This document shows positions 1 through 64,000 of a stretch of DNA of 64,000 nucleotides, piece after piece (the stretch's first letter is position 1; each line of letters starts with the position of its first letter). A model generated the notes under the pieces. The model worked only from the letters and a program-made list of their open reading frames with translations. It searched no databases and was not told the origin of the DNA. The stretch is taken from positions 3,528,501 through 3,592,500 of the forward strand of contig NZ_JADBDT010000001.1 of the NCBI RefSeq assembly GCF_014873485.1. Direction: 5' to 3'. Position numbers and translations under genes: made by a program. This stretch comes from Sphingopyxis sp. OAS728. Its GTDB lineage: Bacteria; Pseudomonadota; Alphaproteobacteria; Sphingomonadales; Sphingomonadaceae.

Positions 1-1
1 A

Positions 2-1330
2 GGTGAGGATCGCACGATCGCCTATATCGTCGGCGAATGGGCGAAGGCGGGGCTCGAAGCCGTGCCGGGCAGCACAACACCCTGGCTCCAGCCGGTACCC
101 TTCGTCGAAACGCAGGCGCTTGGCGGCAGTGCGAAGTTCAAAGTCAAAGGCCGCGACTTCGCGCTCGAGGATGACGGGATCATCCTGAGCAGCCGCGACG
201 CGTCGACCTCGCTCACCGATCTTCCCGCCGTCTTCGTCGGCTATGGCCTCGACGGCGCGGGCAAGGTCAATGCCGACGTCAAGGGCAAGTTGGCGATCAT
301 GCTGTTCGAAAACGCGCTCTTCGGCGACAAGCTGCCGCGCTATCGCGAGCGGCGCCAGATGCTCGCCGATGCGGGTGCATCCGCCGTGCTCGTCATCGCG
401 ACCGACGCTGTGCCGTGGACCGCGCTGCGCGAAAGCGCGGGCGCCAAGTCGGTCCGCCTTGCCAGCGCCAAGCCGGGCGCACCGGTCAGCGGCTTCCTGT
501 CGATCGAGGCGGCCGATGCGCTGCTCAAAAAGGCGGGGCAGGATAGCAGTGCGCTTCGCGAAGCCGCAAAATCACCCGATTACAAGGGTGCCGCCCTGCC
601 AGTGACCGCGGACCTGACCGCGAAATCGAACACGCGTCCCTTCGCCAGCAACAATGTGATCGCAAAGCTTCCGGGCGCCAAGCCCGACGGCAAGGCTGTG
701 CTGTTTCTCGGCCACTGGGACCATCTCGGCATTTGTGCGCCCGAAGGCGAAGCGGACCGCATCTGCAACGGCGCGGTCGACAATGCCAGCGGCATCGCTG
801 TGCTGATCGAGGTCGCTAAGCGGCTGGGTTCGGGTGCGCGTCCCGACCGCGACATCTATTTCATGGCGACGACCGCAGAGGAAAAGGGCCTGCTCGGCGC
901 GCATTATTTCGCCGATCACCCGGTGGTGCCGCTGACTGATATCACTGTTGCGCTCAACGTCGACACGATCGCGATTTCGCCGCGCGGCACGCCCGTCGCG
1001 ACGCTCGGGCGCGGCAAGCCCGCTTATGACGCCGTCGTGCGCGAGGCGGCGACCAAGCTTGGCCGCAAGGTCGACGAGGATGGTGAGGCCGATGCCTTCA
1101 TCCAGCGGCAGGACGGCTGGGCGCTCGGCGCCAAGGGCGTCACCTCGCTGATGGTCGGTGGCAGCTTTTCGGACATGAAGCTGCTCGAGGCCTTCCTCGG
1201 CAGCGACTATCACAGCGCCGCCGATAATTTCTCGGACAAGATCCCGCTCGGCGGTGCCGCAGAGGACGCCGACCTGCATGTCGCGCTCGGCCGGGCGTTC
1301 GCCGATACGAAGCGCTGGCCGGGTAAGTGA
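2..1330 (+). CDS. M28 family zinc peptidase (5' truncated)
   Basis: Partial gene whose start lies left of the window; the open frame runs from base 2 (442 residues visible). The C-terminal half is a peptidase family M28 domain with the expected metal ligands in order: GHWDHLG, DNASGIA, EEKGLLGA, an NVDT motif and a SDYHSAADN histidine near the end. The preceding part looks like a PA-type insert (VFVGYGLDG followed by GKLAIML). Family members are secreted or periplasmic aminopeptidases using two zinc ions. Any signal peptide would be outside the window. It is followed by a hairpin that serves the opposite-strand gene. Family assignment is firm; the substrate is unknown. Confidence 0.88.
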   Translation, partial: GEDRTIAYIVGEWAKAGLEAVPGSTTPWLQPVPFVETQALGGSAKFKVKGRDFALEDDGIILSSRDASTSLTDLPAVFVGYGLDGAGKVNADVKGKLAIMLFENALFGDKLPRYRERRQMLADAGASAVLVIATDAVPWTALRESAGAKSVRLASAKPGAPVSGFLSIEAADALLKKAGQDSSALREAAKSPDYKGAALPVTADLTAKSNTRPFASNNVIAKLPGAKPDGKAVLFLGHWDHLGICAPEGEADRICNGAVDNASGIAVLIEVAKRLGSGARPDRDIYFMATTAEEKGLLGAHYFADHPVVPLTDITVALNVDTIAISPRGTPVATLGRGKPAYDAVVREAATKLGRKVDEDGEADAFIQRQDGWALGAKGVTSLMVGGSFSDMKLLEAFLGSDYHSAADNFSDKIPLGGAAEDADLHVALGRAFADTKRWPGK

Positions 1331-1340
1331 GCTTCGCCGA

Positions 1341-1377
1341 ATAAGAAACGCCGCCCCCGCTTTCGCAGGGGCGGCGT
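1341..1377 (-). terminator. Rho-independent terminator of the DAHP synthase gene
   Basis: Arms 1348-1360 and 1365-1377 form a 13-bp GC-rich stem with one mismatch and a 4-base loop. Read on the minus strand the stem is followed by TTTCTTAT. It sits 18 bp past the minus-strand stop codon at 1395 and could also stop the plus-strand peptidase transcript. Confidence 0.75.
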
Positions 1378-1394
1378 CATCTACCGGGCTGGCT

Positions 1395-2768
1395 TTAGGC
1401 CGCCTGCTTCGCGCGGTCGGCCATTTCCTGGTTGAGCATTTCGGCGAGCAGGAACGCCAGTTCGAGCGACTGCCCCGCATTCAGGCGCGGATCGCAATGC
1501 GTGTGGTAGCGATCGGCCAGATCCATCTGGGTCACGTCCATCGCGCCGCCGGTGCATTCGGTGACATTCTGGCCGGTCATTTCGATATGGATGCCGCCGC
1601 CATGTGTGCCCTCTGCGCGGTGCACGGCGAAGAAGCCGCGCACTTCGGCAAGGATGCGCTCGAACGGGCGCGTCTTGTAACCGTTGTTTGTCTTGATGAC
1701 ATTGCCGTGCATCGGGTCGCACGACCAGACGACGGGGTGGCCCGATTCCTTCACCGCGCGCACCAGCTTCGGCAGATGCGCCTCGATCTTGTCGTGGCCG
1801 TAGCGCGTGATCAGCGTCATGCGGCCGGCGACATGGTTCGGGTTCAGCGTGTCGAGCAGGCGGAGCAGCGCATCGGGCTCGAGGCTCGGGCCGCATTTCA
1901 TGCCGACCGGATTGCCGATGCCGCGGAGGTACTCGATATGCGCCGAACCCTCGAAGCGGGTGCGGTCGCCGACCCACAGGAAGTGGCCCGATGTGTCGTA
2001 CCAGCCGCCGGTCAGGCTGTCCTGACGCGTGAGCGCCTGCTCATAGGGGAGCAGCAGCGCCTCATGGCTGGTGTAGAAGCTGGTGCCCTTGATCTGCGGC
2101 ACCGTTTCGGGCGTCACGCCGCACGCTTCCATGAACGCCAGCGCTTCGGAAATCCGCGCGGCGGTTTCCTGATATTTCTTCGCCCACGGGCTGCGGTCCA
2201 TGAAGTCGTGCGTCCAGGCATTGACCTGGTGCAGGTTCGCATAGCCGCCGTTCGCAAAGGCGCGCAGCAGGTTCAGCGTCGCAGCCGACTGGTTATACGC
2301 CTTGACCATGCGCTGCGGGTCGGGCTCGCGGCCCGCTTCCTCGAACGCGATGTCGTTGATGATGTCGCCGCGATAGCTCGGCAGCGACACGCCATCGATA
2401 TCTTCCATATCCGCCGAGCGCGGCTTGGCGAACTGGCCCGCCATGCGGCCGAGCTTCACCACGGGCATTTTCGAGGCGAAGGTCAGCACGACCGCCATCT
2501 GGAGCAGCACGCGGAAGGTGTCGCGGATGTTGTTCGGATGGAATTCGGCAAAGCTTTCGGCGCAGTCGCCGCCCTGGAGCAGGAAGGCCTTGCCCTCGGC
2601 AACCTTGCCCAGTTCGGAGGTCAAGTCGCGCGCCTCGCCGGCAAACACCAGCGGCGGATAATTGCTGAGCTCGCGCTCCGCCGCCGCGAGCGCATCGGCG
2701 TCGCGGTAGGTGGGGAGTTGGCGGGCCTCGTGCGAGCGCCAGCTATGCGGTTGCCAGTTTTTTGTCAT
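1395..2768 (-). CDS. Class II 3-deoxy-7-phosphoheptulonate (DAHP) synthase
   Basis: 457 residues starting [10 protein letters not shown]. An upstream in-frame extension exists, but this ATG gives the usual class II N-terminus. The enzyme condenses phosphoenolpyruvate with erythrose 4-phosphate, the first step of the shikimate pathway. Recognisable class II blocks are [11 protein letters not shown], a [12 protein letters not shown] stretch, the GMKCGPS loop, and the HGNVIKT and [15 protein letters not shown] blocks towards the C-terminus. The length fits the plant/bacterial class II family (about 450 aa) rather than the short class I enzymes. It is monocistronic, between a terminator and a divergent membrane protein gene. 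Confidence 0.95.
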
Positions 2769-3021
2769 ATGCCTGTCTTTTCGCGTTCGAATCGAGCGCC
2801 ACATGGCGCCTCTGCCGCGCGGAAGCAATGTTTCCGGCACGAGCAAACCCGAAAATTAGCATTGTCGTGACATTTGCGCACCTATGCTTTTCTTGAGCGG
2901 CAAAAACGGTTAGTTTGTTACGCGCTTTGGATGTGGAGGGGTCTGCGGCCAAGGCTTTTTGCAATCGGCAACGTCATACACCCGGTGGCCCGGCGGCGGG
3001 TCGGGATGCGAGCGACTAGCT

Positions 3022-3699
3022 ATGGCGAATTTCGAATCCGCGTGGTTCGTATATGGGGTGCTGCTCCTGTTGCTCGCGACAAGCCTTGTCGTGCGGATCG
3101 AATATGCGCGCATGGGCCTTGCCGCGGCGGCGTTGGTGGCGCTGCCGTTGACGCTGTTCCGGGGCCCCGACGTCGGTTACGGCCTACTGGTGCTCGCGAT
3201 CCTCGCGATCAATATCGGCATATTGGCGCGGCTCTGGTTCGGCGGGACGAATATCCGCTTCACGGCCGAAGAAGAAGAATTGCGCCGCCAACATTTTCCC
3301 GAACTTGGCGCGGTGGTTGCGCGCGACCTGATCGATCAGGGAAACTGGATATCGGCGAAGCGCGGCGAGGTGCTGATCCGCGAAAATCAGGCTGCACCCA
3401 GTCTTTTCTATCTGGCGGAAGGTAACGCGACGATCCTGCGCGACGGGACCGAGATCGGCAAGCTTTCGGACGGCGCGCTGATCGGCGAAGCGACCGTGCT
3501 CGACGGCACGCACGCGACGGGAACGGTGCTGCTGGCCAGCAACGCCCGCATGTGGTTCGTGCCTGCGGCGGCGCTCCGCGCCTATCTGGCGGCGAACCCG
3601 GGAATTGCGGGTGCGCTGCACGAAGGGTTCGCGCGCGCGCTGCGCGGCAAGCTGGCGAGTGCGAACACGCGCATCGCGGATCGGCCGTTGATTTCCTGA
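3022..3699 (+). CDS. Membrane protein with cyclic-nucleotide-binding-like (cupin) domain
   Basis: 225 residues from MANFESAWFV; an upstream extension to 2959 is less likely. Two or three hydrophobic segments fill residues 5-80 and are followed by a cNMP-binding-type beta roll (about residues 85-210). That roll contains LIRENQ, SLFYLAEGNATI and a phosphate-cassette-like GEATVLDGTHATGTV. The canonical cassette arginine (PRAA) is replaced (THAT), so cAMP binding is doubtful. The layout, short membrane helices plus a C-terminal cNMP fold, recalls Popeye-domain proteins. No enzyme domain is present. Function is unknown; membrane sensing is an inference. Confidence 0.75.
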   Translation: MANFESAWFVYGVLLLLLATSLVVRIEYARMGLAAAALVALPLTLFRGPDVGYGLLVLAILAINIGILARLWFGGTNIRFTAEEEELRRQHFPELGAVVARDLIDQGNWISAKRGEVLIRENQAAPSLFYLAEGNATILRDGTEIGKLSDGALIGEATVLDGTHATGTVLLASNARMWFVPAAALRAYLAANPGIAGALHEGFARALRGKLASANTRIADRPLIS

Positions 3700-3751
3700 G
3701 CACGCCTTCTCGGCCTCGAAACTGCAACCGGCCCCTGCTACTCCTCTGTCC

Positions 3752-4102
3752 ATGACGATGATTCTCTATGGCATTTCGAACTGCGACACGGTGAAAAAGG
3801 CTCGGCGCTGGCTCGACGAGCAGGGTGTCGCCTATCGCTTTCATGACGTGCGCAAGGATGGGCTCGACGCGGCGCGGCTCCAGAGCTGGATCGACGCGGT
3901 GGGTTGGGAAAAGCTGCTCAACAAGGCGGGAACGACCTTTCGAAAGCTGCCCGATGCGCAGAAGGACGGGCTCGATGCCGCGTCCGCCAAGGCATTGATG
4001 CTCGACCAGCCGGCGATGATCCGTCGGCCGGTCGTTGAGGCCGCGGACGGCATCAATGTCGGCTTTTCGGCCGCTGACTGGCAGGCGCGTTTTGCGGCAT
4101 GA
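3752..4102 (+). CDS. ArsC/Spx-family reductase-like protein (YffB type)
   Basis: 116 residues with a thioredoxin-like fold. The single active-site cysteine is in SNCDTVKKA near the N-terminus, and an IRRPVV motif near the C-terminus is typical of the ArsC/YffB/Spx superfamily. YffB-type proteins are thought to be glutathione-linked thiol reductases; true arsenate reduction is not shown here and no arsenic genes are nearby. The stop codon overlaps the start of the glycerophosphodiesterase gene (ATGA), suggesting translational coupling. Confidence 0.85.
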   Translation: MTMILYGISNCDTVKKARRWLDEQGVAYRFHDVRKDGLDAARLQSWIDAVGWEKLLNKAGTTFRKLPDAQKDGLDAASAKALMLDQPAMIRRPVVEAADGINVGFSAADWQARFAA

Positions 4103-5175
4103 TCCGGTCGCTTGTGGCCCTGCTGGCCTCGATGCTGCTCGCCGGCTGTTCGGCTGACGCGGTGACCGCGCAGCCCACCCTCGATGGCAAGCCGCCGATC
4201 GTGATCGCGCATCGCGGCGCGTCGGGCGAACGCCCCGAACATACGCTGGCGGCTTACAAGCTCGCGATCGAGCTTGGCGTCGATTATATCGAGCCCGACC
4301 TGGTCCTCACCAAGGATGGTATCCTCGTCGCGCGGCACGAAAATGAGATTTCCGAAACGACCGACGTCGCCGCACATTCCGAATTTGCGGCACGTAAGGC
4401 GACGAAGACGATCGACGGGCAAAAGGTCACCGGCTGGTTCACCGAGGATTTCACGCTCGCCGAACTCAAGACGCTGCGTGCGCGCGAGCGGCTGCCGAAG
4501 CTGCGCAGCACCGAATATGACGGCCGGTTCGAAATCCCGACCTTCGAGGAAATCCTGACCCTGCTCGCCGAAGTCAACAAGGGCCGGGCAAAGCCGGTCG
4601 GCGTCTATCCCGAAACGAAACACCCGAGCTATTTCGTGTCGATCGGGCTGCCGCACGAGGCGCCTTTGCTCGCGATGCTCGATCGCTTCGGATATCGCGG
4701 CCGCACCGCGCCGGTGTTTATCCAGAGCTTCGAGGTCGGCAATCTGATCGACCTGCGCGCCAAGAGCGAACTGCCTTTGATCCAACTGATGGATGCCGAG
4801 GGCGGCCCGGCCGACCGGCCGGGGACGAGCTATGCCGCCATGACGTCACCCGCGGGGCTGAAGATGATCGCCGGCTATGCCGACGGCATCGGGCCCAATA
4901 AGGGGATGGTCATCCCGCGCGGTGCGCTCGGCCGGCTGGGCAAGCCGACCGATCTGGTGCGCGATGCGCATGCCGCGGGGCTCAAGGTTCATCCCTGGAC
5001 CTTCCGCCGCGAGAATTATTTCCTGCCGCTCGGCGACAAGGGCGGGGTTAATCCCGCGGCGCATGGCGACCTTGCGGGGGAAATCACCGCTTATTTGAAC
5101 ACGGGCATCGGTGGCCTGTTCAGCGACAATCCGCGCGAAGCGGTGGCAACGGTGCGCAAGGAGAGCGGACAATGA
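4099..5175 (+). CDS. Glycerophosphodiester phosphodiesterase, lipoprotein
   Basis: 358 residues. The N-terminus is a lipoprotein signal ending in LLAGC, so the enzyme is probably anchored in the periplasm. The GDPD domain follows, with the catalytic IAHRGASGERPEHT block, the metal ligands in YIEPDL and VARHE, and the rest of a TIM barrel. The family hydrolyses glycerophosphodiesters to glycerol 3-phosphate and an alcohol. It overlaps the ArsC-like gene by 4 bp upstream and the aldo-keto reductase by 4 bp downstream, so the three genes are probably co-transcribed. Confidence 0.92.
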   Translation: MIRSLVALLASMLLAGCSADAVTAQPTLDGKPPIVIAHRGASGERPEHTLAAYKLAIELGVDYIEPDLVLTKDGILVARHENEISETTDVAAHSEFAARKATKTIDGQKVTGWFTEDFTLAELKTLRARERLPKLRSTEYDGRFEIPTFEEILTLLAEVNKGRAKPVGVYPETKHPSYFVSIGLPHEAPLLAMLDRFGYRGRTAPVFIQSFEVGNLIDLRAKSELPLIQLMDAEGGPADRPGTSYAAMTSPAGLKMIAGYADGIGPNKGMVIPRGALGRLGKPTDLVRDAHAAGLKVHPWTFRRENYFLPLGDKGGVNPAAHGDLAGEITAYLNTGIGGLFSDNPREAVATVRKESGQ

Positions 5176-6101
5176 CCAGGAAAGCCTTGGGCCAGAGCGG
5201 CCTGTCGATCCGGTCTTTCGTCCTTGGCGGCAACGTGTTCGGCATGACCGCGGGGCGCGAGGCGAGCTTCGCGGTTCTCGACCGCTTCGTCGAGCTCGGC
5301 GGCGGGATGATCGACACCGCCGACGTCTATTCGGCATGGGTTCCGGGCCACAAGGGCGGCGAGTCCGAAAGCATGATGGGCGCGTGGCTCAAGCAAAGCG
5401 GCGCGCGAGACCGTGTGCTGATCGCAACCAAGGTTGGCATGATGCCGGGCGGCTTGAAACCCGACCGCATTCGCGAAGCGGCGCAGGGCTCGCTCGACCG
5501 GCTCGGTGCCGACGTCATCGACCTTTATTTCGCGCACAAGGACGATCCCGATGTGCCGCTGGACGAAGTGCTCGGCGCCTTTGCCGAACTCGTCGACGCG
5601 GGGTTGGTGCGCTCGATCGGCGCGTCGAATTATTCGGCCGAGCGTCTGGCGGAGGCTCTGCGCGTATCGGACGATAAGGGCCTGCCGCGCTACACCGCGA
5701 TGCAACCCGAGCTCAACCTGCTCGACCGCGACCAATATGAGGGTGCGCTGCAACGGCTTTGCATCGATGAAGGGCTGGGGGTCGTTACCTATTTCAGCCT
5801 CGCCTCGGGCTATCTGTCGGGCAAATATCGCGGTGCCGACGACCTCGGCAAAAGCCCGCGCGGTGCGCGGGTCAAACCCTATATGGAGGGCAAAGGCCCG
5901 GCGGTGCTCGCGGTAATGGACCGGATCGCGGCGGAGACCGGCGCCACCCTCTCGCAGATCGCGCTGGCGTGGGTCGCCGCGCAGCCCGGTGTAACCGCGC
6001 CGATCGCCAGCGCGACGACGGTGGAGCAATTGGACGAGCTGATGGGCAGCCTCGATCTCGAACTGGGCGACGCGCATCTGGCTGCGCTCAGCGCGGCCTG
6101 A
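5172..6101 (+). CDS. Aldo/keto reductase
   Basis: 309 residues forming a TIM-barrel NADPH-dependent oxidoreductase. The catalytic tetrad can be placed: Asp and Tyr in IDTADVYSAW, Lys in IATKVG and His in YFAHKDD. The cofactor-binding end is APIASATTVEQLDEL. It starts with an ATG overlapping the previous stop codon. The physiological substrate cannot be deduced; the sequence resembles the YajO/general stress AKR group. Confidence 0.9.
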   Translation: MTRKALGQSGLSIRSFVLGGNVFGMTAGREASFAVLDRFVELGGGMIDTADVYSAWVPGHKGGESESMMGAWLKQSGARDRVLIATKVGMMPGGLKPDRIREAAQGSLDRLGADVIDLYFAHKDDPDVPLDEVLGAFAELVDAGLVRSIGASNYSAERLAEALRVSDDKGLPRYTAMQPELNLLDRDQYEGALQRLCIDEGLGVVTYFSLASGYLSGKYRGADDLGKSPRGARVKPYMEGKGPAVLAVMDRIAAETGATLSQIALAWVAAQPGVTAPIASATTVEQLDELMGSLDLELGDAHLAALSAA

Positions 6102-6187
6102 CATTCGGCGGCGCGCCCTTGCGGCGCTGCAACAAAAGGGGCTTTGGCGCTTTCGCCGCGCCGTTTTAGCGGCTAAACCCCCGCGCC

Positions 6188-7051
6188 ATGTCCACGACCT
6201 CCAAAACGCTCACCTTCGACACCTCGACCAGCCGCGCCAACCCGACGCCGCAGCCGATGAAACGCCTGACGGTGCCGCGTATCCGCCAGCGCAAGGGCGG
6301 CGAGCCGCTTGTGATGCTCACCGCCTACACCGTTCGCATGGCACAGCTGCTCGATCCGCATTGCGACATGCTGCTCGTCGGCGATTCGCTGGCGCAGGTG
6401 ATCTACGGCTTGCCGCACACGGTCGGCGTCACGATGGAGATGATGGCGCTGCACGGCGCCGCCGTCGTTCGCGGCAGCTATCATGCTGCGGTGATCGTCG
6501 ACATGCCGTTCGGCAGCTATGAGGGCAGCCCGCAGCAGGCGTTCGACAATGCGGCACGGCTGCTCAAGGAAACCGGCGCCGCGGCGGTGAAGGTCGAGGG
6601 CGGCAAGGTGCTCGCGCCGACGATCGAATTCCTCACCCAGCGCGGCATCCCCGTGATGGGGCATGTCGGGCTGACGCCGCAGGCCGTCAACATCCTCGGC
6701 GGCTATGGCGTACGCGGCAAGAGTGAGGAAGAGGCGCGTTCGATCGTCGAAGATGCCGTTGCGGTCGCGCAGGCCGGGGCTTTCTCGATTGTGATCGAGG
6801 GTGTGCTCGAATCGATCGCGATCGAGATCACGAACAAGGTCGATTGCCCGACCATCGGCATCGGCGCCTCGGCCGAGTGCGACGGGCAGGTGCTCGTCAC
6901 CGACGACATGCTCGGCATGTTCGACCGGGTCCCGAAATTCGTGAAGCGCTATCAGGATATGGCGGGCGTCGTCAGCGGTGCGGTCAAGGACTATGCCGAC
7001 GAAGTCAGGTCCCGTTCATTCCCGACCGAGGATCAGACCTACGCAGGTTGA
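6188..7051 (+). CDS. panB: 3-methyl-2-oxobutanoate hydroxymethyltransferase
   Basis: 287 residues. PanB transfers a hydroxymethyl group from 5,10-methylene-THF to alpha-ketoisovalerate, the first committed step of pantothenate synthesis. Seen are the MLTAYT and [13 protein letters not shown] blocks, [33 protein letters not shown] and the catalytic-region IVIEG. A second ATG at 6254 (MKRLTVP) gives an N-terminus closer to most PanB proteins, so the first 22 residues may be an extension or a mis-start. The rest of the pathway is not in the window. Confidence 0.95.
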
Positions 7052-7064
7052 AGCTTCGGCGATC

Positions 7065-7091
7065 CGCCAAAGTGAAACGCTTGGCGTTTTT
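7065..7091 (+). terminator. Possible weak terminator after panB
   Basis: CGCCAA (7065-7070) and TTGGCG (7081-7086) form a 6-bp stem followed directly by five T residues. The stem is short, so read-through is likely. Confidence 0.4.
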
Positions 7092-7164
7092 CAGTGCCGT
7101 CGCTAAGGAAGCGGCCGGCGTCATGCGGAAAGCTTGGGCCAATATTGAGTTTATGGAGGTTTGA

Positions 7165-7938
7165 TTGGCCCTGAGCCCGACGAATGATGCCGCGCTGTTG
7201 CAGGAAGTCGACGAAGCCGTCCGCAAGGACCGGCTCGACACGATCATGCAGCGTTATGGCCGCTGGATCATCGGCGGCGTGCTCGCCGCCCTGCTGGCGT
7301 TCGGCGGCTATCTGTTCTGGAACCACCGGCAGGATGCCGCGCGCGGCGAGCAGGCCGAGCAGTTGATCGCGGCGTTCGAGAAGATCGGCACCAATCAGCC
7401 GCGCGCCGCGACGACCGACCTGCAGAAGCTCGCGGCTGAAGGCGATCCCGCGTACCGCGCGGTGGCGCAGATGCAGGAAGCGAACATCAAGGCACAGACC
7501 GGCGACCTGAAAGCCGCCGCCGCCCTGATGGCGAAAGTTGCCGCCGACACCAAGCTCGACCAGGCGCTCCGGGATCTCGCGCTGATCCGCCAGACGGCAT
7601 TCGAATATGACACGCTGAAGCCCGAGGTGGTGATCGCGCGGATGAAGCCGATGGTCGATGCGAAGGATCCGGCGTCTAGCTGGTTCGCGAGCGCCGCCGA
7701 GCTCTCGGCGACCGCGCATTACCAGCTGGGCCAGTTCGACCAGGCGGGCGCGCTTTATGGCCGCATCGCCAAATTGCCTGATGTCACCAAGTCGCTGCAA
7801 TCGCGTTCGGTGCAGATGGCGGGCATGCTCGGCGTCGATGCGGTTGCCGATCGGGCGGCCGAAAGCGCCGCCAAGGACCAAAAAGGCAGTGCCGCGCCGA
7901 AGGCAGCGGCAGCCGCAAAGACTGAGGAAGCCAAGTAA
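7165..7938 (+). CDS. YfgM-like tetratricopeptide membrane protein
   Basis: 257 residues. TTG is the likely start because a GGAGG ribosome site lies five bases upstream and no ATG is available nearby. A cytoplasmic N-terminus is followed by one membrane segment (IIGGVLAALLAFGGYLFW), then a helical TPR-like periplasmic domain and an Ala/Lys-rich tail. This matches the YfgM/TPR_21 family, a periplasmic chaperone-network partner of the translocon and BAM. The following genes are bamB and der, the same order as in enterobacteria, which supports the assignment. Confidence 0.85.
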   Translation: MALSPTNDAALLQEVDEAVRKDRLDTIMQRYGRWIIGGVLAALLAFGGYLFWNHRQDAARGEQAEQLIAAFEKIGTNQPRAATTDLQKLAAEGDPAYRAVAQMQEANIKAQTGDLKAAAALMAKVAADTKLDQALRDLALIRQTAFEYDTLKPEVVIARMKPMVDAKDPASSWFASAAELSATAHYQLGQFDQAGALYGRIAKLPDVTKSLQSRSVQMAGMLGVDAVADRAAESAAKDQKGSAAPKAAAAAKTEEAK

Positions 7939-7939
7939 T

Positions 7940-9274
7940 ATGCGGAATGCGCGTTTCGGAATTTATGCGGCGCTGATCGCGCTGCCGCTTGCGGGCTGCG
8001 GTGTGCTGAAAGGCGACGGCGGGCCGAAGACGCCGACCGTTGGCGACCGCGTGTCGATCCTGTCGAACGACAATAGCGTCAAGGTTGATCCCGCCACCGC
8101 GTCGATCGCGGTCGTGCTGCCCGAACCGGCGGTTAACGCCGCCTGGGCGCAGTCGGGCGGCAACGCATCGAAATCGATGGGGCACCCGGCGCTGGCTGCG
8201 ACGCGCACGAAGCTGTGGGAAGCCAATATCGCGGGCAGCACAAACAAGCAGCGGATCGCAGCATCGCCGGTGATTGCTGACAACCGCCTGTTCGTCGTTG
8301 ATACCGACGCCGTTGTCACCGCCTTCGCCGCCGACACGGGCGCCAAATTGTGGAGCGCGTCGATCGGCAGCACGGGCAAGGATTTCAAGGCATCGCTGTT
8401 CGGCGGCGGCGCCGGGGTCGACGGGAATGTCGTCTATGCGACGAGCGGCGTCGGCGACGTCGCGGCGCTCAATGTCGCCGACGGCTCGGTGATCTGGAAG
8501 GTCAAGCCCGCAGGCCCGCTGCGCGGCGCACCGACGATCGCGTTCGGCGGCGTCTATGTCATCAGCCAGGACAACCAGATTTTCGCGCTCAATGCCGCTG
8601 ACGGAGCCGTCCAATGGCAGGCGACCGCGTCGGCGGAGGCGGGCAGCGTGTTCGGCGCCGCGTCGCCCGCGGCGGGACAGGGGACAATCGTCGCCGGCTT
8701 CTCGTCGGGCGAAGTGCAGGCCTATCGTTACGAAAACGGCCGCGACCTGTGGGAAGACGCGCTCGCGCGTACGTCGATGGCGCTGTCGGTGTCGACGCTC
8801 ACCGACGTCGACGCCGATCCGGTGGTCGATCGCGGCCGCGTCTTCGCACTCGGCCAGGGCGGCCGCATGGCAAGCTATGAGCTCGTCACCGGCCAGCGTA
8901 GCTGGGAAATCTCGATCGCCGGCATCTCGACGCCCTATGTGGTCGGCGAGTGGGTTTATGCGATGACCGACGACGGCAAGTTGCTGTGCGTCGCGCGCTC
9001 GAACGGCAAGGTTCGCTGGCTCCAGCAGCTCGCGCGCTTCCGCGTCGAAACCGAAAAGAAGAAAAAGGACCCGATCCGCTGGACCGGACCGATTCTGGCG
9101 GGTGGCCGCCTGATCGCGGTCAACAGCGAGGGGATCTTGTCGGAATTTTCGCCGACCGACGGATCGCTGCTGGGCACGACCGATTTCAAATCGCCGCTGT
9201 CGCAGGCTCCGGTGGTCGCGAACAATATTTTGTACGTCCTCGCGGACGACGGGAAAATCACGGCCTGGCGCTGA
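7940..9274 (+). CDS. bamB: Outer membrane assembly lipoprotein BamB (beta propeller)
   Basis: 444 residues from the ATG one base after the YfgM stop. The lipoprotein signal ends in LPLAGC. The mature part has PQQ-like beta-propeller repeats, with recurring patterns such as VYATSGVGDVAALNVADGS, VYVISQDNQIFALNAADG and VYAMTDDGKLLCVARSNGK. BamB is the propeller subunit of the BAM complex that inserts beta-barrel proteins in the outer membrane. It is co-directional and closely spaced with the YfgM-like gene and der. Confidence 0.93.
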   Translation: MRNARFGIYAALIALPLAGCGVLKGDGGPKTPTVGDRVSILSNDNSVKVDPATASIAVVLPEPAVNAAWAQSGGNASKSMGHPALAATRTKLWEANIAGSTNKQRIAASPVIADNRLFVVDTDAVVTAFAADTGAKLWSASIGSTGKDFKASLFGGGAGVDGNVVYATSGVGDVAALNVADGSVIWKVKPAGPLRGAPTIAFGGVYVISQDNQIFALNAADGAVQWQATASAEAGSVFGAASPAAGQGTIVAGFSSGEVQAYRYENGRDLWEDALARTSMALSVSTLTDVDADPVVDRGRVFALGQGGRMASYELVTGQRSWEISIAGISTPYVVGEWVYAMTDDGKLLCVARSNGKVRWLQQLARFRVETEKKKKDPIRWTGPILAGGRLIAVNSEGILSEFSPTDGSLLGTTDFKSPLSQAPVVANNILYVLADDGKITAWR

Positions 9275-9322
9275 CACGCGTCCGGGCCGGGATGGCCCGG
9301 ACAGATACAGGGATTTAATTTC

Positions 9323-10711
9323 ATGTCGCGATTGGCGACGATTGCCATTGTCGGCCGACCCAATGTGGGCAAATCGACGCTGTTCAACCGGCTGGTCGGC
9401 AAGCGCCTTGCGCTCGTCGACGACCAGCCCGGGGTGACGCGCGACCGGCGCGAAGGCGACGGCAAGCTGCTCGGGCTCGAATTCCGCATCGTCGATACCG
9501 CGGGTTTCGAGGATTATGACGCGGCCACGCTGCCCGGCCGGATGCGCGTGCAGACCGAAAAGGCGGTGCGCGAAGCCGACGCCGCCTTGTTCATGATCGA
9601 CGGCCGCGCCGGGGTGACCCCACTCGACGAGGAAATTGCGCGCTGGCTGCGCAGCGAGGACACGCCGATCATCCTCCTCGTCAACAAGGCCGAGGGGAAG
9701 CAGGGCGAAAACGGCCTGATGGAGAGCTATTCGCTCGGCTTCGATAATCCGATCGCGCTCAGCGCCGAACATGGCGAAGGGGTGGTCGACCTGTTCGATG
9801 CCCTCCGCCCGATCGTCGAGGCTTTTGACGCGGCCGAGGCCGAAGCGTCACCGCCGCCGGTCGAGGGTGAGGACGACGAAGACGTGCCGCTCGGCCCGAT
9901 GAAGCTCGCGATCGTCGGCCGCCCCAATGCCGGCAAGTCGACGCTTATCAACCGCATGATCGGCGAAGACCGCCTCATCACCGGGCCCGAGGCGGGGATC
10001 ACGCGCGATTCGATCCGCGTCGACTGGCAATGGGAAAAGGACGGCGAGGTTCACGAGATCCAATTGTTCGACACCGCGGGTATGCGTAAGCGCGCCAAGG
10101 TTGTCGAAAAGCTGGAAAAGCTCTCGGTCGCCGACGCGCTCCACGCGGTCGATTTCGCCGAGGTCGTCGTCCTGCTGCTCGACGCGACCAAAGGGCTTGA
10201 AGCCCAGGATCTGCACATCGCCGACAAGGTGCTGCAGGAAGGCCGCGCGCTGATCGTCGCGCTCAACAAATGGGACGTGGCCGAAAACCCCTCGTCGCTG
10301 TTCAACGGCGTTCGGGGTGCGCTCGAGGATGGGCTCAGTCAGGTCAAGGGCGTCCCGGTGCTCAGCATTTCGGGCGCCACCGGCAAGGGCATCGACACGC
10401 TGGTGCGCGTCGCGTTCGAACAGCGCGCGATCTGGACCAACCGCGTCTCGACCGCGAAACTCAACCGCTGGTTTGAAAATGCCGTTGAAACCAATCCGCC
10501 GCCGGCGCCCGGCGGCAAGCGGATCAAGCTGCGCTATATTACGCAGGCGCGGACGCGGCCGCCGACTTTCGTCGTCTTCGGCACGCGAACCGACAGCCTG
10601 CCGGGCAGCTACACGCGTTATCTGGTCAACGGCATGCGCAAGGAACTGGGCTTCCAAGGCGTTCCGGTGCGCCTCAATTTCCGCAATTCGCGCAACCCCT
10701 ATGACGAATGA
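9323..10711 (+). CDS. der: Ribosome biogenesis GTPase Der (EngA)
   Basis: 462 residues with two tandem G domains and a C-terminal KH-like domain. The first P-loop is GRPNVGKST and the second GRPNAGKST. Each is followed by its DTAG switch and NK.D/NKAE-type base recognition motif (LVNKAE, ALNKWD). The C-terminal IKLRYITQARTRPPTF block is typical. Der acts in maturation of the 50S subunit. The end of the gene overlaps the TusA-like gene by 11 bp. Confidence 0.97.
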   Translation: MSRLATIAIVGRPNVGKSTLFNRLVGKRLALVDDQPGVTRDRREGDGKLLGLEFRIVDTAGFEDYDAATLPGRMRVQTEKAVREADAALFMIDGRAGVTPLDEEIARWLRSEDTPIILLVNKAEGKQGENGLMESYSLGFDNPIALSAEHGEGVVDLFDALRPIVEAFDAAEAEASPPPVEGEDDEDVPLGPMKLAIVGRPNAGKSTLINRMIGEDRLITGPEAGITRDSIRVDWQWEKDGEVHEIQLFDTAGMRKRAKVVEKLEKLSVADALHAVDFAEVVVLLLDATKGLEAQDLHIADKVLQEGRALIVALNKWDVAENPSSLFNGVRGALEDGLSQVKGVPVLSISGATGKGIDTLVRVAFEQRAIWTNRVSTAKLNRWFENAVETNPPPAPGGKRIKLRYITQARTRPPTFVVFGTRTDSLPGSYTRYLVNGMRKELGFQGVPVRLNFRNSRNPYDE

Positions 10712-10925
10712 AGCGTCGACGCTGGTCGTCGATGCACGCGGCATGCGCTGTCCCTGGCCAGCGCTACGGCTCGCGCGGGCGATGCGGAATGCATCGGACG
10801 TGCTGCTGATCGCCGACGATCCGCAGGCGGGGCGCGAAGTCGCGGCGCTGGCGGGCGAGCATGGCTGGTCGGTCGAAGCCGATTCTGCCTCCGCCACCGA
10901 AGGCCGCTGGCGCGTTCGCCGCTGA
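10701..10925 (+). CDS. TusA-family sulfur carrier-like protein
   Basis: 74 residues, shorter than most TusA proteins but complete. The family signature CPxP is present (GMRCPWPALRLA), carrying the cysteine that accepts persulfide sulfur. It is followed by the predicted beta strand VLLIADDP and a second half ending EADS. It overlaps the 3' end of der by 11 bp, so expression is coupled to der. TusA-like proteins deliver sulfur to tRNA, molybdenum cofactor or other acceptors; the specific acceptor is unknown. Confidence 0.8.
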   Translation: MTNEASTLVVDARGMRCPWPALRLARAMRNASDVLLIADDPQAGREVAALAGEHGWSVEADSASATEGRWRVRR

Positions 10926-11042
10926 CCCAAAACGGGGCGCCTTGCGCCTCAAGACCCCTGACACCGTAACGTCTTTTTTACCCAACTTCGGCATGGACGG
11001 CTTGGGACCACGGCCGAATTTGAACACCAAGGGACGAAAACA

Positions 11043-11447
11043 TTGGACGAAATCCTGGTCGATTGGGATGAGTTTCGCGCGACGCGCACCCAGCTGGGCG
11101 CCGCGTTCGTACGGATTCTCGGCTATTTTCGCGAAGACGGCACCAAGTCGGTGGCCGCGATCGAAGAGGCGATGCGCGCCCGCGACGCCCGCGGCCTTGT
11201 CATGCCGGCGCACACGCTGAAAAGCGAAGCGCGTCAGTTCGGCGGCGAGAAGCTCGGCGCGCTGGCGGAGGATATCGAGGTGTTCGCGCGCCACTGCGTC
11301 GAAAGCCAGATCAGTCCCGAAGAATATCTGCCGCGCGTCGTCACGCTGCGCCCGCTGTTCGAAGAGACGCTCGCCGCGCTCGAGCGCGAAGCCAATCCAC
11401 TCGTCCAGCGCCGCCCGACCGGGTTCGACCGTGCCGTCGGCTACTGA
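11043..11447 (+). CDS. Orphan Hpt (histidine phosphotransfer) domain protein
   Basis: 134 residues, all-helical. The phosphorylatable histidine is His57 in the signature AHTLKSEARQFG. TTG at 11043 is the only plausible start near the conserved region. Hpt proteins relay phosphate between hybrid kinases and response regulators. No kinase or regulator adjoins it; a hybrid kinase occurs 39 kb away at 50653-52617, but that link is only a possibility. It converges with the DUF418 gene, and the two coding ends overlap by 7 bp. Confidence 0.82.
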   Translation: MDEILVDWDEFRATRTQLGAAFVRILGYFREDGTKSVAAIEEAMRARDARGLVMPAHTLKSEARQFGGEKLGALAEDIEVFARHCVESQISPEEYLPRVVTLRPLFEETLAALEREANPLVQRRPTGFDRAVGY

Positions 11448-12679
11448 CGCATCGGTTGCAGCCGGCCGCGCGCAAGGCTGCGCCATAACCATTCGAGCGG
11501 GCCATAGCGAAAGCGGTCGAGCCATGGCTTGGACCAGAGCAGCATGACGGCCCACATGCCGATGCAGAACAGATAAAGCGTCCAGCGGTCGACGTCGCCG
11601 AACAGGCCGATTCCATAGCCATAGAAGATCGTCGTCATCACGATGCTGGTGCCGAGATAGTTGGAGAAGGCCATCCGGCCCGTCGCCGCGACGCGTGCGA
11701 TCCACGGCGCGTCCGCCGCGCCCTTGATCAGCAGCACGAGCAAGGCGGCGTAGGCGACCGTCATCATCAACCGCCCGGGCCCTGCCCACGCCATGAAGGC
11801 ATTGACCGCGACGAGATAGTCGAAGCCCGCCTGCCACTGAATCCAGCCGACGAGCAACGTTAGCAGCACGCCGGGGGGCAGCCAGCGCATCGCCGTCCGC
11901 CGATAGTCGGCGGCCGCCCATGCGCCCGTCAGGAAGCCGTTCCGGAACAGCGCCATGCCGAGCATCATCAGTGGCAGCGTCTCCAATATCGTCATCAGCA
12001 CACCGATGAACGGATTGATGGCGGTATCGAGCCGCGAGCCGAGAATCGGAAGATAGGGGCCGCGATAGAGCGCGAGCTCCTCGGTCACCTCGCCGTCGAT
12101 CTTGGCATATTCGGCGCGGACCTCGCGCCCGGCTTCGGCCATCGGCGATGCGGGATTGTCGGCCGCATTCCCGACCGCAAGCTGCGCGCCAAAGAAAAGC
12201 GATGTCAGCACGACGCCGAGTGTGAAGAGGCCGATCGCCCATTTGATCAGCCGTCGCGCTTCCCACGCGCGGAAGCGGAAGGTGACGCAGCCGACCGCAG
12301 CATAGAGGAAGAGGATGTCGCCCCACCAGATGAAGAAATAATGGCAGAGCCCGAAGATCGCGAGCCACGCCATGCGACGGTAGTGGACCGATCCCGGGCT
12401 TTGCCCCGACCCCTCCGCACGGTCGATGATCAGCAGCATGCTCGCGCCGAACAGGATCGAGAACAGCCCGCGCATCTTGCCGTCGAAAAGGAGGAAACCG
12501 AGGGCCCAGGCGGCGAGGTCGGCGGCGGTCTCGCCGCCATAGGCCTTGGGCGAGACATAGGCCATTTCGGGCATCGCGAAGGCGACGATATTCATCGCCA
12601 AAATGCCCATCACGGCGAAGCCGCGCAGCGCGTCGAGGGTGACGAGGCGTTCGCCCGCAACTTGTCTGTCTTCGCGCAT
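11441..12679 (-). CDS. DUF418 (YeiB family) multispanning membrane protein
   Basis: 412 residues from an ATG preceded by GGAGG five bases upstream; a GTG four codons earlier is less likely. The N-terminus is the family signature LDALRGFAVMGILAMNI, followed by about nine hydrophobic helices. The C-terminal DUF418 region includes GRMAFSNYLGTSIVMT and ends near YGPLEWLWRSL. It belongs to the acyltransferase-3-like superfamily of inner-membrane proteins; the biochemical role is not known. It is divergent from coq4, with a palindromic site in the shared intergenic region. Confidence 0.85.
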   Translation of the reverse strand: MREDRQVAGERLVTLDALRGFAVMGILAMNIVAFAMPEMAYVSPKAYGGETAADLAAWALGFLLFDGKMRGLFSILFGASMLLIIDRAEGSGQSPGSVHYRRMAWLAIFGLCHYFFIWWGDILFLYAAVGCVTFRFRAWEARRLIKWAIGLFTLGVVLTSLFFGAQLAVGNAADNPASPMAEAGREVRAEYAKIDGEVTEELALYRGPYLPILGSRLDTAINPFIGVLMTILETLPLMMLGMALFRNGFLTGAWAAADYRRTAMRWLPPGVLLTLLVGWIQWQAGFDYLVAVNAFMAWAGPGRLMMTVAYAALLVLLIKGAADAPWIARVAATGRMAFSNYLGTSIVMTTIFYGYGIGLFGDVDRWTLYLFCIGMWAVMLLWSKPWLDRFRYGPLEWLWRSLARGRLQPMRQ

Positions 12680-12749
12680 ATCGCCCTCCACTGTATTATC
12701 TGTCTATAACGGCTGGCGCGACGATCCGTCCAGCGCTTTAACCTGCTAT

Positions 12750-12763
12750 TGACATCTATGTCA
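12750..12763. promoter_or_regulatory. Palindromic operator-like site between DUF418 gene and coq4
   Basis: TGACAT-CT-ATGTCA is a perfect 6-2-6 inverted repeat. It overlaps a TTGACA that could be the -35 box of coq4 (12749-12754). A repressor dimer of TetR or similar type could sit here; no such regulator gene is adjacent. Confidence 0.5.
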
Positions 12764-12808
12764 GTAATGCTATCTCGACATCATCACCTGATTCGAACGA
12801 GACCAGCC

Positions 12809-13588
12809 ATGATCCCCACCATCTTCTCCCACCCCGACCGCCAGCCGCAGAAGTTCCGCCCGTTCAAGGCGTTCCAGCACTTCCGTAAGCTGATCAAGGA
12901 CAAGGAAGACACCGAACAGGTGTTTCACATCTTTGAAAACCTGCCGCGCAAGGGCTTCATGGACGATGCGCGCGCTTTCGTCGAAAGCGATTTCGGCAAG
13001 AAGCTGATGGAGCGCGAGCCCTATTTGCCCGACCTGCTCGACGACCATAGCTGGATCGACGAACTGCCCGAGGGCACGGTCGGCCACGCCTATGTCACCT
13101 TCATGCGCCGCGAAGGCCTGTCGGCTGCGGGCCTCGTCGCCGAAAGCGAGAAGATGGGCCGCCCGCAATATGACGACCAGGTGCAATGGTATTCGAACCG
13201 CCTGCGCGACACGCACGACCTGTTCCATATCCTGACCGGCTATGGCCGCGACGCGCTCGGCGAACAGTGCGTGCTCGGCTTCACCTATGGTCAGACGGGC
13301 AATTACGGCAATGCCTTCATCGCCTATGCCGGTGGCTATGAAGTGAAGCGCGGCGTCAAGAGCGACGCGCCGGTGATGGGCGCGATCCGCCAGGGCCAGC
13401 GCCACGGCAAGGCGTCGAAGGCGATCATCGAACAAGACATCCGCTCGCTGCTCGCCGAACCGCTCGAAGCCGCGCGCGCGCGCCTCGGCATCGGCAAGCC
13501 GACGCTGTATGAGGAAGCGCACCGCGCGTACCGCAACCGCGGTATCGACCCGTACAACTTCCTCGCGGCAAAGGCTGCGATGGCCTGA
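12809..13588 (+). CDS. coq4: Ubiquinone biosynthesis protein Coq4 family
   Basis: 259 residues from MIPTIFSHP; an in-frame TTG upstream at 12749 lies inside the promoter palindrome and is rejected. The Coq4 zinc-type motif is HDLFHILTGYG, within WYSNRLRDTHDLFH. The C-terminal half includes LYEEAHRAYRNRGIDP. Coq4 organises ubiquinone synthesis and is now associated with C1 decarboxylation/hydroxylation of the ring precursor. It stands alone here as a single-gene transcript. Confidence 0.9.
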   Translation: MIPTIFSHPDRQPQKFRPFKAFQHFRKLIKDKEDTEQVFHIFENLPRKGFMDDARAFVESDFGKKLMEREPYLPDLLDDHSWIDELPEGTVGHAYVTFMRREGLSAAGLVAESEKMGRPQYDDQVQWYSNRLRDTHDLFHILTGYGRDALGEQCVLGFTYGQTGNYGNAFIAYAGGYEVKRGVKSDAPVMGAIRQGQRHGKASKAIIEQDIRSLLAEPLEAARARLGIGKPTLYEEAHRAYRNRGIDPYNFLAAKAAMA

Positions 13589-13594
13589 CCTGCA

Positions 13595-13610
13595 CCCGGC
13601 GCAAGCCGGG
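13595..13610. terminator. Short hairpin between convergent coq4 and DUF72 genes
   Basis: CCCGGC and GCCGGG pair around a GCAA tetraloop. There is no clear T tract on either strand, so it may be a weak bidirectional terminator or an mRNA 3' end stabiliser. Confidence 0.4.
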
Positions 13611-13615
13611 GCCAG

Positions 13616-14353
13616 CTAATCCAGCTTCGCGATCAGCGCCTGCGCTGCCGCCGGGTTGCGGACCTTCGCGCCCGATATGAAGAAGATATAGACGTCGCGG
13701 TCGCCTTTGGCCCAGTCGCAAGCTTGCTTGGCCCAGTGATCCAGCCCTTTGGCGTCATAGCCGGTTTCGACATCCTCCTGGCTGCGCTGAAGCCGGGCAT
13801 AGGTGAAGTCGGCGGTCTGTTCGTCGATACACGGGAATTCATCGCTGTCGGCAAAGACGACCGCCATGTTGCGCTCGCGCAGCATGTCGATGAATGCCGG
13901 GTCGCGGAAACTCTCGTCGCGCACCTCGATCGCATGTCGCAACGGCAGGCCATCCTGACTGTCGGGAAGCAGGTCGAGGAAGCCCGCAAAATCGTCGCGG
14001 TCGAACTTCTTCGTCGCCATGAACTGCCAGTGGATCGGGCCGAGCCGGTCGCCGAGCCGGGTGAGGCCCTGCGTCAGGAATTTCTCGATCGATGCCGCGC
14101 CGTCTTTCAGCACCTTGCGATTGGTCGTGAAACGTGACGCCTTGACGCTGAACTGGAAACCATCGGGCACCGATGCTGCCCAATTGGCAAAGGTCTCGGG
14201 CTTCTGGCTGCCATAATAGGTGCCGTTGATCTCTATCCCGGTCAGATGCTGCCCAGCATATTCGAGCTCGCGCTTATGCGCGAGCCCGGCGGGATAGAAG
14301 GGGCCGCGCCACGGCTCGAAGGTCCAGCCGCCGACTCCGACATGGATGCTCAT
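13616..14353 (-). CDS. DUF72 (YecE) family protein
   Basis: 245 residues with a TIM-barrel-like DUF72 fold. The N-terminus GVGGWTFEPWRGPFYP and the block GIEINGTYYGSQKPETFANW are characteristic, as are FSVKASRF, IEVRDESF and the C-terminal VYIFFISGAKVRNPAAA. The start has a good GAGGGG ribosome site. No biochemical function is established for the family. It is 16 bp downstream of purL on the same strand and may be co-transcribed with it. Confidence 0.88.
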   Translation of the reverse strand: MSIHVGVGGWTFEPWRGPFYPAGLAHKRELEYAGQHLTGIEINGTYYGSQKPETFANWAASVPDGFQFSVKASRFTTNRKVLKDGAASIEKFLTQGLTRLGDRLGPIHWQFMATKKFDRDDFAGFLDLLPDSQDGLPLRHAIEVRDESFRDPAFIDMLRERNMAVVFADSDEFPCIDEQTADFTYARLQRSQEDVETGYDAKGLDHWAKQACDWAKGDRDVYIFFISGAKVRNPAAAQALIAKLD

Positions 14354-14369
14354 CGGCCCCTCTCTTTCA

Positions 14370-16625
14370 TTATGCGAGCGCCGCGTCGGCCCCCATCAGA
14401 TTCGGGAAGAAACCTTCATGCGCATCGCGAAGTTCGGCGAGCGTCACCTGATGGTCGCTGCCCTCCAGTTCGAAGACGATGCGGTCCTTGATCGTGCGGC
14501 CGACCGGATCGACCGGCACATCGGCGCGGCCCGCGGCGTCGAGGAAGTCGGCGAGGCAGGTGTCGCAGACGGTGACGAGATAGAGGCCCTGATCCTCGCC
14601 GAAGAAGCTTTCGGCGACGCCGAAGGGCTGTTCTTCGCTGACGAGCACGCCGATGTTCGACTTCAGCGCCATTTCGGCGAGCGTTACCGCCATGCCGCCG
14701 TCCGAGACGTCGTGGCAGGCCGTGATCCAGCCCGCATTGATCGCGCCGCGGATGAAGTCGCCCGTGCGCTTTTCGCAGCGGAGGTTCACCTCGGGCGGCG
14801 GACCGTCTTCGCGGCCGTGGATTTCGCGCAGCCATACCGACTGGCCGAGATGGCCGGCGCGTTCGCCGACCGCGAGCACGATGTCGCCCGTACGCTTGAA
14901 GCCGATGCCGACCGCGCGGTTCAGATCGTCGATCACGCCGACGCCGCCGATCGCGGGGGTCGGCAGGATCGCACTGCCGCCGCCGGTCGCCTTGGATTCA
15001 TTATAGAGGCTGACGTTGCCTGAGACGATCGGATAGTCGAGCGCGATACACGCCTGCGCCATGCCGTCGAGGCAGCCGACAATCTGGCCCATGATTTCGG
15101 GGCGCTGCGGGTTCGCGAAGTTGAGGCAGTTGGTGATCGCGAGCGGCGTCGCGCCGACCGCGCTGATGTTGCGCCAGGTTTCGGCGACCGCCTGCTTGCC
15201 GCCCTCGACCGGGTCGGCGTAGCAATAGCGCGGGGTGCAGTCGGTCGACATCGCAAGCGCGCGGTTGGTGCCGTGGATGCGGACGAGCGCGGCGTCGCCG
15301 CCGGTCTGCACGGTATCGGCGCCGACCTGGCTGTCATATTGCTCCCAGATCCAGCGGCGGCTGGCGATATCGGGGGTGCCCATCAGCGTCTTGAGGTCGG
15401 CGGCGACATCCTTCGTTTCGGGGACGTTCGTCAATTCAGCCTGCTTAGGCGTCGGGACGTGCGGGCGGTCGTAGAGCGGCGCGTCGTCGGCGAGCGGCGC
15501 GAGCGGGATGTCACAGACGATCTCACCATGATGCTCGAGCACCATGCGGCCGGTGTCGGTGACGGTGCCGATGACCGCGAAATCGAGTTCCCATTTGTGG
15601 AAGATCGCGGCGGCGAAATCCTCGCGGCCGGGCTTCAACACCATCAGCATGCGTTCCTGCGATTCGGACAGCATCATCTCATAAGCCGTCATGCCGGTTT
15701 CGCGCTGCGGCACATCGTCCATCTTGAGGTGGAGGCCGACGCCGCCCTTCGACGCCATTTCGACCGACGATGACGTAAGCCCGGCTGCGCCCATGTCCTG
15801 GATCGCGACGATCGCGTCCGACGCCATCAGCTCGAGGCACGCCTCGATCAGCAATTTTTCGGTGAAGGGGTCGCCGACCTGCACCGTCGGGCGCTTCTCC
15901 TCGGCATCCTCGCCGAAGTCGGCCGACGCCATCGTCGCGCCGTGGATGCCGTCGCGGCCGGTTTTCGAGCCGACATAGACGATCGGATTGCCAACGCCCG
16001 ACGCGGCCGAATAGAAGATCTTGTCCTGTTCGGCGACGCCGACGGTCATCGCGTTGACGAGGATATTGCCGTCATAGGCCTTGTGGAAATTGACCTCACC
16101 GCCGACGGTCGGAACGCCGACGCAATTGCCATAGCCGCCGATACCGTGGACGACGCCCGAGATCAGATGCTTCATCTTCGGATGGTCGGGGCGGCCGAAA
16201 CGCAGCGCGTTGAGGTTCGCGACGGGGCGCGCGCCCATGGTGAAAACGTCGCGCAAAATGCCGCCGACGCCGGTCGCCGCGCCCTGATAGGGTTCGATGT
16301 ACGACGGGTGGTTGTGGCTCTCCATCTTGAAGATCGCGGCCAGCTTCTTGCCGTCCGGGCCTTCCCCGATGTCGATGACACCGGCATTTTCGCCGGGGCC
16401 GCAGATCACCCACGGTGCTTCGGTCGGCAGTTTCTTGAGGTGGAGGCGCGAGCTTTTGTAGCTGCAATGCTCGGACCACATGACCGAGAAGATGCCGAGT
16501 TCGACAAGGTTCGGCTCGCGCCCGAGCGCGTGCAGGACGCGATCATATTCTTCCGGAGACAGGCCGTGTTCGGCAACGATCTCGGGGGTGATGACGGAGG
16601 CGGGCGCGGTTGCTGTCTGAGTCAT
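14370..16625 (-). CDS. purL: Phosphoribosylformylglycinamidine synthase subunit PurL
   Basis: 751 residues, the length of the small PurL found in PurLQS complexes rather than the 1300-aa fused form. The ATP-dependent step converts FGAR and glutamine to FGAM in purine synthesis. Recognisable parts are [30 protein letters not shown] with the metal ligands, [23 protein letters not shown] and ACHDVSDGG. PurQ and PurS are not in the window. The upstream terminator separates it from the small secreted protein gene. Confidence 0.97.
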
Positions 16626-16645
16626 GGCGCGCCTTTAGCCCCGTG

Positions 16646-16693
16646 CGCGCAAAACGAACAGACCCCATGATGCATTTTGCACCATGGGGTCTG
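16646..16693 (-). terminator. Terminator of the small secreted protein gene
   Basis: Arms 16659-16674 and 16678-16693 form a 15-pair stem with one mismatch and a TTT loop. On the minus strand it is followed by TTCGTTTTG. It lies between the stop codon of the gene at 16710 and the purL start. Confidence 0.75.
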
Positions 16694-16709
16694 CGGTCGG
16701 AGAGCGGGA

Positions 16710-17006
16710 TTAGCGCGAGGCGAGCGTGGCCGTCTCGATCTTGAGCGGCTGCACGTCGCGCAGCGCGAAGCTGACCTGCTGCGAGCCGACGGTGCCGCGG
16801 ACGCGGTGCTGGCCGACGCGGAGCGTGAACGGCTTGCCGGTGCGTTCCTCGACGCCGCTGATGACGCGCGTGTCGCCAACCTGTGTGACGGTGTAGCTGT
16901 AGGTCGCACCCTCATGCTCGAAGCGGTTGGTCGGCGCATCCTTCGCGAAGGCAATGGACGGCGCCAGCGCGAGCAGGCCGAGGGCGGGGAGAATGTATTT
17001 TTTCAT
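16710..17006 (-). CDS. Small secreted hypothetical protein
   Basis: 98 residues with a clear signal peptide (MKKYILPALGLLALAPSIAFA, cut before KDAP). The mature 75-residue part is rich in beta strand and Thr/Val (FEHEGATYSYTVTQ, RVISGVEERTG, GSQQVSFALRDV). No cysteine or enzyme motif is present. No family was recognised; the mature part could be a small periplasmic beta-barrel or sandwich. It has its own ribosome site (AAGGA) and terminator and appears to be a single-gene transcript. Confidence 0.75.
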   Translation of the reverse strand: MKKYILPALGLLALAPSIAFAKDAPTNRFEHEGATYSYTVTQVGDTRVISGVEERTGKPFTLRVGQHRVRGTVGSQQVSFALRDVQPLKIETATLASR

Positions 17007-17136
17007 GATGCAAGTCCTTGTCTAGTGAACAAAACTTGCCTTTGAGCCCCTCTCTTCTTGTGCGGTGCAACATGGATGCTGGCGCGCGCGCCAGCAATTG
17101 CAAAAAACAGAAGCGTGATTGCGTGCGGTGAAGGGG

Positions 17137-17799
17137 TCAGGCCGGGCGCGGCGTCGCAAGCTGCCGGTTGGCGCCAGCCCATGCGGCGGTGCCGGCGAGC
17201 AGGATGTAAGCGAACAGCATCGTCGCGGGGATGGCGAGCGAATAGGCCGGCTCTTTCGGCCCGAACCAGTCGACCGTCTGCGCAAAGGCGAGCAGCGCCG
17301 CGAGTACCCATAAGCGCCCATTGCCCGCAGGGGCCCAGGTGCGTCGCATATAATAGACGAAGGCCCCGCCGGTCAGCAGCATCTCGAGCGGCATCGCGAT
17401 CAGCGGGTGGTCCCACAGGCCGAGCCCGAGCTTCGGCGGCATGCCGTAGAGGGTGAGATCGGGGATATGGACGAGGAGGTCGATGAACCAGTGCGACACC
17501 ACGACCAGCGCCGCGCCGATCGCGGCTTCCTTCCTTTTGGTCGCGAACCAGACGAGCACGCCGAAAATCTTTGCCCAGATCAGCGCGCCGAGCAGGCTGT
17601 GCGTATAGGGCATGTGATGCAGGTCCATCGGGTTCATCGCGGTGATGCCGGGGACGATGCGCATCGCCTCGATCCCCGGGATCAGCAGCGCGGCGAAGCC
17701 GATGTCGACGAGCTGCGCGGCGACGAACAATGTCCCGAGCCCGGCGGCCCGTGGGCGGGCGGCAGCGATCAGCGCCGGGGCGAAATGGCCGATGAACAT
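17137..17799 (-). CDS. Multispanning membrane protein, YdjM/DUF457-like
   Basis: 220 residues with about six hydrophobic segments. Polar residues typical of membrane-bound metal-dependent hydrolases (YdjM/DUF457 group) lie at helix ends: GHFAPALIAA, MPYTHSLLGAL and SHWFIDLLVHIPDL. The similarity is judged by eye from these His/Asp positions and is not proof of hydrolase activity. It is a single gene, divergent from xseB. Confidence 0.65.
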   Translation of the reverse strand: MFIGHFAPALIAAARPRAAGLGTLFVAAQLVDIGFAALLIPGIEAMRIVPGITAMNPMDLHHMPYTHSLLGALIWAKIFGVLVWFATKRKEAAIGAALVVVSHWFIDLLVHIPDLTLYGMPPKLGLGLWDHPLIAMPLEMLLTGGAFVYYMRRTWAPAGNGRLWVLAALLAFAQTVDWFGPKEPAYSLAIPATMLFAYILLAGTAAWAGANRQLATPRPA

Positions 17800-17871
17800 G
17801 GCGCGAGGCTATAGGGCAAAATCACCACGTCAAGCTTGACCGGACGGGGGCGAAGGGGCCAAAGCAGGGCG

Positions 17872-18135
17872 ATGACGGACACCCCCGAAACCGCTGCCGC
17901 CCCCGTGATCGCCTCGCTATCGTTCGAAGCCGCGATGGGCGAACTCGAAACGATCGTGCGGCGCCTCGAAAGCGGCGACGTGAGCCTCGAGGAATCGGTG
18001 GCGCTTTACGAGCGGGGCCATGCGCTGCGCGGCCATTGCGAGGCGCGCCTCGCCGCGGCGCAGGCGCGGATCGAACAGGTCAGCCTCGGCGCCGACGGCC
18101 GCCCGGCGGGAACCACCCCCTTCGGCGAAAGCTGA
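17872..18135 (+). CDS. xseB: Exodeoxyribonuclease VII small subunit
   Basis: 87 residues, the usual size. The family core is [33 protein letters not shown]. The ATG at 17872 is preferred to an upstream in-frame start that would add basic residues. Partner of XseA (not in the window) in the nuclease that degrades single-stranded DNA to oligonucleotides. It lies 6 bp before ispA, a pairing common in proteobacteria. Confidence 0.93.
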
Positions 18136-18141
18136 GCCATC

Positions 18142-19062
18142 ATGGCGTCGGTCGACAGCGAAGTTTCGCGCGGCACACAATTGCTCTTTTCCACGCAGGC
18201 CGAGGTCGTCGCGGGCATCGACCGCCTGTTCGACCAGTTGCTGCGCGTGCCCGCCGATCCGCGTGGACCGCTCTATGAGGCGATGCGCCACGCGGCGATT
18301 GCCGGCGGCAAGCGGCTACGCCCGCTGCTGGTGCGCGCTGCGGGCGACCTGTTCCACGTCGACCGTGCGCTGACCTTGCGCGTCGGCGCGGCGGTCGAGG
18401 CGATGCACGTCTATTCGCTGATCCACGACGATTTGCCGTGCATGGACGACGACGATATGCGCCGCGGCAAGCCGACGGTGCACAAGGCGTATAACGAGGC
18501 GACCGCAGTGCTTGCCGGCGACTCGCTCCATGCCCTCGCATTCGAATGGCTGTGCGACCCAGTGACCAGCGCCGATCCCTTCGTACGCGGCGAGCTTTGC
18601 TGCGAACTCGCGCGCGCCGCGGGGCCGGCGGGCATGGCGGGCGGTCAGATGATGGACCTTGCCGCCGAGACGTCGAATTTCGACCTGCCGACGGTCACGC
18701 GGCTGCAGCAGCTCAAGACCGGTGCGCTGATCGCCTTTTCGGTCGAAGCGGGCGCGATCCTCGCGCGCATTCCGCCCGAGGGCCGCGCGCCGCTGCGCGC
18801 CTATTCGCGCGACATCGGCCTCGCGTTCCAGATCGCCGACGACATCATGGACGTCGAGGGTGACGAGGCGCTTGCGGGCAAGGCGCTGCACAAGGATGAC
18901 GCCGCGGGTAAGGCGACTTTCGTCACCCTGATGGGGCTCGAGCGCGCACGCGAGCAGGCGACCGTGCTCGTCGAGCAGGCGATCGGGCATCTTTCGAATT
19001 TCGGCGACGAGGCGGCGCTGCTGCGCGCGATCGCCCGCTATGTGGTGGAAAGGGACCGTTGA
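18142..19062 (+). CDS. ispA: Polyprenyl (farnesyl) diphosphate synthase
   Basis: 306 residues. The two aspartate-rich motifs that bind diphosphate through magnesium are present: the first in HDDLPCMDDDDMRRGKP, the second in IADDIMDVEGDE. The GGKRLRP block near residue 55 binds IPP. A chain-length determining region before the first motif (AMHVYSLIHDD) is compatible with C15 product; the exact chain length is inferred. It is in an operon with xseB and shares one base with coaD. Confidence 0.92.
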   Translation: MASVDSEVSRGTQLLFSTQAEVVAGIDRLFDQLLRVPADPRGPLYEAMRHAAIAGGKRLRPLLVRAAGDLFHVDRALTLRVGAAVEAMHVYSLIHDDLPCMDDDDMRRGKPTVHKAYNEATAVLAGDSLHALAFEWLCDPVTSADPFVRGELCCELARAAGPAGMAGGQMMDLAAETSNFDLPTVTRLQQLKTGALIAFSVEAGAILARIPPEGRAPLRAYSRDIGLAFQIADDIMDVEGDEALAGKALHKDDAAGKATFVTLMGLERAREQATVLVEQAIGHLSNFGDEAALLRAIARYVVERDR

Positions 19063-19568
19063 TGCGTATTGGGGTTTATCCCGGAACCTTCGACCCGATC
19101 ACGCTTGGGCATATGGACATCATCCGCCGCGGCGCGAAGCTCGTCGATCGGCTGATCATCGGCGTGACCACCAACATCGCGAAATCGCCCCTGTTCGACG
19201 ACGACGAGCGGATCGCGATGGTGAAGGCCGAGGTGGCGGGGATCGAGGGGAATATCGAGGTCGTCGGTTTCAACTCGCTGCTGATGGACTTTGCCGACGC
19301 CCAGGGCGCATCGATCGTCGTGCGCGGCATTCGCGGCGTCACCGATTTCGAATATGAGTATCAGTTGACGGGCATGAACCGCCAGCTCAACGCGCGTGTC
19401 GAAACGGTCTTTTTGATGGCCGACGTCAGTCTTCAGCCGATTGCGTCGCGGCTGGTCAAGGAAATCGCGATCTTTGGCGGCGACATCCACAAATTCGTGA
19501 CGCCTTCGGTACGCGACGCGGTCGTGGCGCGCATCGCCGAACGGGGGCTGCTCCAGGGCGAGCGCTGA
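19062..19568 (+). CDS. coaD: Phosphopantetheine adenylyltransferase
   Basis: 168 residues. The nucleotidyltransferase motif TLGHMD and the N-terminal GVYPGTFDPIT are diagnostic, and the C-terminal half has the RGIRGVTDFEYEYQL substrate block. CoaD makes dephospho-CoA from 4'-phosphopantetheine and ATP. The start shares its first base with the ispA stop codon (TGATG), so the two are translationally coupled. Confidence 0.97.
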   Translation: MRIGVYPGTFDPITLGHMDIIRRGAKLVDRLIIGVTTNIAKSPLFDDDERIAMVKAEVAGIEGNIEVVGFNSLLMDFADAQGASIVVRGIRGVTDFEYEYQLTGMNRQLNARVETVFLMADVSLQPIASRLVKEIAIFGGDIHKFVTPSVRDAVVARIAERGLLQGER

Positions 19569-19653
19569 TACCGATCATTGAGCGTTCAGCTTTTTCCCGC
19601 TAGGGCGCGCCATCGGGGCGCAAATCCTGTTACATTCTAAAGGCCGATCCAGC

Positions 19654-20463
<810 letters not shown>

Positions 20464-20486
20464 GCGCGGGGACGCGCCACAAGATC

Positions 20487-21521
20487 ATGCGCGTCGACGC
20501 CTTCGATTTCGATTTACCCAATGAGCGTATCGCGCTCCGCCCCGCGCGCCCGCGCGATGCGGCGCGGATGCTCGTCGTCGACGGCGGTGCGATCGTCGAT
20601 GCGGGGGTTGGCGACCTGCCCACGTGGCTGCGCCCCGGCGACTGCCTCGTCTTCAACGACACGCGCGTCATCCCGGCGCAGCTCGAAGGGCAGCGCGGCG
20701 ACGCAAAGATCGGCGCTACCCTGCACAAGCGCATCGACCTGCGCCGTTGGCAGGCGTTCGTCCGCAACGCCAAGCGGCTGCGTGTTGGCGAGAGCGTCGA
20801 TTTCGGCGCCGGCGTCGAGGCGATCGCCGAGGAGCGGCTCGCCGACGGCAGCTTCATTCTCGCCTTCGCGGGGGACGAACCGGTCGAGATCCTGCTCGAA
20901 CGCGCAGGCACGATGCCGCTGCCACCCTATATCGCGGGCAAGCGCCCCACCGACGAAGACGATCGCAGCGATTACCAGACGATGTTCGCGCGCGAGGACG
21001 GCGCTGTCGCGGCGCCAACCGCGGCGCTGCATTTCACGCCGAAGCTGCTCGAAGCGCTAGCGGCTGCGGGTGTCGGCTCCGAAACGCTGACGCTGCACGT
21101 CGGCGCCGGTACCTTCCTGCCGGTAAAAGCCGACGACACCGAAGATCATGTCATGCATGCCGAATGGGGGCGGATCGACGCCGAGACGGCTGCACGGCTC
21201 AACGCCGTGCGCGCGGCGGGCGGCCGTGTGATCGCGGTCGGCACCACCAGCCTCCGCCTGCTCGAAAGCGCGGCGCAGGACGACGGCATTATCGCGCCCT
21301 TCGCGGGCGACACCGCGATCTTCATCACCCCCGGCTACCGCTTCAAGGCGATCGATGGGCTGATGACCAATTTCCACCTGCCGCGTTCGACGCTGTTCAT
21401 GCTGGTCAGCGCGCTGATGGGGCTGGAGACGATGCAGGCGGCCTATGCCCATGCCATCGAGCACGCATATCGCTTCTACAGCTATGGCGATGCGAGCCTG
21501 TTGCTGCCTGGCGCGAAATGA
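20487..21521 (+). CDS. queA: S-adenosylmethionine:tRNA ribosyltransferase-isomerase
   Basis: 344 residues, normal length. QueA adds the epoxycyclopentane moiety to preQ1 in tRNA during queuosine synthesis. Blocks seen: [34 protein letters not shown]-type [34 protein letters not shown] and [21 protein letters not shown]. The tgt gene, often next to queA, is 10.5 kb downstream here. Confidence 0.97.
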
Positions 21522-22202
21522 GCCGCGTTCCCGGTTAAGTTTTGTTTCATTGTCGCTGCCGATAACCGGACGAATCGTGCGTCGTTCGTGCGAATCCAGG
21601 CAATGAAAAACTACCGACAGTGCCGCCGGGCAGGCGGCTGCACGACCGAATCGCGGCTTTACGAGCATGTCGTGTGCGCGGCAGATCGAGCGCACGGTGC
21701 AATATAAACATATGTTATAAAACGGCTTTTCGTTGGGCTTTTAGAGTCTTTTTGAACGCTAATGACTCGTCTTGCCACTGTTCGATTTCGATACAGCTTG
21801 GCCAAATCGGGCGTTTCGGGTCGCGCGCTCCGGACCGGACCGGGCGCGCGGCGCCGCCAGCGGGGAAGGCGCGCCGCCATCCGATCCATAGGGCGCTAAG
21901 CTTCTAGAATATGAGGTTTTCCTGCGATTCGTTTTCAATTTCGGTTGGATAAATTAACTTTCAATTTAGTCGTCGCCGTCGCCGTCGGCATCCAAAATTC
22001 CGGATTTTCCACGCATCGTTAATGTTTTAACCAATCATAAACGGTTGCGCTTCCCGTCCTGTCGTTTAATTAGTTGTTAACCGCAGGGGGGAAGTCGCAG
22101 ACTGGAAAAGTCTCTCTCGGCGGTTGGGGAAGCGAAAAAGGGCGCCGTCGCCGGCGCCCTTCGCTTCAGATGACGACCAGTCTGTATGAGGGGAATTTTA
22201 CC
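21522..22202. other. Gene-poor AT-rich region leading the pilus locus
   Basis: About 680 bp without a convincing gene. Several patches are markedly AT-rich for this genome (21700-21730, 21900-22080), including the 10-bp palindrome AACATATGTT and long runs of TTAA-type sequence. An imperfect repeat pair CCGGTTA/TAACCGG lies near 21535-21575. This is the expected place for the pilin promoter and for transcription factor or H-NS-like binding, but no single promoter stands out. A 95-codon open frame at 21620-21907 lacks coding character. Confidence 0.6.
22130..22166. promoter_or_regulatory. Strong hairpin in the pilin leader
   Basis: A 10-bp perfect stem (22138-22147 with 22152-22161, arms starting AAGGGCGCCG) is extended by AAGCG/CGCTT after a 3-base bulge. 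It lies 37 bp before the first pilin ATG. No T tract follows on the plus strand, while five A residues precede the stem. It therefore looks like an mRNA leader structure or a minus-strand terminator rather than a plus-strand terminator. Confidence 0.55.
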
Positions 22203-22754
22203 ATGAAGAAGCTTTTTGCCTTGGCCGCCATGTCGGCCATGCTCTCGACGCCTGCCTTCGCCGCCGATTCGGACAGCGAATCGTTCGACATCAACGCGAG
22301 CGTTGCTGAAACCTGCACGATGGAAGGCATCAGCGACATCGAACTCGGCACGCTGTCGATCAACACCACCGCCGGCAGCAACGCGCTGTTCCTGAACGGT
22401 GCGTCGGCCGACAACGCCGGTGAGTTCTGGCTGAGCTGCAACGACACCAACCGCATGTCGATCGTTCCTACGCTCGGCAAGCTGAAGAACCAGTCGCGCA
22501 CCCTGCAGTCGGGCGACGACGCCGGCTTCAAGGACACGATCAACTATTCGGTCGCTGCCCTGAACTATCGCAACGGTTTCCTGCAGCCGTCGTACAACAG
22601 CCTGCTTGGCCCGCTGCTCCAGAACCAGAGCCGCGGTGCGATCCATCGCAAGATCGACATGGGCGCTGCTGTGACCCTGCTCGGCAACCTCGACGCCCGC
22701 CCGCTGGCTGGTGTCTACAAGGACACCGTGACGGTCACCGTCACGACCATCTGA
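22203..22754 (+). CDS. Pilin-like secreted subunit 1 of a chaperone-usher locus
   Basis: 183 residues with a signal peptide ending AFAADS. The mature protein is a predicted beta sandwich with two cysteines (AETCTMEG and WLSCNDT) likely to form a disulfide. Its C-terminal strand pattern AGVYKDTVTVTVTTI is shared in outline by the other subunits here. It resembles spore-coat-U/archaic fimbrial subunits by layout. It is about 68 percent identical (124 of 183 by hand alignment, no gaps) to the next gene. A GAGGGG ribosome site precedes the ATG, and a terminator-like hairpin follows. Major or structural pilin is an inference. Confidence 0.78.
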   Translation: MKKLFALAAMSAMLSTPAFAADSDSESFDINASVAETCTMEGISDIELGTLSINTTAGSNALFLNGASADNAGEFWLSCNDTNRMSIVPTLGKLKNQSRTLQSGDDAGFKDTINYSVAALNYRNGFLQPSYNSLLGPLLQNQSRGAIHRKIDMGAAVTLLGNLDARPLAGVYKDTVTVTVTTI

Positions 22755-22765
22755 TCCTGATCGCG

Positions 22766-22800
22766 GGGGAGGGGCGTCGCTCCTCCCCTGTTTGTCTTTC
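22766..22800 (+). terminator. Terminator-like hairpin after pilin 1
   Basis: GGGGAGGGG (22766-22774) pairs with CTCCTCCCC (22780-22788) using one G-U pair, followed by TGTTTGTCTTTC. It probably causes partial termination before pilin 2. Confidence 0.6.
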
Positions 22801-22849
22801 GGGTCGCCATGTTCGAATATGATGCGGCCCCTCAACGGGGAATAGCTCC

Positions 22850-23401
22850 ATGAAGAAACTTCTTATCGTCTCGCTCGGCGCGATGCTCGCCTCGACCCCC
22901 GCCTTCGCAGCGGATTCGGACAGCGAAGCGTTCGACATCAACGCCAGCGTCGCAGAAACCTGCACGATGGAAGGCATCAGCGATGTCGACCTTGGCACGC
23001 TGTCGATCAACACGACCGCCGGTTCGGGCGCGCTGCTGATCAACAACACGTCGGCTGACGAAACCAGCCCGTTCTGGGTCAGCTGCAACGAAAGCAACCG
23101 CATGCTGATCGACGCCGACCTTGGCGTCCTGAAGAACCAGACGCGCACCCTCGCTTCGGGTGATGACTCGGGCTTCAAGGACACGATCAACTATTCGGTC
23201 TATGCCCTGAACTATCGCAACAGCGGTGCCGGTCCCGAGCATAACTCGGCACAGGGCTCTGTCGGCCAGAACACGACCCGCGGCGCGATCCATCGCCAGG
23301 TCGAACTGCGCGCACGCGTTCGCGCCAACGAAAACCAGGATGCCCGCCCGCTGGCCGGTGTCTATGAGGACACCGTCACGGTCACCGTGACGACGATCTG
23401 A
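22850..23401 (+). CDS. Pilin-like secreted subunit 2 (paralogue of subunit 1)
   Basis: 183 residues, the same length as the upstream paralogue and about two thirds identical. Conservation is near total in residues 21-45, in LGTLSINTTAGS, GFKDTINYSV and the last 25 residues. The most divergent part is the middle-to-late region after ALNYRN. Signal peptide and both cysteines are conserved. The pair looks like a tandem duplication that has diverged at exposed loops. It has its own start signals and is followed by a second terminator-like hairpin. Confidence 0.78.
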   Translation: MKKLLIVSLGAMLASTPAFAADSDSEAFDINASVAETCTMEGISDVDLGTLSINTTAGSGALLINNTSADETSPFWVSCNESNRMLIDADLGVLKNQTRTLASGDDSGFKDTINYSVYALNYRNSGAGPEHNSAQGSVGQNTTRGAIHRQVELRARVRANENQDARPLAGVYEDTVTVTVTTI

Positions 23402-23428
23402 TCGGCTTCGTTAATCAGATGGAAAAAA

Positions 23429-23453
23429 GGGGGGGCTAAGGCTCCCCCTTTCA
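23429..23453 (+). terminator. Terminator or attenuator between pilin 2 and chaperone
   Basis: AAGGGGGGGC and GCTCCCCCTT pair around a TAAG loop with one G-U pair, followed by TT and a mixed tail. It could lower transcription of chaperone and usher relative to the pilins. Confidence 0.65.
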
Positions 23454-23498
23454 GTCTGTAGCGATGCGATCTTGCAAGAGCGTTTGGGGGAATTGGTC

Positions 23499-24293
23499 TT
23501 GTTCCGGAAATCTTTGATGCTGGCGTTCGCCGCCGCAACCTTGGCCGTGAGCGCCAGTCCCGTCGAGGCCGCCCGCGTTACACCGATGACCGTCGAAATG
23601 ACGCCGACCGGGCGCGGATCGACCGCGCGTATCGAAGTCACCAATTCCGAAGACCGCAATCTGCCGGTCGAACTGCGGATGTATCGCGGCGATGTGAACG
23701 AGGCGGGCGAACTGACGCTCACCCCGGCCGACGAAAAGTTCGTCGTCTTTCCGCCGCAGGTCGTAATCGCGCCGAATGCGCAGCAGGTTTTCCGCATCCA
23801 GTATCTGCCGGGCGAACCGCTCACCAAATCCGAAGTTTATTACGCGGCGGTCACACAGATCCCGGTCGAACTCGATCCGACCATTTCGCGGATCCAGGTC
23901 GTGATGCGGTTTAACGTACTGGTCAATATCGTGCCCGAAGGCACCAAAGCCGAACCGGTCGTGACGGCCGCCAAGGCGCTGGTTCGCGAAACGGTGGTCC
24001 CGCCTGACGAGCGACTCCCGGTCGATCAGCAGAAGCCCAAGACGGTGACCGAACGCGGCGTCGAAGTCCGTATCGAGAATCGTGGCACGCGCTTTTTCGC
24101 TGCCGGACGCACCGGATGGACGATCACCGGCACGCGTGAAGACGGCACCGCGTTTTCGGACACGCGCACGGCGAGCCGGATGAGCGATGCAATCGGCTTT
24201 GGCCTTATTCCGCCCGGGGGGGCTCGCATTTTCTTCGTTCCGGTCGAGGAGCCGCTGCGCGAGGAGGGCGTCAGCATCAAGATCGGAGAATAA
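23499..24293 (+). CDS. Periplasmic pilus chaperone (PapD-like)
   Basis: 264 residues from a TTG start; a G-rich ribosome site (TTTGGGGGA) lies about seven bases upstream, and this start gives a clean signal peptide (FRKSLMLAFAAATLAVSASPVEA). An upstream TTG at 23472 would spoil it. The mature protein has two immunoglobulin-like domains: an N-terminal one with RIEVTNSEDRNLPVELRMYRG and FVVFPPQVVIAPNAQQVFRIQY (donor-strand region), and a C-terminal one from about residue 150. PapD-family chaperones hold pilins in the periplasm and pass them to the usher. It is co-directional with the usher 37 bp downstream. Confidence 0.88.
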   Translation: MFRKSLMLAFAAATLAVSASPVEAARVTPMTVEMTPTGRGSTARIEVTNSEDRNLPVELRMYRGDVNEAGELTLTPADEKFVVFPPQVVIAPNAQQVFRIQYLPGEPLTKSEVYYAAVTQIPVELDPTISRIQVVMRFNVLVNIVPEGTKAEPVVTAAKALVRETVVPPDERLPVDQQKPKTVTERGVEVRIENRGTRFFAAGRTGWTITGTREDGTAFSDTRTASRMSDAIGFGLIPPGGARIFFVPVEEPLREEGVSIKIGE

Positions 24294-24330
24294 CGAAGGC
24301 GACGCGGGGCATTCAGGGGGGTGGTTTAAG

Positions 24331-26805
24331 TTGATACGCTATTGTTCAAGCATCACATTGGCGTTGATGGCGCTTCAGTCGCCCTATGCCTATGCCGCGA
24401 TGCAGGACCAAGGGCCGCCGGTGCCGCCCGCCGCCACGCCGCCGCCGGCTGCAAAGACGCAGCGCTGGACCCAGTTGCAACTGCCGCTAGTACGCAACGG
24501 CCAGCTCAGCGGCGATATCATCGCCGAAGTGACGCCTGACGGTCTGGTCCGCTTTGAACGCGCATCGTTGATGGAGCGTCTATTACCCTATCTTTCGCCG
24601 TCGGCGCGCGAAACCTTTGGCGCATCCTTTGCGCAAGCGACTTTCGTTACGCCCGAAGAGCTTGATGCGGCCGGCATTGTCCTCCGCTATAACCCCGCCT
24701 TGCTTGAAGTTTCGATCGAACGGATCGATCCCAATCTCGCAGCCGTGCAAACGCTCGGCCCAGTCATCACCGAAAGCCGCGTACCGGTCACGCGGCAGCC
24801 CGAAGATTTCAGCGCCTATCTGAACGTCGTCGGCGATTTTCGTCTCGAAGATTTCGAAACGTTCGAGGATCCGGGCATACTGGTTTTCGGTGCCGCCCGT
24901 TTTCGCGGTGTGGTCGTCGAATTCGACGGCGGTTACGACCGGTCGATAACCGGCGGCCAGGGCAGCGGCTTTTATCGCCGCGCAGCCCGCGCGGTATATG
25001 ACGAGGTCGACAAGCTGCGCCGCTGGAGCGCGGGCGACCTTCAATTGTCGGGTATTCCCGTCATGGCGGGGGCACTGATCGGCGGCGTCGCCGTCGAAAA
25101 GGGACGCCGCGTGTTTTCGGGCGCTGGCCCGGTGACCCAATTGGGCAGCCAGCAGATTCTGCTTGATCGGGATTCGACGGTCGAGGTGATGGTCGACGGT
25201 CAACAGGTGCAGACATTGCAGCTGGCCGCCGGACCTTATGACCTTTCGCAACTGACCGCCCAATATGGTGGCCGTAATGCGCAGCTGTTCGTCACCGACG
25301 TGACCGGGCGGCGGCAACTGGCCTCGTTCGACCCCTTTTTCGATCCCGTGGACCTGGGATCTGGCGAAGACGAATATAGCGCCGGCGTCGGTTTTGTAGC
25401 GCGCGCGTTCGAAGCCTCGCCAAAATACGGCGGATTGCCCGCTTTCTCTGGCTTCTATCGCCGCGGCATGACCAACCGGATGTTGCTCGGCGGCGCCTTG
25501 CAGCTCTCGGAAGATGTGCAGGTCGCCGGCGCGGAAGTGATCGTATCGCCTAACAAAATTCCGGGCCGTATCGAGTTTTCCGGTGCCGTCAGCACCGGTG
25601 ACGATTTCGGCTACTCGTTGCGCGGCGCCTACAGCCTGCAGGTCGGAACGGGCATGCAGGGCCGGCAGTTTTCGATCAGCGCCGATTATCGCAGCAAGGG
25701 CTTCCAGACGCTGACCGACGCGATTGCCGGAGACCGGTTCGAAACGCTGAACGTTACCGCCAATTACGCGCAAAGCCTTGGCGAACAGACGACGCTTGTT
25801 GCGGGGGCCAACTGGTTTCACCGGCCGGGCTTTAACAGCTCCCATTCGGTTTATGCCGATGTCATCCATCGCACGGAAAAATTCCGGGTCACGGCGGGCG
25901 TCGAATATGGCAAGGGCCTGAACGAGAATAATTTCGGTGTCCGGCTTGGACTGACGGTGCCGCTTGGCCGCCGCACCCGCGCCGAAGCCAATTACAACAG
26001 CCGCCGCGAGCAGTCGCGCGCCTTCGTGACGCGCAGCTACGAGGATCGCGTCGGGTCCTTCGGTTACGACGTCGGCATCCGCAGGTCGAGGAATGACGCC
26101 ACCGTCGACGCGATCGCCAACTATGTCGGCAATCGTTTCTATGCCCGCGGATCGGTCACGTCGGGCGGCCCGGGCTTCGGCGATATCGATGAGCGGCAGC
26201 AGGCGCGCCTCCAGGTCGGCACCTCGATCGCCTTTGCTGGCGGCGACGTTGGGATCGGTCGTCCGATCAACGACAGCTTCGTCATCGCCAAGCCGCATGA
26301 AAGTGCCGAGCCGGGTCAGGTGGTGCTCGGTCGGTCGATCCAAGACAAACGCTTCGATGCGCAGAGCGGGGCGCTCGGCCCCGCGCTCGGCGGTCGTCTG
26401 CAATCCTATACGAGACAGAATGTGATTTATGACTTGATGGACGGTCCCGTCGGCTATGATATCGGCACGGGTATCGACACCGTCGAACCGCCATATCGCA
26501 GCGGTTACAATATTACCGTGGGCAGCGATGCGAATGTGACGGCCTATGGTGTGCTCAAGATTGAGGGCGCGCCGGCATCGCTGGTCGCCGGGTCGATTTC
26601 GTCGACCGACGACGAAGCCTTCACGAACCAGCCTTTCTTTACCAATTCGGTAGGCCGATTTGCTATTATGGGCCTGCGGCCGGGCAAGACCTATCAGGTG
26701 CGCCTGACCGAACCCGCGGCGATCTATACGATCGAAGTGCCTGCGAAATCCGAGCCACTGTACCAGCTCGGCGAGATTCTCATCACGCCGCCGGCGGCGA
26801 AATGA
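24331..26805 (+). CDS. Outer-membrane usher of a chaperone-usher pilus
   Basis: 824 residues from TTG at 24331, preceded by a G-rich ribosome site and giving the signal peptide IRYCSSITLALMALQSPYAYAA. A longer frame from 24187 would overlap the chaperone and is rejected. An N-terminal usher domain (about 35-150) is followed by a long beta barrel with the plug region, many alternating strands ending in aromatic residues, and a C-terminal beta-sandwich domain (YGVLKIEGAPASLVAGS ... GRFAIMGLRPGKTY). Size fits FimD/PapC/CfaC-type ushers. The class (alternate or archaic) is not certain. Confidence 0.87.
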   Translation: MIRYCSSITLALMALQSPYAYAAMQDQGPPVPPAATPPPAAKTQRWTQLQLPLVRNGQLSGDIIAEVTPDGLVRFERASLMERLLPYLSPSARETFGASFAQATFVTPEELDAAGIVLRYNPALLEVSIERIDPNLAAVQTLGPVITESRVPVTRQPEDFSAYLNVVGDFRLEDFETFEDPGILVFGAARFRGVVVEFDGGYDRSITGGQGSGFYRRAARAVYDEVDKLRRWSAGDLQLSGIPVMAGALIGGVAVEKGRRVFSGAGPVTQLGSQQILLDRDSTVEVMVDGQQVQTLQLAAGPYDLSQLTAQYGGRNAQLFVTDVTGRRQLASFDPFFDPVDLGSGEDEYSAGVGFVARAFEASPKYGGLPAFSGFYRRGMTNRMLLGGALQLSEDVQVAGAEVIVSPNKIPGRIEFSGAVSTGDDFGYSLRGAYSLQVGTGMQGRQFSISADYRSKGFQTLTDAIAGDRFETLNVTANYAQSLGEQTTLVAGANWFHRPGFNSSHSVYADVIHRTEKFRVTAGVEYGKGLNENNFGVRLGLTVPLGRRTRAEANYNSRREQSRAFVTRSYEDRVGSFGYDVGIRRSRNDATVDAIANYVGNRFYARGSVTSGGPGFGDIDERQQARLQVGTSIAFAGGDVGIGRPINDSFVIAKPHESAEPGQVVLGRSIQDKRFDAQSGALGPALGGRLQSYTRQNVIYDLMDGPVGYDIGTGIDTVEPPYRSGYNITVGSDANVTAYGVLKIEGAPASLVAGSISSTDDEAFTNQPFFTNSVGRFAIMGLRPGKTYQVRLTEPAAIYTIEVPAKSEPLYQLGEILITPPAAK

Positions 26806-26819
26806 CAGGAGTGAAGGTG

Positions 26820-27704
26820 ATGCGCGCATATATTGGAACGCCGATTGCGCTGATGCTGGCGACCTTTGCCACTGCCGCGCAGGCGGAATGCGTGCCGAGC
26901 TTTGTAGCAGGCGGCAATTCAGTGACGCTCACGCCTGCAGGAAGCTTCGACGACGGCCGGCTCAACGAGCGTTTCTATGTCCGGCTGCGCAACGACGGTG
27001 ATACCGTGTGCGAACTGCGGCTCGCAGTCGGCCGCGACATTGCAGCATCAGACGCTGATTTCCCGAGCTATGAGCTGTTCGGGCCGAACGGCAGCGTGAC
27101 GGTCAACAGCACCGACGCAGCGCGCACTAGCGAGCGCTCGGCGGTCGATATCGTGATCCCCGTTCGCGGCGAAACCTCGATCCCCTATGACGTTCGCATG
27201 AAACTGGGCTGGGGCTTTGAATCGGGCATTTATGACCAAGCGCTCGAATTCTTCCTGACCGCGCGGACCGGGCAGAGCGAGCTGGCAACGCAGCGTACCC
27301 AGCTCAGCCTGAATATTCCGGCGATCGCGCGCATCCGCTTCGCGGGTGCAGGCAATGCGCGCGGATCAACCAGCGTCGAAATGGGTACCTTGTCGCCGAA
27401 CGGCGTTTCGACGTCGCCCCCCTTCGCCATTCGCGTGCTCAGCACCGCGGGCTATCAGATGGACCTTGAGTCGCAGAATGCAGGCGCGCTGCGCCGGGTC
27501 GACGGCCCGGAGGTCATTCCCTATCGCATGATGGTGTCGGGCCGGCCGATGAACCTCAAGGGCGGCGGTGACCGGATCCAGGTCGCCAGCCACACAGGCT
27601 CGACAGGCAATGTGCATCCGGTGTCGGTGGTGGTCGATCCCGATCCCACGATGCATGCAGGCAATTACCGGGATCGTATCACGGTGACCGTTACGCCGAT
27701 GTAA
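26820..27704 (+). CDS. Two-domain pilus tip or adhesin-like subunit
   Basis: 294 residues. The ATG at 26820 has an AGGAG site eight bases upstream; an alternative ATG at 26802 overlaps the usher stop codon. The signal peptide ends near AQAEC. Residues 25-160 form a first domain with a cysteine pair (AECVPS, TVCELR). The second half ends in a pilin-like C-terminal strand (AGNYRDRITVTVTPM) like the smaller subunits. Two domains and last place in the operon suggest a tip adhesin; the ligand is unknown. Confidence 0.72.
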   Translation: MRAYIGTPIALMLATFATAAQAECVPSFVAGGNSVTLTPAGSFDDGRLNERFYVRLRNDGDTVCELRLAVGRDIAASDADFPSYELFGPNGSVTVNSTDAARTSERSAVDIVIPVRGETSIPYDVRMKLGWGFESGIYDQALEFFLTARTGQSELATQRTQLSLNIPAIARIRFAGAGNARGSTSVEMGTLSPNGVSTSPPFAIRVLSTAGYQMDLESQNAGALRRVDGPEVIPYRMMVSGRPMNLKGGGDRIQVASHTGSTGNVHPVSVVVDPDPTMHAGNYRDRITVTVTPM

Positions 27705-27706
27705 GC

Positions 27707-27744
27707 AAAACGGTCCGCGCCGTCTGGGCGACACGGACCGTTTT
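27707..27744 (+). terminator. Strong terminator at the end of the pilus operon
   Basis: AAAACGGTCCG (27707-27717) and CGGACCGTTTT (27734-27744) form a perfect 11-bp stem ending in a T run. It starts three bases after the tip gene stop codon. Confidence 0.85.
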
Positions 27745-27794
27745 AAAGCTTTGCCGTAGCGCTGACGGTCAAGGCCGGCCGCGCAGGATAAACG

Positions 27795-28214
27795 TCAGAT
27801 GGTGGTGATCGTCAGGTTGATCGCCAGCGGCGTGGTCAGTGCGCTGTAACGGATGCTGATCGGCTTCATGCCAAACTTGGCGCCGGTGCGGTTGGCAACC
27901 TGGCTCCAGCCGTCGTCGCGCAGATAGGTCAATTCGCCCGCATAGTTGAATGCGACCGCTTCGTTCGTTTCGAGCGGGCGATGCGATGCGATGACCTGAA
28001 AGCCTTCCTGCGTGTTGCAGCTTTCGAAGATCGACCCGCTCGCAAAGCCATTGCCTTCGGACGCCATCAGCGTCGACGCGTTGACCTCGCAATATTCGGG
28101 AACCGTCACGCGGACGTCGAAGGAGCTTTTGCCGCTTTCAGCCGCCATCGCCGTGCTGCCGACAAAAGCCATTGAGACAAGGGCCACTGCGCCATAGAGC
28201 CGAACGTTCTGCAT
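27795..28214 (-). CDS. Pilin-like secreted protein on the opposite strand
   Basis: 139 residues. The ATG at 28214 is chosen; a GTG one codon upstream is also possible because of the GAGGG ribosome site. A signal peptide ends near AMAAES, then a beta-rich domain with two cysteines (PEYCEVNA, FESCNTQ) ends in a strand LTTPLAINLTITTI. This is the same outline as the major pilins, but shorter and clearly diverged. It faces the end of the pilus operon and lies downstream of the PilZ-XRE regulator gene on the same strand. Confidence 0.7.
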   Translation of the reverse strand: MQNVRLYGAVALVSMAFVGSTAMAAESGKSSFDVRVTVPEYCEVNASTLMASEGNGFASGSIFESCNTQEGFQVIASHRPLETNEAVAFNYAGELTYLRDDGWSQVANRTGAKFGMKPISIRYSALTTPLAINLTITTI

Positions 28215-28339
28215 CACATTTCACCCTCTTCTGTTGAGGGCTCTCTACGCCACGCGAGTTAAGGAATGTTTGATGGGGCCAGCCAAAACCGCTGGAGTTT
28301 CACTGGCTTCGCGCGATTGTGGGTCGCGCGACAGACGGC

Positions 28340-29020
28340 CTACATCTCGATCGTGAGCTTGACATTGTCCGGGCTGACACCGGCTGCCCTGGCAATTTGC
28401 GCCTTCGCCCTCGCGACCAGGTCGGCCAGGTTTTCGGTTCCTTCGAAGCCGAGGAGTTCGGAGATTTCGACGCCGAGCGCGTCCGACAATGCCTCCATCC
28501 GGCCGGCTTTGGGCCGGGCCTTGTCGAGTTCCCAAGCCGAAATCGAGGGCTCGCTGACGCCCAACCGGACGGCGAGTTGCCCCTGCGTCAATTGCTTTGC
28601 CGTTCGCAGCCGTTGCAAGCGGACGCCAAAGCTTTCCGCACCCGCCGCGGGCTGGTGGTCGTCAAGTGCGGGCGTATCGGGGCCCACGACGCTGCGCAGT
28701 TGCGCCGCGCTGAGCGTCGCGGGCGAGATCGGCATTTCGAACTGGCATCCGGCGAGGTCGCCGCTGGTCCAGATCACCCTGGTCGCGGTTTTGCCGCTGT
28801 GCGGCAGGTTGACCTCGATGACTTCGCCAATCTCGAGGGGCGCCTTGCTTTCGACGAGCATGCCCGTGGCCGAAATATTGTGGACCAGTGCCTCGATCTC
28901 GGCTCCCGTCGCCTTCGACCCGTGGAGCGGCAGCCGCAACTGGCGACGCGAGGCGCGCCCCTTGCCGGTCGATCGCGGGGTGTCGTTCAAATATACGGTC
29001 ATTGGCATGCGCGCTTCCAT
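28340..29020 (-). CDS. PilZ domain fused to XRE-type helix-turn-helix regulator
   Basis: 226 residues (a shorter start at 29008 with GGAAG spacing is possible). Residues 15-110 are a PilZ domain: a basic RASRRQLRL stretch followed by HNISATGMLVES, the NxSxxG signature of c-di-GMP binding. Residues 130-190 are an XRE/Cro helix-turn-helix: LQRLRTAKQLTQGQLAVRLGVSEPSISAWELDKARP. A short C-terminal helical tail follows. The fusion suggests a transcription factor whose DNA binding responds to c-di-GMP. It lies between the pilus genes and a c-di-GMP enzyme, both likely partners. Confidence 0.85.
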   Translation of the reverse strand: MEARMPMTVYLNDTPRSTGKGRASRRQLRLPLHGSKATGAEIEALVHNISATGMLVESKAPLEIGEVIEVNLPHSGKTATRVIWTSGDLAGCQFEMPISPATLSAAQLRSVVGPDTPALDDHQPAAGAESFGVRLQRLRTAKQLTQGQLAVRLGVSEPSISAWELDKARPKAGRMEALSDALGVEISELLGFEGTENLADLVARAKAQIARAAGVSPDNVKLTIEM

Positions 29021-29086
29021 CGCGAGCGCTATATTAACATTTTGCTTCGCCGGAAGGTTAATAAGACAAAGCGCCCGAAAGTCACG

Positions 29087-29105
29087 AAGGGCGCGAGGCG
29101 CCCTT
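29087..29105. repeat. Hairpin in the divergent PilZ-XRE / GGDEF-EAL promoter region
   Basis: AAGGGCGC and GCGCCCTT form a perfect 8-bp stem with a GAG loop. The arm sequence matches the core of the hairpin before pilin 1 (22138-22161). It might be an operator shared by the locus, or chance in GC-rich DNA. Confidence 0.4.
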
Positions 29106-29230
29106 GCCGGCGGAGCAATCCAACATCCTCAAATGGCACGGTTTCCGGAAAACCCTTAGATATTTACTCTATCGCAATCCCTTCCCGGCATAGCGGGCGG
29201 CATGTGGGGTTCAGGTGAAGAGTTTGTTTG

Positions 29231-31417
29231 ATGGACGGGCCATCGCGGATCGATACCGGCGACCGCGGGGATGACCAAGCCGACGGAGGCCAGCGTGGCT
29301 TTTTCGGTTTGCTCGGCCCGCGTATCACCAAACAGCGTGGTGATACCGCGGCGAACCTGCACACCCACGAAGCGTTGCTGCTGCTCCAGAATTATGAGGA
29401 AAGCGGTCAGGGCTGGTTCTGGTCGACCGATGCCAAAGGCCGGCTAACCTATATCACCGATTCGGTGGCGCGATTGATGGGACGAACGACCGGCCAATTG
29501 CTCGGCACGGCCTTCACCGACCTTTTCCTTCCCGTCGATAGCCACGGCGAACGCCAGCGCACCCTGCCTTTCCTGTTGACCAAACAATCGAAATTCGACG
29601 ATCTGCCGTTGCGCAGCGCGTTCGAGGGCGACGACCGCTGGTGGGCGATATCCGGCCGGCCGCAGTTCGACAGCGCCGACAAGTTCGCCGGCTATCGCGG
29701 CAGCGGGACGGACGTGACCGCACAGCGCCGGTCGGCCGAGGACGCGTCGCGGCTCGCGCTCTATGACTCGCTGACGGGGCTAGCCAACCGTTTCCACATC
29801 TCGAAAAAGCTCGACACGACGCTCGCGACCTTCGCGCAGCAGCAGCGATCATGCGCGATCATGCTGCTCGATCTCGACCGGTTCAAGCAAGTCAACGACA
29901 CGCTGGGCCACCCGGCGGGCGATGCGCTGCTGAAGCAGGTCGCCGAACGCCTGCTGAAAATCGTCGGCGACAAGGAAATGGTCAGCCGATTGGGCGGCGA
30001 CGAATTCCAGATCATCCTCCCCGACATCGAGGACCGCGGCAAACTGGGCGACATGGCGGCCGACATCATCGCCAGCCTGTCGCAGCCCTATTCGGTCGAG
30101 GGCAGCCGCTGCATCATCGGTGCGTCGGTTGGCGTCGCGATCGCACCCTTCGATGGCCTGAGCAGCGATGAGCTTGTCCGCAACGCCGACCTGGCCCTCT
30201 ATGCCGCAAAGGGCAACGGCCGCGGGCGGTTCAGCTTCTATTCGAGCGATCTTCACACCGCGGCCGAAGATCGCCGCGCGCTCGAGGACGATCTGCGCGA
30301 CGCGCTGGTGCGCGGCGAGATGGCGCTGCTTTATCAGCCGGTCGTCAATTCCAAATCGAACATGGTGAGCGGGGTCGAGGCGCTCATTCGCTGGACCCAT
30401 CCAGATCGCGGCGTGATCTCTCCCGCCGTGTTCATTCCGATCGCCGAGGAGGCCGGGCTGATCTGGAAAATCGGTGAATGGGTGCTGCGCACCGCGTGCG
30501 AAGATGCCGCGAGCTGGCCGGGCGACATGCGGGTCGCCGTCAACGTCTCGCCGATCCAGTTCGCGAATGAGGAACTGCCGAAAATTGTCGCGAGGGCACT
30601 CGGCGCGACCGGTCTCGCCCCCGACCGGCTGGAGCTCGAAATCACCGAAAGCGTGTTCATGGGCGATACCGCCGAAACCGCGCAGATGTTCAAGGCTCTG
30701 AAGGAGCTGGGGGTTCGCCTGGCGCTCGACGATTTCGGTACCGGCTATTCCTCGCTCGCCTATCTGCAATCCGCGCCGTTCGACAAGATCAAGATCGACC
30801 AGAGCTTCGTCCGCGATGCGACGATTCCGGGGTCGCGCAATGCCGCGATCATCGCCGCGATCGTCGCGCTCGCCGAGGCGCTCGAGATGGAAACGACCGC
30901 CGAAGGGATCGAATCGCTCGACCAGCTCGAACTCATCCGCAAGCTCAACGTCAGCCACGTCCAGGGCTATGTCTATAGCAAGGGTGTGCCGCAGGCCGAG
31001 CTGCTCGAGCATAGCGAAGGGGCGTGGACGATCAAACCCGCGGGGCCCGCGCGCCAGCGTAACGACCGCTACTCGTTGTTCCGCAAGGTCGGCGCGATCC
31101 ACGACAACCATCGTTATGCGGTGGTGATCCGAAACCTGTCGACCACCGGCGCCTTTATCGAAGGCATATTGGACGTGCCCGTGGGCACGCGCTTCGTTAT
31201 CGATTTCGGCGAAGGCCAGCTTGTCACGGCGACTGTCCGCCGTTCGATGAAGCATCAGCAGGGCATCGAATTCGAACAGACGATGGTCAGCGACGGCAAT
31301 GGCGGGCTGTGCACGCGGCACCGCGTTTCGCCCTATCTGATCGCCGCGGCGACCCAGTCGACCTCCGCGCTGGCGCTGCCCTCGTTCACGACGACGACCG
31401 ACTGGAAGGCCAGCTGA
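29231..31417 (+). CDS. PAS-GGDEF-EAL-PilZ c-di-GMP enzyme
   Basis: 728 residues from the ATG at 29231 (a TTG one codon earlier is possible). Order: a PAS-like sensor (about 50-165, GWFWSTDAKGRLTYITDSVARLMG), a GGDEF cyclase domain with intact RLGGDEFQI, an EAL phosphodiesterase domain with GVEALIRW, EITES, DDFGTGYSS, KIDQSF and AEGIES, and a C-terminal PilZ-like domain with RNDRYSLFR and RNLSTTGAF. The product-inhibition RxxD site before GGDEF is not conserved (KIVGDKE). Both catalytic domains look active, so the net direction of turnover cannot be told from sequence. Confidence 0.92.
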   Translation: MDGPSRIDTGDRGDDQADGGQRGFFGLLGPRITKQRGDTAANLHTHEALLLLQNYEESGQGWFWSTDAKGRLTYITDSVARLMGRTTGQLLGTAFTDLFLPVDSHGERQRTLPFLLTKQSKFDDLPLRSAFEGDDRWWAISGRPQFDSADKFAGYRGSGTDVTAQRRSAEDASRLALYDSLTGLANRFHISKKLDTTLATFAQQQRSCAIMLLDLDRFKQVNDTLGHPAGDALLKQVAERLLKIVGDKEMVSRLGGDEFQIILPDIEDRGKLGDMAADIIASLSQPYSVEGSRCIIGASVGVAIAPFDGLSSDELVRNADLALYAAKGNGRGRFSFYSSDLHTAAEDRRALEDDLRDALVRGEMALLYQPVVNSKSNMVSGVEALIRWTHPDRGVISPAVFIPIAEEAGLIWKIGEWVLRTACEDAASWPGDMRVAVNVSPIQFANEELPKIVARALGATGLAPDRLELEITESVFMGDTAETAQMFKALKELGVRLALDDFGTGYSSLAYLQSAPFDKIKIDQSFVRDATIPGSRNAAIIAAIVALAEALEMETTAEGIESLDQLELIRKLNVSHVQGYVYSKGVPQAELLEHSEGAWTIKPAGPARQRNDRYSLFRKVGAIHDNHRYAVVIRNLSTTGAFIEGILDVPVGTRFVIDFGEGQLVTATVRRSMKHQQGIEFEQTMVSDGNGGLCTRHRVSPYLIAAATQSTSALALPSFTTTTDWKAS

Positions 31418-31421
31418 GGTC

Positions 31422-31446
31422 GGAACCCCGTCGGGGCTGATCCGTT
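31422..31446 (+). promoter_or_regulatory. EcfG-type general stress promoter of the hemerythrin gene
   Basis: GGAAC (31422-31426), exactly 16 bases, then CGTT (31443-31446) matches the consensus GGAAC-N16/17-CGTT of alphaproteobacterial EcfG sigma factors without a mismatch. It lies in the 60-bp gap between the c-di-GMP enzyme gene and the hemerythrin ATG at 31478. Confidence 0.75.
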
Positions 31447-31477
31447 CTGTCTTCGACCGCCACGGACGGAGACGAAT

Positions 31478-31966
31478 ATGACCGAGACCAAAATCTTTGC
31501 GCGGCTGAAGGCCGATCATGATCGGCACCGCGAGCTTCTTGACCGCATCGATGAAACGCAGGGCGACAGCGACGAGCGTCGCTACCTGTTCGAGGCATTT
31601 CGCGTCGAGGTGACTGCGCACGCCGCGTCGGAGGAAATGTCGCTCTACGCGACGATGCTCGCGAACCCCGATTTGCGCGACGAGGCGCAGCACAGCGTCG
31701 CCGAGCACAAGGAAATTGAGGATTATCTGACCGAACTGTACGAGATGGACTTTTCCTCGACCGGCTGGCTCACGCGTTTCCGCACGATGAAGGAACGCTA
31801 TCTCCACCATATCGACGAAGAAGAGGAAGAGATGTTCCCGCAGGCCGAAAAGGGGCTGTCGGACGCCAAGAAGCGCGAGCTGATCAAGATATTCGAAAAG
31901 GAAAAGCCGAAGGAAAAGGCGAAGGCTGCCGAGGAAGAACCGTCGAGCGAGCACGCGAAAGCCTGA
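31478..31966 (+). CDS. Hemerythrin (HHE) domain protein
   Basis: 162 residues, cytoplasmic. A four-helix HHE cation-binding domain covers residues 1-130 with candidate iron ligands His14, His17, His48 and Glu52 (TAHAASEE), the His pair in QHSVAEHKEIEDYL and YLHHIDEEEEEMFP. A Lys/Glu-rich tail of about 30 residues follows. Such proteins are often linked to oxygen, peroxide or NO stress. A perfect EcfG-type promoter and a GGAG ribosome site precede it, so it probably belongs to the general stress regulon. Confidence 0.88.
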   Translation: MTETKIFARLKADHDRHRELLDRIDETQGDSDERRYLFEAFRVEVTAHAASEEMSLYATMLANPDLRDEAQHSVAEHKEIEDYLTELYEMDFSSTGWLTRFRTMKERYLHHIDEEEEEMFPQAEKGLSDAKKRELIKIFEKEKPKEKAKAAEEEPSSEHAKA

Positions 31967-32013
31967 TCGCCCGCCCTCGACTTTTGGCGCCTGCGCCGCC
32001 ATAGGCGCGCGCC

Positions 32014-33138
32014 ATGACCGACAGATTCGCCTTTTCGATTGCCGCGACCGACGGCGCCGCGCGCACGGGCGTGATCCGGATGCAGCGCGGCGAGATCCGC
32101 ACCCCGGCCTTCATGCCGGTCGGTACCGCTGCGACGGTGAAGGCGATGCGCCCGGCCGAAGTGCGCGCCACAGGCGCCGACATCATCCTCGGCAACACCT
32201 ATCACCTGATGCTGCGCCCGACCGCCGAGCGCATGGCGCGGCTCGGCGGCCTTCACAAATTCATGGGTTGGGACCGGCCGATCCTGACCGACAGCGGCGG
32301 TTATCAGGTGATGAGCCTGTCGGCGCTGACCAAGCAGAGCGAAGAGGGCGTCGCGTTCCAGAGCCACCTCGACGGCTCGCGCCATATGCTGACCCCCGAA
32401 CGCTCGATGGAAATCCAGCGGCTGCTCGGCAGCGACATCGTGATGGCGTTCGACGAATGCCCGCCGAACGGCGTCGATGCCAAGCGCGCCGAGGCGAGCA
32501 TGGAACGTTCGATGCGCTGGGCGGCACGCAGCCGCGCGGGCTTCGATTCCGGCGAGGAGCATGCGGCACGCTCGGCGCTGTTCGGTATCCAGCAGGGTTC
32601 GCTCGACGAGAAGCTCCGCGCGCGATCGGCGGCGGCGCTGACCGACATCGGCTTCGACGGCTATGCGATCGGCGGCCTTGCGGTAGGTGAGGGGCAGGAA
32701 GCGATGTTCGGGGTGCTCGACTATGCACCCGCGCAGCTCCCCGCCGACAAGCCGCGTTACCTGATGGGGGTCGGCAAGCCTGACGACCTGGTCGGCGCGG
32801 TCGCGCGCGGGGTCGACATGTTCGATTGCGTTTTGCCGACGCGCTCGGGGCGCAACGGGCAGGCCTTCACCCGGGGCGGCCCCCTCAATATTCGCAACGC
32901 AAAGTTCGCCGAAGATCAGGCGCCGCTCGACGCCGATTGTCATTGCCCGGTGTGCACGACCTGGTCGCGCGCCTATCTGCATCATCTCGTCCGCTCGAAC
33001 GAAATGCTCGGCGCGATGCTGATGACGCAGCATAATCTGCATTTTTATCAGGATTTGATGCAGGGGATGCGCGACGCGATCAGCGCCGGGACGTTTGCCG
33101 CGTTTCAGCGTGATTTCGAGGCGCGCTACAAGCGCTGA
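32014..33138 (+). CDS. tgt: Queuine tRNA-ribosyltransferase (tRNA-guanine transglycosylase)
   Basis: 374 residues, full length. Tgt swaps guanine 34 for preQ1 in GUN-anticodon tRNAs. Seen: the nucleophile region [23 protein letters not shown] with the substrate-binding Asp, [19 protein letters not shown] and the zinc site CHCPVCTTW followed by H. It works directly before QueA, whose gene lies 10.5 kb upstream on the same strand. The 3' end almost touches the convergent nepR gene. Confidence 0.97.
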
Positions 33139-33139
33139 C

Positions 33140-33310
33140 TCAATCGAGTTTACTCAGCAAATCGAGCAGGGACTGCGGAATCGTCTCGTCTACGGTCGAT
33201 TCATAGGCACGGCGCAGGGCGCCGTTGACGTCCTGTCCCTTTGCGGAAGGTTTTTTATCCGCGTCCTTTCCGGGGGTCTCGCCACGCGGCGAACCGGTTT
33301 TAGACGACAT
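33140..33310 (-). CDS. nepR: Anti-sigma factor NepR (general stress response)
   Basis: 56 residues from MSSKTGSPRG; a longer frame to 33361 is unlikely. The conserved NepR core is at the C-terminus: ALRRAYESTVDETIPQSLLDLLSKLD, while the N-terminal half is a disordered Lys/Gly/Pro stretch. NepR sequesters the EcfG sigma factor and is itself bound by phosphorylated PhyR. It is divergent from phyR. Unusually, no ecfG gene follows it; tgt converges with only one base between the stop codons. Confidence 0.85.
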   Translation of the reverse strand: MSSKTGSPRGETPGKDADKKPSAKGQDVNGALRRAYESTVDETIPQSLLDLLSKLD

Positions 33311-33393
33311 TATCGAAGCATCCGCTGGACATGGGCCTTTTGCTAACCGCGCGTACACCAAAGAGCAATGGCGCGTTTGTTCCTTCGTGATGA

Positions 33394-33418
33394 AACTATT
33401 TTACCGCTAAATCGTTCC
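33394..33418 (-). promoter_or_regulatory. EcfG-like promoter upstream of nepR
   Basis: On the minus strand GGAAC (33418-33414), 16 bases, then AGTT (33397-33394) differs from the consensus GGAAC-N16-CGTT by one base. Its position, about 85 bp before the nepR ATG, fits the autoregulation usual for nepR. Confidence 0.55.
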
Positions 33419-33468
33419 CAAACGTTGAAATATATCGGATGGTGACGGGGAGGCACGGGCGATTGTCC

Positions 33469-33492
33469 CTTTTCCGGACGCGTCCGGAAAAG
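33469..33492. repeat. 24-bp perfect palindrome upstream of phyR
   Basis: The arms are CTTTTCCGGACG and its exact complement, centred on ACGCGT. It ends 26 bp before the phyR ATG, just upstream of the AGGAGG ribosome site at 33507-33512. It could be an operator or a leader hairpin. Confidence 0.7.
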
Positions 33493-33518
33493 TTTGTGCG
33501 GGTATCAGGAGGTAAAAT

Positions 33519-34313
33519 ATGTCTTTGGGTCAGTCGGTTGCGCCGCATCTTCCCTATCTGCGGCGTTATGGCCGGTCCATTTCCGGAAGCCAGCAGAGTG
33601 GTGATGCACTGGTTGCGCGACTGCTCGAAACGCTGGTCGCGAACCCCGGTGCGGTCGACACCGGCGGCGATCTGCGCATCCAGCTTTACCGGATGGTGCA
33701 CGACAATTTCGGCCTGATGGCCGAACAGGCGGCCGCGAACGATGACGCCGCCCTCACCGATATCGCTATTGCCGATGCCCGCCTGCGCCGCATTCCATCG
33801 CTTGCGCGGCAGGCATTGCTGCTCACCGCGGTTGAAGGTTTCAGCTTCGAAGACACCGGACGGATCATCGGTCGCGATGTCGAGGCGGTGCGTGCGCTGA
33901 TTTCCGACGCGACCGACGAGATCGACCGTCAGACGCGTGCGCGCATCCTGATTATCGAGGACGAACCGATCATCGCGATGGACATCGAAATGATCGTTCG
34001 CGAGCTCGGTCACGACGTCGTCGGCGTCGCAACGACGCACCGCGAGGCGGTCGACGAAGCGCAGAAGCATCAGCCGGGCCTCGTGCTCGCCGACATCCAG
34101 CTTGCCGACAACAGCTCGGGGATCGAGGCGGTGCAGGAAATCCTGACCGACCTGAAGGTGCCGGTCATCTTCATCACCGCCTTTCCCGAACGGCTGCTGA
34201 CCGGCGATCGGCCCGAACCGGCCTTCCTGCTCACCAAGCCGTACCAGCCCGCGACCTTGCGCGCCGCGATCTCGCAGGTGCTGTTCTTCGACGAAAGCAC
34301 GATCCCGGCCTGA
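33519..34313 (+). CDS. phyR: Response regulator PhyR with sigma-like domain
   Basis: 264 residues. The N-terminal half (about 1-135) is an EcfG-like sigma decoy (sigma2 and sigma4 parts, ending FEDTGRIIGRDVEAVRALISDA). The C-terminal half is a receiver domain with the acidic pair in IIEDEPI, the phospho-acceptor Asp in LVLADIQLAD, Thr in FITAF and Lys in LTKPYQ. When phosphorylated it pulls NepR off the sigma factor. It has an excellent AGGAGG site. The cognate kinase and EcfG itself are not in the window. Confidence 0.96.
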   Translation: MSLGQSVAPHLPYLRRYGRSISGSQQSGDALVARLLETLVANPGAVDTGGDLRIQLYRMVHDNFGLMAEQAAANDDAALTDIAIADARLRRIPSLARQALLLTAVEGFSFEDTGRIIGRDVEAVRALISDATDEIDRQTRARILIIEDEPIIAMDIEMIVRELGHDVVGVATTHREAVDEAQKHQPGLVLADIQLADNSSGIEAVQEILTDLKVPVIFITAFPERLLTGDRPEPAFLLTKPYQPATLRAAISQVLFFDESTIPA

Positions 34314-34367
34314 GCGAATGTCGCCCGCCCTTGTCACGCGCGGCGGCGCGGGTGATAGGGCGGGGCG

Positions 34368-37073
34368 ATGACATTAGTGGACGCTTCCAGCCGCCAGTCG
34401 GCGCTCGACCGGCTCACCGCGCACGCGCCCTTCCTGGCGCGTCTCGCCGAACTCTATCCCGACGACGTTGCGCGATATCTCGACGTCGGCACCGACGCCG
34501 CGCTCTCGGGCGTGGTGCCGCCGCCGGTCGATGACGATATCATGCGGACGCTGCGCCAATGGCGCGGGCGGATGGCGCTGCTGCTCGCGCTCGGCGATCT
34601 GTCGGCGGAGCATGATGTAGCAACGACGACGCGCCTGCTCTCGGACTTTGCCGATCAGGCGTGCGACGCCGCGCTCGCCGCCGCCTTCGCCGAGCGTGTG
34701 CCGGGCGAAGAGCCGCGTGGACTTTCGGTGATCGCGCTCGGCAAGCTCGGCAGCCACGAACTCAATTACTCGTCGGATATCGACCCGATCCTGATCTTCG
34801 ATCCCGAAACCCTCCCGCGCCGCTCGCGCGACGATCCGACCGAGGCAGCGGTGCGGATTGCGCGACGGATGACCGAAATCCTGTCCGCGCGCACCGGCGA
34901 CGGCCATGTGCTGCGCGTCGACCTCCGCCTCCGCCCGCATCCCGAGGTGACGCCGATCGTGCTGCCCGTCGATGCGGCGATCTCCTATTATGAATCTGAG
35001 GCGTTGGCTTGGGAGCAGGCGGCGTTCATCCGCAGCCGCGCGTCGGCGGGCGACCGCGCGCTCGGCGAACAGTTCCTGTCCGCGATCCAGCCCTTCATCT
35101 GGCGCCGCAGTCTCGATTTCCGCCAGCTCAAGGAAATCGGCGCGATGAGCGACCGGATCCGCGACCATTTCGCGCAGGGGCAGGCGTTCGGCCCGGGCTT
35201 CGACCTCAAGCGCGGACGCGGCGGCATCCGCGAGATCGAATTTTTCGCGCAGGTCCATCAGCTGATCTACGGCGGGCGCGATCCGTCGCTGCGCGTCAAG
35301 GCGACGGTGGATGCGCTCGCCGCGCTCGCCGCGGCGGGACGGATCGAGCTGGACGACGCCAACCGCCTGTCGGGTCATTATGCGACGCTGCGCCGGATCG
35401 AGCACCGGCTGCAGATGATCGAGGACCAGCAGACGCATTGCCTGCCGACGCAGGAAGCGGCGCTCGATTGCGTCGCGCGGCTCGATGGCGAGGCCGATGG
35501 CGCAGCGCTGCTCACGATGCTCGAACCCGTCGTGACCGACGTCGGCAGCTGTTACGACCGGCTCGTCGCCGAGCGCGCGGTGACCACCGGTCTGCCGCGT
35601 GACGAGGACAGCCTCGCGGCGCAATTGACGGCGGCGGGGTTCGACCCGCCCGATGCCGCACTGCGAACGATCGCCGAATGGCGTGGCGGCAAGCTGCGCG
35701 CGCTACGCAGCCCCGCAGCACTCGATGCGCTCGAAACGATGCTGCCCGAACTGGTCAAGGCGCTCGGCGCAGCGCCCGATCCGCAGGCGACGCTGGTACG
35801 TTTCGACAAGCTTGTCGCGGGGCTGCCGAGCGCGATCAATTTCTTTCATCTGCTCGGTGCGCAGCCAGCGCTGGCGCGCATCGCGACGCGAATCCTGTCG
35901 CTCGCGCCCACGCTCGCCGACGCGCTCGGCACGCGCGCCCAGCTGATCGAAGGGCTGATCGACCAGCGCGCGTTCGACGCGCCCGCGAACAAGGAGCAGC
36001 TGGCGGCCGAATGGGCACCGGGGCTTGCGGCGCTCGACTATGAACGGTTGCTCGACCGCGTGCGCGACCATGTCGGCGAGCGGCGCTTCGCCTATGGCGC
36101 GCAGCTCGTCGGGGGGGCGACCGATCCGCTGGTGATCGCGTGCGGTTATTCGGAGCTCGCGGAGGCGGCGCTGCAGGTGCTCGCCGACGCGACGGTGGCG
36201 GAATTCGTCTCGGCACATGGGCGTATTCCCGACAGCGAACTCGTCGTGCTCGCACTCGGCCGGCTCGGGGGCAGGGCACTGACGCACGCGTCGGACCTCG
36301 ACCTCATCTATCTCTTCACCGGCGACCATCTTGCCGAATCCGACGGGCCGCGCCCGCTCGGCGCGACGACCTATTACAACCGCCTCGCGCAGCGGGTGAC
36401 CGGGGCAATGTCGGTGCCGACGGCGGCGGGCAAGCTCTACGATGTCGACACGCGGCTGCGGCCGCAGGGCGCGCAAGGCCCGCTCGTCGTCACGGTCGAC
36501 AGCTTCGAACGCTACCAGCGCGAGGAAGCGTGGACGTGGGAGCATATGGCGCTGCTCCGCGCGCGGCCGGTCTATGGCTCGGATGCCGCGAAGACCGGGG
36601 TCCAGGGCATAATCGATACATTGCTCGCGATCCCGCGCGATCCGGCGAAACTGGCGGCGGATGCTGCCGAAATGCGCGACAAGATTGCGGCACACAAGCC
36701 GCCGCAGGGGCCGCTGGACATCAAGGGCGGGCCGGGCGGGCTCGTCGACCTCGAATTTGCGATGCAGGTGACGCAGCTTGTCTGCTGCCAGTGTCACGAT
36801 CCTAATATCTCGGCGGCGCTTGGCTGTATGAAGGCGGCGGGGCTCGTCCCGCCCGACGTGGTCGACGCGCACGGCCTGCTCGCGCGCATGCTCGTCATGC
36901 TGCGCCTCACCGCGCCCGAGGGCGAGCCGGCCACCGCCGCGGCACGCCAGTTGGTAGCGAGCCAGTGCGGCGAGCCCGGCTGGCCGCAACTGCTTGCCGC
37001 GCACGATGCGGCGCGGCAGGAGATCGCGAACTGGTGGGCGTCGATTCGTCCCGGACAGGAGAATGAAAAATGA
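34368..37073 (+). CDS. glnE: Bifunctional glutamine synthetase adenylyltransferase/adenylyl-removing enzyme
   Basis: 901 residues, near the usual 900-950. Two nucleotidyltransferase domains are visible: the N-terminal deadenylylating one with LGKLGSHELNYSSDIDPILIFD and the C-terminal adenylylating one with LGRLGGRALTHASDLDLIYLF. Each is followed by its helical domain (RGRGGIREIEFFAQVHQL; KGGPGGLVDLEFAMQV). GlnE controls glutamine synthetase by nitrogen status through PII. The stop codon overlaps the bcp start (ATGA). Confidence 0.97.
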   Translation: MTLVDASSRQSALDRLTAHAPFLARLAELYPDDVARYLDVGTDAALSGVVPPPVDDDIMRTLRQWRGRMALLLALGDLSAEHDVATTTRLLSDFADQACDAALAAAFAERVPGEEPRGLSVIALGKLGSHELNYSSDIDPILIFDPETLPRRSRDDPTEAAVRIARRMTEILSARTGDGHVLRVDLRLRPHPEVTPIVLPVDAAISYYESEALAWEQAAFIRSRASAGDRALGEQFLSAIQPFIWRRSLDFRQLKEIGAMSDRIRDHFAQGQAFGPGFDLKRGRGGIREIEFFAQVHQLIYGGRDPSLRVKATVDALAALAAAGRIELDDANRLSGHYATLRRIEHRLQMIEDQQTHCLPTQEAALDCVARLDGEADGAALLTMLEPVVTDVGSCYDRLVAERAVTTGLPRDEDSLAAQLTAAGFDPPDAALRTIAEWRGGKLRALRSPAALDALETMLPELVKALGAAPDPQATLVRFDKLVAGLPSAINFFHLLGAQPALARIATRILSLAPTLADALGTRAQLIEGLIDQRAFDAPANKEQLAAEWAPGLAALDYERLLDRVRDHVGERRFAYGAQLVGGATDPLVIACGYSELAEAALQVLADATVAEFVSAHGRIPDSELVVLALGRLGGRALTHASDLDLIYLFTGDHLAESDGPRPLGATTYYNRLAQRVTGAMSVPTAAGKLYDVDTRLRPQGAQGPLVVTVDSFERYQREEAWTWEHMALLRARPVYGSDAAKTGVQGIIDTLLAIPRDPAKLAADAAEMRDKIAAHKPPQGPLDIKGGPGGLVDLEFAMQVTQLVCCQCHDPNISAALGCMKAAGLVPPDVVDAHGLLARMLVMLRLTAPEGEPATAAARQLVASQCGEPGWPQLLAAHDAARQEIANWWASIRPGQENEK

Positions 37074-37537
37074 GCGGCCCCCAAATCGGCGATGCGATTC
37101 CCGCCGTGCAACTCCTCGACGCCGATGGCGACGCGATCGATCTCGCCGCGCTGAAAGGCGCGCCTTTGGTCGTCTATTTCTATCCGAAGGCCGACACGCC
37201 GGGTTGCACGGTCGAGGCGCAGGATTTCACCCGCCTCGCGTCCGAGTTCGCGAAACTGAACGCGCAGATCCTCGCGGTGTCGCGCGATGCGCCGGCGAAA
37301 CTCTGCAAGTTCCGCGACAAATATGGCCTGACCGTCCGCCTGGCCTCCGACGAGGATGGCGCGGTGTGCGAGGCGTTCGGGACGTGGGTCGAAAAGCAGA
37401 ATTACGGCCGGACCTATATGGGGATCGAACGCTCGACCTTCCTCTTCGGGGCCGATGGCAAACTCGCCAAGGAATGGCGCAAGGTGCGCGTGAAGGGCCA
37501 TGCCGATGCGGTGCTGGAGGCGGCAGAGGCGCTGTAA
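37070..37537 (+). CDS. bcp: Bcp/PrxQ-type peroxiredoxin lacking the usual resolving cysteine
   Basis: 155 residues. The thioredoxin fold carries the peroxidatic cysteine Cys46 in YPKADTPGCTVEA. The position of the usual nearby resolving cysteine, five residues later in the E. coli protein, is Gln51 here. Other cysteines (KLCKFRDKYG, GAVCEAFG) may take over, or the enzyme works as a 1-Cys form. Bcp reduces hydroperoxides with thioredoxin. It is translationally coupled to glnE and abuts the DUF455 gene. Confidence 0.92.
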   Translation: MSGPQIGDAIPAVQLLDADGDAIDLAALKGAPLVVYFYPKADTPGCTVEAQDFTRLASEFAKLNAQILAVSRDAPAKLCKFRDKYGLTVRLASDEDGAVCEAFGTWVEKQNYGRTYMGIERSTFLFGADGKLAKEWRKVRVKGHADAVLEAAEAL

Positions 37538-38329
37538 ATGCCGACTTTGGGTGAAGCCGCGCGCGCGGTCCTGCTGACGCCGGACCCGCATGACAAGCGC
37601 CGCGCGGCGCGTAGCATGGCGCGCGCGTGGCGGCAGGGGAAGCTTGCACATCGCTGCGACACACCGATGCCCGACCAGCCGGCGTGGCCCGCCGAACCCG
37701 AACTGCTCCCGCCTAACCGGATGCCCAAACGCGGCAGGGGCGGATCGGAGCGCGGGCGCATCGCGCTGCTCCACGCGCTCGCGCATATCGAATTCGTCGC
37801 GATCGACCTAGCGATCGACCTGGTTGGCCGTTTCGGCGATGAATTTCCGCGCGCGTTCGTCGACGACTGGATCGGTGTCGCCGCCGACGAGGCGATGCAT
37901 TTCGCGCTGCTGGACAGGCGTCTCCGCCAACTCGGCAGCTATTATGGCGCGCTTCCCGCGCACGCCGGCTTGTGGGAATCGGCCGAATCCACCGCCGACG
38001 ACGTGCTGGCGCGGCTCGCTATCGTGCCGATGGTGCTCGAGGCGCGCGGGCTCGACGTCACGCCGTCAACGGTCGAACGCTTCCGTGCGGTCGGCGATGA
38101 GGCATCGGCGAAGATTTTATCGCGTATTTACAACGACGAAATCCGCCATGTGGCCGCGGGCACAGTCTGGTTCCGGCAAAAGTGCGATGAAATGGGATTC
38201 AACGTCGTCGAAACGTGGCAGTCCCTAGTAAAATCGCGGTTTCGGGGCAGTTTGAAGCCTCCGTTCAACGACTCGGCGCGCCACGACGCCGGTTTAACGC
38301 AAGAATTCTACGCCGTTATTGCTTCGTAA
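37538..38329 (+). CDS. DUF455 ferritin-like family protein
   Basis: 263 residues; the ATG directly follows the bcp stop codon. Helical metal-binding-type motifs are present: LLHALAHIEFVAIDLAIDL, ADEAMHFALLDRRL, VLEARGLDVTP and YNDEIRHVAAG, giving a set of Glu and His residues at ferritin-like spacing. The family is common in proteobacteria but has no firm function. The context with bcp hints at a link with oxidative stress, which is only an inference. Confidence 0.85.
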   Translation: MPTLGEAARAVLLTPDPHDKRRAARSMARAWRQGKLAHRCDTPMPDQPAWPAEPELLPPNRMPKRGRGGSERGRIALLHALAHIEFVAIDLAIDLVGRFGDEFPRAFVDDWIGVAADEAMHFALLDRRLRQLGSYYGALPAHAGLWESAESTADDVLARLAIVPMVLEARGLDVTPSTVERFRAVGDEASAKILSRIYNDEIRHVAAGTVWFRQKCDEMGFNVVETWQSLVKSRFRGSLKPPFNDSARHDAGLTQEFYAVIAS

Positions 38330-38445
38330 GGATTGGGGCAGCACACAGGCTTCCGCGGGGGATGAGCAATCATCCAAACCTAGAAACACCAGCGCCAAGG
38401 CCCATTTCCGGACTTTGACGACATGGCAAACGCGGGGTCGTTGTT

Positions 38446-39147
38446 TTGATTAACACTTTTCTGGCGCAGAAGTTGCACCAAGTCGCAATAATCTGCGCGG
38501 CAGCATGTTTCGGAATGGCCACACCGGCCGCCCATGCCGCCGAAACCAGCGCCGACGCTAGCATTACCGCTCCCGACGAGCCCGACGACGACAGCTTTAC
38601 CGCTGGCGTTCCGTCAACCGGCGAGGACAGCGAAGCCCGCGCAATTTTCCAGGCGTGGAAGCGCCTCGACACCGGCCTGACCGCCTCGATCGGCGTTGCG
38701 GTGCCCTCGCGCCGCCCGATCGACCAGATGTCGCTCTCGTCGTCGTACGGCATGCGCGTCCACCCGGTCACCGGCAAGGTTGCGCGCCACAACGGCATCG
38801 ACATCCCGGCGCCGCACGGCACCCCGATTTATGCAACCGCCGACGGCATCGTTGGTCGCGCCCAGCGTCTCGGCGGCTATGGCAATTATGTCGAGGTCGA
38901 ACATGGCAACGCCATCCAGACGCGCTACGGCCACATGTCGTCGTACATCGTGACCCCGGGCCAGTCGGTGAAGAAGGGGCAGGTCCTCGGGTACGTCGGT
39001 TCGACCGGCCGTTCGACCGGTAACCACCTCCATTATGAAGTCCGCATCGAAGGCGCGCCGGTCAATCCGATGCCGTTCGTTCGCTCGGACCAGATGGCGA
39101 TCGCCGCCATCACCGGCAAGAATGTCGCGATGGGCGGTCCCGAATAA
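38446..39147 (+). CDS. Secreted M23 peptidase (peptidoglycan hydrolase, LytM type)
   Basis: 233 residues from TTG at 38446 with a GCGGGG site upstream. The signal peptide ends near AAHAAET, followed by an acidic linker (DEPDDDS). The M23 domain has the zinc motif HNGIDIPAPHGTPIYA (H and D), YGHMSSY and the HLHYEVR HxH motif, so all metal ligands are present and it should be active. These enzymes cut peptide crosslinks in peptidoglycan. A strong terminator follows. Confidence 0.92.
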   Translation: MINTFLAQKLHQVAIICAAACFGMATPAAHAAETSADASITAPDEPDDDSFTAGVPSTGEDSEARAIFQAWKRLDTGLTASIGVAVPSRRPIDQMSLSSSYGMRVHPVTGKVARHNGIDIPAPHGTPIYATADGIVGRAQRLGGYGNYVEVEHGNAIQTRYGHMSSYIVTPGQSVKKGQVLGYVGSTGRSTGNHLHYEVRIEGAPVNPMPFVRSDQMAIAAITGKNVAMGGPE

Positions 39148-39172
39148 CAAGCTTTCCTGGGTCGGAGAGGAG

Positions 39173-39209
39173 GGGCGCCAGGCGGGTCAACCGTCGAGGC
39201 GCCCTTTTT
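39173..39209 (+). terminator. Terminator after the M23 peptidase gene
   Basis: GGGCGCC (39173-39179) and GGCGCCC (39198-39204) pair across an 18-base loop and are followed by five T residues. The next gene starts 30 bp later. Confidence 0.75.
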
Positions 39210-39239
39210 ATTTGAGCACAAGGTCCCTATCTAGTGATC

Positions 39240-39581
39240 ATGGCCACGCAGCTTTCCGAAATCACCCTGTCGCCCGCCGCCGCGGCGCGCGTCCGCTGGA
39301 TCGCCGATCGCAAGGGCGAGAGTGAGGCGGCATTGCGCCTCGCCGTTGACGGCGGCGGCTGTTCGGGCTTCACCTATCGCTTCGGTCTGGCCGAAGGCAT
39401 CGATGCCGATGACATCGTCACCGAAACCGACGGGGTGAAACTGGTCGTCGACCCGGTCAGCATCGACCTTGTGCGCGGCTGCATCGTCGATTTCGTCGAT
39501 TCGCTCGGCGGATCGTCGTTCAAGGTCGAAAACCCCAACGCCGCCTCCGGCTGCGGTTGCGGGTCCAGCTTCTCGATCTGA
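39240..39581 (+). CDS. erpA: Iron-sulfur cluster insertion protein (A-type, ErpA-like)
   Basis: 113 residues. The three cysteines of A-type carriers are present: Cys in GGGCSGFTY and the pair in SGCGCGSSF near the C-terminus. ATG at 39240 is preferred to a GTG two codons upstream. Such proteins accept Fe-S clusters from ISC or SUF and pass them to enzymes. Assignment to ErpA rather than IscA or SufA is by context (no isc/suf genes nearby). Confidence 0.88.
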   Translation: MATQLSEITLSPAAAARVRWIADRKGESEAALRLAVDGGGCSGFTYRFGLAEGIDADDIVTETDGVKLVVDPVSIDLVRGCIVDFVDSLGGSSFKVENPNAASGCGCGSSFSI

Positions 39582-39620
39582 CGCCTTTCGCGGCGCCGTG
39601 CTTGCTGCCATAGGTGCGGC

Positions 39621-40391
39621 ATGAAAATCGCGACCTTCAATATCAACGGGATCAAGGCCCGTTTGCCGCGCCTCGTCGAATGGCTCGAGGAAACGCAGCC
39701 CGATGTCGCCTGCCTGCAGGAACTGAAATCGAGCGACGAGACGATGCCGACCAAGGAGATCGAGGCGGCGGGCTACGGCTTCCTCTATCACGGGCAAAAG
39801 GGCTTCAACGGCGTTGCGATCCTCGCCAAGGGCACGCAGCCGGTCGAAGCGCAGCGCGGGCTGGCGGGCGAGCCCGAAGACGAGCAGTCGCGCTATCTGG
39901 AGGCCGACGTCCATGGCCTGCGCGTCGCGTCGATCTACCTCCCCAACGGCAACCCGCAGCCGGGCCCGAAATTCGATTATAAATTGCGCTGGATGGCGCG
40001 GCTGCGCGAGCGCGCGAAATTCCTCCTCGCCTCCGAAATCCCCACGATCCTGACCGGCGATTATAATGTCATCCCGCACGACGACGATGTGTGGGACCCG
40101 CGCGCGATGTCGACCGACGCGCTGATGCAGCCCGAGTCGCGCGACGCCTATTTCCGGATGCTCGGCGACGGCTGGACCGACGCGATCCGCAGCCGCCATC
40201 CGGCGGGCGGCGTCTGGACCTTTTGGGACTATCAGGCGGGCGGCTGGCAGCGCGATCATGGCTTTCGAATCGACCATCTGCTGCTCAGCCCCGCGCTCGC
40301 CGACCGGCTGGTCGACGCGGGCGTCGACAAGGATCATCGTGGCCGCGAAAAGGCGAGCGACCACGCCCCGACTTGGGCGATTCTCGCCTAA
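39621..40391 (+). CDS. xth: Exodeoxyribonuclease III
   Basis: 256 residues, an endonuclease/exonuclease/phosphatase family member. Catalytic blocks are ATFNINGIKAR, CLQELK (metal Glu), GDYNVIPHDDDVWDP (Asp, Asn) and the final DHAPTW with the general-base His. The enzyme cuts at abasic sites in base excision repair. The spacing of residues matches Xth (E. coli 268 aa). It converges with the DUF1501 gene across a very long inverted repeat. Confidence 0.95.
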   Translation: MKIATFNINGIKARLPRLVEWLEETQPDVACLQELKSSDETMPTKEIEAAGYGFLYHGQKGFNGVAILAKGTQPVEAQRGLAGEPEDEQSRYLEADVHGLRVASIYLPNGNPQPGPKFDYKLRWMARLRERAKFLLASEIPTILTGDYNVIPHDDDVWDPRAMSTDALMQPESRDAYFRMLGDGWTDAIRSRHPAGGVWTFWDYQAGGWQRDHGFRIDHLLLSPALADRLVDAGVDKDHRGREKASDHAPTWAILA

Positions 40392-40411
40392 TTTCTTCCA
40401 CTGACGTGGAA

Positions 40412-40495
40412 GGCGGCACCGGCCCGCTCCCCCACCCGGCCTCCCCAACGATAGTAACCTAGGGAGGCCGGGTGGGGGAGCGGGCCGGTGCCGCC
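40412..40495. repeat. 34-bp perfect inverted repeat between convergent genes
   Basis: The left arm 40412-40445 and right arm 40462-40495 are exact reverse complements over 34 bp, around a 16-base AT-richer loop. Both arms are over 80 percent G+C. It is placed where a bidirectional terminator would be, yet is far longer than needed and T tracts are weak (CTGTTTC on the right). It may be a dispersed REP-like palindrome of this genome. Confidence 0.95.
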
Positions 40496-40521
40496 CTGTT
40501 TCGGCCACGCCGAAACAGCTG

Positions 40522-41643
40522 TTAAGCGTCGGGGTACAGCGTCGTCATCACCCGCTTCGGGTCGAGCGCATAATGATGTGCGACCGCACCCGCGATCACG
40601 CTTTCGAGGCTGCGCGTCGGCTTGAGGTCGCGGCCTTCGTAACGCGCAGTGGTACCGAGGCCCGGCCAGTCGGCCGACACCTTGCCGCCCTCGCTTAGTC
40701 CGCCGCCGAGCAGCATCGCGGTCGATGCGGTGCCATGGTCGGTGCCGCCGGTACCGTTGACCTCGACCGTACGCCCGAACTCGGTCGCGACGATGACCAG
40801 CGTGTCGCTCCACGCGGGGCCAAGCCCCGATTGAAGTGCGCCGACGAGCTGATCGAGCCCGCGCAATTGTGCCGCAAGTCGCCCGCGCTGGCCGCTGTGC
40901 GTGTCCCAGCCGCCCGTTTCGACCATCATTACGCGCGCGCCATCAGCGGGCAGCATCAGCGACGCCGCGAGCTTGCCGAGTTCGGCGCCGTTGCGGCCGT
41001 TGTTGCCGCCGATATCGCCCGCAAGCTCCTGCGTCTTCACCGCGCTGTCCCACAGCGGATGGAGCAGCGGATCGTCGGCGTAGAGTGCGGTCAGCCGGGC
41101 GATCAGGTCGGCGTCGGCCTGCGGCAGTCGGCTCGGTGCATAGGTGCCGACCTGCACCGTCCCGCGCAGCGCGAGCGGGACCGCCGGTGCAATCGCGATT
41201 GCATCGCGCTCGGCGGCAGGGAGCAAGGTAAGCAGCCGCCCGACCCAGCCGGTGTCGCGCCCATAGGGTCGCGACCCGCCGCCCTCGAGCATATTCTGCC
41301 CGTCGAAATGCGAGCGGTCGCGATAGCCTGTGGCGACCGCGTGCGCGAAATGCGCCTGCTTGCCGGTGTAGAGGCCGGCGGTCGCCGTAAGCGCGGGGTG
41401 CAACGTGAACATGCCGTCGAGCTTCGCGCCGCCCGCCGTCTCGTCGGCCATCGCGCGGCGCGCGGCGGCAAAGGCGGGATCGCCCGTCGGCGCAACGATC
41501 GCGAGGCCGTCGGCTGCGCCGCGCTGGATGATGAAGACGAGGCGCTTCGGCGTGCCAGCGGCGGCATAAGCGAAGCCGGGGAGGGCGCCCGCGGCGGCGA
41601 CGGTGATTCCCGACAGGATGATCGAGCGGCGTGAGAGGATCAT
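40522..41643 (-). CDS. DUF1501 family secreted protein (Tat substrate)
   Basis: 373 residues. The N-terminus has a twin-arginine-like signal (SRRSIILSGITVAAAGALPGFAYA). The sulfatase/alkaline phosphatase-like DUF1501 fold shows RLVFIIQRGAADGLAI, HFDGQNMLEGG, VETGGWDTHSGQ and VIVATEFGRTVEVNGTGGTDHG. These acidic and His residues resemble metal sites of the alkaline phosphatase superfamily; activity is unproven. It is the second gene of a pair, three bases after the DUF1800 stop codon. Confidence 0.9.
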   Translation of the reverse strand: MILSRRSIILSGITVAAAGALPGFAYAAAGTPKRLVFIIQRGAADGLAIVAPTGDPAFAAARRAMADETAGGAKLDGMFTLHPALTATAGLYTGKQAHFAHAVATGYRDRSHFDGQNMLEGGGSRPYGRDTGWVGRLLTLLPAAERDAIAIAPAVPLALRGTVQVGTYAPSRLPQADADLIARLTALYADDPLLHPLWDSAVKTQELAGDIGGNNGRNGAELGKLAASLMLPADGARVMMVETGGWDTHSGQRGRLAAQLRGLDQLVGALQSGLGPAWSDTLVIVATEFGRTVEVNGTGGTDHGTASTAMLLGGGLSEGGKVSADWPGLGTTARYEGRDLKPTRSLESVIAGAVAHHYALDPKRVMTTLYPDA

Positions 41644-41646
41644 CGT

Positions 41647-43074
41647 CTATCTCCGCAAAAAGGCCGGGCTGGCGAACAGCATCGCGATGCCCTGTCCCGG
41701 GCTGTCTGCGCGGGCGATCGCCTGCGCGGTGTCGGGCGTGAGTGCGTCGGCAAGGACGAGCGGCGCGAGCTGGCGCGCATCGGCACGGTCGCCGATCCGC
41801 CCGGCGATGCGGCTCGCGAGTTCGACGCGCTGCATCAGCGCCGCCGACCCCGCCCAGGTCGCGACCATGTCGTCATAGCCCTTGGGCGATCCGGGGCGCC
41901 ACACCGGCTGGCCAAGCTGGGTGAACATCGCGGCGACATTCTGCCGTTCGCCGAGCCCGGGCGTTTGCAGCGCGCGCAGCATCGACACCGTCCAGTCCCA
42001 AGGCGATTTGAACATCGCGGGCGTCGCCGCCCAAGGCTCGGGAGACGCGATAAGCACGCGGTAGAGCGAGGGCAGGTCGCCGCCGGTCTTGAGGAAATCG
42101 GTCGAGAGCCGATCGACCAGCGCCGCCGGGGGTTCGTCGCTCGTGAAATGACGCGCCAGCTTGGCGGCGACATGTTTCGCGGTCGCGGGATGGACGGCGA
42201 GATCACGCAGCACGGCTTCGGCCTGCCGGGCACCGGCATCGTCGTATCGCTTGCCGAGTATCGTCTGCGCGCCGGGTTCGTGAAGCGGGCCGATAAATAC
42301 CGTCTCGCCGGGCTGGGCGTCGGCGGGCATCAGTCGCTGTCCCACGCCGCGTCCGAGGCCGGCGACGGTCAAGCCGGTGAGCGCCTTCGCGAAAGCCGTC
42401 ACATCGGCCTGCGTATAGCCCGCGCGCACGCCGAGCGTGTGCAGTTCCAATATCTCGCGCGCCAGATTCTCGTTGAGCCCCGGCGCTTGCCGCCTGCCGC
42501 GATTGCGCACGCGCGTCGCGAACGGGCTGTCGGGGCCAAAGCTTTGCGCCTGGTCGAGAAAGAGCAGCATCGCGGGATGACGCACCGCGGCGATCAACAG
42601 ATCGGAAAATTTGCCCATGATGTGCGGGCGGATTGCTTCATTCTCGAAATTGCCCGCGAAGCCGACGACGGTCTGCTTGTCCGCCGACACCGCGAAATGG
42701 TTCGCCCAGAAATGCACGATCCGCTCGGGAAAAGGCGTCGGCGTCGCGACCGCGGCGGCAAGCCGCGCGGCGGCGGCGTCGGCATAATGGCGGCGGAAAC
42801 CCGCGCGCGCCATGCGGCGCATCGTCTCGGGCATCGGGTCGTCGTCGCGCATCGCCGCATCGTTCGCCTCGCGGCGCATCGCCTGTCGCTCGTCGCGATA
42901 TTCGGCATAGGCAGTCGCGATTGCCGCGCGCCCGGCGAGGCCCGCGAGCGCCGCGGGAGCAGGATCATAATCGCCGATCTGGCGCGTCAGCCACGCTTTC
43001 GGGTCATCGATCGCCGGATCGTCGAAGCGGCGGCCGAGGCCGAAGCGATTGGCGGCAAGATATCGGACTGCCAT
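41647..43074 (-). CDS. DUF1800 family protein
   Basis: 475 residues from MAVRYLAANRFG; an upstream start would add eight residues. The helical DUF1800 family is nearly always encoded next to DUF1501, as here. Landmarks are LGRRFDDPAIDDPKAWL, RIVHFWANHFAVS, NENLAREILELHTLGV and VAAKLARHF. No signal peptide is evident. Function is unknown, but the pair is probably one operon producing a surface or periplasmic complex. Confidence 0.9.
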   Translation of the reverse strand: MAVRYLAANRFGLGRRFDDPAIDDPKAWLTRQIGDYDPAPAALAGLAGRAAIATAYAEYRDERQAMRREANDAAMRDDDPMPETMRRMARAGFRRHYADAAAARLAAAVATPTPFPERIVHFWANHFAVSADKQTVVGFAGNFENEAIRPHIMGKFSDLLIAAVRHPAMLLFLDQAQSFGPDSPFATRVRNRGRRQAPGLNENLAREILELHTLGVRAGYTQADVTAFAKALTGLTVAGLGRGVGQRLMPADAQPGETVFIGPLHEPGAQTILGKRYDDAGARQAEAVLRDLAVHPATAKHVAAKLARHFTSDEPPAALVDRLSTDFLKTGGDLPSLYRVLIASPEPWAATPAMFKSPWDWTVSMLRALQTPGLGERQNVAAMFTQLGQPVWRPGSPKGYDDMVATWAGSAALMQRVELASRIAGRIGDRADARQLAPLVLADALTPDTAQAIARADSPGQGIAMLFASPAFLRR

Positions 43075-43137
43075 GACAAAGCCTTTCCGTGCCCCCAACG
43101 CACGATGGCCGTCATTTGTCGCAAATCTGTCCCGGCG

Positions 43138-44304
43138 TCAGAGCGATTTGTCGTAGATCTGGTACACGCGGTTGACCTTGGCCTCGATCGCGTCGGCGAC
43201 GGCGTTCATCCCCTGATTGTCGTCGAGCACCCAGCCGATATCGCCGCGCTTGGTGCCATAGTCGGCGACCGCATCGCGGCGGATATATTCGATCATCATG
43301 AAAGCGAGAGTGCTCGCCATGCGGCTGTTCTGGAGCTTTTTCGCGACCCCCATCAGCGGCACCCGCAGGATATGGCTCTGGGGCTTGCGCAGCCACCACA
43401 GCAGCCGCGCCCAGTTAAAGGGCAGCAAAGAGCCGTCCATGTCGATCAGCAACTGGTTGATGTTCGGCAGCACGATCATGAACGCGACCGGCTCGCCGTC
43501 GACTTCGGCGACGCGGATCAGATCTTCGAAGACGATGTCCTTCAGCTTCTTGCCGACATAGGCTATCTCGCTGTCGGTCAGCGGGACGAACCCCCAATTG
43601 TCGGACCAGGCATCGTTGAGCAGCCCCATGATCAGCTTTGCCTCGGCGGCGAAGCGGCGCTTGTCGACCTTGCGGATGCGGATGCGCGAATTCTTCTCGC
43701 CCGCGGCGACGATGCGATTGACCAGCGGCGGGAAACCCTCGTCGATCGCGACGTCATAGTTCAGCAGCTGTTTGACCGGCTGGTAGCCCGCACCCTCGAC
43801 CCATGCGCGATAGAGCGGGCTGTTGTGTCCCATCATCACCGTCGGGCGGTTGTCGAACCCTTCGATCAACAGTCCGGGCTCGTCCCAGATCGAAATCGAC
43901 AGCGGCCCCAATGAGCGGTGCATGCCCTGCGTGCGCAGCCAATCCTCGGCGGCGACGAGTAGCGCCTGTGCGCTTGCTTCGTCCTCGGCTTCGAGCAGGC
44001 CCCAATTGCCGGTGCCGGGCCCCATGCCCTGTTCGGCGGGCTGCGCGAGCGCGAGCGCGTCGATATGCGCTGAAATGCGGCCGATCGTGCGGCCGTCGCG
44101 GCGCGCGAGAAAGAACTGCGCCTTGCCATGCTCGAACCACGGATTCTTGCCGAGCGTCAGCAGGCCGTAGACCTCGCCCTTCAGCGGCGGCACCCACGCG
44201 GGGTCGCCGCGATTGAGCCGAAAGGCGAGCTCGACGAACTCGCGCAAATCATTCTTGTTCTTGACCGGGTGAATTGTGATCGGGCCGTCCGAATGTCCGC
44301 TCAT
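43138..44304 (-). CDS. Acetyltransferase-like protein (YghO/GNAT-related)
   Basis: 388 residues. The N-terminal half has GNAT-like features (HPVKNKNDLREFVELAFRLNRGDPAWVPPLKGE, FFLARRDGRTIGRISAHID). The middle includes GPLSISIWDEPGLLIEGFDNRPTVMMGHNSPLY, and the C-terminal half (SDSEIAYVGKKLKDIV) also looks GNAT-like, as in the YghO group. The substrate is unknown. It is divergent from the desaturase gene and may take part in lipid modification; that is inference from context only. Confidence 0.75.
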   Translation of the reverse strand: MSGHSDGPITIHPVKNKNDLREFVELAFRLNRGDPAWVPPLKGEVYGLLTLGKNPWFEHGKAQFFLARRDGRTIGRISAHIDALALAQPAEQGMGPGTGNWGLLEAEDEASAQALLVAAEDWLRTQGMHRSLGPLSISIWDEPGLLIEGFDNRPTVMMGHNSPLYRAWVEGAGYQPVKQLLNYDVAIDEGFPPLVNRIVAAGEKNSRIRIRKVDKRRFAAEAKLIMGLLNDAWSDNWGFVPLTDSEIAYVGKKLKDIVFEDLIRVAEVDGEPVAFMIVLPNINQLLIDMDGSLLPFNWARLLWWLRKPQSHILRVPLMGVAKKLQNSRMASTLAFMMIEYIRRDAVADYGTKRGDIGWVLDDNQGMNAVADAIEAKVNRVYQIYDKSL

Positions 44305-44421
44305 ACTGGTTTCCTGAAATCGCTGACCTATATGTTTGGCGACGCATTAGGGCATAGAAATGGCGCTGGCGACCCGCATTCGGCCATTTTGCTGCCACGA
44401 AATAATGGTGAAGACCCCGCT

Positions 44422-45534
44422 ATGACGACGATCAATCCCCCCGCCGATCGGGTCGCGACTCCCTTCGTGACGTCGGCAACGAAGACGCCCAAGTCGGCGA
44501 TTGCCGACGATATGGCGATGATCCGCGCGGCGTCGGAGCTGACGCGCGATCTCGTGCAGCCGTCGGCGCGCATCTATTGGACCGATATGCTCGCCTCGGC
44601 ATTCGTTGGTTATGCCGGCATCGCGGCGGCGATCCTCGCGCCCTCGGCCGCCTGGATGCTCGTCGCCGCGGTGATTTCGGTCATCGCGCTCTACCGCGCG
44701 GGCAGCTTCATTCACGAGCTCACGCATATCCGCAAAAATGCGCTGCCGGGTTTCCGCCTCGGCTGGAACATCCTCGTCGGCGTGCCGATGCTGATCCCGT
44801 CGTTCATGTATGAGGGGATTCACAGCCTGCACCACAACCGCACCAAATATGGCACGGTCGAGGACCCCGAATATCTGCCGCTCGCGCTGATGAAGCCGTG
44901 GACGGTGCCGTTTTTCGTCGTCGCCGCGGCGTTCGCGCCGGTCGCGCTGCTCTTCCGCTACGCGGTGCTGACCCCGCTGTCGTTTCTGATCCCGCCGCTG
45001 CGCAAGATCGTCGTCGAACGCTATTCGGGGATGATCATCAACCCGCTGTTCCGCCGCAAACCGCCCGAGGGCGAGTTCCGCCGCCAGTGGGCGTGGCAGG
45101 AAGGCGGCGCCTGGGCGTGGTCGAGCCTGCTGATCGCCGCGGGCGTCTTCGGCTGGGTGCCGCTGCGCGCGCTCGTCATCTTCGGCGCGATCGCCGCTGC
45201 GACCTTGGTGCTCAACCAGATCCGTACGCTCGTCGCGCATCTGTGGGAAAATGACGGCGCGGTGCTGACCGTGACCGGCCAGTTCCTCGACAGCGTCAAC
45301 GTCCCGCCCCCGGGGCTGCTGCCCGAACTGTGGGCGCCGGTGGGGCTGCGCTATCACGCGCTGCATCATCTGCTTCCGGGCGTGCCCTATCATTCGCTCG
45401 GCGAAGCGCACCGCCGCCTGAAGGACGCGCTGCCCGCGGATTCACAATATCACGGTGCGAATTACGACAGCCTGCCGAAGCTAGTGATGAATCTGGTTGC
45501 GGGATCGGCAAAGGGCGCCGCCGCCAAAGATTGA
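44422..45534 (+). CDS. Membrane fatty acid desaturase
   Basis: 370 residues from the ATG at 44422; an upstream frame reaching 44128 overlaps the divergent gene and is rejected. The three histidine boxes are HELTH, HSLHHNR and HALHH, with four or more transmembrane helices between. This is the non-heme di-iron acyl-lipid or acyl-CoA desaturase/hydroxylase superfamily. The position of insertion or a possible hydroxylase activity on sphingolipid chains cannot be decided from the sequence. Confidence 0.9.
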   Translation: MTTINPPADRVATPFVTSATKTPKSAIADDMAMIRAASELTRDLVQPSARIYWTDMLASAFVGYAGIAAAILAPSAAWMLVAAVISVIALYRAGSFIHELTHIRKNALPGFRLGWNILVGVPMLIPSFMYEGIHSLHHNRTKYGTVEDPEYLPLALMKPWTVPFFVVAAAFAPVALLFRYAVLTPLSFLIPPLRKIVVERYSGMIINPLFRRKPPEGEFRRQWAWQEGGAWAWSSLLIAAGVFGWVPLRALVIFGAIAAATLVLNQIRTLVAHLWENDGAVLTVTGQFLDSVNVPPPGLLPELWAPVGLRYHALHHLLPGVPYHSLGEAHRRLKDALPADSQYHGANYDSLPKLVMNLVAGSAKGAAAKD

Positions 45535-45579
45535 TCGAATTGATACGCGGGCAGCCTGCGGGCGCCCGCGGAAATTGGA

Positions 45580-45852
45580 TCAATCGTTGGAGTCTTGCCA
45601 GACGGCCCACATCTGAAAAGCTCTGAGCATATGGAAGGCTAGGTAGCCCAGCCATATTATCCCAGGCGTAATCAACGCGCCGAGGATTATCAGGCGATAT
45701 GGGTTCGTCAGACCTATGCCGATGTCGAGCGGAGCAAAAATCGCGCAGCCAGCAAAAGTTGGCCAGACCATGGTGAACTTATCGGGGCCGAACGGTTCGC
45801 CCTCGTACATTTCGTCCAAAATCTTGGCTCGATAGTTTGCAAACCACTCCAT
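45580..45852 (-). CDS. Small two-helix membrane protein of unknown function
   Basis: 90 residues with two hydrophobic stretches (about 30-47 and 51-72) after a charged N-terminus. It lies 13 bp after lptG on the same strand and could be the last gene of that operon. Its base composition is lower in G+C than its neighbours, and no clear ribosome site is seen, so gene status is likely but not certain. No family was recognised. Confidence 0.6.
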   Translation of the reverse strand: MEWFANYRAKILDEMYEGEPFGPDKFTMVWPTFAGCAIFAPLDIGIGLTNPYRLIILGALITPGIIWLGYLAFHMLRAFQMWAVWQDSND

Positions 45853-45865
45853 TTCGTTCGCGACC

Positions 45866-46963
45866 CTATTCCTCGGTCCGGATCAAAATCATCTCGCCGA
45901 TCAGCGCGAACAGGATAAACGGGCCCCAAGCGGCGAGGAAGGGCGAATAGGCACCGAGGTCGCCCATCGCGAGCGCGAAATTGTCGGCGACGAAATAGGC
46001 GAAACCGAGCCCCATGCCGAGGATCGCGCGGATGAAGAGCTTGCCCGAACGCGCAAGCCCGAACGCCGCGACGGCGCCGAGCAGCGGCATCAGGATTGCC
46101 GACAGCGGCCCCGAAATCTTGTGCCACAGTACGCCCTTCAGCGCATCGACCGGACGTCCCGCAGCCTCGAGGTCGGCGATCGCCGATTGCAGTTTCAGGA
46201 AGGGCAGTTCGTCGCCATCGACCTGCGCCAGCGTGAACTGGTCGGGGCGGACGTTCTTTGCCGCGATGATCGTGCCGAGCGGTTCGAGCGTGCCTGAGCG
46301 GCGCATGAAGCGCTTCGCGCCCGTCAGTTCCCAGCCGCCCGGCACCGCGCGCGCGCTGTCCGCAGTCAGCATCGACGACAGCACGCCGCCGGTGCGTTCA
46401 TAGATCGTCACATAGCCGAGGGTGATGACCGGCCCGCTGGTATCGACCGTCGTCGCGTTGATCAGGTCGTCGCCGTCGCGGACCCAGATATTCGTGCGGA
46501 TGCCGCTGTCCTTGGGGACTTGCTTATATTCGACCTTTTGCCACGCGCTGAGCGCCGCGGTCGATCGCGTGACGATGCGTTCGTTGAAAGCAAAGCTGAT
46601 GCCCGCGACGAGCAAGGCGGCGAGGAACAAAGGCGCAAGCACCTGATGCGCCGACATGCCCGCCGCCTTCATCGCGATGACCTCGCTGTTCTGGTTCAGC
46701 GTCACCATCGTCAATATCGTGCCGAGCAGCACCGAAAATGGCAGGAAGGTCTCGACGATCTGCGGCAGCCGCATCCCGACATAGCGCCACACATCGGAGT
46801 CGCTGTTGCCCGCGACCGCAAGGATCTTGCCGCTCTCGCCGAGCAGGTCGAGCGTCTGCAGGATCAGCACCAGCGCGAACAGGATCGAGAAGGAGCGAAC
46901 GAGGAAGAGGCGGCCGACGTAGAGCGCCATCGTGCGCGACGGGAAAAAGTGGAGTTGATGCAT
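45866..46963 (-). CDS. lptG: LPS export ABC transporter permease LptG
   Basis: 365 residues of the YjgP/YjgQ family: three N-terminal helices, a periplasmic beta-jellyroll domain and three C-terminal helices. The coupling region has ETFLPFSVLLGTILTMVTLNQNSEVIAMKAAGMS, and the end is FILFALIGEMILI. With LptF and LptB it extracts LPS from the inner membrane. The start codon directly follows the lptF stop codon with no gap. Confidence 0.93.
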   Translation of the reverse strand: MHQLHFFPSRTMALYVGRLFLVRSFSILFALVLILQTLDLLGESGKILAVAGNSDSDVWRYVGMRLPQIVETFLPFSVLLGTILTMVTLNQNSEVIAMKAAGMSAHQVLAPLFLAALLVAGISFAFNERIVTRSTAALSAWQKVEYKQVPKDSGIRTNIWVRDGDDLINATTVDTSGPVITLGYVTIYERTGGVLSSMLTADSARAVPGGWELTGAKRFMRRSGTLEPLGTIIAAKNVRPDQFTLAQVDGDELPFLKLQSAIADLEAAGRPVDALKGVLWHKISGPLSAILMPLLGAVAAFGLARSGKLFIRAILGMGLGFAYFVADNFALAMGDLGAYSPFLAAWGPFILFALIGEMILIRTEE

Positions 46964-48184
46964 TTAGGTCGGGCTCTCCACCAGCCGCGGCTTGCGCTGG
47001 AACATCGTCAGCATCGCGCGAATCTTCTGCCCCGCCTTGGCCGCGACGCGTTCGAGCGCACCGATCGGCTGACCGCCCGGGACATGCGCAACGACATAAT
47101 ACATCCAGATCGCGAGCGCCGCGAACAAGAGATAGGGCACCCACAGCGCGATCAGCGGATCGACCGTGCCGCGCGCACCCAGATCCTCGGCATATTGGTT
47201 GATCTTGTGCTGCGTCACCAGCAGCACGATCGACAGAAAGACGCCGAGCGACGAGGTCGATCTTTTGGGCGGGATCGCGAGCGCGATCGCGATCAGCGGG
47301 ATCAGGAACATCGACATCACTTCGACGATGCGGAAATGGAAATTTGCCCGCGATTCGAGCCGCGTCTGCACCGACTGGCTCTTGTCCTTGCCGGCGACGA
47401 ACAGTTCGGGGATCGTCATTTCGCGGTCGGCGCCGCCGCGCAGGCGGAACGCCTCGATCTTGGGCAGCGGGATCGGCAGGTCATGATTGTCGAAGGTCAG
47501 GACGCGGGGAACCGCAAATTTCGGCGATTCATGGATCAGCACGCCCTGCGACAGCCGCAGGATGATCGTATTCGGATCGTCGGTCGCAAGGAACTGGCCG
47601 CGCGCCGCAGTCGCCGACACGCGCTGGCCGTCCTTCTGTTCGCCGCGCACGAAAATGCCTCGCAGGCTGCGCCCGTCGTTATAGCTTTCCTCGATCCGGA
47701 GCGTCATGCGGTCGCCCATTTTGGTGAATTCGCCGACCTTGATCGACGCACCGAGCGCACCCGAGCGGAGCTCGAACTGCAAGCCTTCATAGGCGTAGCG
47801 CGCGACAGGCTGGATGAAGCCGACGATCGCCAGATTGAGCGCCGCGAGCGCGATCGCATAAGCAAAGGGCACCCGCATCAGCCGCCCGAAACTCATCCCC
47901 ACGCCCTTCAGCACATCGAGCTCGCTTGAGGTCGCAAGCCGTCGGAAAGCAAGGAGAATCCCGAGCATCAGCCCGATCGGGATGCCGAGCGAAAGATATT
48001 CGGGGATCAGGTTCGCAAGCATGCGCCACACGACGCTGACCGGGCCGCCTTCCGTGGCGACGAAATCGAAAAGGCGGAGCATTTTTTCGAGCACGAGCAG
48101 CATCGCCGACAGGACGAGCGTGCCGAGCATCGGGAAGAAAATGAGCCGCGCGATGTAGCGGTCGATGGCAGGAAGCTTATTCAA
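46964..48184 (-). CDS. lptF: LPS export ABC transporter permease LptF
   Basis: 406 residues, first gene of the lptFG pair. The frame starts with TTG (48184), since no ATG gives the expected N-terminus (NKLPAIDRYIARLIFFPMLG). YjgP/YjgQ family blocks are LSLGIPIGLMLGILLAFRRLATSSELDVLKGVGMS and C-terminal helices with IPLIAIALAIPPKR. It makes up the permease heterodimer of the Lpt machine with LptG. Confidence 0.93.
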   Translation of the reverse strand: MNKLPAIDRYIARLIFFPMLGTLVLSAMLLVLEKMLRLFDFVATEGGPVSVVWRMLANLIPEYLSLGIPIGLMLGILLAFRRLATSSELDVLKGVGMSFGRLMRVPFAYAIALAALNLAIVGFIQPVARYAYEGLQFELRSGALGASIKVGEFTKMGDRMTLRIEESYNDGRSLRGIFVRGEQKDGQRVSATAARGQFLATDDPNTIILRLSQGVLIHESPKFAVPRVLTFDNHDLPIPLPKIEAFRLRGGADREMTIPELFVAGKDKSQSVQTRLESRANFHFRIVEVMSMFLIPLIAIALAIPPKRSTSSLGVFLSIVLLVTQHKINQYAEDLGARGTVDPLIALWVPYLLFAALAIWMYYVVAHVPGGQPIGALERVAAKAGQKIRAMLTMFQRKPRLVESPT

Positions 48185-48317
48185 TCTTTGGTCGCCCCAT
48201 CACCATGATTTGGCCGCAGTTGTTTCCGATATGCCGATTCAAGGGCGACAGGGACCCATGTCGGCGCGCGTTTTTGCGCTCGCGGAGATGGCTATAGCCT
48301 CTGGAGGTTTTGAGGTC

Positions 48318-48791
48318 ATGTCGAAATTTGTATCCGCTCTGCTTGCTGTTTCGGTGCTGGTTTTTGCCGCATCGGCGCAGGCAGAAGGCCGGGTCATCTC
48401 GAACGATCTGTCGAAGTGCAGAAGCGGTCCGTCGACGCTGGTCCAGATCAGCGGTGTCAAGGCGTCGACCGGCAAGATCCGCGTGCAAAGCTATCGCGGG
48501 ACGGCGGACGAGTGGTTGGCCAAGGGACGTTGGCTTGCCCGCGTCGAAGTGCCGGCGCGCGCCGGAACGATGACCGTTTGCGTGCCGCTGCCCGAAGCCG
48601 GCGTGTACGGCATTGCCGTGCGCCACGACGTCAACGGCAATGGCAAGACCGACCTGCGCGCCGATGGCGGCGGGATGTCGAACAATCCCAGCATCAACGT
48701 CTTCAACCTCGGCAAGCCGAGCTACCGCAAGACGGCCTTTTCGGTTGGAGAGTCGCCCAAGACGATCTCCATCTCGATGAAATATATGTGA
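48318..48791 (+). CDS. Secreted DUF2141 family protein
   Basis: 157 residues; ATG at 48318 with TGAGG upstream. Signal peptide MSKFVSALLAVSVLVFAASAQA is followed by an Ig-like beta domain with VQISGVKASTGKIRVQSYRG, YGIAVRHDVNGNGKTDLRADG (calcium-loop-like Asp/Asn cluster) and a C-terminal SISMKYM. DUF2141 proteins are periplasmic or outer-surface beta proteins with unknown role. It is seven bases before the lipid kinase gene. Confidence 0.88.
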   Translation: MSKFVSALLAVSVLVFAASAQAEGRVISNDLSKCRSGPSTLVQISGVKASTGKIRVQSYRGTADEWLAKGRWLARVEVPARAGTMTVCVPLPEAGVYGIAVRHDVNGNGKTDLRADGGGMSNNPSINVFNLGKPSYRKTAFSVGESPKTISISMKYM

Positions 48792-48797
48792 TCGGAT

Positions 48798-49772
48798 ATG
48801 GCTAGCGTCGCGCTCCTTTCGAATCCACGCTCGACGGGCAACCGCTCGTTGTTGCCGCGGGTTCGCGAATATTGCGCGGCGCACCCCGATATCTTCCACT
48901 ATGAGGTCGAGGACGTCGACCAGATCGAAAAAGCCATCCGCACGATGGCGATGGTCGGCCCGCGCGTCGTCGTGATCAACGGCGGCGACGGTACGGTGCA
49001 GGCTGCGCTGACCGAAATTTATTCGGGCGATCATTTTGGCGGCTCGCCGCCGCCGGTCGCGGTGCTTCCGAACGGCAAGACCAATTTGATCGCGCTCGAC
49101 CTCGGTGCCGAGGGCGATCCGATCAAGGCGCTCGAACGCGTGCTCGAACTCGTCGAAACGGGCCGGCTGGAGGATCATGTTATCCAGCGCCAGCTGATCT
49201 CGCTCGACAGCGGCGGCGAAGAGCGGCCGGTGCTCGGCATGTTCCTCGGCGGGGCCTATCTTGCCGACGTGATGCTCTATTGCCGCAACCGCATCTATCC
49301 GCTCGGCCTGCCGAACGGGATCTCGCATTTCCTCGCGGCGATCCTCGGTATGTTTGCGATCATCTTCGGGATCGGCGGCGGACGCCTGCCGCCCAAGCCC
49401 GAAAATATGACCGTGTCGCTGATCCGGCAGGGCGAGTATAAGGGCAAATTCTCGCTGTTGATCGTCACGACGCTGGAGAAATTGCTGCTCAGCATCCGTA
49501 CCAGCGAAGCGCATGGCACCAACGGGAATATGAAGATGCTGGCGACCGACAGCAATGTCGGGGCGATGTTCCGCATGCTCGGTGGGGCATGGCGCGGGAC
49601 GCTGGGGCAGAAGCAACTCGACGGCGTGCATTTCCAGCAGGGCGACGAAATCCGCATCGAGGGCGAGCGGTCGAACGTCATCCTCGACGGCGAAATCTTC
49701 CAGGCCAAGCATGGCATGCCGATCATCCTGACCTCGACGCAGCCAGTTCCCTTCCTGCGCCTCGCTGCCTGA
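48798..49772 (+). CDS. Diacylglycerol-kinase-family lipid kinase
   Basis: 324 residues. The DAGK catalytic motif GGDGTVQAAL and the ATP-binding N-terminus ALLSNPRSTGNR are clear. The Mg and lipid region includes PNGKTNLIALDLG, and the C-terminal part has IRIEGERSNVILDGEIFQ, as in YegS-type enzymes. It could phosphorylate diacylglycerol, ceramide or a sphingoid base; proximity to spt makes a sphingolipid substrate plausible. It is ten bases before the Tam41-like gene and may be co-transcribed with it. Confidence 0.88.
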   Translation: MASVALLSNPRSTGNRSLLPRVREYCAAHPDIFHYEVEDVDQIEKAIRTMAMVGPRVVVINGGDGTVQAALTEIYSGDHFGGSPPPVAVLPNGKTNLIALDLGAEGDPIKALERVLELVETGRLEDHVIQRQLISLDSGGEERPVLGMFLGGAYLADVMLYCRNRIYPLGLPNGISHFLAAILGMFAIIFGIGGGRLPPKPENMTVSLIRQGEYKGKFSLLIVTTLEKLLLSIRTSEAHGTNGNMKMLATDSNVGAMFRMLGGAWRGTLGQKQLDGVHFQQGDEIRIEGERSNVILDGEIFQAKHGMPIILTSTQPVPFLRLAA

Positions 49773-49782
49773 GCGCTTACGC

Positions 49783-50643
49783 GTGTCCGACCTGATCGAT
49801 CTGGTCCGCGCCGAACTGGCGACCCCCGTCGACCCGCGCGCCGCCGCGATGGCGCGCGCGATCGCGGCCGAATATCCCGGCAGTGCGCGCGCGGTGCTGT
49901 TTTACGGCAGCTGCCTGCGCGAGAGCGAACTCGACGGGTTGATGCTCGATTTCTATCTGATCGTGTCGGACTATAGCGACGCTTATCCCAAACGCTGGAT
50001 GGCGGTCGCCAACCGGCTGATCCCGCCCAATGTCTTCCCGTTCCAGCACGACGGGCTGATCGCCAAATATGCGGTGCTCAGCGAGGCCGATTTCGACCGG
50101 CTGAACGGTGCGGAGACGCGCAATGTTTCGGTGTGGGCGCGCTTTGCGCAGCCGTCGCGGCTTGTCTGGGCGGTCGACGATACTGCGCGCGATCGCGCCG
50201 TCGCCGCAGTGGCGCGCGCGGCACCGACGCTGCTTGCCGCAGCGGGCAGCGTCGACGGCGAAGCGCCCCTCGACTGGTGGCGCCGCGCCTTTTCGCTCAC
50301 TTATTCGGTAGAACTGCGCGCCGAGCGCACGAGCCGCGCGCAGTCGGTCGTCGACGCCGACGCCAGGCGTTACGAACGGTTCAGTCCCCCTGCGATCGCC
50401 GCGATCCCGTCCGATGCACGTGGCGGCGGCTGGGCGCGGCGGCGGCTGGAGGGCAAGGCGCTCAGCATCGCGCGGCTTGCCAAGGCCAGCCTGACCTATG
50501 CCGGCGGGATCGATTATCTAGCGTGGAAGATCAACCGCCACGCGGGGACGAAGATCGAGATCAAGCCTTGGCAGCGCCGCTGGCCGCTCGTCGCCGCGCT
50601 GACGCTGGTTCCGCGTTTGATGAAGAGCGGGGCTATTCGGTAA
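49783..50643 (+). CDS. Tam41-like nucleotidyltransferase (candidate CDP-lipid synthase)
   Basis: 286 residues from a GTG start. The N-terminal half has the nucleotidyltransferase-like VLFYGSCLRESELDGL followed by an LDFYLIV acidic strand. The rest follows the mitochondrial CDP-diacylglycerol synthase Tam41 from memory: IAKYAVLSEADFDR (Tam41 has KYGVVSMETL), AFSLTYSVELRAE and SVVDADARRYERF, and a C-terminal ASLTYAGGIDYLAWKINR (Tam41: KGVFTAGITKSIKYAW). It probably activates phosphatidate or ceramide phosphate with CTP. Catalytic function is inferred. Confidence 0.6.
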   Translation: MSDLIDLVRAELATPVDPRAAAMARAIAAEYPGSARAVLFYGSCLRESELDGLMLDFYLIVSDYSDAYPKRWMAVANRLIPPNVFPFQHDGLIAKYAVLSEADFDRLNGAETRNVSVWARFAQPSRLVWAVDDTARDRAVAAVARAAPTLLAAAGSVDGEAPLDWWRRAFSLTYSVELRAERTSRAQSVVDADARRYERFSPPAIAAIPSDARGGGWARRRLEGKALSIARLAKASLTYAGGIDYLAWKINRHAGTKIEIKPWQRRWPLVAALTLVPRLMKSGAIR

Positions 50644-50652
50644 CGCCCGACC

Positions 50653-52617
50653 TTAACTCGCGAGCCGCTGCCCTTCGGTCGGCCGCGGGTGGCCGCTCCG
50701 CCGGATCGCCTGATCGAGCGCGGCGAGGGTGAAGGGTTTGCGCAGCACGTCATGGTCGCCGAAACTGGCGATCTCGCTCGCATCGCCGGCATAGCCCGTC
50801 ACGAACAGCACGGGCAGGTCGGGCCAGCGCTGTTTCAGCTGCGCGATCATTTCCGGGCCGGTGAGCTTGGGCATCAGCACGTCGGTCAGAATCAGGTCGA
50901 ACCCGTTTCGTCCCTCTGCCAGCTGTCCTTCGACCAATGTTTCGGCTTCGAGCGGGTTGCCGCACGCGACCGCGGTATGGCCGAGCTCGCCGACCGCCTC
51001 GACCGTCGCGGCAAGGACGCGCTGGTCGTCCTCGACCACCAATATGTTCAGCGCATGATCGGGCAATGCCGGGTGCGCAGCGACGTCGCCTTGCGTCGTG
51101 TCGGTCGCGGCGTCGAGCCCCGATGTGGTCACGGGCAGCAGCATCGCGACGCTCGTGCCCTCGCCCTCGGTCGATGAAATCTGGACCTCGCCCCCCGATT
51201 GGCGGCAGAAGGCGAAGACTTGGCTCATGCCAAGGCCGGTGCCCTGGCCAGCGGGCTTGGTCGTGTAAAAGGGATCGAAGACGCGTTCGAGCACCTCGGG
51301 CGACATGCCGCAGCCGGTGTCGATCACGCGCACCGCCAGCGCCTTGCCTTCGCCGTCGTCGAGCGTCTGGATCGTCAGCGATCCATTGCCGTTCATCGCG
51401 TCGCGCGCATTGACCGCAAGGTTGAGCAGCGCATTTTCGAATTGCTGCCGGTCGACCCAGCAGGCGTGGCCTGCGGCTTGCAGGTCGAGCGTCAGCGCGA
51501 TCCGGTCGCCGATCGTGCGTTCGATCAGCTCGCCAAAGCTCGCAATACAATCGTCGATCGTCACCATCTCGGGCCGCGCGGGCTCGGACCGGGCAAAGGT
51601 CAGCAGGCGGCGCGTCAGGTCGGCGGCGCGATTGGCACCGTCGAGCGCGTTGGCGAGGTGGCGCGACGCCTTTTCGGGCGCGCGCTGCGCCAGCTCGAGT
51701 CCGCCGACGACGACCGCCAGCATATTGTTGAAATCATGCGCGATGCCCCCGGTCAGCTGGCCGACCGCCTCCATCTTTTGCGCCTGGCGCAGCTGGGCTT
51801 CGGCGGCTTCGCGCTCGATCATCTCGCCGCGTAGCGCATCGTTCGCGTGCGCGAGTTCGGCGGTTCGCTCCTTGACCGCCGCCTCGAGCTGCATCGCGCG
51901 GTCGCTTTCAAAAAGCTGCTCGTTCCGCGCGAGCCGCCGTTCGCCTTCGGCGCGGATCAACGAGAAGGTCGTGCCGATCGCGATGACCGCCGCGCCCGCG
52001 CCAAGCAGCGAGAAGAGCAGGATCGCCTGGTTGAGATTGGCGCGATCGGCGATCGCGATCCGGTTCCGCTCGCGCAGCAAGGTACGTTCGTTGGCGATGA
52101 TCGCCGTCAGCAGCTTGTCGATCTGGCTCAGCCCCTGACCTTGCCCCGCGGCATAATATTTGGAGATGGCGGCGACGGTCTGGTTATAGTTTGCGCTGAG
52201 CGCGGCGTCGCCGAGCTGCGCGCCGCGAATGTCCATCTCGCGCGTCAGCTGTTCGACCAGTGCCATCTGCTTCGGGTTGTCGCGGACGTTGCGGCGCAAT
52301 TGCGTCATGAACTGCCGCGCACGCGCCCATTGATATTCATAGACGCGCCCGTCCGATTTCTGCAGCCCGACCGCGAAGCGGCCGAGCGCGGCCTCGGCGC
52401 GCGCGATCGCCGCGTCGACCGAGCGGGTCTGCGAAATCACCTCCATGCTCTGCGTCTGCCAGCCGAGCGAGCGATCATAATTGTCGTTGGCGCGCGCAAG
52501 CAGCACGAGCAGCGCCCCGACCACACCGGTCAGGATCGCTCCGAGGACGATCGTCGACCAGAAGCGAATACGCTCCCGCCGGCCGTCGTTTTCGCTGTCG
52601 CTATCCCGCTCGAACAC
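50653..52617 (-). CDS. Hybrid sensor histidine kinase with CHASE3-like sensor
   Basis: 654 residues from GTG at 52617. A first membrane helix (FWSTIVLGAILTGVVGALLVLL) and a second (about 200-220) flank a helical periplasmic domain typical of CHASE3 sensors. It is followed by a coiled coil, a HisKA domain with GGIAHDFNNMLAVVVGG (phospho-His), a HATPase with NARDAMNG, DTGCGM and GTGLGMS, and a C-terminal receiver with phospho-Asp in LILTDVLMPK. It lies downstream of spt on the same strand. The signal and the output are unknown. Confidence 0.92.
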   Translation of the reverse strand: MFERDSDSENDGRRERIRFWSTIVLGAILTGVVGALLVLLARANDNYDRSLGWQTQSMEVISQTRSVDAAIARAEAALGRFAVGLQKSDGRVYEYQWARARQFMTQLRRNVRDNPKQMALVEQLTREMDIRGAQLGDAALSANYNQTVAAISKYYAAGQGQGLSQIDKLLTAIIANERTLLRERNRIAIADRANLNQAILLFSLLGAGAAVIAIGTTFSLIRAEGERRLARNEQLFESDRAMQLEAAVKERTAELAHANDALRGEMIEREAAEAQLRQAQKMEAVGQLTGGIAHDFNNMLAVVVGGLELAQRAPEKASRHLANALDGANRAADLTRRLLTFARSEPARPEMVTIDDCIASFGELIERTIGDRIALTLDLQAAGHACWVDRQQFENALLNLAVNARDAMNGNGSLTIQTLDDGEGKALAVRVIDTGCGMSPEVLERVFDPFYTTKPAGQGTGLGMSQVFAFCRQSGGEVQISSTEGEGTSVAMLLPVTTSGLDAATDTTQGDVAAHPALPDHALNILVVEDDQRVLAATVEAVGELGHTAVACGNPLEAETLVEGQLAEGRNGFDLILTDVLMPKLTGPEMIAQLKQRWPDLPVLFVTGYAGDASEIASFGDHDVLRKPFTLAALDQAIRRSGHPRPTEGQRLAS

Positions 52618-52719
52618 GCGCTTCTCTTACCGGACAAGCGGGCCGCCGCAAAGCGCCGAAGGCTCCGCGGCTTCAACTCGCCCCGAAAAGGAATCCGCTG
52701 GTCGGCGGATGATCTCGGT

Positions 52720-53922
52720 TCAGCCGATAATCCCGACGCGCTGGCCCGCGCGCTCGAACCGGCCGAGGATCTCGCCGACCTGTTCGATCGTGTGTTCGGC
52801 GCACAGCGAACAACGCAGCAAGGTCATGCCCGCGGGTGTCGCGGGCGGGCGGGCGAGGTTGACGTAAAGCCCTTCTTCCAGAAGCGCTTCCCACATCATC
52901 GCACCGCGTTCGAGGTCGGGCATGATCACCGCGATGATCGCCGACTGCGGCTCCTCGGTGCCGAGCTGGAAGCCGAGGTCGCGCAGGCCCTTGTGCAACA
53001 CCTTCGAATTTTCCCACAGGTGCGCGCGCTTGTTCGACCCGTGCATCAGCTTGCGGATGCTCGTCGCGGCGGTCGCGACGACGCTCGGCGGCAGCGAGGC
53101 GGTGAACACATAGGGACGGCAGACAAGCCGCATGATCTCGAACTTCGGATGGTTCGAGACGCAGAAGCCGCCGACGGTGCCGACGCTCTTGCTGAACGTG
53201 CCGATGATGAAGTCGACATCGTCGATCACGCCCTGCGCCTCGGCGACGCCGCGGCCATGCTCGCCGATGAAGCCCATCGAATGCGCTTCGTCGACCAGCA
53301 CCATCGCGCCGGCTTCCTTCGAGACGCGGATCATTTCCTTCAGCGGCGCGATGTCGCCGAGCATCGAATAGACGCCCTCAAGGACGACGAGCTTGCCCGC
53401 TTCTGGCGGCAGGCGCTTCAGGCGCTTTTCGAGCGCCTCGACGTCATTATGGCGGAAGGCGACGATTTCGGCGTTGCCCATCGCGCAGCCGTCATAGATC
53501 GAGGCGTGGCTGTCGATGTCGAGGATGACATAGTCGCCCTTGCCGGCGATCGTCGAAATGATGCCAAGGTTCGCCTGGTAACCGGTCGAAAACACCATGG
53601 CATGATCCATGGCGTAGAATTCCTTGAGCGCGTCCTCGCACTCCTTGTGCCCCTGATAGGTGCCGTTGAGGACGCGGCTGCCGGTCGTGCCGCTGCCGAA
53701 CTTGTCGAGCGCATCCTTGCCCGCGGCGATGACATCCTCGTCGAAGGTCATGCCCATATAATTATAGGTGCCGAGCAGGATCGTCTCGCGCCCGTTGCAG
53801 ATCGCGACGGTGGGGGAGACGACGCGCTCCATCACCAGGCTGAACGGATCGGTGACGCCCGTTGCAAGCAGCTGCTCGCGCTGCTGGATCAGCGGGTCGA
53901 ATTTCGAGAAGAGATCGGTCAT
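52720..53922 (-). CDS. spt: Serine palmitoyltransferase
   Basis: 400 residues, the size of the homodimeric soluble Sphingomonas enzyme. It condenses serine with an acyl thioester to 3-ketosphinganine, the entry into sphingolipid synthesis. The alpha-oxoamine synthase features are GTYNYMGMT, GSGTTGSRVLNGT, DEAHSMGFIGEHGRG (cofactor Asp/His) and the PLP lysine in IIGTFSKSVGTVGG. The ACP gene is seven bases upstream on the same strand. Sphingolipids in place of LPS are a hallmark of Sphingomonadales. Confidence 0.96.
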   Translation of the reverse strand: MTDLFSKFDPLIQQREQLLATGVTDPFSLVMERVVSPTVAICNGRETILLGTYNYMGMTFDEDVIAAGKDALDKFGSGTTGSRVLNGTYQGHKECEDALKEFYAMDHAMVFSTGYQANLGIISTIAGKGDYVILDIDSHASIYDGCAMGNAEIVAFRHNDVEALEKRLKRLPPEAGKLVVLEGVYSMLGDIAPLKEMIRVSKEAGAMVLVDEAHSMGFIGEHGRGVAEAQGVIDDVDFIIGTFSKSVGTVGGFCVSNHPKFEIMRLVCRPYVFTASLPPSVVATAATSIRKLMHGSNKRAHLWENSKVLHKGLRDLGFQLGTEEPQSAIIAVIMPDLERGAMMWEALLEEGLYVNLARPPATPAGMTLLRCSLCAEHTIEQVGEILGRFERAGQRVGIIG

Positions 53923-53929
53923 CGCGCTG

Positions 53930-54166
53930 TCAGCCCTGGAGTTTCTCGACCGCGGCGACCAGCTGGCCGACCGTTTCGATTTCGGCCTGCATGTTCATGC
54001 TGATGATGATATCGAACGTGTCCTCGACCTCGGCGACGAAATCCATCACCGTCAGGCTGTCCCATTCGAGGTCGCCGGCAAAGGTCGTGGCATCGGTCAG
54101 CTCGACGCCCTTCTTGTTGAATGGGCCGATCAGGCCGAAAATCTGGTCGCGCAGGGCGGTGCTCAT
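53930..54166 (-). CDS. Acyl carrier protein for sphingolipid synthesis
   Basis: 78 residues from MSTALRDQIF; the much longer frame upstream is not coding. The phosphopantetheine serine is in LEWDSLTVMDFVAEVEDTF, with the usual helix II acidic residues. It is the first gene of the acp-spt pair, so it probably supplies the acyl chain to serine palmitoyltransferase, as shown for the AcpR-type carrier in relatives. Confidence 0.9.
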   Translation of the reverse strand: MSTALRDQIFGLIGPFNKKGVELTDATTFAGDLEWDSLTVMDFVAEVEDTFDIIISMNMQAEIETVGQLVAAVEKLQG

Positions 54167-54317
54167 GGGATGCGTCCTATAAAGGAATAAAGTTGCGTGC
54201 GGCATGCCGCGAAGGCTCCCGATTGGCAAGCGAATGCGGCGGGAACAGGGCAGCATCTTGCCGCTGGCGGGACTTCGTGGCATCCCTGTGACGGGTCGCC
54301 AGCAGGGGCAGCTTGGC

Positions 54318-54890
54318 ATGGATAGCGCAGATTCAAAGGCATCGCCCGAACGGCCGGCGATTTCTTTTCCGCCGAACGCGGTGCATCTGGTGCGCACCAA
54401 CCAGCAGATCACGATGCAATTGTCGCAAATGGCCGATCAAAAGGCGTCGATCCTGATGGGCGCGACCTTTGTCGTTTTCACGCTCGCGATCGGGCAGGCG
54501 CGCGCCGGGGCAGGGGCGCTCGCGATACCGCTCGCGATCCTCGCGACCTTTTCCTTCCTCTCGGCGCTGCTCGCGGTGTCGGCGGTGCTGCCGCGCGTCG
54601 GAAAGGCGCCGCCCGTCGTCTACAAGGACGGCAAGGATCACAGCAATATCCTGTTCTTCGGTCGCTTCGAACAGATGGACGAGGATGAGTTCATCGATGC
54701 CGTGAAAACGCGCCTGCGCACCGAGGAAGATCTTTACGAGACGATGCTGCGCGATACTTACCAGAATGGCGTCGTGCTCGCGCGGCGCAAATATCGCTAT
54801 CTGGCTTATGCGTACCGGCTGTTCGTCGTCGGACTGACGCTGACCTTCATCGCATTCGGGGTCGAGATGGCGATGTTGGGGGGCAACTAG
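54318..54890 (+). CDS. Pycsar-effector-like (PycTM/DUF5706) membrane protein
   Basis: 190 residues from MDSADSKASPER; an in-frame ATG at 54204 upstream is less likely. A first helix pair (about 50-95, ADQKASILMGATFVVFTLAIG) and a C-terminal helix (about 165-187) flank a cytoplasmic segment with YKDGKDHSNILFFGRF. This is the layout of the Pycsar effector transmembrane domain seen in antiphage systems. There is no cyclase gene beside it, so a role in defence is not supported; it may be a conserved housekeeping relative. Confidence 0.65.
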   Translation: MDSADSKASPERPAISFPPNAVHLVRTNQQITMQLSQMADQKASILMGATFVVFTLAIGQARAGAGALAIPLAILATFSFLSALLAVSAVLPRVGKAPPVVYKDGKDHSNILFFGRFEQMDEDEFIDAVKTRLRTEEDLYETMLRDTYQNGVVLARRKYRYLAYAYRLFVVGLTLTFIAFGVEMAMLGGN

Positions 54891-54993
54891 GGTACGCCTT
54901 GCTGTTGCCTTTCTGCCACCCTCCCCAACAAATGAACCGCTAAAAACCGCCCAGTATTGAACCTCGGGACCCCCGCGCCTATCCGGGCCGGCT

Positions 54994-56391
54994 ATGTTGC
55001 AGCAGGCTGCCCCATTGACCGCGGAACCGCCGCAGGGTTTTCGCACCGAATTCCGGGCGACGCTGGCGCTTGCGGTGCCGCTCGCTGCCGCAAACCTGCT
55101 CCAGATGCTCGTGCATGCGATCGACGTAATCTTTGTGGCGCGGCTCGGCGACGCCGCGCTCGCCGCATCGTCGCTCGGGGTTGCGATCTTCGGGCTGTTG
55201 CTCTGGACGGGCACGGGGTTGATCGGGGCTTCCGCGCCGTTGATCGCCGCCGAGCTCGGGCGCCGCAAGCATGCGGTGCGCGAGGTGCGGCGCACCGTAC
55301 GCATGGCGCTGTGGCTTTCGGCGCTGATTTCGCTGGTCTTCATGGGTATTTGCGCGGCCGGCGGCCCGATCATGATCGCTACCGGGCAGCCCGCCGAAAC
55401 CTCGGCGCGCGCCGCGAGCTTCCTGCTGATCCTGATGTGGGGCCTGTTTCCGATGATCGCGGCGGCGGTGCTGCGCATCTTCGTCTCGGCGCTCGGCCGG
55501 CCGACGATTGCGACCGCAATCACTTTCGGCGCTCTCTTCGTCAACGCGCTCGGCAACTGGATGCTGGTCTTCGGAAATCTCGGCATGCCCGCGCTCGGCC
55601 TGCACGGTTCGGCAATTTCCAGCGTGACGACGAGCGCGCTGATGCTGCTTGCCTATGTCGTCGTCATCCAGACCGACCGGCGGCTGCGGCGTTATCATCT
55701 GTTCGGCAATTTGTGGCGGCCCGAATGGGCGCGCTTTTTCGACATGCTGCGCATCGGTACGCCGATCAGCCTGACGATCCTCGCCGAGGCGGGGCTGTTC
55801 ACCGGCGCCGCCTTCCTGATGGGACGGATCGGCGAGGCGGAACTTGCCGGGCACACGATCGCGCTCCAGGTCGCCGCGCTGACCTTCCAGATCCCGTTCG
55901 GGGTCGCGCAGACGGCGACGATCCGCGTCGGCCTTGCCTATGGCGCGCGCGACCGCCGCGCGATCGGCCATGCCGGCTTTGCCTCGCTTGCTCTCGGCAT
56001 CGGCTTCATGGCGTTCATGGCGCTGCTGATTTGGCTGTTTCCGTCGCTCGTACTGTCGATCTATGTCGACGTCGACGCGGCGCGCAACGCGGCGATGGTC
56101 GGTTTTGCCCTGCAATTCCTCGTCGTCGCCGCCGCCTTCCAGCTCTTCGACGGCGCACAGGCGGTTGCTGCGGGCGTGCTGCGCGGATTGCAGGATACGC
56201 GTACGCCGATGATCATCGCAATCTGCGGCTACTGGCTAGCCGGCTATGGTACCGCAATCTACCTCGGTTTCTGGACCCCGCTCGCCGGTGTGGGCGTGTG
56301 GATCGGTCTTGCGGTGGGGCTCGTCGTCGTGGCTGCGCTGTTGATTCTGCGATGGCGGATGCGCGCTCGTCTTGGCCTCCTTCCGGCCTGA
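54994..56391 (+). CDS. MATE family multidrug/metabolite exporter
   Basis: 465 residues with about twelve hydrophobic helices in two similar halves. The N-terminal LALAVPLAAANLLQMLVHAIDVIFVARLGDAALAA block is the MATE/NorM signature, and the second half repeats IGTPISLTILAEAGLFTGAAFLMGRIGEAELAGH. MATE proteins export cationic compounds using proton or sodium gradients. The substrate is unknown. It is not clearly in an operon with its neighbours. Confidence 0.92.
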   Translation: MLQQAAPLTAEPPQGFRTEFRATLALAVPLAAANLLQMLVHAIDVIFVARLGDAALAASSLGVAIFGLLLWTGTGLIGASAPLIAAELGRRKHAVREVRRTVRMALWLSALISLVFMGICAAGGPIMIATGQPAETSARAASFLLILMWGLFPMIAAAVLRIFVSALGRPTIATAITFGALFVNALGNWMLVFGNLGMPALGLHGSAISSVTTSALMLLAYVVVIQTDRRLRRYHLFGNLWRPEWARFFDMLRIGTPISLTILAEAGLFTGAAFLMGRIGEAELAGHTIALQVAALTFQIPFGVAQTATIRVGLAYGARDRRAIGHAGFASLALGIGFMAFMALLIWLFPSLVLSIYVDVDAARNAAMVGFALQFLVVAAAFQLFDGAQAVAAGVLRGLQDTRTPMIIAICGYWLAGYGTAIYLGFWTPLAGVGVWIGLAVGLVVVAALLILRWRMRARLGLLPA

Positions 56392-56425
56392 CGCAAAAAC
56401 TTCGCACGAATCTTGTAGCGCGGCG

Positions 56426-56490
56426 CTTGACGCCTATCTGACTCCCACCCATATGGCCGACTGTTAGCACTCGCACCCTGTGAGTGCTAA
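56426..56490 (+). promoter_or_regulatory. groES promoter with CIRCE operator and heat-shock sigma motif
   Basis: A perfect CIRCE element TTAGCACTC-N9-GAGTGCTAA lies at 56464-56490 for repressor HrcA. Just upstream, CTTG (56426-56429) and CCCATAT (56448-56454), 18 bases apart, fit an alphaproteobacterial RpoH promoter. TTGACG...CATATG with a 17-base spacer may also serve the housekeeping sigma. Confidence 0.9.
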
Positions 56491-56522
56491 ACGACATCAT
56501 TTCCATCTCTGGAGGGATTTCC

Positions 56523-58536
<2,014 letters not shown>

Positions 58537-58571
58537 GTCCAAACCGTTCGGCGCTCAGCCAATGAGAAACG

Positions 58572-58605
58572 GGGCCGGGGGAGCAATCCTCCGGCCCTTT
58601 TCTTT
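58572..58605 (+). terminator. Terminator after groEL
   Basis: GGGCCGGGGG and CCTCCGGCCC pair with one G-U pair around an AGCAAT loop, followed by TTTTCTTT. It separates the heat-shock operon from the glutaminyl cyclase gene. Confidence 0.8.
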
Positions 58606-58668
58606 GGTGGCGAAACAGGGGCGGCGGGACATTGCCAGTTCAGGCAATGCGGCATAGCTAGGGCGGTG

Positions 58669-59424
58669 ATGATGCTCCTCCTCGCTCTCGCAATGCTCGC
58701 CGACCCTGTGGTCCAGCCGCCGCCGATCGAGCGCTGCGGCTACAGGATCGTCCAGACCTTCCCGCACGATGCCACCAGCTTCACGCAGGGGTTGTTCTGG
58801 GAGGACGGGCATCTGTACGAGGCCACCGGCCAATATGGGCAGTCCCGCGTGGCGCGACTCGACCTTCAAACCGGCAAGGCGCTGGCCGAGACGAAGCTGC
58901 CGGCGGACCAGTTCGGCGAAGGCATTACGCGCTGGGGAAACCAGATTATCGGCGTGACCTGGCAGGGCGGCATCGGCAACCGCTGGTCGATCAAGGATTT
59001 GAAGCCCGTCGGCACCTTCAAATATGAAGGCGAGGGCTGGGGCCTGACGATGGTCGGGGACAGTCTCGTGCTCAGCGACGGGACGCCCGACCTGCGCTTT
59101 TTCGACCCCGCGACGATGAAGGAGCAGAAGCGCGTCACGGTGCGCTTCGGCGACCGGCCGATCCCGATGATCAACGAGCTCGAGACGATCGACGGGCAGA
59201 TCTGGGCCAATGTGTGGATGACCGATTTCATCCTCCGTATCGATCCCGTCACCGGCAATGTCGTCTCGCTCGTCGACCTGTCGACGCTCAAGGCCGATGC
59301 CGGCGTGAGCGGGACTGACAGCGTGCTCAACGGCATTGCGTGGGACGCAAAGAAGAAGCGCTTGTTCGTTACGGGCAAGAACTGGCCGAAACTCTACGAA
59401 ATCGCATTGGCGGACTGCCGCTAG
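58669..59424 (+). CDS. Glutaminyl-peptide cyclotransferase
   Basis: 251 residues from ATG at 58669; GTG at 58666 is possible. A short hydrophobic N-terminus may be a signal sequence. The plant/bacterial type QC is a beta propeller with the blocks PHDATSFTQGLFWEDGHLYEATG, SDGTPDLRFFDP, INELETIDGQIWANVW and SVLNGIAWDAKKKRLFVTGKNWPKLYEI. It turns N-terminal glutamine to pyroglutamate. Its last four bases overlap the end of the opposite-strand DJ-1 gene. Confidence 0.92.
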   Translation: MMLLLALAMLADPVVQPPPIERCGYRIVQTFPHDATSFTQGLFWEDGHLYEATGQYGQSRVARLDLQTGKALAETKLPADQFGEGITRWGNQIIGVTWQGGIGNRWSIKDLKPVGTFKYEGEGWGLTMVGDSLVLSDGTPDLRFFDPATMKEQKRVTVRFGDRPIPMINELETIDGQIWANVWMTDFILRIDPVTGNVVSLVDLSTLKADAGVSGTDSVLNGIAWDAKKKRLFVTGKNWPKLYEIALADCR

Positions 59425-60101
59425 GCGCTCGTTAGTGCCGCCTCCATCCGCGCCGCTGCGGCGTCATAGACATGGTCTTTCAACCCCGCGGTGATCGCCT
59501 TGGGCGCGCGGTCGGGATGGCCGCCGGCAAAGGGCGGCGCGGGGTCATATTCGATCGCGAGCTGGATCGCCTGCGCCATCGCATCTCCCCGCAGCCGCGC
59601 GATCAAGCTCAGCGCGAAGTCGAGCCCCGACGTAACACCGCCGCTCGTGACGAGATTACCGTCCTCGACAACACGCGCCTTTGCGTGTTCGGCGCCGACG
59701 AGCGGCAGCAGATGCGTGTAGGCCCAGTGCGTAGTGGCGCGCTTGCCCGCGAGCAGTCCGGCGCGGCCAAGCAGGAAGGCGCCGGTGCAGACGCTCGTCA
59801 CCCATTGCGCGCCGGCAGCCTGCCGCGCGATGAAATCGATCGTCGCGGCGTCGCCCAGTGCGTCGGCGACGCCGTGGCCGCCGGGGATGCAAAGGATGTC
59901 GGCCTGCGGCGCGCTCGCGAAATCATGCGTCGGAACGATCGCAAAGCCGCTGTCGGTCAGGATCGGTTCGCGGTTGGCGGCTGCCCCGACGAGCGTCGCG
60001 CCGGGCATGCGCGATAACGCCTGTGCAGGCGCGGTGAAGTCGAGCTGGGTGATGCCGGGAAAGAGCAGGAAGACGATGTTGGTGGCGGGCGTATCGGTCA
60101 T
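59421..60101 (-). CDS. DJ-1/PfpI family protein (isonitrile hydratase-like)
   Basis: 226 residues, ATG at 60101 with a GAGGGG site. The DJ-1 fold has the nucleophilic cysteine in VTSVCTGAFLLG and the conserved acidic residue in the LFPGITQLDFTAPAQAL strand. The form resembles isonitrile hydratase or the N-terminal half of AraC-like regulators without the DNA-binding part. The substrate is unknown. It lies alone and converges with the glutaminyl cyclase gene. Confidence 0.88.
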   Translation of the reverse strand: MTDTPATNIVFLLFPGITQLDFTAPAQALSRMPGATLVGAAANREPILTDSGFAIVPTHDFASAPQADILCIPGGHGVADALGDAATIDFIARQAAGAQWVTSVCTGAFLLGRAGLLAGKRATTHWAYTHLLPLVGAEHAKARVVEDGNLVTSGGVTSGLDFALSLIARLRGDAMAQAIQLAIEYDPAPPFAGGHPDRAPKAITAGLKDHVYDAAAARMEAALTSA

Positions 60102-60249
60102 GCGGATGTCCCCTCGTTGGCAGTGGATCACCCAGGCGCGCGGCTCATGACGGCCTGCCGGCCAGCCCCGCTTCCCGATGGGATCCCATCTTCAGCGCCA
60201 GTCGCGGAGCGCGCCCAGTCTAGTCTCCCGGTGCGATGAGGGGAAGGCG

Positions 60250-60462
60250 CTATTTGCCGGTCTTCGCCGGTTCCTCCGCCGCCTTGCCCGTTTCGGGCGG
60301 CGAAATACTGTCGCGGCTTTCGAGCATCTCGGCGGCATCGTCGAGCGCCTTCGCCTCGCTTACCGTCACCCCGCCGGGGCCAGGTTCGTTATCGGTGCGA
60401 CTGCACCCCGTCGTCAGGACCAGCATTGCGAGCGCGGCGCTCGCCGTCCGAAGGTCGATCAT
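60250..60462 (-). CDS. Small lipoprotein
   Basis: 70 residues with a lipobox (VLTTGCSRT) giving a lipid-anchored 50-residue mature peptide. That peptide is rich in Asp/Glu/Pro/Lys, with no recognisable domain (AKALDDAAEMLESRDS helix, then PPETGKAAEEPAKTGK). No function is inferred. It is the last of three consecutive minus-strand small lipoproteins but is separated from the second by a strong terminator. Confidence 0.75.
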   Translation of the reverse strand: MIDLRTASAALAMLVLTTGCSRTDNEPGPGGVTVSEAKALDDAAEMLESRDSISPPETGKAAEEPAKTGK

Positions 60463-60477
60463 TCACGCGCTCCCACG

Positions 60478-60509
60478 AAAAAGGGCTCCATCCGAGGTGG
60501 ATGGAGCCC
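60478..60509 (-). terminator. Strong terminator after the Ala-rich lipoprotein gene at 60539
   Basis: GGGCTCCATCC (60483-60493) and GGATGGAGCCC (60499-60509) form a perfect 11-bp stem. On the minus strand it is followed by five T residues. Confidence 0.9.
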
Positions 60510-60538
60510 CATTATCAGCCCGAAGGCGTACCGACGAC

Positions 60539-60868
60539 TTACTTCTTGTCGTTGGCTTCGGCCTTCTTCGTTTCTTCGGCGATCTTTTCGCCAGCCTTGT
60601 CGGCGGCTTCGCCAGCGGCGTTCACCGTGCCTTCGACGGCGTTGCCGGCCTTGTCGGCCGCAGCAGCGGTCGCGTCGGCGGCTTCGTCGGCCGCAGCAGC
60701 GGTCGCATCGGCAGCGCCAGCAGCGGCATCGGCGGCGGCGTCGCCAGCGGCGGCGGCGTCATCGGCAGCCGAGGTCGCGGTTTCCGAAGCGGCATCCTGG
60801 GTCTTTTCCGAGCAGGCGGCGAGGCTGAAGGCCGCGGCGGCCATCGAGGCGATGATGATTTTGCGCAT
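60539..60868 (-). CDS. Alanine-rich small lipoprotein A
   Basis: 109 residues from MRKIIIASMAAAAFSLAAC, with lipobox LAAC. The mature part is a low-complexity Ala/Asp/Glu/Lys helix with repeating AADATAAAADEAADATAAAADKA units and a Lys-rich end (KAGEKIAEETKKAEAND). It is clearly related in style to the gene at 61050. It may coat the periplasm or bind peptidoglycan as a spacer. A GGAAC-N17-GGTT promoter-like sequence lies upstream. Confidence 0.78.
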   Translation of the reverse strand: MRKIIIASMAAAAFSLAACSEKTQDAASETATSAADDAAAAGDAAADAAAGAADATAAAADEAADATAAAADKAGNAVEGTVNAAGEAADKAGEKIAEETKKAEANDKK

Positions 60869-60943
60869 GATATTCCTTTCGAAAACAATGACCGGGCGGC
60901 CGGTCATTAGGACTGAGAGTTAACGGTGGATCAGGAGCTTGGC

Positions 60944-60969
60944 AACCGCGCCCGATTGATACCTGTTCC
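60944..60969 (-). promoter_or_regulatory. EcfG-like promoter of lipoprotein A
   Basis: On the minus strand GGAAC (60969-60965), 17 bases, then GGTT (60947-60944) is one mismatch from GGAAC-N16/17-CGTT. The gene starts at 60868, a normal distance. Confidence 0.5.
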
Positions 60970-60975
60970 GAACGA

Positions 60976-61006
60976 AAAAGGGGCCACCGGCGAACCGGCG
61001 ACCCCC
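60976..61006 (-). terminator. Terminator after lipoprotein B
   Basis: GGGGCCACCGG and CCGGCGACCCC pair around CGAA with two mismatches. On the minus strand the stem is followed by TTTTTCGTT. It separates the two Ala-rich lipoprotein genes. Confidence 0.65.
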
Positions 61007-61049
61007 TCTTGTCTTTGACATTTCTTCGGCTCGAAAAGCCGAAAAATGC

Positions 61050-61382
61050 TTACTTCTTGGCTTCTTCCATCGCGCCCTTGGCGGCGTCCGAAGCTTCCTT
61101 GGCAGCGTCAGCAGCTTCGGTAGCCTTGTCGGTCGCCTTGGCAGCGTCGCCAGCAGCGGCGGCATCGCCAGCAGCGTCGGCAGCGGCACCGGCTTCGCCA
61201 GCAGCAGCGGCGGTCGCGTCGGCGGCGCCTTCAGCCGCTTCCATCGCGCCGTCAGCAGCGCCTTCGACGGTCGCAGCAGCGTCTTCGGTTGCAGCAGCCG
61301 TGTCATCGGCAGCCTTTTCGGCGCAAGCAGCGAGGCCCATCGAGGCGGCGAGGACGAGCGACAGAGTGATCGATTTCTTCAT
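61050..61382 (-). CDS. Alanine-rich small lipoprotein B
   Basis: 110 residues from MKKSITLSLVLAASMGLAAC, with lipobox LAAC. The mature part is almost entirely Ala with regularly spaced Asp/Glu/Lys/Gly (EGAADATAAAAGEAGAAADAAGD) and ends EASDAAKGAMEEAKK. It is a paralogue, by composition and plan, of the gene at 60539; identity is hard to judge because both are low complexity. Tandem arrangement suggests duplication. Confidence 0.78.
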   Translation of the reverse strand: MKKSITLSLVLAASMGLAACAEKAADDTAAATEDAAATVEGAADGAMEAAEGAADATAAAAGEAGAAADAAGDAAAAGDAAKATDKATEAADAAKEASDAAKGAMEEAKK

Positions 61383-61583
61383 TTGGGAATACCCCTCTCG
61401 GTTTGAACTGACCGATCGGCACAGGAACTGATCTATCCCGAAATATGCCAATCGCGCGCAGAATTACCGCCTCGCGGAATCGCGTGCAACGCCCTTTTTG
61501 TGCGAGCCCCGGTGTTTCGTCCGAATTCGGTCTCGGTCTGGGGACGCGTGGCGGAAATTGTGGTGCGGCGCTTGGTTGACCAG

Positions 61584-61603
61584 ATATAAAGAAAGCTTTA
61601 TAT
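61584..61603. promoter_or_regulatory. Inverted repeat operator of sahR-metF-metH
   Basis: ATATAAAG-N4-CTTTATAT is a perfect 8-4-8 repeat. It sits immediately before the GTG start region of the ArsR-type regulator and probably binds it in autoregulation. It overlaps the likely transcription start or ribosome site. Confidence 0.75.
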
Positions 61604-61605
61604 GT

Positions 61606-62598
61606 GTGTCCGTGAGCGAGCTAATCGACATTTTCCGTGCCTTGGCGGACCCGACGCGACTGCGAGTCGTGGCGCTTTTGCGCGAAATGGAGCTGGCAAT
61701 CGGCGAATTGGCGGTCGTGCTCGACCAGAGCCAGCCGCGCGTCTCGCGCCATGTCCGGATCCTGGTCGAGGCCGGGATCGTCGAACGGCGACGCGAGGGG
61801 AGCTGGGTTTTCCTGCGGATTGCCGAAAACGGACCGGTCGCCGGGATTATCGGGCAGGCTGAAAAATGGCCATTTTCGGCGCGCGAGGCGCTGGTCATCG
61901 CGCATGATGCGCGGCGCCTGACCGCGGTGCGCGACGAACGCGCCGCAGCGGCCGAACGCTATTTCGCCGAACATGCCGACGAGTGGGACGCGATCCGGTC
62001 GCGGCATATCGCCGAGAGCGAGGTCGAAGCGGCGATGCTGGCGATGATGCACAACCGCCGGCTCGGCCACCTGCTCGATATCGGCACCGGCACCGGGCGG
62101 ATGGCGGAAATTTTCGCGCCGACCGCGCGCCGCATCACCGCGCTCGATCGCAGCCCCGAAATGCTGCGGATCGCGCGCGCCAAGCTCGCGGGGCAACCGA
62201 TTCCGGTCGACCTGCTGCAGGGCGATTTCCTGAACCTGCCGGTCGCCGATGCGAGCGTCGACAGTATTGTCATTCACCAGGCGCTCCACTTCGCGCACGA
62301 ACCCGACCGGGTGATCGCCGAAGCGAGCCGCGTGCTGCGCGGCGGCGGCCATTTGCTCGTCGTCGACTTTGCGCCGCACGAGGATGAGGAGCTGCGCAAT
62401 TTTGCTGCGCACGCACGCCTTGGCTTTTCGGACGCGCAGATCCGCGGCTGGTTCGCCTCGGCGGGCCTGCTGCTGGAAAATACACAGACGCTCGAAGGCG
62501 GGGAGCTGGCCGTGAAGCTATGGCTCGGCCGCCGTCGCAGCGATGAAGATCAACCCACCGTCCCCGGTGACGGACAAAGTAAAAGGCTTGCGGCATGA
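61606..62598 (+). CDS. sahR: ArsR-family regulator fused to SAM-dependent methyltransferase (SahR-like)
   Basis: 330 residues from GTG at 61606 (GTG at 61612 equally possible). Residues 1-85 are an ArsR winged helix (IFRALADPTRLRVVALLREMELAIGELAVVLDQSQPRVSRHVRILVEAGIV). Residues 145-280 are a Rossmann methyltransferase-like domain with LLDIGTGTGRMAEIFAP. SahR proteins of this layout are known repressors of methionine genes that sense S-adenosylhomocysteine. The downstream metF and metH genes and the palindrome at the start support this role. Confidence 0.87.
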   Translation: MSVSELIDIFRALADPTRLRVVALLREMELAIGELAVVLDQSQPRVSRHVRILVEAGIVERRREGSWVFLRIAENGPVAGIIGQAEKWPFSAREALVIAHDARRLTAVRDERAAAAERYFAEHADEWDAIRSRHIAESEVEAAMLAMMHNRRLGHLLDIGTGTGRMAEIFAPTARRITALDRSPEMLRIARAKLAGQPIPVDLLQGDFLNLPVADASVDSIVIHQALHFAHEPDRVIAEASRVLRGGGHLLVVDFAPHEDEELRNFAAHARLGFSDAQIRGWFASAGLLLENTQTLEGGELAVKLWLGRRRSDEDQPTVPGDGQSKRLAA

Positions 62599-63536
62599 CG
62601 TCGAATTTGAACTCGTTGGCGGAGGCGCGCCGTGCCGCAGCATCGCCGCTGTTCGCCAATCTCGAAGGCGATATCGGCGTCAGCTTCGAATTTTTCCCGC
62701 CGAAGACCGAGAAGATGGAAGCGCAGCTGTGGGACACGTTCCGCACGCTCGAGCCGCTGGGTCCGAGCTTCGTTTCGGTTACCTATGGCGCGGGCGGATC
62801 GACGCGCGAGCGCACCCATGCGACCGTCGCGCGTATCGCCGCCGAAAGCCGCGTTCCGCCAGCCGCGCACCTGACCTGCGTCGAGGCCTCGCGCGCCGAG
62901 ATCAATGAAGTGGCAGAGGCTTATTGGGAAGCCGGGGTGCGCCATATCGTCGCGCTGCGTGGCGACGTTCCGGGCGGCGAGCCCTATCGTGCGCATCCCG
63001 ATGGTTATGCCAATGCGATCGAACTGGTCGCCGGGCTGAAGGCGATCGCGCCGTTCGACATTTCGGTCGCCGCCTATCCCGAAACGCATCCCGATGCGAC
63101 ATGCGCCGAAGCCGACCTCGACAACCTCAAGCGCAAGCTCGACGCCGGCGCGACGCGCGCGATCACGCAATTCTTTTTCTCGCCCGATAGCTTCCTGCGC
63201 TTTCGCGATACTGCCGCGGCGGCGGGCATCGACGCGCCGATCATTCCCGGCATCCTGCCCGTGTCGAACGTGTCGCAGACGCGCCGCATGGCCGACATGT
63301 GCGGCACCGCGATCCCGGCGTGGATGGTGTCGCTGTTCGACGGACTCGACGATCACCCCGCCGCGCGCCAGCTCGTCGCGGCGACGATAGCCGCCGAAAT
63401 GTGTCGCCGCTTGTATGCGGGCGGCGTGCGAGATTTCCATTTCTACACGCTCAACCGTGCCGAACTCAGCTATGCCATCTGCCACCTTCTGGGCTTGCGT
63501 CCGCGGGTGGCGCCCGCGACGGAGAAAGCAGCATGA
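62595..63536 (+). CDS. metF: Methylenetetrahydrofolate reductase
   Basis: 313 residues, full length. The FAD TIM barrel shows FEFFPPKTEKMEAQLWDT, SVTYGAGGSTRERT, HLTCVEASRAEI, VALRGDVPGG, ISVAAYPETHPDA and ITQFFFSPDSFLRF. MetF makes 5-methyl-THF for methionine synthase. ATG overlaps the sahR stop codon (ATGA), and the next gene overlaps the metF stop codon in the same way. Confidence 0.97.
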   Translation: MTSNLNSLAEARRAAASPLFANLEGDIGVSFEFFPPKTEKMEAQLWDTFRTLEPLGPSFVSVTYGAGGSTRERTHATVARIAAESRVPPAAHLTCVEASRAEINEVAEAYWEAGVRHIVALRGDVPGGEPYRAHPDGYANAIELVAGLKAIAPFDISVAAYPETHPDATCAEADLDNLKRKLDAGATRAITQFFFSPDSFLRFRDTAAAAGIDAPIIPGILPVSNVSQTRRMADMCGTAIPAWMVSLFDGLDDHPAARQLVAATIAAEMCRRLYAGGVRDFHFYTLNRAELSYAICHLLGLRPRVAPATEKAA

Positions 63537-64000
63537 CCGCCCGTGAAGCTTTGATGGCCGCCGCGAAGGACCGCATCCTGATCACGGATGGCGCGTTCGG
63601 GACCGAAATCCAGAACTGGAAATTGTCCGAGGCCGACTATGCCGGCACGCTGGGGCTCGCGCATGACCAGAAGGGGAATAACGACATCCTCGCGCTGACC
63701 GCTCCGCACGTGCCGGAGAGCATCCATCGCGCCTATTTCGAGGCGGGGGCGGACATTGCAGAGACGAACACCTTCAGCGCCAACCGGATCAGCCAGGCCG
63801 ATTATGGCGCCGAACATTTGGTGCGCGAAATCAATGTCGAGAGTGCGCGGCTGGCGCGGCGGATCGCCGACGAGTTTCAGGCGAAGGATGGTCGTCCGCG
63901 TTTCGTGGCGGGCGCGATCGGCCCGACCAACAAGACGCTGTCGCTGTCGCCCGACGTCAACGATCCCGGGTTTCGCGAGATCGACTTCGAGTATCTGAAA
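63533..64000 (+). CDS. metH: Methionine synthase, homocysteine-binding N-terminal part (3' truncated)
   Basis: 156 codons visible up to the window edge. The homocysteine methyltransferase domain begins MTAREALMAAAKDRILITDG, followed by GAFGTEIQNWKL and HVPESIHRAYFEAGADIAETNTFSANR, then AGAIGPTNKTLSLSPDVNDPGFR. It matches the N-terminus of MetH or a separate homocysteine methyltransferase subunit, as in relatives where MetH is split; the window ends before this can be told. It overlaps metF by four bases and is regulated with it. Confidence 0.92.
   Translation, partial: MTAREALMAAAKDRILITDGAFGTEIQNWKLSEADYAGTLGLAHDQKGNNDILALTAPHVPESIHRAYFEAGADIAETNTFSANRISQADYGAEHLVREINVESARLARRIADEFQAKDGRPRFVAGAIGPTNKTLSLSPDVNDPGFREIDFEYLK

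Follow-up and report, generated by a model that had tools for sequence, protein, structure and literature searches.

A chaperone-usher locus between queA and tgt

In the window, the 64-kb stretch of Sphingopyxis DNA analysed here, queA and tgt lie on one strand with queA ending at 21521 and tgt starting at 32014, as originally predicted, and ORF positions, domain matches and a structure match for the usher bear out the gene content that had been proposed for the block between them (Table 1). The leader preceding the pilin genes has a GC content of 54%, versus 64.4% for the whole window. The two pilins are 66% identical and both exceed the cut-off for secreted SCPU-type pilins (PF05229), while the C-terminus of the tip-like subunit falls just under it (20.4 bits versus 22.4); the chaperone scores 33.2 bits against a cut-off of 23 for PF00345, the level of a PapD-like chaperone. 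The window's usher is so strongly diverged that it gave no match in Pfam or NCBIfam. A PDB search with its predicted structure (mean pLDDT 76.5), by contrast with these profile searches, places FimD and PapC ushers in all 18 top positions (E 2e-34 to 3e-15), which indicates that the modelled protein has the usher fold of the chaperone-usher pathway. Searching PDB sequences with the chaperone and pilin returned nothing credible, and the usher profile matched the F1 capsule usher alone, weakly. Pfam gave no match for the small secreted subunit-like protein, whose gene lies on the operon strand in cassettes of type d and on the opposite strand in types a and c (types are introduced below).

Table 1. 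Features of the queA-tgt interval, in window coordinates
Feature	Position	Strand	Remarks
queA, left core flank	20487..21521	+	
AT-rich leader/promoter region of pilin genes	21522..22202	+	short blocks conserved among type-a genomes
AACATATGTT palindrome in conserved leader block	21707..21716		exact in 3/4 aligned leaders
Conserved 19-nt block ACTGTTCGATTTCGATACA with TTCGAT direct repeat	21777..21795		
CtrA-type full box TTAA-N7-TTAAC	22066..22081	+	137 bp before pilin ATG
Predicted structured 5' leader RNA	22077..22167	+	two hairpin regions
Pilin A	22203..22754	+	SCPU domain PF05229, E 1.5e-5, above cut-off; signal-peptide-like start
Pilin B, paralogue of pilin A	22850..23401	+	SCPU domain PF05229, E 1.1e-11, above cut-off
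Periplasmic chaperone, PapD-type	23472..24293	+	PF00345, E 5.6e-8; exact start uncertain
Outer-membrane usher	24262..26805	+	FimD/PapC fold in predicted structure; start uncertain
Tip-like subunit	26802..27704	+	SCPU-like C-terminus, sub-threshold
Small secreted subunit-like protein, cassette partner	27795..28217	-	
PilZ-XRE protein, alpha class, in right flank	28340..29020	-	
PAS-GGDEF-EAL-PilZ enzyme, resident	29228..31417	+	divergent from PilZ-XRE
Hemerythrin-domain protein, resident	31478..31966	+	
tgt, right core flank	32014..33138	+	

The interval is a hotspot in Sphingopyxis

To compare the interval among relatives, we reduced 60 genomes to the window and 54 relatives, leaving out G003 and G012, whose genes are on different contigs, G001 and G040, in which they are widely separated, and G058, which has no queA; a complete tgt is missing from L086 and L087, so that 52 relatives have both genes on a single piece. 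In L082, queA and tgt are on opposite strands.

Among the 52 relatives the gap between queA and tgt ranges from 89 bp to 13.5 kb, which makes it a hotspot in Sphingopyxis. An usher is present in 19 of these intervals, so that 20 of 53 retain the pilus when the window is included, and the other 33 are without it, some of them with other cargo. The ushers at this site fall into five distinct lineages, of which the window represents type a. Hence, the near-adjacency of queA and tgt assumed in the original prediction does occur (89 bp, in one of the 52) and a variable pilus block does occupy the interval, but the single island envisaged there did not stand. The check proposed with it, whether close relatives all carry the same block, showed that the block varies, and the window's version of the pilus (usher at least 86% identical) is found in 5 of 80 Sphingopyxis genomes.

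A CtrA-type box in the pilin leader

The window holds a single exact copy of TTAA-N7-TTAAC, where 0.01 would be expected. With pilin starts placed by hand, the box scores 9/9 in all four type-a leaders and 8/9 at positions -119/-120 for 9 of the 11 type-d leaders, and never exceeds 7/9 in the type-b and type-c leaders scored (no score was obtainable for L094 and L125). The sequence pattern is thus that of a CtrA target, a consensus box at a conserved position, in type a and, with one mismatch, in most of type d, but not in b or c. The host genome encodes CtrA (NF045991, 415 bits, cut-off 350), and CtrA may control the pilin promoter.

That the motif is instead a chance or generic promoter element is a substantial possibility, if short of even. 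The exact box shows no genome-wide enrichment (8 rows versus 12 for the reversed control pattern), and types b and c do without it. This account sits less easily with a lone copy in 64 kb, with a distance to the pilin that stays fixed while much of the surrounding leader has diverged, and with the company the box keeps: among six exact sites in the host genome, one lies 138 bp before ctrA and another 100 bp before a BapA-type adhesin gene.

In the predicted leader RNA, 3 of 37 pairs have changes on both sides (5 sequences), and the leader contains no known riboswitch at Rfam gathering thresholds. When searched for in the other cassette types, AACATATGTT proved to be confined to type-a leaders, and TTCGATTTCGAT occurs not only in type-a leaders but also within the queA gene of many loci and at two loci elsewhere; given this distribution, neither has the look of an operator for PilZ-XRE in general.

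PilZ-XRE genes accompany ushers

The alpha class of PilZ-XRE, to which the window's gene belongs, is common to genomes whose pilus genes are unmatched at the DNA level. All 19 intervals with an usher also contain a PilZ-XRE gene, compared with 6 of the 33 others (Fisher 2e-9, uncorrected for kinship); in four of these six the gene is of the alpha class. With other sites included, 39 of the 101 PilZ-XRE genes listed have an usher no more than 10 kb away, against about 0.55 expected for a flat 4.3 Mb genome; the count uses hand-entered matches of at least 135 bits, omitting lower rows that are mostly partial matches, and 47 usher rows, omitting those below 200 bits and counting a C-terminal fragment in G018 as an usher. 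In other genera that have both genes, the two are within about 3 kb of each other in 3 of 5 genomes. Both motifs of PilZ-type c-di-GMP receptors, RxxxR and [DN]xSxxG, are present in 44 of 47 PilZ-XRE proteins under a loose pattern, and 14 of 16 aligned proteins have RxxxR at the expected position. Judged by these motifs, PilZ-XRE proteins are putative c-di-GMP binders and candidate c-di-GMP-responsive transcription factors.

Conceivably, PilZ-XRE regulates only the neighbouring GGDEF-EAL gene and its proximity to ushers is unrelated. The two genes are divergent in the window with 207 bp between them, the alpha class persists in four pilus-free intervals, and, of 10 loci in other genera that lack an usher, 5 have PilZ-XRE adjoining a match to the GGDEF query. 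We nevertheless consider this explanation unlikely, given that PilZ-XRE adjoins ushers at other chromosomal sites that lack this GGDEF-EAL gene and that the beta and gamma classes are situated upstream of, and divergent from, pilins.

The GGDEF-EAL-PilZ and hemerythrin genes behave differently from the pilus. They occur in 44 and 43 of the 52 relatives' intervals, respectively, and are found without the pilus in more intervals than with it; the GGDEF-EAL-PilZ gene is kept in 27 of 33 pilus-free intervals. The C-terminal PilZ domain of its product scores 19.1 bits against a cut-off of 22.5, with the motif present. Since both genes are residents, we rejected the predicted reading of a single insertion that brought a c-di-GMP module with it. 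Furthermore, because the GGDEF-EAL gene resides there without a pilus and PilZ-XRE is common to unlike cassettes, adjacency of the former is weak evidence for c-di-GMP control; the coupling of PilZ-XRE to ushers, together with the CtrA-type site, is better, if indirect, evidence of pilus control.

Different cassettes occupy one site

For each of the usher lineages a, b, c and d there is a relative in another genus or at a different site. At least five changes of site are required by starred branches; for type a, starred branches require one change only. The sister species G028 and G029 (100/100) carry types d and b: their flanks are 93–95% identical, and the 5.8–6.5 kb between is almost without DNA match, a single 157-bp block aligning at 85%. 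Identity drops to 0.82–0.84 at both borders of this segment, the left of which lies about 1.3 kb beyond queA. This rise in border divergence is clear for G028/G029, seen at the right border only for G030/G050, and weak for the window and G027. Between the window and G027, which carries type d, DNA homology breaks off some 11 bp short of the queA stop codon and returns 14 bp past the PilZ-XRE stop.

A relative was also found outside the chromosome. The conjugative plasmid Lpl bears a type-d cassette (usher 74% identical) whose usher scores just below the PF00577 cut-off (E 2.8e-6; 26.9 bits versus 27.1). Its HTH protein has K in place of N/D in NxSxxG and a PilZ match below the cut-off, and an RxxxR word lies upstream, beyond the N-terminally cut row used in the motif count. 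No CtrA-like box with up to one mismatch precedes the plasmid pilin.

These data bear on whether the pilus is simply an old locus, an ancestral operon of the genus that diverged in place and was lost many times with no exchange. Such a history would account for the shared site and gene order (pilin, chaperone, usher, tip), which is alike across lineages, and for retention in 20 of the 53 intervals. In a comparison whose tree was built from the flanks (queA+tgt) themselves, the AU test does not reject types a and c as single clades (p 0.16 and 0.11), and because of this exchange is unproven for the window's own type a. For type d, a single clade is rejected by the same data (AU p 6.6e-5), sister species whose flanks are 93–95% identical hold separate usher lineages, and lineages a–d each have relatives elsewhere, which makes an old locus without exchange rather unlikely. 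A single insertion of an integrative element at the queA 3' end, bringing pilus and regulators together, agrees with the window/G027 break and with G006 and G014, where queA 3' ends are duplicated around an insert, about 2 kb downstream, but is quite improbable given no integrase among the nine interval genes scanned for domains, no tRNA in the 64-kb window, no att-like direct or inverted repeat at the borders in the window (which have no word of at least 9 bp in common), GGDEF-EAL and hemerythrin genes that occur without the pilus, ushers of more than one lineage, and a G028/G029 left border well past queA. The duplicated queA ends do indicate that other insertion routes exist.

Interpretation and comparison with known systems

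On balance, the queA-tgt interval is probably a chromosomal slot that exchanges complete chaperone-usher cassettes while the flanking PilZ-XRE, GGDEF-EAL-PilZ and hemerythrin genes mostly stay. Homologous recombination in the flanks would swap the cassettes, and plasmid-borne relatives may be one outside source of them. In the host genome, CtrA would act at 22066 on the pilin promoter, the GGDEF-EAL enzyme would set c-di-GMP levels, and PilZ-XRE would bind c-di-GMP and serve as local transcription regulator of the docked pilus. The product would be a surface attachment pilus whose exposed subunits change with the cassette. More tentatively, PilZ-XRE proteins might be one-component, c-di-GMP-gated regulators dedicated to chaperone-usher pili, with queA-tgt as a docking site whose fixed c-di-GMP platform commands any arriving operon, and the docked promoter might acquire CtrA boxes that link expression to the cell-cycle phosphorelay. 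A locus at which the adhesive organelle changes and the neighbouring regulators stay is a natural experiment, making it a testable question how new surface structures join existing second-messenger and cell-cycle control. It also brings forward candidate c-di-GMP-responsive transcription factors, a family of which we found no description in the literature searched.

The archaic chaperone-usher group, for example CupE and Csu, has SCPU-type subunits. The window likewise combines SCPU subunits with a PapD-like chaperone, a predicted usher fold and a tip-like gene, and differs in its strongly diverged usher. The CtrA consensus in Alphaproteobacteria is TTAA-N7-TTAAC, and in S. melonis CtrA controls motility, EPS synthesis and c-di-GMP signalling, according to the available portions of two reports (PMC7200025, PMC8921679). 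The window's genome has both the consensus box and CtrA; in the portions of the literature available to our search, no chaperone-usher pilus appeared among CtrA targets.

PilZ-XRE proteins share RxxxR and [DN]xSxxG with PilZ-domain c-di-GMP receptors and depart from them in having a Cro/XRE HTH as fusion partner and in their linkage to pilus loci; the accessible parts of the literature searched gave no account of such a fusion. The HTH of BldD is of the XRE type, and we know of no PilZ domain in that protein. BldD of Streptomyces is a transcription factor under c-di-GMP control, its dimerisation mediated by a c-di-GMP tetramer, as the available text describes (PMC4151990). Both would be c-di-GMP-controlled transcription factors, PilZ-XRE putatively so, with a PilZ domain known only in PilZ-XRE.

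Replacement flexible genomic islands hold, at a given site, different clusters for one exposed structure, without clear mobility hallmarks; substitutions rise at their borders, homologous recombination has been proposed, and examples include the O-chain, exo- and capsular polysaccharides, flagellum glycosylation, giant proteins and the S-layer, as far as the accessible sections report (Lopez-Perez et al. 2014, PMC4033161). Unlike these islands, the queA-tgt slot does not hold a pilus in all strains (an usher in 19 of 52 intervals), and what it carries there is an entire chaperone-usher pilus, next to conserved genes for putative c-di-GMP regulators. Like them, it holds DNA-unlike clusters of like function, with rising border divergence and no integrase among the nine genes scanned, a pattern similar to that of a replacement flexible genomic island whose exchange runs through the flanks.

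Gene Content of the queA-tgt Interval

The genes and coordinates given between queA and tgt in the original prediction were borne out by our analysis. The usher of the window matches no Pfam or NCBIfam family, but in a structure search all 18 top-ranking PDB entries for its predicted model (pLDDT 76.5, pTM 0.65) are FimD or PapC. The gene of the small secreted protein keeps its position after the tip gene in relatives, but its strand differs between cassette types, being that of the operon in type d and the opposite one in types a (the window's own) and c.

Features of the window, with coordinates where available
Feature	Position	Remarks
queA	end 21521	left flank
leader	between queA and pilins	54% GC
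CtrA-type box	22066	within leader
predicted structured leader RNA	22077-22167	between box and pilin start
two SCPU pilins		66% identical to each other
chaperone, usher, tip-like subunit	after pilins	
small secreted protein	27795-28217	strand opposite to pilus genes; after tip gene
PilZ-XRE, PAS-GGDEF-EAL-PilZ, hemerythrin	between small secreted protein and tgt	
tgt	start 32014	right flank
ZMP/ZTP riboswitch	60123-60215 (-)	score above Rfam gathering

Conserved and Variable Parts of the Locus

We searched 60 genomes of the genus Sphingopyxis for queA, tgt, and usher-like genes and fetched the intervals of 54 relatives, 52 of which have queA and tgt on one piece and underlie the counts at the site. 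queA and tgt were each located in 59 of the 60 genomes, and usher-like genes (E 1e-3) in 43, many of these being weak or at other places. The queA-tgt gap spans 89 bp to 13.5 kb in the 52 relatives, whose intervals contain GGDEF-EAL (44), hemerythrin (43), PilZ-XRE (25), and usher (19) genes. Because GGDEF-EAL is found in 17 of 19 intervals with an usher and in 27 of 33 without one, we count it, together with hemerythrin, as the core of the locus. Hence, the earlier view of the whole block as one inserted island does not hold: the pilus part varies, but most usher-free intervals retain the c-di-GMP enzyme.

Other cargo at the site includes an RHS-repeat protein with FecI-like and FecR-like genes (our interpretation of the translations), TonB receptors, an AMP-binding/acyltransferase protein, a CoA-transferase, a TipAS-type MerR regulator, and Sel1 proteins. 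One type-a interval (L036, genome G039) lacks GGDEF-EAL and has PilZ-XRE and hemerythrin. In genomes G006 (L040) and G014 (L045), the 3' end of queA is duplicated beyond an insert of ~2 kb, ~2 kb after queA; the G006 insert codes for a DUF559/MTES_1575 nuclease-like protein.

Probable Exchange of Pilus Cassettes

Ushers at the queA-tgt site fall into five lineages (a to e), with representatives of types b to e sharing 26–42% identity with the window usher, whose own version (≥86% identical) occurs in 5 of 80 genomes of the genus. Four lineages (a to d) each count among their closest relatives ushers from other genera or from elsewhere on the chromosome. Starred branches of the usher tree, a quick tree with some long branches that does not give the direction of site changes, force at least five changes between the queA-tgt site and elsewhere.

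Genomes G028 (type d) and G029 (type b) are sisters in the queA+tgt tree (support 100/100), with flanks 93–95% identical; identity drops to 0.82–0.84 at both borders, and the 5.8–6.5 kb between them are unmatched except for one 157-bp block at 85%. When the window is compared with G027 (type d), homology ends ~11 bp short of the queA stop codon and restarts 14 bp beyond that of PilZ-XRE, with one 66-bp usher-gene match and a cross-match of PilZ-XRE paralogues in between. No word of 9 bp or longer is common to the two borders of the window, and neither a tRNA in the window nor an integrase among the nine genes scanned was found. From these DNA-unlike cassettes with sharp borders lacking such features, we read the cassettes as having been exchanged by recombination within the flanks, and exchange at this site in the genus is likely. 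A single clade is rejected by the queA+tgt tree data for type d (AU p = 6.6e-5), whereas types a (p = 0.16) and c (p = 0.11) are each compatible with one, so that type a may have had one origin within the genus.

A type-d cassette is also present on Lpl, a conjugative plasmid of Novosphingobium strain PP1Y; the usher there and the chromosomal usher of G027 are 74% identical. The usher on a second plasmid, pLA5, shares 41% identity with that of the window. Plasmids are therefore a possible outside source of cassettes. A second chaperone-usher locus of the genome (own-genome contig C1:4006000-4020000) adjoins guaA-like and TonB-receptor genes, as we interpret the translations, and lies 454 kb from the nearest PilZ-XRE gene.

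Coupling of PilZ-XRE Genes to Ushers

At the queA site, PilZ-XRE genes occur in all 19 intervals with an usher, compared with 6 of the 33 others. Across the 60 genomes, 39 of the 101 PilZ-XRE matches used lie within 10 kb of one of 47 ushers, against ~0.55 expected by random placement. The same holds for 37 of the 48 best-scoring matches, and 29 of 47 ushers have a PilZ-XRE gene within 3.3 kb. Because related genomes are not independent, probabilities for these counts are indicative only. This coupling extends to sites other than queA and, among 149 genomes of other genera searched for each gene, to 3 of the 5 with both at the thresholds used. For the window's PilZ-XRE, a database search gave 355 relatives; among the 120 listed, every organism named by a source was Sphingopyxis.

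A quick tree separates three classes. Class alpha adjoins GGDEF-EAL (17 rows: 4 type a, 9 type d, 4 pilus-free) and, being common to DNA-unlike cassettes, stays with the flank. Class beta follows queA (9 rows, support 80: types b, c, e, one d, two pilus-free). Class gamma also follows queA (9 rows, all type d), has looser relatives beside d-type cassettes elsewhere and accompanies type d.

Both c-di-GMP motifs occur in 44 of 47 PilZ-XRE proteins under a loose pattern, and RxxxR is in place in 14 of 16 aligned. In the plasmid HTH protein, K replaces N/D of NxSxxG and an RxxxR word lies farther upstream. Resident enzymes have intact GGDEF (45/45) and EAL (44/45) motifs.

Five usher-free loci of other genera (L115, L117, L118, L120, L123) have a PilZ-XRE gene immediately next to one that matches the GGDEF query. 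More paralogues, paired ~3 kb apart and clustered with acyltransferase and EpsH exosortase genes, occur in this genome (C1:889000-907000) and in G008.

A CtrA-Type Box in the Pilin Leader

Much of the type-a leader sequence outside short blocks has diverged. One conserved block contains TTAATTAGTTGTTAAC, an exact match to TTAA-N7-TTAAC, the CtrA consensus reported from ChIP-seq in Hyphomonas and described there as very similar in other species (PMC7200025), and the only exact copy in the window (0.01 expected). The box is complete (9/9) at −134 to −137 from the pilin start in 4 of 4 type-a leaders; of 11 type-d leaders, nine have 8/9 at −119/−120 and two have 7/9. At other sites, the box scores 9/9 in one type-d relative and 8/9 in another, both at −118, and an a-like cassette of G040 reaches 8/9 at −100. 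Type e carries a full box (9/9) at −219. The leaders of types b (2) and c (3) contain no box above 7/9, and 1 of 20 other usher loci tested reached 8/9. Resampled leaders reach 9/9 in ≤0.3% and 8/9 in ~1–4% (uncorrected). Genome-wide, the exact box is not enriched (8 rows from six sites, compared with 12 for the reversed control); yet one of these sites is 138 bp upstream of ctrA (NF045991, 415 bits) and another (C1:436378) 100 bp upstream of the gene for a BapA-prefix tandem-repeat adhesin. Sphingomonas CtrA is reported, from S. melonis work, to govern motility, EPS synthesis, and c-di-GMP signalling (PMC8921679). For types a and d, though not as a general rule, the pilus may plausibly be under CtrA control, and for this genome we lean slightly toward it. 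In both types, a structured 5' leader RNA is predicted between the box and the pilin start, with 3 pairs changed on both sides in each.

Proposed Mechanism and Relation to Known Systems

Pilins of the usher pathway pass through export and chaperone binding before the usher polymerises them, and subunits of the docked cassette would follow this route. CtrA would drive the docked pilin promoter where the box is present, PilZ-XRE would sense c-di-GMP and adjust transcription at or near the cassette, and the GGDEF-EAL-PilZ enzyme would tune the second messenger. This scheme as a whole is the most likely one; of its parts, c-di-GMP is probably the ligand of PilZ-XRE, and the case that PilZ-XRE regulates the pilus is marginally favorable.

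A literature search with most subscription journals outside its reach found no paper joining Sphingopyxis with chaperone-usher systems, and none of the 15 Sphingopyxis fimbria titles examined, out of 19, concerns such a locus. Exchange by flank recombination has been proposed for replacement flexible genomic islands (PMC4033161); in contrast to these, most intervals here are without any pilus. BldD is a c-di-GMP-controlled regulator like the proposed PilZ-XRE, but of different build. The kind of system is already known, and its combination with coupled PilZ-XRE regulators looks new.
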